From Alistipes senegalensis (GTDB lineage Bacteria; Bacteroidota; Bacteroidia; Bacteroidales; Rikenellaceae), in the NCBI GenBank assembly GCA_023665825.1, contig JAMPDE010000001.1:349760-386265 (forward strand): a stretch of DNA of 36,506 nucleotides, written 5' to 3'. Numbering within the stretch: position 1 is the first letter of the stretch; the number at the start of each line of letters is the position of its first letter. Below, piece by piece: positions 1 through 36,506 of the stretch. The translations under genes were made by a program, and so were the position numbers. Under the pieces are notes generated by a model. It searched no databases. It was not told the origin of the DNA and saw nothing but the letters and a program-made list of their open reading frames with translations.

Positions 1-113
1 TACGCCGCCGGTTCGACCGTCCGGTCGGCGGCGGGCCGCTTGGCGCGGGCCGTCCCCGAACCGCAGGCGACGAACAACGCCGCGACGAGCGAAAGGAGCA
101 ATCCGTATTTCAT
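1..113 (-). CDS. Lipoprotein N-terminus, truncated by the window edge
   Basis: An ATG at 113-111 on the minus strand opens a frame that stays open to the edge of the window. The visible 37 residues begin MKYGLLLSLVAALFVACGSG, a short basic start, a hydrophobic stretch and a lipobox-like sequence ending in Cys17, as in a signal peptidase II substrate. The start lies 13 bases after the stop of the YhcH-family gene, so the two are probably co-transcribed. The rest of the protein is outside the window, so no function can be given. Confidence 0.6.
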   Translation of the reverse strand, partial: MKYGLLLSLVAALFVACGSGTARAKRPAADRTVEPAA

Positions 114-126
114 CCGGTCGCGTGCG

Positions 127-576
127 CTATTTGCGCACCTTGAAGATGATTTTGCGCACGACGCCCTCGCCGACCATCGGTGCGTGGCCGTCTTCGGGGA
201 AGAGCACCGTGAATTGACCCGGATAGAGCGTGTAGTAGGTCTGCGGCACGTCGTCGAAGAACTGGATGTCCTTTTCGGGGTTGAATTCGCCCTGCGGCTG
301 CGTGAGGTTGCATCGCTCGCTCCAGCCGAACGATTCGCATTTGCCCGTGACGAGCATCTGGATGTCGATGTATTCGTCGTGCACTTCGAGCTTGGCGGCC
401 TCTTTGGTCTTCAGCTCGCGTTCCATCACGTTGACGTAAATGTCGCGGCCGTCCAGCTCGTGGATGCCCGGCTCGACGGTCGTCCAGTCGGTCGAAGCCA
501 TCAGCTCGAATGCTTTTTTCATGCGCGGGCTCACTCCGTAGTAGAGCGCGGCGTTTTTCAGCGAATCTAAAATCAT
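127..576 (-). CDS. YhcH/YjgK/YiaL family protein
   Basis: This 149-residue protein matches the full length of the YhcH/YjgK/YiaL (DUF386) family, single-domain cupin-like proteins linked to sugar-acid use. One member, NanQ, is an N-acetylneuraminate anomerase. Typical pieces are visible: MILDSLKNA at the start, GIHELDGRDIYVNV in the first third, VHDEYIDIQ in the middle, and FPEDGHAPM near the C-terminus with Glu, Asp and His that suit metal binding in the beta-barrel. No signal peptide, so cytoplasmic. It lies 29 bases after the phosphatase-fold gene and just before a lipoprotein gene. No sialic acid genes are visible here, so the exact sugar is unknown. Confidence 0.85.
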   Translation of the reverse strand: MILDSLKNAALYYGVSPRMKKAFELMASTDWTTVEPGIHELDGRDIYVNVMERELKTKEAAKLEVHDEYIDIQMLVTGKCESFGWSERCNLTQPQGEFNPEKDIQFFDDVPQTYYTLYPGQFTVLFPEDGHAPMVGEGVVRKIIFKVRK

Positions 577-605
577 TTTTTTATTAATTTTTGTTGGAAT
601 TTATC

Positions 606-1736
606 TTACGGTTTCATGGACGTTTTCTGCAACCGCACGACGACGGGCAGGTGGTCGGAATAGGTGACGAACGGCGTCGCATAGGAGACGGCTTCGAGCC
701 CTGCGGAGTGCAGCAGATAGTCGATGCGCAGGGTGTTGAAGAATCCGCGATAGGTGTGCGAAAAGCCCGTGCCGCACTCGCTGAACGCATCTTCCGCTCC
801 GCGTGACATCGTGCGGTAGACATACGAAACCGGCGTGTCGTTGAAGTCGCCGCAGACGACGTAGCGCGTCCGCGTGGCGGCGATGACCGGCGCGATGCGG
901 TCTACCTGCTCGGCCCGCAGGACGCAGTTGTTGCGGTGGCGGCGGACGATGCTCCGTATCTTGTCCCAGCGGGTCGAATCGGTCAGATAGAGCCGCTGCG
1001 TCAGGAATTCATCGTCTCCGGCCTTGATTTCGGTCGTGTGGAGGTGGTTGTTGAAGATACGCACCACGTCGTTGCCGATCCGTACGTCGGCCCACATCGA
1101 CGCGCCGAATGCCGGTATCGTGTCCGATTGCACGATAGGGTACTTGCTCAATATCACCATCGGGCCGGCGGCGCTCGTGCCGCTCGTGCCGACCACCGAA
1201 TAGTTTTTCAGCAGGTTGGTGAAGGCCGCGCTCTGCCGGACGACCGCCGCGTTGTACTCTTGCAGGCATACGATGTCGGGGTCGAGCCGCAGAATCAGCC
1301 GGCTGATGCGGTCGGGGCTGGTTTCGCCGCGATCGTCGTAGAAATAGCGCACGTTGTAGGTCATCACCTTGAAAGCGCGGTCGTATTTCGGTTCGCCGTA
1401 GGTGCGGCGGAACTGTCCGCGATAGAAAAGCGACGTGTGGAAGCATCCCGCCGCAATCAGCACGATCAGTACGCCCGCCCGTCCCCAACTCCATCGGATG
1501 ATCCAGTAGAGGGCCAGCACGACGGTCGCCACGAAGACGCCGGGCGCGATGAGTCCCAGCATGGGGAAAAAGGTTACTTTCGCAGGGTGGATGTAGGGCA
1601 CGAGTAGCGTCAGGGCCATCGCCATACCGGTGAAGATGGTCAGCACGGTCATGCACCCGTCGAGCAGGCTCACCGCCAGCAGCTGGCCGCGCGGCCGTTC
1701 GTAGCGTTTGTAATCGGAATAGTATTCGTCGGCCAT
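606..1736 (-). CDS. Membrane-anchored endonuclease/exonuclease/phosphatase family protein
   Basis: The 376-residue protein has three predicted membrane segments (about residues 18-49, 56-82 and 87-105) followed by an EEP (DNase I-like) catalytic domain from about 122 to the end. Visible EEP motifs are TYNVR (126-130), LQE with metal-binding Glu160, NNHLHT (229-234), GDFND (296-300), RIDY (337-340) and SDHLPV (360-365), so the metal and catalytic residues look intact. The family includes nucleases, phosphodiesterases and lipid phosphatases, and the substrate cannot be read from sequence. The start is only 3 bases beyond the stop of the rhomboid protease gene, so the pair is almost certainly one transcript. 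Confidence 0.85.
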   Translation of the reverse strand: MADEYYSDYKRYERPRGQLLAVSLLDGCMTVLTIFTGMAMALTLLVPYIHPAKVTFFPMLGLIAPGVFVATVVLALYWIIRWSWGRAGVLIVLIAAGCFHTSLFYRGQFRRTYGEPKYDRAFKVMTYNVRYFYDDRGETSPDRISRLILRLDPDIVCLQEYNAAVVRQSAAFTNLLKNYSVVGTSGTSAAGPMVILSKYPIVQSDTIPAFGASMWADVRIGNDVVRIFNNHLHTTEIKAGDDEFLTQRLYLTDSTRWDKIRSIVRRHRNNCVLRAEQVDRIAPVIAATRTRYVVCGDFNDTPVSYVYRTMSRGAEDAFSECGTGFSHTYRGFFNTLRIDYLLHSAGLEAVSYATPFVTYSDHLPVVVRLQKTSMKP

Positions 1737-1739
1737 GAT

Positions 1740-2345
1740 TCAGAATCGGATTTTGCCTTGCCGCCGCCACCAGTAGAGCAGCAGCAGCCCCCACAGCATG
1801 CCGCCGACATGGGCGAAGTGGGCGACGTTGCCGTAGCCGCGCCAGCCGGCGAAGAGTTCGATGACGCCGTAGCCGATGACGAACCATTTGGCTTTCATCG
1901 GGATGGGCGGGAAAATCAACATGATGACCGCATTGGGATGCAGGACGCCGAAAGCGAGCAGCAGCCCCATGACGGCTCCCGATGCGCCGATTAATTGCAC
2001 GTAGTATTCGCCCGTGAACCACACGGTGGCCATCTGGATGAGGGCCGCGCCGATGCCGCAGGCGAAGTAATAGGTCAGAAAACGCTGTTGTCCCAGTTCG
2101 TATTCGAGCGTGCGGCCGAACATCCACAGCGCGAACATGTTGAAAAAGAGGTGCTCGAGCCCGCCGTGCAGGAACATGTAGGTCACGAACTGGTAGGAGT
2201 GGAAGAGCGGGTTCTCGAACCAGAACAGCGAGCCGTAGAGCATGATCTGCTTTCCGACAGGCAGCAGCGCGGTGGCCATGAAGACCAGCACGTTGATGAT
2301 TATCAGGTTTTTGACGACCGGAGGCGTCCGAAAAAAAGGATTCAT
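1740..2345 (-). CDS. Rhomboid family intramembrane serine protease
   Basis: This 201-residue, multi-pass membrane protein carries the rhomboid catalytic dyad: GASG with Ser122 and AHVGG with His179. The HLFFNM motif (His65, Asn69) fits the oxyanion region. Six hydrophobic segments are visible, as in the minimal GlpG-like fold. It cleaves single-pass membrane proteins within the membrane; the target is unknown. A -7 box (TACCTTTG on the minus strand, 2358-2351) ends only 5 bases before the ATG, so the mRNA may be leaderless or nearly so. The EEP-domain gene follows after 3 bases. Confidence 0.92.
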   Translation of the reverse strand: MNPFFRTPPVVKNLIIINVLVFMATALLPVGKQIMLYGSLFWFENPLFHSYQFVTYMFLHGGLEHLFFNMFALWMFGRTLEYELGQQRFLTYYFACGIGAALIQMATVWFTGEYYVQLIGASGAVMGLLLAFGVLHPNAVIMLIFPPIPMKAKWFVIGYGVIELFAGWRGYGNVAHFAHVGGMLWGLLLLYWWRRQGKIRF

Positions 2346-2350
2346 TAGGA

Positions 2351-2379
2351 CAAAGGTATGAAAATTTTTCCTAAATTTG
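2351..2379. promoter_or_regulatory. Divergent promoter pair for rhomboid and galM genes
   Basis: CAAAGGTA (2351-2358) is a minus-strand -7 box (TACCTTTG) and TAAATTTG (2372-2379) is a plus-strand -7 box, both fitting the Bacteroidota consensus TAnnTTTG. They sit back to back with 13 bases between them. Neither has a clear TTTG -33 box at 19-21 bases. The plus-strand promoter would give galM a leader of about 60 bases. Confidence 0.55.
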
Positions 2380-2449
2380 TTCGATTAAACGATTCGACCG
2401 GTTCCGCCGTGTGCGGCGGGCACGGCCGACGGTGAAAACTCGACCTGAA

Positions 2450-3586
2450 ATGAACAAACTCGGAAAAATCCTGCTCGTGGCAGGAGCGGCATGTGCGTGT
2501 GCTTGCGCGCAGCGGCCGCAGACCACGAAATCGGGGCTCGCGGCGGATGATTTCGTCGCCGAAATCGACGGTGCCGGCACGGCCCTTTACACGCTGGCCA
2601 ATGCCAACGGCATGGAGGCTGCTGTTACGAACTTCGGCGGACGCGTCGTTTCGCTGATGGTTCCCGACCGCGACGGCACGCTGCGCGACGTCGTGCTCGG
2701 TTTCGACTGCATCGACGATTACATCCATGTGCCGTCCGACTTCGGCGCCTCGATCGGCCGTTACGCCAACCGCATTGCGCAGGGGCGTTTCACGCTCGAC
2801 GGCGTCGCCTACGACCTGCCCAAAAACAACTTCGGCCATTGCCTGCACGGCGGCCCCAACGGGTGGCAGTATCGGATTTACGACGTGGTCGAGTCCGACG
2901 CTTCGCACATCGTGCTGGCGCTGCACTCGCCCGACGGCGACGAGGGGTTTCCGGGTGCGGTCGATGCGACGGTGACCTATCGGCTGACCGACGACAATGC
3001 GCTGGAAATCTCCTACGAGGCCACGACCGATGCGCCGACGATCGTCAATATGACCAATCACTCCTATTTCAACCTTTCGGGCGACCCGACCGCGACGATT
3101 TGCGACCATTGGCTGCAAATTGCCGCCGAATCGTTCACGCCGGTGGACGATACCTTCATGACGACGGGCGAAATCGCCCCCGTCGCAGGTACTCCGATGG
3201 ATTTCCGCACGGCGAAACGCATCGGTGCCGAAATCGACCGTTACGACTACGTGCAACTGAAAAACGGCAACGGATACGACCACAACTGGGTGCTCTCGAC
3301 GGCCGGCGACCTGACGCGCAAGGCAGCCGAATTGCGGTGCGACGCTTCGGGCATCGTCATGGAGCTTTACACCGACGAACCGGGTGTGCAGGTCTACACC
3401 GGCAACTTCCTCGACGGAACGATTACCGGCAAAAAAGGCATCGTCTACAATCAGCGGGCCGCCGTCTGCCTCGAAACCCAGCATTACCCCGATTCGCCCA
3501 ACAAACCCGCTTGGCCGTCGCCGGTGTTGCATCCGGGCGAAACCTACCGGAGCCATTGCATCTACCGCTTTTCCGTTGCCGACTGA
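2450..3586 (+). CDS. galM: Aldose 1-epimerase (mutarotase), exported
   Basis: The enzyme interconverts alpha and beta anomers of aldohexoses such as galactose and glucose. Family motifs are GRYANRIAQG, NNFGHCLHGG, NHSYFN with catalytic His204, GYDHN and CLETQHYPDS with catalytic Glu342. I chose the ATG at 2450 (378 residues) over an upstream in-frame ATG at 2411 because it opens directly into a signal peptide, MNKLGKILLVAGAAC, with cysteines at 15, 17 and 19 that could serve as a lipidation site. The protein is therefore probably periplasmic or membrane-attached, unlike cytoplasmic GalM. It lies 69 bases before a sodium/solute symporter, so it probably supplies the preferred anomer for uptake. 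Confidence 0.9.
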   Translation: MNKLGKILLVAGAACACACAQRPQTTKSGLAADDFVAEIDGAGTALYTLANANGMEAAVTNFGGRVVSLMVPDRDGTLRDVVLGFDCIDDYIHVPSDFGASIGRYANRIAQGRFTLDGVAYDLPKNNFGHCLHGGPNGWQYRIYDVVESDASHIVLALHSPDGDEGFPGAVDATVTYRLTDDNALEISYEATTDAPTIVNMTNHSYFNLSGDPTATICDHWLQIAAESFTPVDDTFMTTGEIAPVAGTPMDFRTAKRIGAEIDRYDYVQLKNGNGYDHNWVLSTAGDLTRKAAELRCDASGIVMELYTDEPGVQVYTGNFLDGTITGKKGIVYNQRAAVCLETQHYPDSPNKPAWPSPVLHPGETYRSHCIYRFSVAD

Positions 3587-3655
3587 ACCGGCGAACCGAT
3601 TGAACCGGTCTCACAACCTACCGACCTTAATTAGAACCTAAACGACTTAATAAAA

Positions 3656-5350
3656 ATGCAACTTTTGGATTGGATCGTCATCGCGTTGTTCGTGGGGATG
3701 ATGATTTGGATCGTGATTACGGTCTTGCGCAAGAAGAACGAAAATTCTTCGGATTACTTTCTCGGCGGACGCGACGCTACGTGGATTGCCATCGGTACGT
3801 CGCTGTTCGCTTCCAACATCGGCTCCGAGCACCTCATCGGATTGGCCGGCGCCGGCGCTTCGTCGGGCATGGCGATGGCGCCTTGGGAACTGCACGGATG
3901 GATCATCCTGCTGTTGGGGTGGGTTTTCGTGCCGTTCTATTCGCGCAGCATGGTGCTGACGATGCCCGAATTTCTCGAACGCCGCTACAACCCCCAGTCG
4001 CGCACCATTCTGTCGGTGATTTCGCTCATCAGCTACGTCATGACGAAAGTCGCCGTCACGGTCTATGCCGGCGGACTCGTATTCCAGCAGGTCTTCGGCA
4101 TTCAGGAACTGTGGGGTATCGACTTTTTCTGGATTGCCGCCATCGGGCTGGTGCTCGTTACGGCACTCTACACCGTCGTGGGCGGCATGGAGTCGGTCTT
4201 GAAAACTTCGGTCTTGCAGACCCCCATTCTGTTGCTGGGGTCGGCTTTCATCCTCTTCTTCGGCTTCAAGGAGCTCGGCGGCTGGGACCAGATGATGGCG
4301 ATTTGCCGCGCCAACGTGGTCAATGATTACGGCAACAGCATGGTCGAACTGATTCGCGACAACCGCGATGCCGATTTCCCTTGGGTGGGCGCACTCATCG
4401 GGTCGTCGATCATCGGTTTCTGGTATTGGTGTACCGACCAGTTCATCGTGCAGCGCGTACTTTCGGGCCGCAACGAGCGCGAGGCCCGGCGCGGTACGAT
4501 TTTCGGCGCCTATCTGAAAATGCTGCCCGTTTTCCTCTTCCTCATTCCGGGCATGATCGCCTACGCCATGCACGCCAAAGGCATCACTATCGGTGACACG
4601 GTGTTCGAGTTGGTCGATAAGAACGGTGTTTACGCGGCCGATGCTGCTTTCCCGACGCTCGTCGCACGTTTGCTGCCCGCCGGTCTGAAAGGTATCGTCG
4701 TCTGCGGTATCCTCGCCGCGCTGATGTCGTCGCTGGCCTCGCTGTTCAACTCGTCGGCCATGTTGTTTACGATTGACTTCTACAAGCGCTTCAAGCCCGA
4801 AACGCCTGAAAAACGCCTCGTCGTCATCGGCCAGATCGCGACGGTCGTCATCGTCGGGCTGGGTATCCTGTGGATTCCCGTCATGCGGTCGGTCGGCAAC
4901 GTGTTGTACAACTACTTGCAGGACGTGCAGTCCGTGCTCGCGCCGGGCATCGCATCCGCTTTCCTGCTGGGTATCTGCTGGAAGCGGACTTCGGCCAAAG
5001 GCGGCATGTGGGGCTTGTTGTCGGGTCTGATCATCGGTCTGACCCGTCTGGGAGCGAGAGTCTATTACAGCAACGTCGCCGATACGGCGGACAATCTGTT
5101 CAAATACTTGTTCTATGACATGAACTGGCTGTTCTTCTGCGGTTGGATGATGCTGTTCTGCTGCATTGTCGTCATCGTCGTCAGCCTTTGCACCAAAGCA
5201 CCCGAACCCGAAAAGATACGGGGGCTGGTCTTCGGCACTTCGACCCCCGAACAGCGTGCGGTGACGCGTCAGAGCTGGAACACGTGGGACGTTTTCCACA
5301 CCTGTGTCATCCTGTTGATTACCGCCGCGTTCTACTATTATTTCTGGTAA
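3656..5350 (+). CDS. Sodium/solute symporter (SSS family, SglT-like)
   Basis: The 564-residue inner-membrane protein has 13-14 hydrophobic segments and the conserved SSS opening: SDYFLGGRD, then SLFASNIGSEHLIGLAGAGA, and later the TMPEFLERRY motif. These match the SLC5/SSF sodium:sugar symporters such as Vibrio SglT. Likely substrates are glucose or galactose, inferred from the upstream exported aldose 1-epimerase. The long central and C-terminal part (LASLFNSSAMLFTIDFY, then VGNVLYNYLQDVQSVLAPGI) is normal for the family. A hairpin terminator follows at 5390-5420. The exact sugar cannot be settled from sequence. Confidence 0.9.
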   Translation: MQLLDWIVIALFVGMMIWIVITVLRKKNENSSDYFLGGRDATWIAIGTSLFASNIGSEHLIGLAGAGASSGMAMAPWELHGWIILLLGWVFVPFYSRSMVLTMPEFLERRYNPQSRTILSVISLISYVMTKVAVTVYAGGLVFQQVFGIQELWGIDFFWIAAIGLVLVTALYTVVGGMESVLKTSVLQTPILLLGSAFILFFGFKELGGWDQMMAICRANVVNDYGNSMVELIRDNRDADFPWVGALIGSSIIGFWYWCTDQFIVQRVLSGRNEREARRGTIFGAYLKMLPVFLFLIPGMIAYAMHAKGITIGDTVFELVDKNGVYAADAAFPTLVARLLPAGLKGIVVCGILAALMSSLASLFNSSAMLFTIDFYKRFKPETPEKRLVVIGQIATVVIVGLGILWIPVMRSVGNVLYNYLQDVQSVLAPGIASAFLLGICWKRTSAKGGMWGLLSGLIIGLTRLGARVYYSNVADTADNLFKYLFYDMNWLFFCGWMMLFCCIVVIVVSLCTKAPEPEKIRGLVFGTSTPEQRAVTRQSWNTWDVFHTCVILLITAAFYYYFW

Positions 5351-5389
5351 CGGGCGATGTCGCGGCAGAGTGCCGCGTGCAGAACGAAT

Positions 5390-5420
5390 CGGGGCTGTCC
5401 TTGCACAAAGGACAGCCCCG
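5390..5420. terminator. Shared hairpin terminator between convergent genes
   Basis: CGGGGCTGTCC (5390-5400) pairs with GGACAGCCCCG (5410-5420), and the pairing extends inward to about 13 bp around a 5-base loop. It lies between the stop codons of the symporter (plus) and the RadC-like gene (minus), so it probably ends both transcripts. Flanking T-runs are short on both strands. Confidence 0.75.
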
Positions 5421-5427
5421 AATTCGT

Positions 5428-6066
5428 TTAGGCGATAAGCCCTGTGCGCCGGAACGAGTATTCGCCCTCGCGCGAGATGATGAGGTGGTCGAGCACCCGG
5501 ATGTTGAACAGCGCGGCGGCCTGCACGATTTTCTCGGTCATGGTGCGGTCTTCGGCGCTCGGCTCCGCCGCACCCGACGGGTGGTTGTGAATCAGAATCA
5601 TATTCGCGGCCAGCAGTTCGAGCGCGCGCTTGACGACCAGCCGTGCATCGACGACCGTCGCCTGCAAGCCGCCTTGACTGATGCGCCGCTGTTCGATGAT
5701 GCGGTTCGAGCCGGTCAGGTAGACCGCCCAGCACTCCTCGTGCGGCAAGCCTTCCAGCTGGGGCCGGAAAATCCGCACGATGTCGTTGCTTTCGCGGATG
5801 ATGCGGTCGGCTTCGACCGGTTGCTTCGCGACGGTGCGGCGTCCGTATTCGGCCGCAGCGGCCAGCAGCCGAGCACGTCGCAGCCCCAGTCCGCCGACCA
5901 TCCGCAGGCGCGATTGGTCGAGGGCGTTCAGCCGTACGAGCGAACCGCCCGCTTCTTTCAGGAGGGCTTTGGCGACCGCTTCATCACCAGTCAGTACGGT
6001 CAGCAATTCTGTGTCGGAGAGTGCCTCCGCGCCGTGCAGGGCTATTTTATCGTTGATGGAATCCAT
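5428..6066 (-). CDS. radC: RadC-family JAMM-domain protein
   Basis: The 212-residue protein combines an N-terminal helix-hairpin-helix-like region (about 45-75, RMVGGLGLRRARLLAAA) with a JAB/MPN domain. The JAMM zinc motif is complete: Glu111 in HEECWAVYL, HNHPSG with His160 and His162, and Asp173. RadC homologues are widespread, but the once-assumed role in recombinational repair is not established. The protein is slightly shorter at the N-terminus than typical 225-230 residue members. It is convergent with the symporter gene. No clear promoter is seen upstream. Confidence 0.85.
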   Translation of the reverse strand: MDSINDKIALHGAEALSDTELLTVLTGDEAVAKALLKEAGGSLVRLNALDQSRLRMVGGLGLRRARLLAAAAEYGRRTVAKQPVEADRIIRESNDIVRIFRPQLEGLPHEECWAVYLTGSNRIIEQRRISQGGLQATVVDARLVVKRALELLAANMILIHNHPSGAAEPSAEDRTMTEKIVQAAALFNIRVLDHLIISREGEYSFRRTGLIA

Positions 6067-6213
6067 CGTTTTCGCATTTGGTCGGGTCTTGAAAGACGGT
6101 TCGCGGGCCTAAGTGCGGAGCGCATCCTTTGCTCCTGAAATCGTTTCGGGCGGGCAAGGTCGGGTTTCGGGATGACAGTGCAGGGTTTCGGATGGCCGTG
6201 CGGAATGGGATTA

Positions 6214-6987
6214 TCATTGGGTCAGGCGGTCGTAACGGTCGAGCAGCGAAGCGCATTGCTCGTCGTTCATGGCGTGTGCGACCGAATAGGCGGCCTGCTG
6301 TTCGGCCTCCTTTTTCGATTCGCCCGCACCGTAGCCGACCTCCATGCCGTCGATTTCCACCGTCGCGTTGAATTGCGGATGCGAGGGCGGACACTTTTCG
6401 TTCCGGCTCGCGCGGAATGCGATGCGGTGGTGTCCTTTCTGGCACCACTCGATCAGGCGGCTTTTGTAGTCGGGGTCGGACCGGGTCAGTTCGTCGATGT
6501 TCAGGTGCCGGAAAAAAACGCCGTTGATAAGCAGCCGGTTGACGAATTCATACCCCTGATCCAAGTAGATAGCCCCCATCATCGCCTCGAAAGCATCGCC
6601 GAAGATGTGCTTTTGCGCCAGTCCCGCGCCGGCACTCGCAATGACGTGCTTGTCGAGCCCCAGCTCGACGGCGAGTGCATTGAGCGACTGGCGCGATACG
6701 ATGCGCGAACGCAGCTGGGTCATGAACCCTTCGTCGCGGTCGGGAAATTCGATGAAGATGTAGTCCGACGTAACGGCTTCGATGACGGCGTCGCCCAAAA
6801 ATTCGAGCCGTTCGTTGTTGATCGTGCGGCCGTCGTCCAAAACCAAAGAAGCCGACTTGTGAATCAAAGCCAGCTTGTAGAGTTCGATGTTGTGCGGAAC
6901 GAATCCGAACAACTCGTCGATCGTTCTGTAAAACGCCTTATTCCGGCCGAAATTCCTCCGCAGAGGACGTAACAAGAAATCCAGCAC
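6214..6987 (-). CDS. rnc: Ribonuclease III
   Basis: RNase III cleaves double-stranded RNA in rRNA maturation and mRNA turnover. The family signature NERLEFLGDAV is at residues 58-68 with Asp66, and the second catalytic patch GDAFEAMMGAIYLD is at 130-143 (Asp131, Glu134). A double-stranded RNA binding domain occupies about 173-240. The only sensible start is a GTG at 6987, because no in-frame ATG lies between it and the catalytic signature. It is 16 bases after the fabF stop, completing an acpP-fabF-rnc operon, a common arrangement in bacteria. Confidence 0.95.
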   Translation of the reverse strand: MLDFLLRPLRRNFGRNKAFYRTIDELFGFVPHNIELYKLALIHKSASLVLDDGRTINNERLEFLGDAVIEAVTSDYIFIEFPDRDEGFMTQLRSRIVSRQSLNALAVELGLDKHVIASAGAGLAQKHIFGDAFEAMMGAIYLDQGYEFVNRLLINGVFFRHLNIDELTRSDPDYKSRLIEWCQKGHHRIAFRASRNEKCPPSHPQFNATVEIDGMEVGYGAGESKKEAEQQAAYSVAHAMNDEQCASLLDRYDRLTQ

Positions 6988-7003
6988 GGCCGGAACGCGG
7001 TTA

Positions 7004-8251
7004 TCAGTATTTGCGGAAGATGACCGTCGCGTTGTGTCCGCCGAAGCCGAACGTGTTGCTCAAAGCGCCGTTCACTTCGCGTTTCTGCGCCTTGTCCAGC
7101 GTCAGGTTGAGTTTGGCGTCGATTTCGGGGTCGAGGTTCCGGCAGTTGATGGTCGGCGGGATCGTGCCGTGCGTAATGGCGAAGATGCAGGCCAACGCTT
7201 CGACCGCTCCGGTCGCGCCCAGCAGGTGGCCGGTCATCGACTTCGTCGACGAAATGTTCAGTTTGTAGGCATGGTCGCCGAATACGCCCTTGACGGCTTT
7301 CAGTTCGGCGAGGTCGCCCAGCGGGGTCGACGTGCCGTGTACGTTCACGTAGTCGATATCCTCCGGTTTCATGTGCGCGTCTTTCAAGGCATCGCGCATG
7401 GACTTCATGGCGCCCAGTCCTTCGGGGTGGGGGGCCGTGAAATGGTGTGCGTCGGCCGATGCGCCGCCGCCTGCGATTTCGCAGTAGATTTTCGCGCCGC
7501 GCGCTTTGGCGTGTTCCAACTCTTCGAGTACCAGTGCACCCGCACCTTCGCCGATGACGAATCCGTCGCGGTCCTTGTCGAACGGACGCGAGGCGGTCGC
7601 CGGGTCGTCGTTGCGCGTCGAGAGCGCCTGCATGGAGTTGAATCCGCCGACGGCGGGTTCGTTGACGGCCGCTTCCGAACCGCCCGTGACCATCACGTCG
7701 GCCTTGCCGTAGCGGATGGCGTCGAACGCGGCGAGCATGCCGTGATTCGAGGATGCGCATGCCGACACGCAGCAATAGTTCGGGCCCATGAAGCCGTACT
7801 TCATGGAGATGAATCCTGCGGCGATGTCCGAGATCATGCGGGGAATGAAGAATGGGCTAAACCGAGGGGTCATTCCACCCTCGGCATAGCCCAGACATTC
7901 GTCGAAAAACGATTTGAGGCCTCCGATACCCGAGCTCCAGATGACGCCCGCCTGCTCCTTGTCGAGGGCTTCCATGTCGAAAGCCGCATCCTCGACAGCC
8001 TGCGTGGCCGCCACGAGTGCGTATTGCGTAAAGAGGTCGTATTTGCGCACCTCCTTGCGGTCGAAATACTGGGCCGGATCGTAATTCTTGACTTCGCAAG
8101 CGAACTGGGTCTTGAATTTTTCGGCATCGAAATGGGTAATGTTCGTCGCGCCGCTGACGCCTTTTTCGAGATTGGAGAAATACTCCTCGACGTTGTTGCC
8201 GAGCGGGTTGATGGTTCCGATACCCGTTACTACTACTCTTCTTTCTGCCAT
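7004..8251 (-). CDS. fabF: Beta-ketoacyl-ACP synthase II
   Basis: This 415-residue condensing enzyme extends acyl-ACP by two carbons using malonyl-ACP in type II fatty acid synthesis. The catalytic Cys165 lies in CVSACASSNHG, His305 in VNVHGTSTPLGD and His342 in KSMTGHLLGA (Lys337 also conserved), so the Cys-His-His triad is intact. Length and end-to-end match are normal for FabF. It follows acpP by 132 bases and precedes rnc by 16 bases on the same strand. Confidence 0.96.
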   Translation of the reverse strand: MAERRVVVTGIGTINPLGNNVEEYFSNLEKGVSGATNITHFDAEKFKTQFACEVKNYDPAQYFDRKEVRKYDLFTQYALVAATQAVEDAAFDMEALDKEQAGVIWSSGIGGLKSFFDECLGYAEGGMTPRFSPFFIPRMISDIAAGFISMKYGFMGPNYCCVSACASSNHGMLAAFDAIRYGKADVMVTGGSEAAVNEPAVGGFNSMQALSTRNDDPATASRPFDKDRDGFVIGEGAGALVLEELEHAKARGAKIYCEIAGGGASADAHHFTAPHPEGLGAMKSMRDALKDAHMKPEDIDYVNVHGTSTPLGDLAELKAVKGVFGDHAYKLNISSTKSMTGHLLGATGAVEALACIFAITHGTIPPTINCRNLDPEIDAKLNLTLDKAQKREVNGALSNTFGFGGHNATVIFRKY

Positions 8252-8383
8252 ATCGAGACTGATTGTTCGGTTGTGAAATCGAATCGCGTTCCGCAGGTCG
8301 TTCCGTCCGTTCCGGTCTGCGCGACCGGCTGCGTACGAACGACTTCGGAACCGTCCGAATCGTTATTCGCGTTTAATAAATAA

Positions 8384-8620
8384 TTATTTCTTGTGCTCTT
8401 CGATGTATTTGATCGCGTCGCCTACGGTTGCGATCTTCTCGGCGTCCTCGTCGGGAATCGTGATGTCGAAAGCCTTCTCGAACTCCATGATCAACTCGAC
8501 GGTATCGAGCGAATCGGCACCGAGATGGTTCGTGAAACTTGCTTCGGGAACCACTTCCGATTCCTTGACACCGAGTTTGTCGACGATGATTTCGACAACT
8601 TTGGATTGAACTTCTGACAT
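8384..8620 (-). CDS. acpP: Acyl carrier protein
   Basis: The 78-residue acidic protein carries growing acyl chains on a phosphopantetheine arm. The attachment site is Ser37 in the [10 protein letters not shown] motif. It starts [18 protein letters not shown], typical of AcpP, and ends with a short lysine tail. It is the first gene of the acpP-fabF-rnc unit. The likely promoter (minus-strand TACTTTTG, 8841-8834) is over 200 bases upstream, giving a long leader that carries two copies of an imperfect repeat. Confidence 0.97.
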
Positions 8621-8646
8621 GATTTTAAGTTTTAGTTAAACAAAAG

Positions 8647-8705
8647 TTTTATTAAGTCGTTTCGTTGCTAATTCCGCTTTTTTATCAAGTCGCTTTGCTG
8701 CTAAT
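8647..8705. repeat. Imperfect tandem repeat in the acpP leader
   Basis: Two copies of about 26 bases with a 33-base period read, on the plus strand, TTTATTAAGTCGTTTCGTTG then CTAAT (first copy) and TTTATCAAGTCGCTTTGCTG then CTAAT (second copy). They sit in the stretch between the acpP start and its likely promoter. Apart from this, 8621-8833 holds only GC-rich sequence with no convincing gene; an open 99-codon minus-strand frame covers it but reads through the promoter. Confidence 0.5.
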
Positions 8706-8833
8706 CGGGCAATTTCGGCGGTTGTTTCGTTGCCGATCCGGCCGTTTCGGTCGGGTCGCGTCCGATTCTGCACCCCGTTTCGCTTTCCTTTTCCGCCTCC
8801 CGAAACGAAGATGCGGTTTTTAAGAAAACTGCG

Positions 8834-8862
8834 CAAAAGTAACACTTTTTTTATTACTTTTG
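8834..8862. promoter_or_regulatory. Divergent promoter pair / inverted repeat for acpP and yraN
   Basis: CAAAAGTAA (8834-8842) and TTACTTTTG (8854-8862) form a perfect 9-bp inverted repeat. Each arm contains a -7 box (TACTTTTG), one per strand, pointing to acpP (minus) and to yraN (plus). No good TTTG -33 box is present at the usual spacing. The palindrome could also be an operator for a dimeric regulator. Confidence 0.5.
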
Positions 8863-8944
8863 ATAAAAACGATGCTTTTTTTATTGACAATTTTTCCGAC
8901 ATTTTTACCAATCGAATCCGCAACCGATTAAACAATAATGTTTT

Positions 8945-9031
8945 ATGAGTTCGCCATCTATTCCCGATTCGACGAATGCAAGCGAGGTGCGCTTGCCTTG
9001 TCCGATGCTTGAAACCGCCGCAAAATCATGA
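8945..9031 (+). CDS. Possible 28-codon leader ORF coupled to yraN
   Basis: An ATG at 8945 opens a 28-codon frame, starting MSSPSIPDSTNASEVRLPCP, that ends in a TGA overlapping the yraN ATG (ATGA at 9028-9031). Such an overlap is typical of translational coupling. A second short frame (8938-9012) overlaps it in another phase. There is no homology evidence, and the overlap may be chance. Confidence 0.2.
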   Translation: MSSPSIPDSTNASEVRLPCPMLETAAKS

Positions 9032-9393
9032 CTGCGACTTCCGAAATCGGCCGAAAGGGCGAACGGGCCGCAGCGGAGTACCTGCGGTGCGAGGGGTTCG
9101 AGTTGTGCGAACTGAACTGGCGCAGCGGTCGTTACGAGCTGGATATCGTCGCCCGTAAGGACGGCGAAGTGCACATCGTCGAGGTCAAGACCCGCCGCGC
9201 CGACGGGCTGACCACGCCCGAAGCGGCCATGACCCCGCAGAAACAGCGTGCGCTGCTTCATGCGGCCCGTGCCTACCTCGTGTGGTCGCATTGGACGGGC
9301 GAGGTGCGGTTCGATTTGGCGGCGGTCGACTGCTTCCCTGACGGAACGATGGAGGTGCGGCTGATTCCCGACGCTCTCCAATGCCATTGGTAG
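9028..9393 (+). CDS. yraN: YraN family protein (UPF0102, nuclease-like fold)
   Basis: The 121-residue protein has the conserved opening EIGRKGERAAAEYL and the restriction-endonuclease-like core: ELNWRSGRYELDIVARKDGEVHIVEVKTRR. The order Glu, Asp, Glu-x-Lys fits a PD-(D/E)XK nuclease active site. The biochemical role of the family is not well established. In many bacteria it sits near RNase HII or ribosomal maturation genes; here it is a short unit of its own. Its promoter is probably the plus-strand TACTTTTG at 8855-8862. Confidence 0.88.
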   Translation: MTATSEIGRKGERAAAEYLRCEGFELCELNWRSGRYELDIVARKDGEVHIVEVKTRRADGLTTPEAAMTPQKQRALLHAARAYLVWSHWTGEVRFDLAAVDCFPDGTMEVRLIPDALQCHW

Positions 9394-9450
9394 CGGCGCG
9401 TTGCAGGCCGGTCGGTGTTTTCGGGCGATTTGTCGGTTTGGCGGGAATGT

Positions 9451-9534
9451 CGTATCTTTAACTTCGTTTTAGATACTCCGTCTCGGCAAAATCAAGCTAT
9501 CGCTTGCTTCTGCGCTCGACTTTTCGTATCTTTG
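9451..9534 (+). promoter_or_regulatory. 84-bp promoter element, copy 1
   Basis: The element has GTATCT (9452-9457), its inverted copy AGATAC (9471-9476), a block TCCGTCTCGGCAAA (9477-9490), and a promoter ending in TATCTTTG (9527-9534) with TTG at 9504-9506 and a 20-base spacer. The loop between the inverted arms contains ACTTCGTTT. A second copy lies at 26489-26571. It places the transcription start about 15 bases before the glucosaminidase ATG at 9557. Confidence 0.7.
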
Positions 9535-9556
9535 GCACGTATATAGAAAGACTTTC

Positions 9557-10561
9557 ATGATTGTTTTCAGAAAAGCGATAATGCTCGGCGGAATCCTTGC
9601 GATTTTCGGGTTTTCGACCGCAGCACAGGCTCAGCAGCGGATGCGGCAGACGCGCGACGAGTACATCGAACGTTACAAGTCGATCGCCATCGCCGATATG
9701 GAGCGTTACGGCATTCCGGCCAGCATCACGCTGGCACAGGGCATCTTGGAATCCGACAGCGGCAACAGCCGTCTGTCGTTGCAGTCGAACAACCACTTCG
9801 GTATCAAATGCAAAAGCAACTGGACCGGCAAACGGGTCTACCACGACGACGATGCCAAAGGCGAGTGCTTCCGCAGCTATCCGTCGGTCGAAGATTCGTA
9901 CCGCGACCACGCCGAGTTTCTCGACCAGTCGCCGCGTTACGATTCGCTGTTCGCCTACGCCCCGACCGATTACCGGAGTTGGGCACGCGGGCTCAAAGCG
10001 GCCGGTTACGCCACTGCGCCTGACTATGCCCAGCGGCTCATCCGCATCATCGAGGACAACCGGCTTTACCTGCTCGACCGTCCGCACGGCGATCGCATGT
10101 ACGCTTCGCACAAACGGCACGGCGATAAGAGCCGTGCGCGGACGCACTACGTCAACAAGGCCGTTTCCGGCGGAAGCGTCGACCCCGACAACTACGGGGC
10201 GACCATCAACGCGCATCACGGCTACAAGGTGCTCACGGCCAACGGCGTGCATTACGTACTGGCCAAAGCGGGCGATACCTACGAGACGATCGGCGGTCTG
10301 TTCCGCATTTCGGCGCGCAACCTGCGCAAATTCAACGATGCGGCTGACCCGCAGATGCAGCCTGCTGCGGGCATGGCGGTCTATATCGGGCGGAAAAAGA
10401 GACGCTGGACGGGCGACCTCGCACGCCACGTGTGCCGTACCGGCGAGACGGTGCGGAGCGTGGCCCAGATTTACGGCGTCCGCAGCCGTTCGATCGAGAA
10501 AATGAACGGTTTGCGCTCCGATGCGACGCTGACTGCCGGAGCGGAACTGCGAATCAGATAA
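9557..10561 (+). CDS. Exported glucosaminidase with two LysM domains
   Basis: This 334-residue peptidoglycan hydrolase has a signal peptide (MIVFRKAIMLGGILAIFGFS, cleavage near AQAQQ), a GH73-type glucosaminidase domain at about 33-175, and two LysM peptidoglycan-binding domains at about 217-275 and 288-333. The putative catalytic Glu65 lies in LAQGILESDSGNS, and NNHFGIKC follows as usual for the family. It should cut the glycan backbone at N-acetylglucosamine, acting in the periplasm in wall turnover or division. A promoter ends 22 bases upstream. The next gene follows after 15 bases, so the two are probably co-transcribed. Confidence 0.92.
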   Translation: MIVFRKAIMLGGILAIFGFSTAAQAQQRMRQTRDEYIERYKSIAIADMERYGIPASITLAQGILESDSGNSRLSLQSNNHFGIKCKSNWTGKRVYHDDDAKGECFRSYPSVEDSYRDHAEFLDQSPRYDSLFAYAPTDYRSWARGLKAAGYATAPDYAQRLIRIIEDNRLYLLDRPHGDRMYASHKRHGDKSRARTHYVNKAVSGGSVDPDNYGATINAHHGYKVLTANGVHYVLAKAGDTYETIGGLFRISARNLRKFNDAADPQMQPAAGMAVYIGRKKRRWTGDLARHVCRTGETVRSVAQIYGVRSRSIEKMNGLRSDATLTAGAELRIR

Positions 10562-10576
10562 AACACGAACCGAATC

Positions 10577-11263
10577 ATGGAAAATTCACCGCTGCGGACG
10601 AAGATACTGGAAACGGTCGTCCGCAAATCGAATCTGAAACAGCGCGTGTTCGACCACACGTTCGCTGCGTTCAACCTGCTGAAAGATACGCTGTTGGAAA
10701 TGGCGTCGGAGATGGATGACGCACTCGAAGGACGGCTCGACCGCCGCGTGCGGCTCGAATACCGCGATCGCGGCAAGTTCGAGGCCCAGTTGCAGGTGTC
10801 GAACGACGTGCTCGTCTTTCAGATGCACACCGATGTCTTCCAGTTCGACGCCGACCACCTCGTCTGGCAGAATCCCTACGTGCAGGGCGACCGCGAAAAT
10901 TCCTATTGCGGCATCATCAACATCTACAATTTTCTTTCGGACTCGTTCAAGTTCAACCGCAATGCCGACGAGGGCTACCTCATCGGCCGCATTTTCATCA
11001 ACCGCGAGCGGCGTTATTTCGTCGAGGGCAAGGGGCAGACGTCGATGCGCGTGCTGCGTTTCGGCGAACACGAAATCGACCGCGAGGCGTTGATCGCCAT
11101 TCTCGAAGAAGCCGTTTGCTTCGCACTCGACTTCGACCTGCTGACCCCGCCCTACGAGGAGAACAAGCGCGTGACGGTCGACCAGTTCAACACCAAGATG
11201 GACAACTCGAAATTCGTCACGGGGAAGCGGCTCGGCTACGATTTCGACGTCGAAGATATTTGA
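10577..11263 (+). CDS. Conserved-looking protein of unknown function
   Basis: I do not recognise this 228-residue protein. It is soluble with no signal peptide, rich in acidic and aromatic residues, and has an N-terminal helical part (about 1-50) followed by an alternating, beta-rich part (FEAQLQVSNDVLVFQMHTDV, then NIYNFLSDSFKFN and GRIFINRERRYFVEGKGQ). The C-terminal part (PPYEENKRVTVDQFNTKMDN) is polar. Codon use and GC content match its neighbours, and it is tightly packed (15 bases after the glucosaminidase, 12 before DPP IV), so it is very likely a real gene. Confidence 0.8.
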   Translation: MENSPLRTKILETVVRKSNLKQRVFDHTFAAFNLLKDTLLEMASEMDDALEGRLDRRVRLEYRDRGKFEAQLQVSNDVLVFQMHTDVFQFDADHLVWQNPYVQGDRENSYCGIINIYNFLSDSFKFNRNADEGYLIGRIFINRERRYFVEGKGQTSMRVLRFGEHEIDREALIAILEEAVCFALDFDLLTPPYEENKRVTVDQFNTKMDNSKFVTGKRLGYDFDVEDI

Positions 11264-11275
11264 TGGAGGTGAATT

Positions 11276-13411
11276 ATGAATCGTGAATCGAAACGCGCTT
11301 TTCTCGTTTGCCTTTGCATCGGAGCCTTTTTGACGTCTGCCGCACAGAACGAGTACGCCGAAATCGCCCGGCTCCAGAAATCGAACGCCCGCATCAGCGG
11401 CATCCGGTCGATGTCCGACGGCGAGCATTATACCATGCTCTCGGACGAGGGCATCGTGCGCTTCCGGTACGACAGCGACGCGCCCGGCGAAAAGTTGTTG
11501 CCCGCCGACGCTCCGGCCGTTACCGATTACGCCTTTTCGCCCGACGAGCGGCGCATCCTCGTCGCTTCGGGGGCTGCGCCCATTTACCGGCGCTCCTATA
11601 CTACGACTTATTACCTTGTCGAAAACGGGAAAATCGCTCCCGCATTGCCCGATGCCGTCAAGCCGCGCGACGCTTCGTTCTCGCCCGACGGCCGTCTGAT
11701 TGCCTACTCCGACCGCAACGACCTCTACGTCCGCGATTCGGAGCTCGGCACCACCCGCCGCATCACCTCCGACGGCGAATGGAACGCCGTCATCAACGGC
11801 ACGACCGACTGGGTTTACGAGGAAGAGTTCGGCGCGACCCGCGCGTATGCCTTTTCGCCCGACAGCCGCCGGCTGGCCTACCTCCGCTTCGATGAGCGCG
11901 AGGTGCCGCTCATGGAGATGATGCGCTTCGATGGCCAGCTTTACAACCGTGCCTTTTCGTTCAAATACCCCAAAGCGGGTGAGCGCAATTCAGTAGTCGA
12001 ATTGTGGGTCTGCGACCTGTCGACCGGTCAGCGCGAGCGCATCGACACCGGTTCCGAGACTGACCAGTACATTCCGCGCATCGGCTTCACGCCCGACGGA
12101 CGGTTGTGGTTCTACCGGCTCAACCGTCGTCAGAACACGTTCGAGATGATCGTTTGCGAAGCCAACGGCGCGCAGCGAACCGCCTACTCCGAAGGGGCGC
12201 AGCAGTACGTCGAGCGGGTCGACGACCGGACGATTACGTTCGTAGACAACGACCGTTTCATCGTGCGGCAGGAGGGGTATGCCGGTTACATGCACCTCTA
12301 TCTGTACAGCATCCGTCGCGGGCCGCTCGCCCAGCTGACCAAAGGGGCGTGGGAGGTTACCGAGACGGTCGGCACCGACGGCAAACGCGTGTGGTTCCTT
12401 TCGACCGAAACGTCGCCTTTGCGCCGCAATCTGTACAGCGTGGGGCTCGACGGCCGCAACAAACGCCGTCTGACCCAAGAGGACGGTTTCTACTCCGTCG
12501 CCCCGAGTCGCGGCATGAAATACCTGCTCACGACCTTCTCGAATGCCCGTACGCCCAACCGCATCGCCGTGTGCCGCAATACGGGTGAGGTCGTCCGCAC
12601 ATTGGCCGACAGCCACGAACTGGCCGACGAATTGTCCGTCACGAAGCGGCCCGTCAAGGAGTTTTTCACCTTTACGACCGAGCGGGGCGACACGCTCAAC
12701 GCCTACGTGGTCAAACCGCGCGACTTCGACTCGCTAAAACGTTATCCCGTCCTGCTCACGCAGTATTCGGGGCCCGGTTCGCAGTCCGTGCAGGACCGCT
12801 GGTCGCTGGACTGGGAGGATGCTTTGGCCGACAAGGGTTATATCGTCGCATGCGCCGACGGGCGTGGCACGGGTTTTCGCGGCGAAGCGTTCAAGAAATG
12901 CACTTACGGCCGTCTGGGGGCGTTGGAAACCGAAGACCAGCTTTCGTTCGCCCGGTACATGGCCGCGCAGCCCTACGTCGATTCCGCGCGAATCGGCATT
13001 TACGGGTGGTCTTACGGCGGGTTCATGGCTTTGAGCTGCGCGTTCAAGGGGCACGGGTTGTTCCGCATGGCGATTGCCGTCGCGCCCGTCACCTCGTGGC
13101 GGTTCTACGACACTATTTACACCGAAATCTACAACGGCCTGCCGCAGTACAACGCCGCCGGTTACGACGACAATTCGCCGCTCCGCTTCGCGCGGATGTT
13201 CGACGACCGCCATACGCGGCTGCTACTGATTCACGGCACGGCCGACGACAACGTGCACTTCCAGCATACGGCCGAAATGGCCCGCACGCTCAACCGGCTG
13301 GGCAAACGCTTCGACATGATGGTTTATCCCGACCAGAATCATTCGATGCGGCCCGACGCCATGCACGCCGTGCGGCAGAAGATGATCGACTACACGCTGG
13401 AAAATCTTTGA
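11276..13411 (+). CDS. Dipeptidyl peptidase IV (S9B)
   Basis: The 711-residue exported serine peptidase removes X-Pro or X-Ala dipeptides from peptide N-termini, which suits a peptide-using gut anaerobe. After a signal peptide (residues 1-23, ending SAAQ) comes an eight-bladed beta-propeller with the S9B substrate-binding motif DWVYEEE, then the alpha/beta-hydrolase domain. The catalytic triad is intact: Ser579 in GWSYGG, Asp657 in HGTADDN and His689 in DQNHS. Length agrees with known Bacteroidota DPP IV enzymes. It starts 12 bases after the unknown gene and ends 67 bases before tag. Confidence 0.94.
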   Translation: MNRESKRAFLVCLCIGAFLTSAAQNEYAEIARLQKSNARISGIRSMSDGEHYTMLSDEGIVRFRYDSDAPGEKLLPADAPAVTDYAFSPDERRILVASGAAPIYRRSYTTTYYLVENGKIAPALPDAVKPRDASFSPDGRLIAYSDRNDLYVRDSELGTTRRITSDGEWNAVINGTTDWVYEEEFGATRAYAFSPDSRRLAYLRFDEREVPLMEMMRFDGQLYNRAFSFKYPKAGERNSVVELWVCDLSTGQRERIDTGSETDQYIPRIGFTPDGRLWFYRLNRRQNTFEMIVCEANGAQRTAYSEGAQQYVERVDDRTITFVDNDRFIVRQEGYAGYMHLYLYSIRRGPLAQLTKGAWEVTETVGTDGKRVWFLSTETSPLRRNLYSVGLDGRNKRRLTQEDGFYSVAPSRGMKYLLTTFSNARTPNRIAVCRNTGEVVRTLADSHELADELSVTKRPVKEFFTFTTERGDTLNAYVVKPRDFDSLKRYPVLLTQYSGPGSQSVQDRWSLDWEDALADKGYIVACADGRGTGFRGEAFKKCTYGRLGALETEDQLSFARYMAAQPYVDSARIGIYGWSYGGFMALSCAFKGHGLFRMAIAVAPVTSWRFYDTIYTEIYNGLPQYNAAGYDDNSPLRFARMFDDRHTRLLLIHGTADDNVHFQHTAEMARTLNRLGKRFDMMVYPDQNHSMRPDAMHAVRQKMIDYTLENL

Positions 13412-13478
13412 GGGCGGTGGGACATATTCGGGGCACGGAATCCCGCAGGAGATTGGAAACCGATAAGAAATAACGGAT

Positions 13479-14054
13479 ATGCAGGATTTGGTGAACGGCC
13501 GGTGCGGCTGGTGCGGGACGGACGAATCATATGTGGAATACCACGACCGGGAATGGGGACGACCCGTTGCGGACGACCGCACGTTGTTCGAGTTTCTCGT
13601 ATTGGAGAGTGCGCAGGCCGGATTGAGCTGGCTGACCATTCTCCGAAAGCGCGAGGGGTACCGCCGCGCTTTTTGCGGGTTCGACCCCGAAGCCGTCGCC
13701 CGCATGACCGACGAAGATGTCGAGCGTTTGATGCGCTTCGACGGTATTGTGAAAAACCGGTTGAAAATCCGGGCGACGATTACGAATGCCCGTCTGTTTC
13801 TTGCTGTTCAGCAGGAGTTTGGCTCTTTCCGCGATTATGTCTTGACTTTCTTTCCCGACAACCTGCCGATTGTCCACACGTTCCGTTCGTTGGGCGAAAT
13901 CCCGGTCTCCTCCCCCGAATCCGATGCCATGAGCCGTGCGATGAAAAAACGGGGGTTCAAATTCTTCGGGACGACCATTTGTTACGCCTACCTGCAAGCG
14001 ACCGGATTCATCGACGACCATCTTGCGGATTGCATCTGCCGGAAAAAAGGGTGA
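13479..14054 (+). CDS. tag: DNA-3-methyladenine glycosylase I
   Basis: The 191-residue repair enzyme excises 3-methyladenine from alkylated DNA. It has the zinc-ligand pattern of E. coli Tag: Cys9 and His22 (13 apart) near the start, and His181 and Cys185 (4 apart) near the end. RCGWCGTDESYVEYHDREWG and LFEFLVLESAQAGLSW are strongly typical, and the helix-hairpin-helix region is present. It ends 7 bases from the convergent recN gene. No separate promoter is evident in the 67-base gap upstream. Confidence 0.95.
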   Translation: MQDLVNGRCGWCGTDESYVEYHDREWGRPVADDRTLFEFLVLESAQAGLSWLTILRKREGYRRAFCGFDPEAVARMTDEDVERLMRFDGIVKNRLKIRATITNARLFLAVQQEFGSFRDYVLTFFPDNLPIVHTFRSLGEIPVSSPESDAMSRAMKKRGFKFFGTTICYAYLQATGFIDDHLADCICRKKG

Positions 14055-14061
14055 TGCCGGC

Positions 14062-15711
14062 TTAATGCTTCATTCCCAGTAGAATGCGTGCTTGCGCTAC
14101 GGCGGCGTCGGTGATGCGGCTGCCCGAAAGCATCTTGGCGATTTCGTCGACCCGTTCCGCGTCGGTCAGACGGGTAATTCCGGTGTGTCCTTCGCGTTTG
14201 TAGACCACGAAATGGGCCGTCCCTTTCGATGCCACCTGCGGCAGGTGCGTGATGTCGACTACCTGCATCGTCTGCGACAGCCGGGCGATGATTTCGCCCA
14301 TCGCATCGGCGATGCGCCCCGAAACGCCCGTGTCGATTTCGTCGAACAGAATCGTCGGCAGCTGCATGCGTTCGGCCAGCAACGCCTTGATAGAGAGCAT
14401 CACGCGCGACAGCTCGCCGCCCGACGCGATGCGTTCGACCGGCTGCGGTTCGCGGTTCTTGTTCGCCGTGAACAAAAACGCCACGCCGTCCGCACCCGTC
14501 CATCCCAGCGTCTCCTGCGGGAGCAGTTCGACCCGGAACACCGTGTCCGGCATGCCTAATTGCAGGAGGGTTTCCGCGACATGCGCCGCGAATTTCGGGG
14601 CCTGCTTCGCACGTGCATCGTGCAGTTTTTCGGCCAGTTTCCGCGCCTCTTTTTCCGTCGCTTGCAGGGCTTGTTCCGCTTCGGCGATCTCCTCGTCGCT
14701 GTGCACGATGGCCGCCAAGCGGGCGGCATAATCATCGCGTGCGGCTATCAGTGCCGCTTCGTCTGCCGCACGGTGTTTCTGTTGCAGCGAAAGCAGCGTG
14801 TCCAGCCGGGCCGACAGCTTTTGCAGGCGGTTGGGGTCGGCGTCGATGCGCTGCCCGTCCTCTGCCATCGAAGCGTCGATGTCTTTCAGCTCCTCGACCA
14901 CCGCATGCAGGCGCGCCGCATAGTCGGCAGCGGCAGGGTAGTTGGCTCCCAGCTTCGCCAGCTCGTTTTCCGAGTTGCGCAGAAGTGTTAAAATGCCCGT
15001 GTCATCGGTTTCTAACGCATTCCGCAAATTAATAAATGTTTCGCCGATGCGGTCGGCGTGTTCCAGTACCGCGATTTCCGCTTCGATTTCGGACTGTTCG
15101 CCGTTGCGGAGGGCGGCGGCCGCGAGTTCTTCGCTCTGGTAGCGGAGCCACTCCTCGTCGCGGCGGTTCGTTTCGGCCGCTTCGCGCAGCGTCGCGACCC
15201 GGCGGCGCAGTTCGAGCATGCGTGCGTAGACGTCGGTGTAGCGGGCCAGCAGCTCCGCATTTCCGGCCATCGTGTCGAGTGCCGACGTGCGGAACTCCTC
15301 CGACGAGAGAATCAGGTTCTGGTGTTGCGAGTGAATGTCGACCAGCCGCGTGCTCAGTTCGCGCATCTGTTGCAACTGCACCGGCAGGTCGTTGACGAAC
15401 GCGCGGCTCTTGCCCGCCGGCGTGATGATGCGTGTGAGGGTCGTTTCGGCCGCATAGTCCAAGTCGTTTTCCTCGAAAAAGGCTTCCAGTCCCAGCCCCG
15501 TGAGGTCGAATACCCCTTCGACCTTGCAGTTCTGCGCCGCATCTTTCATCGCCGTACCGTCGTTCTTGGCACCGAGCAGCAGCCCGAGCGCGCCGAGCAG
15601 AATCGACTTGCCCGCACCCGTTTCGCCCGTGATGATGTTCAAGTGGGCGTCCAGCTCCAGTTGGAGCCGGTCGATCAACGCGTAGTTTTCGACGGTCAGA
15701 CGGCGGAGCAT
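14062..15711 (-). CDS. recN: DNA repair protein RecN
   Basis: RecN is an SMC-like ATPase that acts in double-strand break repair. The 549-residue protein has a Walker A motif GETGAGKS at residues 29-36, a coiled-coil centre at about 150-370, and near the C-terminus an ABC signature region (ASGGELSRVMLSIKALLAER) followed by Walker B ILFDEIDTGVSG. Length fits the family. It starts 3 bases after coaBC, as the last gene of the bamD-omega-coaBC-recN unit. No sign of SOS control is visible; expression appears to follow the housekeeping operon. Confidence 0.96.
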   Translation of the reverse strand: MLRRLTVENYALIDRLQLELDAHLNIITGETGAGKSILLGALGLLLGAKNDGTAMKDAAQNCKVEGVFDLTGLGLEAFFEENDLDYAAETTLTRIITPAGKSRAFVNDLPVQLQQMRELSTRLVDIHSQHQNLILSSEEFRTSALDTMAGNAELLARYTDVYARMLELRRRVATLREAAETNRRDEEWLRYQSEELAAAALRNGEQSEIEAEIAVLEHADRIGETFINLRNALETDDTGILTLLRNSENELAKLGANYPAAADYAARLHAVVEELKDIDASMAEDGQRIDADPNRLQKLSARLDTLLSLQQKHRAADEAALIAARDDYAARLAAIVHSDEEIAEAEQALQATEKEARKLAEKLHDARAKQAPKFAAHVAETLLQLGMPDTVFRVELLPQETLGWTGADGVAFLFTANKNREPQPVERIASGGELSRVMLSIKALLAERMQLPTILFDEIDTGVSGRIADAMGEIIARLSQTMQVVDITHLPQVASKGTAHFVVYKREGHTGITRLTDAERVDEIAKMLSGSRITDAAVAQARILLGMKH

Positions 15712-15714
15712 AGT

Positions 15715-16968
15715 TTATTGGAGATATTTTTCGATTTTATCCGCGATGCGTGCGGCGACTTCCGTCTTGCTCATCAGCGGCAGCTCTTCGCGGCCCGCGC
15801 GGTCGATGAAGCAGACCTTGTTCGTGTCGCCCCGAAAGCCCGCACCGGCATCCCGCAACGAGTTGAGGACGATGAAGTCGAAATTCTTTTTCGTCAGTTT
15901 CGCTTCGGCGTGCGCGCGTTCGTCGTGGGTTTCCAGCGCGAAGCCTACCAGCAGGCGGTCGCCTTTCACGTCACCCAGCGCGGCAGCGATGTCGCGCGTG
16001 CGTTTCAGCCGGAGAGTCATTTCGCCGTCGCCTTTCTGCAATTTGCGGTCGGCGACTTCGGCAGGTGTGTAGTCGGCTACGGCAGCGCACATCACCGCAC
16101 CGTCCGCTTCGGCGAACGCCGCAGTCGCGGCCTCGTACATTTCGGCTGCCGAAAGCACGTCCACCCGTTGTACTCCGGCGGGCGTGTCGAGTGCCGTGCG
16201 GCCGCTGACCAGCGTAACGGTTGCGCCCCGACGGGCCAGCTCGCCTGCAATGGCATAGCCCATTTTGCCCGACGAATGGTTCGTGAGGTAGCGCACGGGG
16301 TCGATGGCCTCGATGGTCGCGCCAGCCGTTACGACGAAGCGCTTACCTTGCAGGCTCTTTTTTTTTTCTGGATCGGGGCGGTCGGAAAGATGCTCGCCGT
16401 TCGCGAGGAGTTCCCGCACGAAAGCGACGATTTGTTCGGGTTCGGCCATGCGCCCCTTACCGTGCAGACCGCTCGCCAGCTCGCCTTCGGCCGGTTCGAC
16501 GATGCGGACATCCCGCTCCGCCAGCGTATGCAGATTCTGCTGCGTGGCAGCGTGGGCATACATGTCCAGATCCATCGCCGGAGCGACGACGACCGGACAA
16601 CGGGCCGAAAGATAGGTCGTCAGCAACAGGTTGTCGGCTACGCCGCAGGCCATTTTCGCCAGCGTGTTGGCCGTAGCCGGAGCGATCAGATAGCAGTCGG
16701 CCCATTCGCCCAGCGACACGTGCGAATGCCATGCGCCGTTTTCGGGGTCGAAGAACTCCACCCGAATCGGATGTTTCGACAGCGTGGCCATCGTCAGCGG
16801 CGTGATGAACTGCTTGGCCAGCGGGGTCATCACGACCTGCACGTCGGCTCCGGCCGTAACCAGCAGACGGCACAGCTGCGCCGCTTTGTAGGCGGCGATG
16901 CTTCCGGTGATTCCCAGCAGGATGCGACGTCCTTGCAGGCCGGCGGCGGACCGATCGCGGGACTCCAT
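15715..16968 (-). CDS. coaBC: Bifunctional phosphopantothenoylcysteine decarboxylase / phosphopantothenate-cysteine ligase
   Basis: The 417-residue enzyme performs two steps of coenzyme A synthesis. The CoaC flavoprotein part (about 14-195) shows ILLGITGSIAAYKAAQL, catalytic His in AWHSHV, and the PASANT-like IAPATANTLAKMACG. The CoaB part (about 205 on) shows FVVTAGATIEAIDPVRYLTN and SSGKMG. The motif that is PxMNxxMW in E. coli CoaC reads APAMDLDMY here, with Asp in place of Asn; I believe this is common in Bacteroidota but could not check. It lies between the omega-like gene (15-base gap) and recN (3-base gap). Confidence 0.94.
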   Translation of the reverse strand: MESRDRSAAGLQGRRILLGITGSIAAYKAAQLCRLLVTAGADVQVVMTPLAKQFITPLTMATLSKHPIRVEFFDPENGAWHSHVSLGEWADCYLIAPATANTLAKMACGVADNLLLTTYLSARCPVVVAPAMDLDMYAHAATQQNLHTLAERDVRIVEPAEGELASGLHGKGRMAEPEQIVAFVRELLANGEHLSDRPDPEKKKSLQGKRFVVTAGATIEAIDPVRYLTNHSSGKMGYAIAGELARRGATVTLVSGRTALDTPAGVQRVDVLSAAEMYEAATAAFAEADGAVMCAAVADYTPAEVADRKLQKGDGEMTLRLKRTRDIAAALGDVKGDRLLVGFALETHDERAHAEAKLTKKNFDFIVLNSLRDAGAGFRGDTNKVCFIDRAGREELPLMSKTEVAARIADKIEKYLQ

Positions 16969-16983
16969 TGTCGTCCGAAAGAT

Positions 16984-17313
16984 TTACTGCTCTTTTTTGG
17001 GTTCGGCCATCCGGTAGGTCAGCTCGTGGTCGAGGAACTCTTCGGTGGCGATGATGGTCGGTTTCGGCAACCGCTCGTAGTACCGCGAAATTTCGATCTG
17101 CTCGCGGTTCTCGAACGTTTCCTCCATCGACGTGTCGGTCGGCGACGAGAAATCGGACAGCTTGCGGTTGAGTTCGCTCTTCAATTCGGTCGAAATCTGG
17201 TTGGCCCGGCGGGCGAGGATGTTGACCGTTTCGTAGATATTGCCCGTTTCGCGGTCCAGATCGACGAGTTTGCGCGTGACGGTGTTGTTCGGAATGTTCT
17301 TTTTGATATCCAT
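16984..17313 (-). CDS. rpoZ: RNA polymerase omega (Rpb6-like) subunit
   Basis: The 109-residue protein matches the omega/Rpb6-like protein that Bacteroidota encode between bamD and coaBC. The core NTVTRKLVDLDRETGNIYETVNILARRANQI resembles the omega fold that clasps the beta-prime C-terminus. The rest (residues 45-109) is polar and diverges from proteobacterial omega. The assignment rests mainly on the core and the conserved gene order, since similarity to E. coli RpoZ is weak. Confidence 0.8.
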   Translation of the reverse strand: MDIKKNIPNNTVTRKLVDLDRETGNIYETVNILARRANQISTELKSELNRKLSDFSSPTDTSMEETFENREQIEISRYYERLPKPTIIATEEFLDHELTYRMAEPKKEQ

Positions 17314-17321
17314 CGTATTGT

Positions 17322-18140
17322 TTAGCTGTTGTTGTCCGTTTTGTTGCGGGCGAGGTAGTCGCGGGCGTGTTCGGCCATGCGTTCGACCTCTTTGGCGTGT
17401 TTCGATTCGGGGAACTCCTCCTTGAACGTCAGGTAGGAGTCGAGCATCGAGAGATAGCGGTCAGTCTGCTTTTCCAGCACCGAGTTGCTGGCCAGCCGGT
17501 AGCTCGAATCGACGATGAGGAACATGATTTCCTCGCGGTGGGCGCTTTCGGGGTAGAGTTTCAGCGCATTTTTCAGTGCCGTGATCGCCGACTTGTAGCG
17601 GCCTATCTTATAATAGGTATAGGCATTGATGTAGGCTTTGTCGTGCAGGCGTTGGGTGAGTTCTTCGTTCATCTTGCGGAAGTCCTCCGCCCGTTCGCTT
17701 TGGGGGTAGTGCGACAGGAATTCGTTGATGCTGACCAGTGCCTGCCCCGTCATCGTCTGGTCGCGCGAGGGGCCCGGCGACAACAGATACTGGCAACGGG
17801 CGTACATTCCTTCGGCCTCCTCGATGAACGCGCTGCGGCCGAACTTGCGGCGGAATTCGTCGAGCAGGGTCGCCGCCGCATCGAAATCGCGGTTCATGTA
17901 CTTGCAGTGGGCGTTGTAGAACGAGATGCTGTCTTCGCGCGTCGTGCCGTGATAGTAGCGTTCGGCTCCCTCGAACAGCGTCGATGCGCGCGACCACTTC
18001 TTTTTCCCGTAGCATTCCAGCGCTTTGGCGTAGATTTGCTCGGGGGTGCCGGATTTCATCACTTGGTTGATTCCGGCGCATCCGCTCAAAAAGGCGACCA
18101 AAACGGCTCCGACCGAAAGATAGGAAAAAATTTGCTTCAT
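17322..18140 (-). CDS. bamD: Outer membrane assembly lipoprotein BamD
   Basis: BamD is the essential lipoprotein of the BAM complex that inserts beta-barrel proteins into the outer membrane. The 272-residue precursor has a signal peptide with lipobox LSGC (Cys21), then tetratricopeptide-like helical repeats (about 40-240). Typical BamD pieces are PEQIYAKALECYGKKKWSRA, FLSHYPQSERAEDFRKMNEE and TYYKIGRYKSAITALKNAL. It heads the bamD-omega-coaBC-recN operon and has a good promoter 30 bases upstream. Confidence 0.95.
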   Translation of the reverse strand: MKQIFSYLSVGAVLVAFLSGCAGINQVMKSGTPEQIYAKALECYGKKKWSRASTLFEGAERYYHGTTREDSISFYNAHCKYMNRDFDAAATLLDEFRRKFGRSAFIEEAEGMYARCQYLLSPGPSRDQTMTGQALVSINEFLSHYPQSERAEDFRKMNEELTQRLHDKAYINAYTYYKIGRYKSAITALKNALKLYPESAHREEIMFLIVDSSYRLASNSVLEKQTDRYLSMLDSYLTFKEEFPESKHAKEVERMAEHARDYLARNKTDNNS

Positions 18141-18169
18141 CGCTGCGTTCGTTTACTGCGCTTATCGTG

Positions 18170-18200
18170 CAAAGTTACGCATAAAATAACGATTTGCAAA
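18170..18200 (-). promoter_or_regulatory. Promoter of the bamD operon
   Basis: On the minus strand, TAACTTTG (18177-18170) is a -7 box and TTTG (18200-18197) a -33 box with a 19-base spacer, close to the Bacteroidota consensus. The predicted start gives a leader of about 23 bases before the bamD ATG at 18140. Confidence 0.75.
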
Positions 18201-18250
18201 AAAAATTAGTATGTGCGGCTCTGCCGTTGGGCTTTGCGGCTCAAAGAGCC

Positions 18251-18284
18251 GCGCGGGCCGCAGCCTCCCGGCGCGGAGGCCCGC
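18251..18284. repeat. 34-base GC-rich hairpin repeat, copy 1
   Basis: This 34-base unit begins GCGCGGGCCGCAGCCTCC and ends GGAGGCCCGC, forming a GCCTCC/GGAGGC stem with outer GCGG/CCGC pairing. A second 34-base copy is at 35993-36026, and a degenerate inverted copy lies at about 18357-18381. It sits in the 240-base gap between the GH125 gene and bamD, which otherwise holds only the bamD promoter and short GC-rich hairpins. Confidence 0.65.
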
Positions 18285-18380
18285 TTGAATCTTCGGGGAC
18301 GTATAAGCAGAAATAGCGAGATAACGTGCTATTTCCCCATAAAAGCCGACTGTGTCGGCCTCCGCAGGCTGCGTCCGCCG

Positions 18381-19901
18381 TTATATGATCGAGTTCAAGA
18401 GTTCGGTTTTCCCGTCATTCACTAATTTCAGAATCAGTTCCCCGAACAGCGTGTTCTGCCATGCGAACCACGCGCGCGTGAAGTCGGCGGCGTCGTGGCG
18501 CGAGAACGATTCGTGGATGAAGCCCGTGCCGGCGTCGGTGTTCATCAGCTGCACGATGCAGTCGCGGATTTCGGCGTCGTCGGTCGCCGTGAAAGCCCGC
18601 ATCATGATGCTCATGGGCCAGATTACCTCGACCCCGATGTGCGGCCCGCCGATTCCCTCGCCGGCCGCACCGCGCCAGAAGTAGGGGTTGGCGTCGCTCC
18701 ACACGAAACGGCGCGTGTTTTCGTAAATCGGGTCGTTGCGTTTCACGTCGCCCAAGTAGGGCATCGCCAGCAGCGACGGCACGTTGGCGTCGTCCATCAG
18801 CTGCACGCCCCCGAAGCCGTCGACCTCGTAGGCATAGATTTTTCCGTATTCGGGATGCTTGACGACGGCATGCTTGCGCAGCGCGGCGGCCACTTCGTCG
18901 GCCAGCGCCGTGCATTCGGCGGCAAGGGCCGTTTCACCGTTCACGGTCGAAAGGATTTCGGCGGCCTTGCGCAGCGACGTGACGGCCATGAAGTTCGACG
19001 GTACGAGGAACTCGAACGTCGTCGCATCGTCCGACGGGCGGAATGCCGATGCAATCAACCCGACGGGTTTCACCGGATTGCCGCGCCCGACGCAGCACTT
19101 GGTGTCCAGCTGCCGGTCGGTCGTGCGCAAGAACGTGTAGGGCCCGTGTCCCTCCTTGCGCTGCTGTTCGCGCAGCGTCTTCACGATATTCCCCATTGCC
19201 GCGACCCATTCGGCATCGAATACCGACGCGTCGCCCGTCGTTTTCCAGTAGTGGTAGGCCAGCCGGATCGGATAGCAGTGCGAGTCGATTTCCCATTTGC
19301 GCTCGAAGACCCAAGCGTTTTGCGGATAGAACTCCGCATCTTCGCCCTCGCCCGTCGGGCCGTCGTTGAAGGCGTTGGCGTAGGGATCGATGTTGATCAG
19401 TTTGAACTGCCGCCGCACGACCCCCGCAATCATCCGCTGCAAAGCGGGGTCTTGGGGGCAGAGCTGTACGTAGGGCCACACCTGCGCTCCCGAATCGCGC
19501 AGCCACATGGCCGGAATGTCGCCCGTATAAACATAGGTGTCGGGATTTCCCGCTTCGTCTTCGCGGTAGTGGACGGTGGTGTCGAGCGTGTTCGGAAAGC
19601 AGTTGCGGAACATCCAGCGCAGGCGTTCGTTGGTCAGCAGGCCGCATACCCGCTCGATTTCGGCTTCGACGGCTTCCGATACGAAGAGCCGCTTTTCGGG
19701 CGCAGGACGTTGGTCGGCATACTTCGCCGGTTCGTCGGGGCTGCACGTTGCTTGGGGGGCTGCGTTTATTTCGATGCGCAGTTCGCTGCCGCCGATTTGT
19801 GGGTCGGCCCAGCGGGTGGAGGCACTGCCCGAAAGCGGTGTCAGCGTGCATGCTGCCGACAGCAGGAACGTACATGCGGAAAAGAGAAGTCCGGGTTTCA
19901 T
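18381..19901 (-). CDS. Glycoside hydrolase family 125 (exo-alpha-1,6-mannosidase)
   Basis: The 506-residue exported enzyme matches GH125, whose characterised members remove alpha-1,6-linked mannose from the non-reducing end. It has a signal peptide with Cys18 (LLSAAC), possibly a lipoprotein, then an (alpha/alpha)6 barrel with DTYVYTGDIPAMWLRDSGAQ, FNDGPTGEGEDAEFYPQNAWV, KWEIDSHCYPIRLAYHYWK, and near the end RNDPIYENTRRFVWSDANPY and GIGGPHIGVEVIWPM. It follows manA by 89 bases. Together with the ROK kinase, ManA and ManC nearby, it fits release and processing of mannose from N-glycans or yeast mannan. Confidence 0.92.
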   Translation of the reverse strand: MKPGLLFSACTFLLSAACTLTPLSGSASTRWADPQIGGSELRIEINAAPQATCSPDEPAKYADQRPAPEKRLFVSEAVEAEIERVCGLLTNERLRWMFRNCFPNTLDTTVHYREDEAGNPDTYVYTGDIPAMWLRDSGAQVWPYVQLCPQDPALQRMIAGVVRRQFKLINIDPYANAFNDGPTGEGEDAEFYPQNAWVFERKWEIDSHCYPIRLAYHYWKTTGDASVFDAEWVAAMGNIVKTLREQQRKEGHGPYTFLRTTDRQLDTKCCVGRGNPVKPVGLIASAFRPSDDATTFEFLVPSNFMAVTSLRKAAEILSTVNGETALAAECTALADEVAAALRKHAVVKHPEYGKIYAYEVDGFGGVQLMDDANVPSLLAMPYLGDVKRNDPIYENTRRFVWSDANPYFWRGAAGEGIGGPHIGVEVIWPMSIMMRAFTATDDAEIRDCIVQLMNTDAGTGFIHESFSRHDAADFTRAWFAWQNTLFGELILKLVNDGKTELLNSII

Positions 19902-19990
19902 GGGGGATAGGTGGTTACGGTTTGGAAATCAATTATTTGCAGTGCTGGAATACTGTGGCCTGCACGCGCGTCTCGGGTACGGTGGCGGAT

Positions 19991-20959
19991 TCAGGCGTGG
20001 CTCGTCAGCAGTTTCATCGTTCCGTCCGGCACGAAACGCACCTTTTGCGTCGAGGCCGGCACGAGCACCGTTTCGCCCTGCCGGAGCGGGGTTTCGTTTC
20101 CCTCGCTGTCGACCAGCGAGCCGCAGCCCGAAAGACACATCACGATGAGGAACGAATCCAGCGCGGCGAGTTCCTTTTCGGCAGGCGCGTCCAAATCATA
20201 GAGCGAAGTGGTGAAATAGGGACACGCCACCAGCGGCGTTTCGGCATTTTTCTGCGGTTCGTAGTGCGTGCGGTAGTCCGGCAGCACGGTGTAGTCGATC
20301 GCCTCTTTGGCCAGTTCGGTGTGCAGTTCGCGGGGTTTGCCGTCCGCGCCCACACGTCCGTAGTCGTAGATGCGGTAGGTCACGTCGGACGTCTGCTGAA
20401 TCTCGGCGACGAACGATCCCGCCCCGATGGCGTGGATGCGTCCGGCGGGCAGGAAAAAGAGGTCGCCCGGCGCGACGGGATAATCGGTCAGCAGGTCGGT
20501 AATCGTGTTGTCCGCTACGCTGGCGGCGTATTGTTCGGGCGTGACCCGTTTCGAGAAGCCCGACAGCAGATGCGCCCCCGCGTCGGCTCCGACGACATAC
20601 CACATTTCGGTCTTGCCGTTCTTGTTGTGGCGCGCTTTCGACAGGGCGTCGTTCGGGTGCACCTGAATCGACAAATCCTGCCGTGCGTCGATGAATTTTA
20701 TTAAGAGCGGGAATTCTGTTCCATGCGTAGCATAGACCTTTTCGCCGACCAGCTCGCCTTTGAATCGGGCGATCAGTCCGGGCAGCTGCATTCCGGCGTA
20801 TTCGCCCGAAGCGACGACCGATTCATCGCCTGCGACGCCCGACAGCTCCCAGCTTTCGCCGATGTTGTGCTGCTCGGTCGCAATTCCTTTGTACGGGGCG
20901 ATTTTCTCGCCGCCCCAGATGACCGATTTCAGAATCGGCGTGAATTTCAGCGGTTTCAT
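19991..20959 (-). CDS. manA: Mannose-6-phosphate isomerase, class I
   Basis: The 322-residue enzyme interconverts mannose-6-phosphate and fructose-6-phosphate. Zinc-binding motifs are visible: IQVHPND with its His, the Glu in KTEMWYVV, and the His in AGRIHAIGAG. A second family motif is DVTYRIYDYGR. I placed the start at 20959 because the protein begins MKPLKFTPILKSVIWGGEKI there, typical of the short class I form; a longer open frame upstream belongs to the ROK gene region. Its ATG overlaps the ROK stop (ATGA), which indicates translational coupling. Confidence 0.93.
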   Translation of the reverse strand: MKPLKFTPILKSVIWGGEKIAPYKGIATEQHNIGESWELSGVAGDESVVASGEYAGMQLPGLIARFKGELVGEKVYATHGTEFPLLIKFIDARQDLSIQVHPNDALSKARHNKNGKTEMWYVVGADAGAHLLSGFSKRVTPEQYAASVADNTITDLLTDYPVAPGDLFFLPAGRIHAIGAGSFVAEIQQTSDVTYRIYDYGRVGADGKPRELHTELAKEAIDYTVLPDYRTHYEPQKNAETPLVACPYFTTSLYDLDAPAEKELAALDSFLIVMCLSGCGSLVDSEGNETPLRQGETVLVPASTQKVRFVPDGTMKLLTSHA

Positions 20960-22071
20960 TGTTTCGATTTTTCGTTTTCGTCCAACATCGACAGCGCGAA
21001 CGCATAGGCGCCGATCGAAATCGCTTGGCTGGCGCCCAGTTTGGAAATCGTCACGCCGATGCGTTTCTGCGGGTCGTAGGCCACGAAACGCCCCGTGCCG
21101 TAGACTTCGAGCGGCCGCATGCCGCCGCGTGCGAACTCGGCGAATTCCGCTTCGTCGTCGAGGTCGTAGACCGTCGACTGCACCCGCGCCACCTCGTCGC
21201 CGCCGAGCGTGTGCAGCTTCGAGCGCAGCTCTGCCAGCAGCGACGGCATGATGTACTTGCGGGCCGCCGTGATGCCGCCGCCGATGACGATGAGCCCGTC
21301 GACCAGCGATACGGCCGTCGCCATCGCATCGCCCGCGATTTCGCCCAGCTCGGCGAAGGCGGCTTTCGCAGCCTCGCCATCGCCCGCACGTTTGCCGTCG
21401 GCGATTTCGCAGATATCTTTCGGTTCCAAACCGTGTTCGGGGTTGCCCGACCGCTCGCCGTAGACGCGTTTCACGGCACGGACGGCTACGCCCTCCTCGA
21501 CGATCGTGTCGGCGAATTTCTTGTGTTTCAGGCAGAACGTCTCCACGCACGAGTTGTCGCCGCGATTCAGCCGCCGGTCGATGACCATGCCCACGCCGAA
21601 TCCCGTGCCGAACGTGTAGCCCAGCAGATTGCGGTAGCGTTTCGGGCTGCCGGCCTTTTCGAGCCGCGCGTTGATTTCGGGCAGTGCGCCGCCCAGCGCC
21701 TCGCCGTAGGCGAACAGGTCGCCGTCGTTGTTGATGAATACGGGCAGCCCGAACGTCGCTTCGAGGAAGGGTCCCAGCGCCACTCCGTCGCGGAACGACG
21801 GGAAATTGGGCAGGTAGCCGCCGATGATGCCGTTCGGATAGTCGGCCGGGCCGGGAAAGGCGAACGAAATCGCGACGGGTTTTTCCGCAAGGCGGTCGAT
21901 GATCTGTCGGAAGCCTTGCACCATCGTGGCGAGGCAGGTGTCGAGGTCGTGAGCATTGGAGGGCATCGTGAGCGGTTCGACGATGAACCGGTTGCCCTGC
22001 ATGGCGCCGAAAACGAAGTTCGTTCCGCCGGCGTCCAACGTGATGACGGTGCGGCTGTCGTGGCTGTACAT
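20956..22071 (-). CDS. ROK family sugar kinase
   Basis: The 371-residue protein has the ROK ATP-binding motif TLDAGGTNFVFGAM (11-24), GPADYPNGIIGGYLPNF, the catalytic Asp116 in NNDGD, and GYTFGTGFGVGMVIDRRLNR. The usual ROK zinc motif CxCGxxGCxE is not visible; CVETFC occupies that area. I chose the ATG at 22071 because longer starts would lie upstream of the predicted transcription start (-7 box at 22178-22171). Coupling to manA and the nearby GH125 suggest a manno- or fructokinase, but ROK specificity cannot be read with certainty. Confidence 0.85.
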   Translation of the reverse strand: MYSHDSRTVITLDAGGTNFVFGAMQGNRFIVEPLTMPSNAHDLDTCLATMVQGFRQIIDRLAEKPVAISFAFPGPADYPNGIIGGYLPNFPSFRDGVALGPFLEATFGLPVFINNDGDLFAYGEALGGALPEINARLEKAGSPKRYRNLLGYTFGTGFGVGMVIDRRLNRGDNSCVETFCLKHKKFADTIVEEGVAVRAVKRVYGERSGNPEHGLEPKDICEIADGKRAGDGEAAKAAFAELGEIAGDAMATAVSLVDGLIVIGGGITAARKYIMPSLLAELRSKLHTLGGDEVARVQSTVYDLDDEAEFAEFARGGMRPLEVYGTGRFVAYDPQKRIGVTISKLGASQAISIGAYAFALSMLDENEKSKQ

Positions 22072-22170
22072 GAGTCGGTTAGAGCTATTGGTTTTCTGAA
22101 TCGGGTGCGGTTCGGCAATAGCTTCCGCACGCCTATGACGCAGGCGGGCGGAGCATCCGCTGAACCGATA

Positions 22171-22202
22171 CAAAGATAGGAATAACGAACCGGAAAAACA
22201 AC
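22171..22202 (-). promoter_or_regulatory. Promoter of the ROK-manA-GH125 unit
   Basis: Minus-strand TATCTTTG (22178-22171) is a good -7 box, with TTG (22201-22199) at a 20-base spacing. It lies just after the murF stop, so the unit can be expressed apart from manC-murF. The roughly 90-base leader contains a hairpin (GTGCGG at 22105-22110 with CCGCAC at 22125-22130) of unknown role. Confidence 0.65.
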
Positions 22203-22208
22203 AGTCCG

Positions 22209-23525
22209 TCAGAGCCGTTCGATCATCTTTTCGAGCCCGATTCCGTGCGACCCTTTTATTAAGACGAGTGCATCTTGTACGGGCGTATGGGATAGGGCTT
22301 CTTCGAGTGCCGTGCGGTCAGCGTAGGTCGCGACGTGCGGCAGGGCGGGGATTGACGCGGCGGTGGGTGCAGCAGCAGCTTGTGCAGCGAGCGATGCGGC
22401 GGCCCGCATGAACTCCGTGCCGACCAGATGCACTTCGACGTCGGCCGTTTGCGTCGCCAGCCGCACGATGTCGGCATGTTCGGCCTGCGACCACTCGCCC
22501 AGTTCGAGCATGTCGCCCAGAATTAGCACGCGCCACGAGCGACCTCCCAGCGGCATGCGCAGAAAGTGTTCGACCGCCGCCCGCATGCTCGACGGGTTGG
22601 CGTTGTAGCAATCCACAATCAGGGTGTTACGCGCGGTTTCGAGCCGTTGCGAACGGTGGTTGTCCGGCGCGTAGTCGGCGATGGCGCGGCGGATGCGCTC
22701 CTCCGGCACCTCGAAGAACCGCCCGATTGCGACGGCTGCTGCGATGTTGAAGCGGTTGTAGTCCCCCTCCAACCGGCTCTTGAATCCGTCGGCGAGGGCC
22801 GTCTCGTAGCGTTCGACCCGCAGCGACGGACGTTCGGCGGCCATTTCGTTCAGCACGGGGTCTTCCGCGCGGACGAATGCCGTGCCGCCGTGCGCGGCCA
22901 AGAAATCGTAGAGTTCGCCCTTGCCGCGCCGCACGCCTTCGGTGCCGCCGAATCCTTCCAAATGGCAGCGTCCGATGTTGGTCAGCACGCCGTAGTCGGG
23001 TTCGGCGATTTCGGCCAGCCGCGCGATTTCGCCGCAGGCACTGGCCCCCGTTTCGACGACGCCGAACTGCGTCGCTTCGGTCATCGACAGCAGCGTGAGC
23101 GGCACGCCGATGTGGTTGTTGAGGTTGCCGTGCGTGGCATAGACCGCGAACCGTTCGGCCAGCACGCGGCTGACCAGCTCTTTGGTCGTCGTCTTGCCGT
23201 TGCTGCCCGCTACCGCCAAGATCGGAATCCCCAGCGCGCGGCGGTGTTCGCGGGCCAGTTCTTGCAAGGCCCGCAGCGTATCGTCCACCAGCAGCATGCG
23301 CGGGTCGGCGGCCGCGACCGCAGGGTCGTCGACTACGGCGAACGCCGCGCCTTTGGCCAGCGCATCGGCTGCGAAGCGGTTGCCGTCGAACGTGGCGCCA
23401 CGCAGGGCGAAAAAAATCGAATCGGGCTCGATGCGCCGCGTGTCGGTCGAGACGCGCGGATGTTCGCGAAACAGCGCGTAGAGGCGCGACGGTTCCGTCG
23501 TCCGGTCAGATGTGTTCTTCGCCAT
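22209..23525 (-). CDS. murF: UDP-N-acetylmuramoyl-tripeptide-D-alanyl-D-alanine ligase
   Basis: MurF adds D-Ala-D-Ala to the UDP-MurNAc-tripeptide, the last cytoplasmic step of the peptidoglycan monomer. The 438-residue protein has the Mur ligase N-terminal domain (RVSTDTRRIEPDSIFFALRG), the ATP loop GSNGKTTTKEL (about 107-117), NIGRCHLEGFGG, and the C-terminal domain with DCYNANPSSMRAAVEHF, a strong MurF signature. Its first 20 bases overlap the end of manC, an unusual neighbour since murF normally lies in the dcw cluster. Confidence 0.94.
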   Translation of the reverse strand: MAKNTSDRTTEPSRLYALFREHPRVSTDTRRIEPDSIFFALRGATFDGNRFAADALAKGAAFAVVDDPAVAAADPRMLLVDDTLRALQELAREHRRALGIPILAVAGSNGKTTTKELVSRVLAERFAVYATHGNLNNHIGVPLTLLSMTEATQFGVVETGASACGEIARLAEIAEPDYGVLTNIGRCHLEGFGGTEGVRRGKGELYDFLAAHGGTAFVRAEDPVLNEMAAERPSLRVERYETALADGFKSRLEGDYNRFNIAAAVAIGRFFEVPEERIRRAIADYAPDNHRSQRLETARNTLIVDCYNANPSSMRAAVEHFLRMPLGGRSWRVLILGDMLELGEWSQAEHADIVRLATQTADVEVHLVGTEFMRAAASLAAQAAAAPTAASIPALPHVATYADRTALEEALSHTPVQDALVLIKGSHGIGLEKMIERL

Positions 23526-24579
23526 TGTGGAATTTCACTTCGTCGATGAATTTCTTGATGTTCTGCTCGTCCGAGCGGGGGCAGATCATCAGCACGTCGT
23601 CGGTGTCGACCACGATGTACTCTTTCAGTCCGCCGATGACCGCGATTTTGCCTTTGGGCAGCGAGACGATGCAGCCGCGCGTGTCGTAGGGATAGCAGCC
23701 CTCCGACGGCACGGCATTGGCGTAGCGGTCTTTGGGCGAGTGCTGGTAGACCGAGCCCCACGTCCCGACGTCGCTCCACCCGAAATCGCCGCAGCGCACG
23801 TAGACGTTGTCGGCCTTTTCCATGATGCCGTAGTCGATCGAGATGGCGCGGCACTCGGCGAAAGCGATTTCGATGGCTTGCTGTTCCGTTTCCGTTCCGG
23901 CGGCCTGCCGTACGGCATTGAACAGCGCGTGATGTTCCGGCAGGTATTTGGAAAATGCGTCGATAATCGTGCGCACTTTCCAGACGAAGATGCCCGAATT
24001 CCAGAAAAATTCGCCGCACTGCAAAAAGGTCTGCGCCAGTTCCAGATCGGGTTTTTCCGTAAAACATTTCACCTTGCTGACGGGGTTGGCATCCGACACT
24101 TGGATGTAGCCGTAGCCCGTGTCGGGGCGCGTGGGTTTGATGCCGACGGTCAGCAGGGCGTCGTGCGCGTCGGCGAACGCGAGGCATTCGCCGATGACCG
24201 TGCGGAAATCCTCTTCGTTCAGGATCAGGTGGTCCGACGGCGTGACGATCATCTCCGCGTCGGGGTCTTTGCCGGCCAGCAGATAGGCGGCATAGGCGAT
24301 GCAGGGGGCCGTGTTGCGGCCGACCGGTTCGCACAGCACCTGCCGTTCGTCGAGTTCGGGCAGGTGTTCCAGCACGAGCGATTTGTACTTGCGGTTGGTC
24401 ACCACCATGAAGTTTTCCGCCGGGACGATTTTAGAAAACCGTTCGTAGGTCTGGCGGATGAACGATTTGCCCGTGCCCAAGATGTCGAGAAACTGTTTGG
24501 GCATGTTCTGGCGGCTCTTGGGCCAGAATCGGCTGCCGATGCCCCCCGCCATGATGATGCAGTATTTCGCGTGGCTCAT
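23506..24579 (-). CDS. manC: Mannose-1-phosphate guanylyltransferase
   Basis: The enzyme makes GDP-mannose from mannose-1-phosphate and GTP. The 357-residue protein opens MSHAKYCIIMAGGIGSRFWP with the nucleotidyltransferase GG-SRFWP signature and continues with KQFLDILG, a PSDHLI motif, and FTEKPDLELAQTFL; it lacks the C-terminal isomerase domain of two-domain enzymes. I chose the ATG at 24579; a TTG 30 bases upstream lies within the promoter -7 box. It overlaps murF by 20 bases. Confidence 0.93.
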   Translation of the reverse strand: MSHAKYCIIMAGGIGSRFWPKSRQNMPKQFLDILGTGKSFIRQTYERFSKIVPAENFMVVTNRKYKSLVLEHLPELDERQVLCEPVGRNTAPCIAYAAYLLAGKDPDAEMIVTPSDHLILNEEDFRTVIGECLAFADAHDALLTVGIKPTRPDTGYGYIQVSDANPVSKVKCFTEKPDLELAQTFLQCGEFFWNSGIFVWKVRTIIDAFSKYLPEHHALFNAVRQAAGTETEQQAIEIAFAECRAISIDYGIMEKADNVYVRCGDFGWSDVGTWGSVYQHSPKDRYANAVPSEGCYPYDTRGCIVSLPKGKIAVIGGLKEYIVVDTDDVLMICPRSDEQNIKKFIDEVKFHNGEEHI

Positions 24580-24606
24580 GAATTTCGGATTAAGGTATTT
24601 GTTGGA

Positions 24607-24614
24607 CAAAGATA
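24607..24614 (-). promoter_or_regulatory. -7 box of the manC-murF promoter
   Basis: Minus-strand TATCTTTG (24614-24607) lies 27 bases upstream of the manC ATG. No TTTG -33 box is found at the usual spacing. Confidence 0.5.
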
Positions 24615-24635
24615 AAAATAATTCACAATTTTATT

Positions 24636-24678
24636 AGCGCTACGGACGGTTTTTCGGTTTCGTAAGGTTGGGAAGCGC
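24636..24678 (+). repeat. Dispersed repeat bounded by AGCGCTACGG and GGAAGCGC, copy A
   Basis: The unit starts AGCGCTACGGACGGT (24636-24650), has a T-rich centre and ends GGTTGGGAAGCGC (24666-24678). It is preceded by TTTTATT. Copies B (35906-35947) and C (36368-36409, inverted) share both ends and a similar length of 42-43 bases. Terminal GCGCT and AGCGC can pair, so each copy can fold. Confidence 0.65.
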
Positions 24679-24738
24679 ACTCACCGATGCAAAAAAATTC
24701 GCAATTATTGTGCGATGCCGGCGGCGGGCATAAAAATA

Positions 24739-24766
24739 GGGACGCCCGCTTTTCGGCGGGTGTCCC
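24739..24766 (-). terminator. Hairpin terminator after the LRR gene
   Basis: GGGACGCCCGC (24739-24749) pairs with GCGGGTGTCCC (24756-24766) over 11 bp, including one G-T. On the minus strand the hairpin is followed by TATTTTTA, as expected for an intrinsic terminator of the LRR gene, which ends 39 bases earlier. Confidence 0.8.
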
Positions 24767-24804
24767 TTGTGTGGCGACTTTTGTCGGCCGCAGGGCGTGC
24801 GGCG

Positions 24805-26163
24805 TCAGTCCTTGTATTCGATTTGCGTGTTCGGGTGGATATATTTTTCGTCGCGATTCCCGTCGTTGATACCTTCCAGCACCCAGCCGGTTTTCAGGTA
24901 AAGCGTTTTCAGCGATGTCATGAAACAAGAGAGAGTGCCGTTACTTCCTAAATTTGTCATGCTGACATCGAGTGTCGTCAGTTGATTGTTTTCGCACTGC
25001 AAACTGGTTAATTTCGTGTTTTGGCTGACATCGAGAGACGTCAGTCGATTGTCGCCGCAACTCAAATCGGTTAATTTCGTGTTTTTGCTGACATCGAGGG
25101 CGGTCAGTTGATTGCTGTTGCAACTCAAATCGGTTAATTTCGTGTTGTTGCTGACATCGAGGGTGGTCAGTTGATTGTAGCCGCACACCAAATCGGTTAA
25201 TTCCGTATTCTTGCTGACATCGAGAGCGGTCAGTTGATTGTTCCAGCAATTCAAATAGTATAATTTCGTGTTTTTGCTGACATCGAGGGTTGTTAGTTGA
25301 TTGTCGTCGCACCGCAAATCGGTTAATTTCGTGTTTTTGCTGATGTCGAGGTTTGTCAGTTGATTGTTATCGCATTCTAAATCGGTTAATTCCGTATTCT
25401 TGCTGACATCGAGTGTAGTCAGATGATTGCGGTAATTCACCGCACTACTCGCAATATAGCCGCAATCCAACGAGGTTAATTTTGTATTTTTGGTAACATC
25501 AAGCGAGGTCAGTTCACAGCTGCTGCAAAGTAAAGTAGTTAATTCGGTGTTCTTGCTGACATCGAGTTTGGTCAAGGGATCGCGGTAGCAACATAAATAG
25601 GTTAATTTCGTGTTTTTGCTGACATCGAGGGCGGTTAGCTGGCGGTTGTCGCCACAACTCAACCACGTTAATTCCGTGTTATTGCTGACATCGAGGGAGG
25701 TCAATTTATTGTCGCCGCACCACAACGTGGTTAATTTCGTGTTTTTGCTGACATCGAGGGCGGTCAATTTATTGTCGCTGCACCACAACTCGGTTAATTT
25801 CGTGTTCTTGCTGACATCGAGGGCCGTTAATTTATTGCATGTGTAGTTGCCATTGCTGTTGTATTTATAGCCGCAATTCAAATCGGTCAGTTCCGTGCAA
25901 TACTCGATACCTTCCAACGATTCGATTTCCATGCCGGGACAGCGGATTTCGGTAATTGCGGCGGCTTCGGCGGGCGAAATGCCGCCGTCCTTGTTCGTGT
26001 CGAAGTTTTCGACCATGTAGGCGGCGAACTTGGCATCGGGGAACGAAATGTTGCCTTTCGGGTCGAGCGGCGTCCGGTTGGGGTCGGGCACTTCGTCTTT
26101 CGAGCAGGCGACCAGCGACCCTGCAATCAGCAGGGCGGCCAACAGTTTGGGTAAGTGTTTCAT
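24805..26163 (-). CDS. Leucine-rich-repeat lipoprotein with an EF-hand, probably surface exposed
   Basis: The 452-residue protein has a signal peptide with lipobox LVAC (Cys20) followed by SKDE, an acidic tail resembling the lipoprotein export signal that sends Bacteroidota lipoproteins to the cell surface. A complete EF-hand calcium loop is at 55-66 (Asp55, Asn57, Asp59, Gly61, Ser63, Glu66). About 14 leucine-rich repeats of mostly 21 residues follow (110-405; consensus LTxLDVSKNTxLTxLxCxxNQ), then a short C-terminal segment ending in IEYKD. Such LRR proteins usually bind proteins or glycans; the ligand is unknown. The gene is AT-richer than its neighbours and stands alone, with a terminator behind it. 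Confidence 0.9.
   Translation of the reverse strand: MKHLPKLLAALLIAGSLVACSKDEVPDPNRTPLDPKGNISFPDAKFAAYMVENFDTNKDGGISPAEAAAITEIRCPGMEIESLEGIEYCTELTDLNCGYKYNSNGNYTCNKLTALDVSKNTKLTELWCSDNKLTALDVSKNTKLTTLWCGDNKLTSLDVSNNTELTWLSCGDNRQLTALDVSKNTKLTYLCCYRDPLTKLDVSKNTELTTLLCSSCELTSLDVTKNTKLTSLDCGYIASSAVNYRNHLTTLDVSKNTELTDLECDNNQLTNLDISKNTKLTDLRCDDNQLTTLDVSKNTKLYYLNCWNNQLTALDVSKNTELTDLVCGYNQLTTLDVSNNTKLTDLSCNSNQLTALDVSKNTKLTDLSCGDNRLTSLDVSQNTKLTSLQCENNQLTTLDVSMTNLGSNGTLSCFMTSLKTLYLKTGWVLEGINDGNRDEKYIHPNTQIEYKD
24948..25836 (-). repeat. 63-bp coding tandem repeats of the LRR gene
   Basis: About 14 near-identical 63-bp units encode the leucine-rich repeats, seen on the plus strand as recurring GTTAATTTCGTGTTTTTGCT then GACATCGA. 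One unit (about 25420-25510) is longer by about 9 codons. Such arrays can change copy number by slippage or recombination. Confidence 0.85.
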
Positions 26164-26258
26164 AAAAACAATTGGGATTTTGAGCTGCCGTCGACCCCTT
26201 GCGGCATTTTTATTAAAACGGAAAGTGTGGAGCCGGATTTCGTTTATCTAACGGAGGC

Positions 26259-26382
26259 TGTGGAATGCCCAGACAACAATAAACGATACAAATACCCCAC
26301 ACTTGAACAGACAAGTATGGGGTACCGGTCTGAACAAGTAGTGAGTGTAATTCGTCGTCCTGTTGCCCTGAAAACTTCCACA
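26259..26382 (-). ncRNA. Candidate structured RNA (unassigned)
   Basis: The 124 bases fold into one long irregular hairpin. The base is TGTGGAA (26259-26265) with TTCCACA (26376-26382); next come CAG (26270-26272) with CTG (26368-26370) and CAACA (26274-26278) with TGTTG (26361-26365); the tip is TACCCCA-ACTTG (26293-26305) with CAAGT-TGGGGTA (26312-26324). Several positions that are A-C or C-A mismatches on the plus strand (26300/26317, 26279/26360, 26273/26366, 26268/26372, 26269/26371) become G-U pairs on the minus strand, so the RNA is probably minus-strand. A -7 box (26457-26450) lies upstream. It could be a free small RNA, with a loose resemblance to 6S RNA, or the leader of the LRR gene 96 bases downstream. 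Confidence 0.4.
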
Positions 26383-26427
26383 TTCCCATTAGAAACAGTG
26401 CGAAAACACTTTCACTAAAAATATGTC

Positions 26428-26457
26428 TGTCCGCAGCGGGCGGACACGACAAAGATA
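26428..26457 (-). promoter_or_regulatory. -7 box and start-site hairpin upstream of the candidate RNA
   Basis: Minus-strand TATCTTTG (26457-26450) would start transcription near 26443. A perfect 7-bp hairpin, TGTCCGC (26428-26434) with GCGGACA (26440-26446), would form the 5' end of the transcript. No TTTG -33 box is seen. The rest of the 440-base gap 26164-26604 holds the candidate RNA and the 83-bp element; I see no convincing gene. Confidence 0.45.
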
Positions 26458-26488
26458 GGAATTAAATCCTTATTCCCGATTATTTTTT

Positions 26489-26571
26489 CGTACCTTTCAC
26501 TTCGTTTAAGGTACTCCGTCTCGGCAAACGCCAAATAAATTTGGGTTTGCGCGCGGCTTTTCGTACCTTTG
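26489..26571 (+). promoter_or_regulatory. 83-bp promoter element, copy 2
   Basis: This copy matches 9451-9534: GTACCTT (26490-26496) with inverted AAGGTAC (26508-26514) around CACTTCG, then TCCGTCTCGGCAAA (26515-26528), then TTTG (26540-26543), a 20-base spacer, and TACCTTTG (26564-26571) as the -7 box. Where copy 1 has T in all three related motifs, this copy has C (or G on the inverted arm). It drives pssA, with a predicted start about 25 bases before the ATG. Confidence 0.7.
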
Positions 26572-26604
26572 CCCCGCTGTATGCCGACTAATGTCCGAGT
26601 ACCG

Positions 26605-27327
26605 ATGAAAATAAAACTCTTCACCATACCCAACCTGCTCACCTCGATGAACCTGCTGTGCGGGGCCGTCGGGGTGGTCGTGGCCCTGACGCGGGGCGCG
26701 TTGTCCGCCGCATTCGCGCTGATGGTCGCCGCCGCCGTGTTCGATTTTTTCGACGGGTTCGCCGCGCGGCTCCTGCGGCAGAGTTCGCCCATCGGCGGCG
26801 AACTGGATTCGCTGGCCGACGACATTTCGTTCGGGCTGCTGCCCGCCGTCATCCTCTACGTGCTGTTCGGCCGGATGCCCGCGCTGTGGCTGCCTGCCGG
26901 TGCAGCGACCGAAATCGCGGCGTTCGGGGTCTTCGTCGTGGCTGTTTTCGCCGCCCTGCGGCTGGCCAAATTCAACATCGACGATACGCAGCACACCGAA
27001 TTCTGCGGCCTGCCGTCGCCCGCCGCCGCCCTGCTGTGCGGTTCGCTGGGGCTGTTGGCCGAATGCAACGGGCTGGTCATGCCGCGCGAAGCCGTTCTGC
27101 TCGTGGCCGTGCTCGTGGCCGCGCTGATGGTCTCGCCTATCCGCATGTTCTCGCTCAAATTCGAGGGTTTCGGCTGGCGCGGCAACGAGCTGCGCTATGC
27201 GTTCCTGCTGCTTTGCGTCGTCCTGCTCGCCGTGCTGCGCGCCCGCGCCATTCCGGTCGTGCTCGTGGTCTACGTGGCGATTTCGACCCTCCGCTGGTGG
27301 ATTGTCCGCAAGGCGGAAAATCAATAA
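26605..27327 (+). CDS. pssA: CDP-diacylglycerol-serine O-phosphatidyltransferase
   Basis: The enzyme makes phosphatidylserine, the precursor of phosphatidylethanolamine. The 240-residue membrane protein contains the complete CDP-alcohol phosphatidyltransferase motif at residues 50-72: Asp50-Gly51, Ala54-Arg55, Gly64, Asp68 and Asp72. About 7-8 membrane segments are visible. I chose the ATG at 26605 (MKIKLFTIPNLLTSMNLLCG) as the usual start of this family; an in-frame ATG at 26581 would lie almost at the predicted transcript start. The Porin_10 gene follows after 14 bases. Confidence 0.93.
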   Translation: MKIKLFTIPNLLTSMNLLCGAVGVVVALTRGALSAAFALMVAAAVFDFFDGFAARLLRQSSPIGGELDSLADDISFGLLPAVILYVLFGRMPALWLPAGAATEIAAFGVFVVAVFAALRLAKFNIDDTQHTEFCGLPSPAAALLCGSLGLLAECNGLVMPREAVLLVAVLVAALMVSPIRMFSLKFEGFGWRGNELRYAFLLLCVVLLAVLRARAIPVVLVVYVAISTLRWWIVRKAENQ

Positions 27328-27341
27328 AATCCGTTCGTGGC

Positions 27342-29480
27342 ATGAATCGACTGTCGGGAATCATCGCTTTTGCGGCGGCGTTGCTCTGTGCGACGCCTGC
27401 GGCGGTGCATGCCCAGCGGTTCAACGCCCGCGACATCATGCGCGCCCAGCAGGAGGGGCGCGGAACCAACCTCTACGGCTCGAATCCCTACGAGGAGAAC
27501 GGCGAGGAGGGCGAAGATGAACAGAACCGGGCCGATTCGACCAAGAAGGAAAAACGCATCCGCAAGCCGCTCGAATCCTACTTTTTCAGCGATTCGATCC
27601 GCGCGCTGAACAACTTCAAGTGGAACATCCGCCGCGAATACAACCGCGTGGACATCCAGCCGCTCGACACGACGCTGACCGACTGGCGCATCGATTACCC
27701 GTTCTACCGCGAGGAGACCGGCGACATTGCGCAGGGGGCGTTGGGGCAGGCTTCGCTGCCGTTCGACTACTTCCGCCGGCCGCAGGATTTCGATTTCGAG
27801 TTCGCGAGCCCCTACTACGCCTATACTTATACGATGGAGAACGTGCCGTTCTACAACTCCAAACGGCCGCTGCTGCGCATGACCTACATCGAGTCGGGGC
27901 AGAAACGTTTCCGCGAGGAGAATTTCAACATCATGCACGCGCAGAACATCTCGCCGTCGACCGGTTTCAACGTCGACTACAAGTCGCGCGGCACGCGGGG
28001 CCAGTACTTGTGGTCGCGCACCAAGAACCACAACCTGTCGGTCGCCGTCAGCCACACCGGAAAACGCTATGCCGTACACGCCGGTTATTTCAACAACCAC
28101 ATCGAAAAGCAGGAGAACGGCGGGGTCGTCGGGGCTTGGGCCATCGCCGACACGACATTCGAGATGCCTTCGGGCGTGCCGACCAAACTGGCCGACGCCG
28201 AAGCCCGGAACACGTACCGCAACAACGCCTTTTTCGTCACCCAGTCCTACGGCATCCCGTTGCGGCGGATGAGCGAGGAGGACTTCTCGATGGCCGGGCT
28301 CACTGCGGTCTACGTGGGCCATTCGTTCGAGTACAATTCGTGGAGCAAGGTGTACAGCGACATCCGTGCGCCCTACACCGACGAACGCGACCACCGCAAA
28401 CCCGACGGCTCGTTCGAGGCGGCCGAGTACGAGTATTACAAGGACTGGTACATCGACCCGCAGACGACGCGCGATTCGCTCTACGAACGGGTCATATCCA
28501 ACCGCTTTTTCGTGCAGGCCCAGCCTTGGGACCGCAACGGCGTGGTCGGCACGATTGATGCAGGGATCGGCATCGACCTGCACACCTACGGGCAGTTTTC
28601 CCGCACGGCGTACCTCTCCGGCCGGTACGACAAGGTGTCGAAAACCAGTTATTTCGCTTACGGCTCCGTAGGCGGAAAAATCAAGAAGTACCTCGATTGG
28701 GATGCGAATCTCAAATTCTATCCGTCGGGGTATCGAGGCGGGGATCTCTCGATCGGCGGCCACGTGGCCCTGACGGGATTTCTTCGCGGTCATCCTCTGA
28801 TTCTCGAAGGCCGCTTCGCGATGGAGCGCCGCTCGCCGAACTACTGGCAGGAGAATCTATTCTCGAACCACTACGTGTGGTCCGCTCCTTTGGACAAGGA
28901 GCATGAAACTCGTTTCGAGGTCAAGTTCGAGGTGCCCGATTACGCTTTCGAGGCGGGGGCACGGTTCGGTTTCGTCGACAGCAAAATCTACTACGACGCC
29001 GACAGCCGCATCGCCCAGTCGGGCGGGAACGTCAGCCTCACGAGTGTGTACGCCCGCAAAGATTTCCGCCTCGGCGGACTTCATTTGGATCACAGGGCAT
29101 TGTTGCAGTGGAGTACGGATCAGAAAGTCGTACCCGTTCCGCTTTTGAGCGCATTCCTCTCGTACTACTACGAGTTTTGGGCCGTGCGCGACGTATTGCG
29201 CCTGCAAATCGGATTGGACGGCCGTTACCATACGGATTATTACGCGCCCGGCTTCAATCCCGCTTTGTCGGCGTTCTACAACCAGCGCGAAATCGAGGTG
29301 GGGAGTTATCCCTACGTGGATTTGTTCGTCATGGCGAAGTGGAAGCGGATGCGGATATTCCTGAAATACCAGCATCTGAACAAAGGATTGTTCGGTTCGG
29401 GGGCCTATTTCTCCGCAGCGGGTTATCCGCTGAATCCGGGCATGTTCAAGATCGGCATCTCGTGGGGATTCTACGATTAG
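27342..29480 (+). CDS. Putative outer-membrane porin (Porin_10-type)
   Basis: The 712-residue protein has a signal peptide (residues 1-25, cleavage near VHAQ), a charged linker with an acidic patch (about 47-62), then a long region of alternating amphipathic strands rich in Tyr, Phe and Trp, ending in KIGISWGFYD with a C-terminal aromatic typical of outer-membrane barrels. Openings such as PLESYFFSDSIRALNNFKWN and the fatty-acid-transporter-like barrel match the Bacteroidota putative porin family PF14121. The transported substrate is unknown. The short distance to pssA suggests one transcript. Confidence 0.8.
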   Translation: MNRLSGIIAFAAALLCATPAAVHAQRFNARDIMRAQQEGRGTNLYGSNPYEENGEEGEDEQNRADSTKKEKRIRKPLESYFFSDSIRALNNFKWNIRREYNRVDIQPLDTTLTDWRIDYPFYREETGDIAQGALGQASLPFDYFRRPQDFDFEFASPYYAYTYTMENVPFYNSKRPLLRMTYIESGQKRFREENFNIMHAQNISPSTGFNVDYKSRGTRGQYLWSRTKNHNLSVAVSHTGKRYAVHAGYFNNHIEKQENGGVVGAWAIADTTFEMPSGVPTKLADAEARNTYRNNAFFVTQSYGIPLRRMSEEDFSMAGLTAVYVGHSFEYNSWSKVYSDIRAPYTDERDHRKPDGSFEAAEYEYYKDWYIDPQTTRDSLYERVISNRFFVQAQPWDRNGVVGTIDAGIGIDLHTYGQFSRTAYLSGRYDKVSKTSYFAYGSVGGKIKKYLDWDANLKFYPSGYRGGDLSIGGHVALTGFLRGHPLILEGRFAMERRSPNYWQENLFSNHYVWSAPLDKEHETRFEVKFEVPDYAFEAGARFGFVDSKIYYDADSRIAQSGGNVSLTSVYARKDFRLGGLHLDHRALLQWSTDQKVVPVPLLSAFLSYYYEFWAVRDVLRLQIGLDGRYHTDYYAPGFNPALSAFYNQREIEVGSYPYVDLFVMAKWKRMRIFLKYQHLNKGLFGSGAYFSAAGYPLNPGMFKIGISWGFYD

Positions 29481-29524
29481 CGTACTGCACGGCGCGGTGT
29501 GAGCTGCCCGCAATACGGATTTTT

Positions 29525-30214
29525 ATGTTCAAGAAAACGATTCTGACTTTTGCGTTCTTAACGATTCTGACCACTTTTTACGGCTTCGACGCCCGCTTCG
29601 GCGTGCCCGTCGTGTCGCTCGACAGCGATTCGACGCCGTACAGCAATCCGCTGTTGCGCGAGGGCGATTACGTCATCTCGGCCTACGATGCCATCATCCG
29701 CAACATCAGCGAGCAGGAGGGCAACGACTGGCGGCTGTTGTCGGCCATCGCCTACCACGAGTCGCGTTTCCGGGCCGACCTCGTGTCGCGGAAAGGCGCG
29801 CGCGGGCTGATGCAGATCATGCCTTCGGTGGCGCGGTATTTCAATGTCCCGGCCGAAAAATCGGCCGAACCGGCCACCAACGTCTGGCTCGCGAACAAGC
29901 TGCTGCTGAAACTCGCCGGTTCGTTCCGGTTCGCGGCCGAAACTTCGGCCGACGATAGGCTTTCGATGATTCTGGCCGCTTATAACGGCGGATTGGGCCA
30001 TGTGCAGGATGCGCGGCGGCTGGCCCGGTACTATGGCGAGAACCCCGATTCGTGGGAGGTCGTGGCTCGGTACCTGACCTTGAAGGCCGACCCCGAGTAC
30101 TACGGTTGCGAAGTGGTCGAGTGCGGCCGTTTCACGGGCAGCGGGCATACGCTGGCCTACGTGGACGACGTGTTGGGACGCTACGAAAAGTATTGCCGCA
30201 TGATTGCGCGGTAA
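29525..30214 (+). CDS. Membrane-bound lytic transglycosylase (SLT domain)
   Basis: The 229-residue protein cleaves peptidoglycan to 1,6-anhydro products. After a hydrophobic N-terminus (4-20, signal or anchor) comes an SLT domain with catalytic Glu79 in HESRF, GLMQIMP (94-100) and AAYNGG (151-156). It resembles the catalytic half of MltF and lacks the N-terminal solute-binding domain of E. coli MltF. It begins 44 bases after the porin gene and ends at a double terminator. Confidence 0.92.
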   Translation: MFKKTILTFAFLTILTTFYGFDARFGVPVVSLDSDSTPYSNPLLREGDYVISAYDAIIRNISEQEGNDWRLLSAIAYHESRFRADLVSRKGARGLMQIMPSVARYFNVPAEKSAEPATNVWLANKLLLKLAGSFRFAAETSADDRLSMILAAYNGGLGHVQDARRLARYYGENPDSWEVVARYLTLKADPEYYGCEVVECGRFTGSGHTLAYVDDVLGRYEKYCRMIAR

Positions 30215-30215
30215 A

Positions 30216-30273
30216 CGGACGGTTTTTCGCTCCGTCCGCAAACGGAGGTGCACACGCTGCGCCTCCGTTTTTT
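30216..30273 (+). terminator. Double hairpin terminator
   Basis: Two adjacent hairpins follow the transglycosylase stop: CGGACGG (30216-30222) with CCGTCCG (30232-30238), and AACGGAGG (30241-30248) with CCTCCGTT (30262-30269), the latter followed by six T residues (30268-30273). They separate the gene from the convergent araC-type gene. Confidence 0.8.
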
Positions 30274-30281
30274 CGTGCCCG

Positions 30282-31178
30282 TCAGTTCTGCAACCGGAAC
30301 TCTTTGGGCGTCCGGCCCGTTTCGCGCTTGAAGAAGCGGATGAAGTGCTGCGGATACTGGAACCCCAGCGAATAGGCGATCCGGCTGACGGTCTCCGTTC
30401 CGGCCAGCAGCCGTTCTTTGGCCAGCGCGATCATTTTCAGCTGGATGTACTCCTGCGCCGTCTTGCCGGTTTCGCGTTTGACCAGATCGCCGAAATAGTT
30501 GGGCGACAGATGCACGCGGTCGGCGAAATAGCGTACGTTGGGGATGCCGTGCCGGACGACCTCGTCGCCTTGCAGGTAGTCGTCGAGCAGCCGCTCGAAA
30601 CGGGTCAGCGTGTGGTAGTTCATCTCGTCGCGCGTGATGAACTGGCGCGTGTAGAACCGCAGGCAGTAGTCCAGCAGCAGTTCGATGTTGGCGACGATCA
30701 GCCCTTTGGAGTAGCGGTCGATGGGGCGTTGCAGTTCGGCCCGGATGCGCAGCAGGCAGTCGTGGACGATGGTGCGTTCTTCGGCCGAGAGGTGGAGGGC
30801 TTCGTTCGCCTCGTAGCTGAAATAGGTGTAGGTCTTGATTTTCTGTGCCAGCGGGGTGCGGAACAACAGATCGGGGTGGAAAATCAGCCCGACGGAGCGG
30901 GGACGCACGCCCGGCACCGGCTCGAACGTGGTCGTCTGTCCGGGCGCGAGGCAGACGACGGTCTGGTCGTCGTAGTCGTACTTCGTCCGGCCGTAGTTGA
31001 TGACGCACCCTTTGGTCTGTTTCAGAAAGAGTGCATAGAGCCCCCAGTTGAGGCTGTATTCGCGCATCTGGTCGTCGCGGTCGAATTCCACGACGGCCAC
31101 CTGCGGATGGCGGGTCTCGAAGCCGTACAGTTCGTTGTACCGTTCGACGCTCTCTACGGGCAGGATGTCGGGTCGCAT
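30282..31178 (-). CDS. AraC family transcriptional regulator
   Basis: The 298-residue regulator has an N-terminal sensing half (about 1-170) and a C-terminal pair of helix-turn-helix motifs (about 195-298). The first, VRYFADRVHLSPNYFGDLVK, and the second, VSRIAYSLGFQYPQHFIRFF, are standard AraC helices, followed by FKRETGRTPKEFR. The sensor half shows a cupin-like strand pattern, and its ligand is unknown. The gene is divergent from the hydrolase-DUF3737-MalY-MATE operon, so this is its likely regulator. Its own -7 box is at 31232-31225. Confidence 0.94.
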   Translation of the reverse strand: MRPDILPVESVERYNELYGFETRHPQVAVVEFDRDDQMREYSLNWGLYALFLKQTKGCVINYGRTKYDYDDQTVVCLAPGQTTTFEPVPGVRPRSVGLIFHPDLLFRTPLAQKIKTYTYFSYEANEALHLSAEERTIVHDCLLRIRAELQRPIDRYSKGLIVANIELLLDYCLRFYTRQFITRDEMNYHTLTRFERLLDDYLQGDEVVRHGIPNVRYFADRVHLSPNYFGDLVKRETGKTAQEYIQLKMIALAKERLLAGTETVSRIAYSLGFQYPQHFIRFFKRETGRTPKEFRLQN

Positions 31179-31224
31179 GGTCGTTGTCGGTGAATGGGGC
31201 GGGCGCGAGCCCGCGTGTTTTTTG

Positions 31225-31252
31225 CAAAGATAAACGCTTCTGCCTATCTTTG
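31225..31252. promoter_or_regulatory. Divergent promoter pair between the AraC gene and the hydrolase operon
   Basis: CAAAGATA (31225-31232) and TATCTTTG (31245-31252) are perfect inverted copies 12 bases apart, each a consensus -7 box. The plus-strand box has TTTG (31221-31224) at an ideal 20-base spacing, so it is a complete promoter; the minus-strand one serves the AraC gene and lacks a clear -33 box. Confidence 0.65.
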
Positions 31253-31280
31253 TGCGCTGCGGGCCCGAAAACCGGAAAAA

Positions 31281-31337
31281 GGGTAGCTTTATCCGTAACA
31301 GGGGTAGTCCCTCGCCGCCGGAATGTTCCTAATTTTG
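31281..31337 (+). promoter_or_regulatory. AraC-type direct-repeat operator and weak second promoter
   Basis: GGGTAG occurs at 31281-31286 and 31302-31307, exactly 21 bases apart in the same orientation, two helical turns as expected for a tandem AraC-family site. The second half-site lies about 22 bases before a -7 box TAATTTTG (31330-31337) that has no TTTG at -33. This is the layout of an activator-dependent promoter. It starts transcription about 17-20 bases before the hydrolase ATG. Confidence 0.55.
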
Positions 31338-31360
31338 TCTCGTTCAAAAAAACGAATCGA

Positions 31361-32416
31361 ATGAAAATCGGAAAAATGCTGACCGGAGCGTTCGTCCTGA
31401 CGCTGGCGACCGCTCCCCTAAAACAATGTACGATGGAAAACAACGCGCGAAACGCCGTCACGACGGCGGACAACTGGGACAAAACATTTTCTGAAAGCGA
31501 CAAGGTGCATCACAGCAAGGTCGTTTTCCGCAACCGCTACGGCATCGAGCTCGTCGGCGACCTCTATGTGCCGAAAGAGGCTTCGGCGCCTTTGGCGGCC
31601 GTCGCCGTGTGCGGGCCTTTCGGCGCGGTCAAGGAGCAGGCTTCCGGCCTTTATGCGCAGACGCTGGCCGAACGGGGTTTCCTGACCCTTGCGTTCGACC
31701 CCTCGTTCACCGGTGAGAGCGGCGGCGAACCCCGCTACGTCGCTTCGCCCGACATCAACACCGAAGATTTCTGCGCGGCGGTCGATTACCTCGCGACCCG
31801 CCCCGACGTCGACCCCGAACGCATCGGCATATTGGGCATCTGCGGCTGGGGCGGCTTGGCGCTCAACGCCGCCGCCATAGACACCCGCATTAAGGCGACG
31901 GTCACTTCGACGATGTACGACATGAGCCGCGTCAATGCCAACGGCTATTTCGACGCGATGGACGCCGATGCCCGTTACGAGCTGCGCCGCCAGCTCAACG
32001 CCCAGCGGACGGAGGATTACCGCAACGGCTCCTATGCGTTGGCGGGCGGGGTGGTCGACCCGTTGCCCGACGATGCGGTGTGGTGGGTCAAGGACTATTA
32101 CGCCTACTACAAGACCCCGCGCGGGTACCACGAACGGTCGCTCAACTCCAACGGCGGCTGGAACAAGACCTCCGCGCTTTCGTTCATCAACATGCCGCTG
32201 CTGGCATACAGCCACGAAATCCGCTCGGCCGTGCTGATGATTCACGGCGAAAAGGCCCATTCGCGTTATTTCAGCGAGGATGCTTTCCGTCGGTTGCAGG
32301 GCGACAACAAGGAGCTGCTGATTATTCCGGGTGCGACGCACGTCGACCTCTACGACAATCGGGCGGTCATTCCGTTCGACCGCATCGAAGCCTTTTTCCG
32401 CGACCGGCTGAAATGA
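31361..32416 (+). CDS. Alpha/beta hydrolase with a cysteine nucleophile
   Basis: The 351-residue protein has an alpha/beta-hydrolase core. The nucleophile elbow reads GICGWGG, so Cys161 takes the place of the usual Ser, as in dienelactone hydrolase; the probable catalytic His is His327 in ATHVDLYD, and the oxyanion strand is AVCGPFGAVKEQ. The start MKIGKMLTGAFVLTLATAPL is hydrophobic and may be a signal peptide; the Cys23 context LKQC is a poor lipobox. It is related to YcjY-type hydrolases of unknown substrate. It heads the AraC-linked operon. Confidence 0.85.
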   Translation: MKIGKMLTGAFVLTLATAPLKQCTMENNARNAVTTADNWDKTFSESDKVHHSKVVFRNRYGIELVGDLYVPKEASAPLAAVAVCGPFGAVKEQASGLYAQTLAERGFLTLAFDPSFTGESGGEPRYVASPDINTEDFCAAVDYLATRPDVDPERIGILGICGWGGLALNAAAIDTRIKATVTSTMYDMSRVNANGYFDAMDADARYELRRQLNAQRTEDYRNGSYALAGGVVDPLPDDAVWWVKDYYAYYKTPRGYHERSLNSNGGWNKTSALSFINMPLLAYSHEIRSAVLMIHGEKAHSRYFSEDAFRRLQGDNKELLIIPGATHVDLYDNRAVIPFDRIEAFFRDRLK

Positions 32417-32457
32417 TGCGAAAAAATCCCCGAACAATTATAAGAAGACCTTATTAT

Positions 32458-33303
32458 ATGATGAAAACGATCTCGAATCAGGAGTACGGCGGTGAGCGTC
32501 CGCTCTTCGGGTCGCGCGACCTCCGCTTGGAAAATGTCGTCATCCATGCCGGTGAATCGGCGTTGAAGGAGTGCCGCAACATCGAGGCGGTCGGCTGCCG
32601 TTTCGAGGGCAAATACCCGTTCTGGCACAACGACGGCTTCGTCGTCCGCGATTGTCTGTTCACCGAAGGGGCCCGCGCCGCGCTGTGGTATTCGCGCGGC
32701 CTGCGGATGACCGACACGCGCGTCGAAGCCCCCAAGATGTTCCGCGAAATGGACGGTCTCGAACTCGTGAACGTCGAACTGCCCGATGCGCAGGAAACTT
32801 TGTGGCATTGCCGCAACGTTTCGCTGAAAAACGTCCGCGTCGACCGGGCCGATTACCTCTTCATGCACAGCGAACATATCCGCATCGCCGACTACCGGCA
32901 GCAGGGCAACTATTCGTTCCAGTATTGCCGCGACGTTGAAATCCGCAACGCCGAAATCCACTCGAAAGACGCTTTCTGGAACTCCGAAGACGTCACGGTC
33001 TACGATTCGATGCTCGACGGCGAGTATCTCGGCTGGCATTCCAAACGGTTGCGGCTGGTCAACTGCCACATCAGCGGCACGCAGCCGCTGTGTTATGCGC
33101 ACGACCTCGTGCTGGAAAACTGCACGATGGACGACGATGCCGACTTGGCGTTCGAGTACAGCAGCGTGCAGGCGACCGTTCGGGGCACCGTGCGCAGCGT
33201 GAAGAACCCGTCGACGGGCTTTATCCGCGCCGAAGGTTACGGTGAAATCATCCTCGACGAACACGTCAAAGCACCGGCTGACTGCCGCATCGAAATACTG
33301 TAA
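32458..33303 (+). CDS. DUF3737 family right-handed beta-helix protein
   Basis: The 281-residue protein matches DUF3737: GERPLFGSRDLRLENVVIHA near the start, GESALKECRNIEAVGCRFEG, then about ten rungs of about 20 residues, most opening with an aromatic-His-Asn/Ser pattern such as FWHNDG, LWYSRG, LWHCRN, FMHSEH, FWNSED and GWHSKR. No signal peptide, so cytoplasmic. The function is not established. I chose the start at 32458 (MMKTIS); an upstream ATG at 32413 overlapping the hydrolase stop is possible but adds an odd basic leader. Confidence 0.85.
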   Translation: MMKTISNQEYGGERPLFGSRDLRLENVVIHAGESALKECRNIEAVGCRFEGKYPFWHNDGFVVRDCLFTEGARAALWYSRGLRMTDTRVEAPKMFREMDGLELVNVELPDAQETLWHCRNVSLKNVRVDRADYLFMHSEHIRIADYRQQGNYSFQYCRDVEIRNAEIHSKDAFWNSEDVTVYDSMLDGEYLGWHSKRLRLVNCHISGTQPLCYAHDLVLENCTMDDDADLAFEYSSVQATVRGTVRSVKNPSTGFIRAEGYGEIILDEHVKAPADCRIEIL

Positions 33304-34472
33304 TGGACAACCGATTCGATTTCGATACCGTGCAGCCGCGTCGCGGCACGGATTGCGTGAAATGGGATACGCCCGTCAACGAGGGCGTGCTGCCCATGTG
33401 GGTCGCCGATATGGATTTCCGCACGGCTCCGGCCGTCGTCGACGCCGTGACGCGCCGCGCCGAGCAGGGCATCTACGGCTACGCCAAAGTCCCCGACGCC
33501 TACTATCGCGCCTTGTGCGGGTGGTTCGAGCGGCGGCACGGCTGGCGCATCGACCCCCAGTGGGTGATTTATACGACCGGCGTCGTGCCCGCCGTTTCGG
33601 CCGTCATCAAGGCTTTGACCCGTCCGGGCGACCGCGTGATTATCCAGCCGCCCGTCTACAACTGCTTCTACTCGTCGATTCGCAACAACGGGTGCGAGTT
33701 GTCCTCGAATCCGCTGCGGCGCGACGGCGACAGCTTCTTCATCGACTTCGACGACCTCGAAGCGAAAGCCGCCGACCCGCGAGCGCGCGTGCTGCTGTTG
33801 TGCAACCCGCACAATCCGGTTGGCCGCGTCTGGACGCCCGACGAACTGCGGCGCGTGGGCGACATCTGCCTGCGCCACGACGTGACAGTCGTCGCCGACG
33901 AAATCCATTGCGAACTGACCCGTCCGGGACTCGACTATACCCCTTTCGCGACGCTTTCGCCCGAATTTCAGGCACGCTGCGTGGTCTGCAACTCGCCGAG
34001 CAAGGCGTTCAACCTCGCCGGTATGCAGACGGCCAATATCATCGCGGCCGACCCCGAGCTGCGCCGCTGCATCGACCGTGCCGTCAACGACAATGAGGTG
34101 TGCGACATCGGGCCGTTCGGTATCGTCGCCCTGATTGCGGCTTACGACTGCGGCGCCGAGTGGCTCGACGCTCTGCGCGACTATCTGTGGGCCAATTACG
34201 AGTGCGCCCGCGACTTTTTCGCCGCCGAATTGCCCGACTTCCCGATTGCGCGGCTCGAAGGCACCTACCTGCTGTGGATCGACTGCCGGGCTGCGGGGCG
34301 CACTTCCGAAGAATTGGCCGAGCACCTGCTCGACGACTGCCGCCTGATGGTCAGTCCCGGCACGCTCTACGGCCCCGAAGGCGAGGGCTATCTGCGGCTG
34401 AACATCGCCTGCCCGCGCTCGCTGCTGGTCGAGGGATTGCAACGTTTGAAGCGCGGGCTGACCCGCCGGTAG
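33303..34472 (+). CDS. MalY/PatB family PLP-dependent C-S lyase or aminotransferase
   Basis: The 389-residue fold-type I PLP enzyme matches MalY/PatB: NRFDFDTVQPRRGTDCVKWD near the start, PMWVADMDFRTAPAV, YGYAKVPDAYY, CNPHNPVGRVW, VADEIHCEL and the PLP lysine Lys234 in SPSKAFNLAGMQ, ending with YLRLNIACPRS. Family members act as cystathionine beta-lyases or aminotransferases, releasing thiol or H2S from cysteine conjugates. Its start overlaps the DUF3737 stop by one base. The operon position hints at a sulfur-containing substrate, but this is inference. Confidence 0.92.
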   Translation: MDNRFDFDTVQPRRGTDCVKWDTPVNEGVLPMWVADMDFRTAPAVVDAVTRRAEQGIYGYAKVPDAYYRALCGWFERRHGWRIDPQWVIYTTGVVPAVSAVIKALTRPGDRVIIQPPVYNCFYSSIRNNGCELSSNPLRRDGDSFFIDFDDLEAKAADPRARVLLLCNPHNPVGRVWTPDELRRVGDICLRHDVTVVADEIHCELTRPGLDYTPFATLSPEFQARCVVCNSPSKAFNLAGMQTANIIAADPELRRCIDRAVNDNEVCDIGPFGIVALIAAYDCGAEWLDALRDYLWANYECARDFFAAELPDFPIARLEGTYLLWIDCRAAGRTSEELAEHLLDDCRLMVSPGTLYGPEGEGYLRLNIACPRSLLVEGLQRLKRGLTRR

Positions 34473-34473
34473 G

Positions 34474-35892
34474 ATGACGAACGGCCGGAAACGCGAATAC
34501 GAACTGCTCGACCGCCTGCGCGACGGCCGCCCGATGAACCGCCGCGAACGGCTCGAGCTCATCGTGCGGTTGAGCATCCCGTCGATTCTGGCGCAGTTGT
34601 CGGTCATCGTCATGCTCTACATCGACGCTTCGATGGTGGGCAGTCTCGGGGCCGACGCGTCGGCCTCCATCGGGCTCGTCTCCACGACCACGTGGCTCTT
34701 CGGCGGATTGTGTTCGGCCGCCGCCATCGGCTTTTCGGTGCAGGCGGCGCACCGCATCGGCGCGGGCGATTATGCCGGTGCCCGCAGCGTCTTGCGGCAG
34801 GGATTCGTCGCGACGCTCTTTTTCGGGGCAGCCGTCGCGGCCGTCGGATGCGCTATCAGCGGCCCGTTGCCGGTGTGGCTCGGCGGAAATGCCGCCATTA
34901 CGGCCGACGCGACCCGTTATTTTCGGATATTCGCCCTTTCGCTTCCGTTGTTGCAACTGAACTATCTTTCGGGCGGCATGCTCCGGTGCAGCGGCAACAT
35001 GCGCGTACCCAGCCTGTTGAGCGTCGTCATGTGCGTGCTCGACGTCGTATTCAACGCGTTGCTGATTTTCCCGACCCGCACGTGCATCGTCGCCGGATTG
35101 TCGTTCACGTTGCCCGGTGCGGATTTGGGCGTGGCCGGTGCCGCTTTGGGTACGGCCGCCGCCGAAACGGTGACGGCTTTGGCGATGACGGCCTACCTTT
35201 GGTTCCGGTCGCCCGAACTGGCGTTGCACCGCGAGCGCGGACGTTTCCGACCCACCGTGCGTTGTTTGCGCGAGGCGTTGCGCACGGGGCTGCCCGTCGG
35301 CGGCGAACGGGTCATCATGTGCGGCGCCCAGATTCTGACGACCGTCATCGTCGCGCCGCTCGGCAGTGCGGCCATTGCTGCCAATGCCTTTGCTATCACA
35401 GCCGAAAGTCTCTGCTACATGCCCGGATACGGCATCGGCGAAGCCGCCACGACGCTGGTCGGCCAATGCAAGGGAGCCGGACGCCCCGACCTGATGCGCC
35501 GTTTCGCCCGCACGACCGTGTGGCTCGGCATGGGCGTAATTGCCTGCATGGGATGGATGTTGTACGTCGGAGCTCCGGCGATGATGGGCGTGATGTCGCC
35601 CGATACGGAGATTCGCGAGCTCGGCACGGCGGCCCTGCGCATCGCGGCTTTCTCCGAACCGATGTATGCCGCGTCGATCGTGGCTTACGGCGCGTTCGTC
35701 GGCACGGGGGACACCGTCGTGCCGAGTTGCATGAATTTTTTGAGTATCTGGGTCGTGCGGTTGCCGTTGGCCGCCTTGCTCGTACCGCACTACGGGTTGC
35801 AGGGCGCGTGGATCGCCATGTGCATCGAATTGTGCTTTCGCGGTACGATTTTCCTTGTCCGGCTCTTGCGCGACCGGTGGCTTCCCGCTTAA
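34474..35892 (+). CDS. MATE family efflux transporter
   Basis: The 472-residue inner-membrane protein has 12 predicted membrane segments in two similar halves. MATE features include SIPSILAQLSVIVMLYIDAS at the start of the first half, PLLQLNYLSGGMLRCSGNMR, and in the second half GLPVGGERVIMCGAQI with GYGIGEAATTLVGQCKGAGR. MATE proteins export drugs, toxins or metabolites by sodium or proton exchange. The start is one base after the MalY stop, so it is co-translated with it. The stop codon lies inside the terminator hairpin. Confidence 0.94.
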   Translation: MTNGRKREYELLDRLRDGRPMNRRERLELIVRLSIPSILAQLSVIVMLYIDASMVGSLGADASASIGLVSTTTWLFGGLCSAAAIGFSVQAAHRIGAGDYAGARSVLRQGFVATLFFGAAVAAVGCAISGPLPVWLGGNAAITADATRYFRIFALSLPLLQLNYLSGGMLRCSGNMRVPSLLSVVMCVLDVVFNALLIFPTRTCIVAGLSFTLPGADLGVAGAALGTAAAETVTALAMTAYLWFRSPELALHRERGRFRPTVRCLREALRTGLPVGGERVIMCGAQILTTVIVAPLGSAAIAANAFAITAESLCYMPGYGIGEAATTLVGQCKGAGRPDLMRRFARTTVWLGMGVIACMGWMLYVGAPAMMGVMSPDTEIRELGTAALRIAAFSEPMYAASIVAYGAFVGTGDTVVPSCMNFLSIWVVRLPLAALLVPHYGLQGAWIAMCIELCFRGTIFLVRLLRDRWLPA

Positions 35893-35904
35893 GAAGCGGG
35901 TTTT
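35884..35904 (+). terminator. Terminator of the AraC-linked operon, overlapping the MATE stop
   Basis: CCCGCTT (35884-35890) pairs with AAGCGGG (35894-35900) around a 3-base loop, followed by TTTT. The TAA stop (35890-35892) lies in the stem and loop, so ribosomes finishing translation would cover the hairpin. Confidence 0.7.
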
Positions 35905-35905
35905 A

Positions 35906-35947
35906 AGCGCTACGGATGGTCTTTTTGCTTCGGACGGTCGGAAGCGC
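35906..35947 (+). repeat. Dispersed repeat AGCGCTACGG...GGAAGCGC, copy B
   Basis: Begins AGCGCTACGGATGGT and ends ACGGTCGGAAGCGC, 42 bases, preceded by TTTTA. It differs from copy A mainly in the T-rich centre. Confidence 0.65.
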
Positions 35948-35977
35948 TCTCGTCCAATTCAGAATTCAGAATTATTG

Positions 35978-36026
35978 GCGACGCTTTGCGTCGCGCGGGC
36001 CGCAGCCTCCGCCAGCGGAGGCCCGC
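35978..36026. repeat. Hairpin plus 34-base GC-rich repeat, copy 2
   Basis: GCGACGC (35978-35984) and GCGTCGC (35988-35994) form a tight hairpin with a 3-base loop. It runs into the second 34-base GCGCGGGCCGCAGCCTCC repeat (35993-36026), which ends GGAGGCCCGC as in copy 1. Just before it, AATTCAGAATTCAGAATT (35957-35974) is a short AT direct repeat. Confidence 0.6.
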
Positions 36027-36150
36027 CACTTGCGTGTCGTGCCGTCCGCAGTCTGCGCCCCGCAATGACCATTTTTCATTTAGCGACGGCGCAGACGACT
36101 GTCTGATACCCGACAACCGTCTATCGCGCTTAACCCCCTTTTTTTCAATC

Positions 36151-36176
36151 GCACTTTTTGTTCCGTCAAAAAGTGC
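36151..36176. repeat. Perfect 10-bp hairpin
   Basis: GCACTTTTTG (36151-36160) pairs with CAAAAAGTGC (36167-36176) around TTCCGT. The type resembles extragenic palindromes found around bacterial genomes. It may act as a terminator or a repeat unit; no gene ends nearby except the MATE gene 260 bases upstream. Confidence 0.55.
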
Positions 36177-36230
36177 CAAAAACCTCTCCGACGATGTCTC
36201 CGCCTACTGCGTGCGGCCTAACGCTGGCTT

Positions 36231-36506
36231 CGGGCGCCTATCGCGGGTTTGCAAGCAAACCGGCCCCTCCGCCGGACGCTTTTAGTCCGCACTCCGTTTA
36301 ACGGCTCCGACATCCGGTCGGATTCATCGGTGCCGCTGACGCGGCAATGTTTTTATTAAAGGTCAGAGCGCTTCCCACCGTCGGAAACCCCACGACCTCC
36401 CGTAGCGCTAATAAAATCCCGCTCGGCAAAAAAGGCGTAAAGAAATCAAGCCGTAAAAGCGTATGAAAACGGGGACGGTTTGCTTGCAAACCCGCGAAGT
36501 CGCCCG
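36231..36506. repeat. Inverted repeat pair enclosing copy C of the AGCGCTACGG repeat
   Basis: A 22-base sequence at 36241-36262 (TCGCGGGTTTGCAAGC then AAACCG) recurs as its exact reverse complement at 36476-36497; weaker similarity extends to 36231 and 36506. Each arm holds a palindrome GGTTTGC/GCAAACC. Inside, at 36368-36409 in inverted orientation, lies copy C of the AGCGCTACGG...GGAAGCGC repeat. The 614 bases from 35893 to the window end show no credible gene. Confidence 0.6.

Follow-up and report, generated by a model that had tools for sequence, protein, structure and literature searches.

A dispersed leader RNA with two exclusive predicted folds precedes an LRR lipoprotein-like gene in Alistipes senegalensis

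The DNA analyzed here (the window) is a stretch of 36,506 nucleotides from the Alistipes senegalensis contig JAMPDE010000001.1. It carries an LRR lipoprotein-like gene and the structured RNA which leads it, placed between two genes presumed to be manC and pssA from Pfam matches (NTP_transferase and ManC_GMP_beta-helix; CDP-OH_P_transf). The features of the interval are listed in Table 1. A first-pass annotation had placed a structured RNA upstream of the LRR gene with selection for minus-strand pairing, and this was confirmed by folding against shuffled sequence. Positions 26164-26446 gave -96.5 kcal/mol on the minus strand (z -5.11, 0/200 shuffles equal) as opposed to -80.0 kcal/mol on the plus strand (z -2.21, 5/200 shuffles equal), which favors the minus strand, and covariation was found in 104 copies. 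The conserved RNA extends beyond the 124-base core originally described, from approximately 26446 down to 26186, and nearly reaches the LRR start codon at 26163. Its proposed role as leader of that gene is also supported, and most other copies likewise precede same-strand ORFs.

Table 1. Features of the manC-pssA interval, with positions in the window.
Feature	Position	Strand	Basis
manC-pssA interval with RNA-gene unit, 2025 bp	24580-26604		84-482 bp in 28 relatives
LRR lipoprotein-like gene, 452 aa, led by RNA	24805-26163	-	ORF; Pfam LRR_4
H3, the 3' hairpin, whose loop d (26192-26198) can pair with c (26229-26235)	26186-26206	-	7-bp match in own copy (L025); swap tests
Predicted fold B hairpin (b:c, e:f and H2), then interrupted U tract UUUCCGUUUU (26224-26215)	26208-26304	-	Folding
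Strand c, CGGCUCCACACUUU; partner a (fold A) or b (fold B), 5' part with loop d	26222-26235	-	Swap tests
Strand f, GAUAAACGAAAU; partner e in fold B	26237-26248	-	Swap tests
P2, 3' strand	26247-26254	-	Covariation
H2 hairpin; loop 26259-26265 kisses H1; also tip of fold B hairpin	26254-26270	-	Covariation, swap test
P3, 3' strand	26271-26278	-	Covariation
Strand e, AUCGUUUAU; pairs in fold A with the P4 strand, in fold B with f	26279-26287	-	Swap tests
Strand b, GUGUGGGG; partner b' locally or c in fold B	26295-26302	-	Swap tests
b', local partner of b, within the 12-bp tip of the first-pass annotation	26315-26322	-	b:b' swap test, z 8.3
P4, 5' strand; partner e in fold A	26352-26355	-	Covariation, swap tests
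P3, 5' strand; partner 26271-26278	26361-26368	-	Covariation
H1 hairpin; loop 26376-26382 pairs with H2 loop	26370-26387	-	Stem swap z 9.5; loop-loop covariation
P2, 5' strand; partner 26247-26254	26386-26393	-	97.9% of cells paired; both-side changes in 7/7 pairs
Strand a, GAAAGUGU; with c closes fold A (P1)	26406-26413	-	Covariation, swap tests
H0, 5' hairpin, copy-specific sequence	26429-26445	-	Sequence; listed by terminator scan
-7 promoter box TATCTTTG, Bacteroidetes type	26450-26457	-	Read in sequence; transcript start expected near 26446

A -7 box and a 5' hairpin had been claimed at 26428-26457, and both are present. The box was labelled according to the Bacteroidetes -7 consensus, and a TAxxTTTG box was found no more than 75 nt upstream of the RNA in 98/102 close copies and 80/104 diverse copies. 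The position of H0 holds a different hairpin in other copies of the same genome (by eye). In the divergent copies L033, L034, L279, and L298 the TAxxTTTG box is replaced by GCCTATGA, perhaps another promoter type (by eye). A plus-strand ORF of 87 aa (26155-26418) was considered as a possible protein; its 16-residue DUF1421 match scored 18.6 bits against a curated cut-off of 22.8 and was taken as chance.

The minus strand of 26164-26460 carries one of many dispersed copies of a leader RNA. A DNA search of the same genome gave 16 matches which grouped into 11 places, each followed by a gene-sized ORF in the direction of the conserved strand. Covariance model 1, built from these 11 places, found 22 places in the genome (13 with strong scores, and another 9 that diverge more, at 41-57 bits) and matched 40 of 61 genomes searched, comprising 33/37 of the genus (own genome included) and 7/24 from other families, with 0 to 26 matches per genome in the genus under stricter filters. 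Covariance model 2 was built from 102 copies; the E-values of both models are rough. It matched 66/295 genomes of the order and 12/296 of a phylum sample (own, one of the same order, nine of the same class and one of the same phylum), the latter being weaker at 39-60 bits apart from the own genome. Among the at least 114 matching stretches listed, most named records bore the label Alistipes or Rikenellaceae, and one was a cultured Bacteroides acidifaciens. Alistipes sp. An66 and B. acidifaciens DSM 15896 are among the carriers. In B. acidifaciens (L218, 5780-5040, minus strand) two leaders stand in tandem, the first before a tiny reading frame and the second before an EcsC-family gene.

That the RNA could not be matched to a known family was upheld when Rfam 15 covariance models were searched. 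No family scored above its gathering threshold in the window, and at E<=1 none matched the RNA in 16 loci (five plus eleven); in the set of eleven a single match touched a copy of the RNA, EGFOA-assoc-1, which lay on the opposite strand at chance level (17.4 bits, gathering 224.5). The suggestion of a 6S-like RNA was not supported. The Rfam entry for 6S RNA is RF00013, and neither 6S nor 6S-flavo gave a match; the 22 matches in a single genome and the position before the start codons of many unrelated genes also speak against it, and differ from the one or two stand-alone genes per genome expected of 6S. The likeness lies in a promoter of its own and a long irregular hairpin in one fold, while kissing loops, a pseudoknot and the leader position set the RNA apart from both families. 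6S-flavo is listed as RF01685 in PMC2864571, which also names the Bacteroidetes structured RNAs Bacteroidales-1, Flavo-1, and Bacteroides-1. The Rfam models of these three do not match; the comparison covered RNAs with an Rfam number in the table of that source, where Bacteroides-2 and GUCCY-hairpin have none. A description of this RNA was not found in the literature searched, including passages of PMC8040213, PMC12247911, PMC11109978, PMC10994844, and PMC2864571; some of it may stand among the 3161 candidates of PMC8040213.

The elements of the compact fold, fold A, run in the order H0, a, pseudoknot strand, P2, H1, P3, pseudoknot strand, P4, b', b, e, P3, H2, P2, f, c, U tract, H3, and start codon. 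Covariation was examined in alignment A5, which has 104 rows from 100 hand-chosen loci and omits most close copies as well as L073, L074, L079, L084, L092, L095, L297, and L299-L301, of which L299 and L300 are one palindromic contig-end artefact. All modelled pairs of fold A (32/32) had changes on both sides and 95.3% of cells were paired, with a covariation score of 0.792 compared with 0.205 ± 0.007 after shuffling and 0.05-0.09 when partners were slid. The loop-loop pairs between H1 and H2 were 98.6% paired with both-side changes in 7/7. Since A5 was aligned to the fold A model this result leans to fold A; the partner-swap tests use sliding windows and are less dependent on the alignment. 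These gave z 13.7 for the pseudoknot (UCCUU/AAGGA), 9.5 for the H1 stem, 6.1 for the H2 stem and 8.3 for b:b', as statistics computed without a tree, and GTGTGGGG had a local partner of at least 5 bp in 94 of the 100 close copies which carry it. A plain extension of P2, P2b, was also considered, and because the H1 and H2 stems surround its strands the kissing loop is the better reading; P2b was kept in the models.

Two strands have two partners each, c pairing with a or b and e with the P4 strand or f. Over the 104 copies the swap tests gave z 9.2 for a:c, 14.3 for b:c, 12.7 for e:f, 11.1 for P4, and 13.6 for c:d, and 0/2000 swaps reached the real partners. With swaps restricted to within-class exchanges the values were 7.7 to 11.8, again with 0/2000, and for 73 copies less than 60% identical (one per 60%-identity cluster) they were 7.3 for a:c, 13.0 for b:c, 11.2 for e:f, 9.2 for P4, and 11.0 for c:d, with 0/5000. 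As these tests use no tree, relatedness is dealt with in part only. Swapping partners between copies lowers pairing in every case, so that selection has apparently kept both pairings of each exclusive set. The first-pass annotation had proposed two exclusive folds formed by CAAGT arms, and the extra arm at 26335-26339 is indeed there. A second exclusive fold is supported by the swap tests, but the strands which exchange partners are those of the two sets a/b/c and e/f/P4 and not the CAAGT arms. By its sequence the RNA would be able to adopt two exclusive folds with an expression platform, as is expected of a riboswitch, and it has a conserved structured domain in 5' leaders, a further feature of this class.

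The hairpin of fold B is followed in most copies by a U tract. A T run of at least five was found at the end of c in 78/104 copies compared with 2.4% of control windows, and the T fraction was 0.50-0.97 at the eleven positions from -3 to +7 around the end of c and 0.16-0.37 at +10 to +49. On this count 78 of the 104 copies carry a putative intrinsic terminator, a stable hairpin with a U tract directly behind it. The copy in the window has a stable hairpin (26208-26304, -30.3 kcal/mol, z -3.56, 0/200 shuffles equal) and an interrupted tract, UUUCCGUUUU, whose longest T run is 4. A simple terminator scan, which does not allow for so long a loop, did not report the fold B hairpin and listed H0 and a hairpin containing b:b' instead.

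Past the U tract, a perfect complement (G-U allowed) to the seven bases of c which precede ACACUUU begins 20-48 nt downstream in 69/102 close copies, including the one in the window. After one shuffle of each copy a perfect 7-bp match was found in 0/102. The partner, d, sits in the loop of H3 (by eye), and by the swap tests c:d is specific to its partner throughout the order. As d comes after the U tract, only read-through RNA would contain it, which fits fold A, and for the same reason c:d cannot itself decide termination. We infer that c:d is a latch of the read-through RNA, and the 33/102 close copies in which the perfect 7-bp match is absent count against this.

On balance we favor the view that the RNA is a cis-acting leader of approximately 260 nt working as a riboswitch-type transcription attenuator, and consider this probable by a modest degree. 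By design we rate it as riboswitch-like, a putative riboswitch. The sequence-supported states of such a device would be fold A, compact, with P1 (a:c), P2, P3, P4, the H1-H2 kissing loops, the pseudoknot UCCUU/AAGGA and a local b:b' hairpin, and the exclusive fold B, a long hairpin of b:c and e:f with H2 at its tip and the U tract behind it in most copies. Fold B would halt transcription while the polymerase crosses the U tract. If a small molecule, a protein or a condition held fold A, strand c would stay with a and the polymerase would continue; H3 would then offer loop d to kiss the freed 5' part of c, and the read-through message would be latched in fold A before the start codon. Several findings count against attenuation. 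The U tract of the copy in the window is interrupted, the simple terminator scan did not report the fold B hairpin, an H2 stem of at least 4 bp is present in only 73/104 copies, and with pseudoknots left out the stability of fold A exceeds that of fold B by a median of 13.5 kcal/mol (91/104 evaluable, 7/91 within 5 kcal/mol), so that fold B would need kinetics or a factor which unfolds A in order to win.

The stability of fold A and the interrupted tract could also be taken to mean that the leader fold acts post-transcriptionally, on message stability or translation, with fold A plus c:d as the on state and fold B as the off state, or that it is a ribozyme, the U tract being incidental. Strong covariation of a c:d pair shortly before the start codon is in keeping with this, and as kissing loops and pseudoknots are common in ribozymes and riboswitches alike, they were counted for it. 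The U peak, however, falls exactly at the end of strand c over 104 copies, as in the terminator of an expression platform and not as in a translation switch, and we regard post-transcriptional action as rather unlikely. We find it more doubtful again that the RNA is mainly a stand-alone, trans-acting small RNA released at the U tract (6S-like in the first-pass version), with the genes behind it expressed by leakage. Its own promoter box and terminator-like end would suit such a function, but c:d couples the RNA to sequence past the U tract, a same-strand ORF nearly always follows, there are many copies per genome, and Rfam gave no 6S or 6S-flavo match.

A same-strand ORF of at least 50 codons starting within about 330 nt was found behind 98/102 close copies and 87/92 further copies, the four close copies which lacked one by this rule being L062, L102, and one each of L064 and L126. 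The start lay 45-70 nt past strand c in 59/98 and more than 150 nt past it in 18/98. In some close copies (L042, L100, L115, L120, L144, L154, and others) the leader and the lipoprotein gene seem to be separated by a short reading frame, the chosen gene beginning about 180-260 nt after c (by eye). An export-like start was assigned to 90/98 of the downstream proteins (36 lipobox-like, 54 hydrophobic, 8 other), where the ORF choice and the export label are crude rules and some proteins are mislabelled. Pfam analysis of 91 of the 98 proteins (omitting L028, L104, L123, L129, L139, L140, and L154) gave 71 families in total, led by BspA-type LRR_5 (26), LRR_8 (16), DUF4988 (10), and BACON (8), and LRR_5 genes follow the RNA in other bacterial families too (L307, L313). 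No common pathway emerged from the 71 Pfam families of these 91 proteins, in contrast to the genes of most metabolite riboswitches, which counts against an attenuator of that type. Two further roles were rejected. A regulon of one gene family was discarded as the RNA was present at only 2/30 best loci of a recurrent downstream family, the KNGS-type genes. An anti-phage defence role was discarded as too few PADLOC matches were found for it to be general, with 10 families at E<=1e-5 among 91 proteins and each in one or two members (top matches PD-T4-3, 7e-65; RT-Protease_XI, 2e-22; pVip, 7.7e-15). Small proteins of a shared type, marked by a motif like LKNGxIxxFxP or LNNGxIxxFxP, follow the RNA in other families of the class (L326, L327, L329, L337; by eye); the downstream protein of L337 had no Pfam match.

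In the relatives the interval between manC and pssA is short. pssA was found in 59/61 genomes and the gap was examined in 29 of the 58 relatives with pssA. manC lies divergent to pssA at 84-482 bp in 28 of these 29 and was not found in the remaining one. The RNA was present at this stretch in none of the 29, including 28/28 with both genes, and because the gap is without the RNA-gene unit in 28/28 the leader and gene seem to move together; they look like a module that moves. On a viral contig one copy, L271, is accompanied by an LRR lipoprotein gene, with integrase genes close by. The membrane-type protein that follows the RNA in L310 starts with QLHEQYAxNNN, as does the gene downstream of the viral-contig LRR gene, possibly as shared cargo (by eye).

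These findings could also be those of a mobile DNA element, its fold serving recombination and the gene being its cargo; attC is a single-strand recombination site of this kind. Occupation of the manC-pssA interval here and in 0/29 relatives examined, a leader at 2/30 best homologous loci of KNGS-type genes, the copy adjoining an integrase on a viral contig, and the range of 0-26 matches per genome within the genus would all suit it. It remains the least probable account in our estimation, as the fixed orientation to the gene, the promoter, the U tract, and the two exclusive folds all belong to a transcript. In addition, BLAST of ten loci of the same genome revealed only the leader as common to all copies. 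Some pairs shared more, into the gene in L010, L013, L014, and L017, and upstream between L009 and both L011 and L017. Visual inspection of the ORFs at the 8-kb B. acidifaciens locus L218 showed no recognisable recombinase.

Returning to the attenuator, passage of the leader and gene as a module would place unrelated, mostly exported-protein genes under one common control. As a tentative extension, the RNA could be a Bacteroidia-wide, undescribed riboswitch class for one common signal which brings newly acquired surface-protein and accessory genes under that signal and carries a kissing-loop latch behind its terminator. Were it a switch, one signal would govern as many as 26 proteins, most of them exported, in a single genome of the genus (the maximum number of matches per genome) and the ligand would be open to direct search, while the module would be a route by which captured genes receive ready-made regulation. 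Large, strongly conserved RNAs with no Rfam match which are widespread in a major gut group are rare. The RNA shares with metabolite riboswitches that have terminator platforms a complex conserved 5' domain, exclusive terminator and antiterminator strands, a U tract, and many loci; it differs in lacking a common pathway and an Rfam match, in having a kissing pair past the terminator, and in apparently travelling together with its gene. The c-di-GMP (GEMM) riboswitches likewise occur in many copies per genome before diverse, often surface-protein genes, but have another fold, and the RNA described here has no Rfam match to them. The rAID arrays of Bacteroidales immunity genes, as presented in PMC12247911, have conserved intergenic motifs and resemble our case in that a repeated element of Bacteroidales stands before varied small genes, a likeness by description and not by motif sequence, taken as a lead only. 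A rAID would have co-oriented genes in an array with a tyrosine recombinase next to it; inspection by eye of one B. acidifaciens locus showed neither array nor recombinase, and integrase genes lie near the copy on the viral contig.

Several other repeats were observed in the window. Beside manC, 24627-24690 is an intergenic repeat (about 60 bp) found dispersed in the genome; nearly all of the 47 matches which 24610-24830 gives in the same genome fall there. Other intergenic repeats, at 35955-36506, are common to the loci L009, L011, L013, and L017 of this genome. A 13-bp direct repeat, TTTTCGTACCTTT, is found at 26485-26497 and 26558-26570; the pssA -7 box falls within the second of these, which may therefore mark the right edge of the inserted unit. 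A sequence of 41 bp is repeated at 90% identity at 9450-9490 and 26488-26528.
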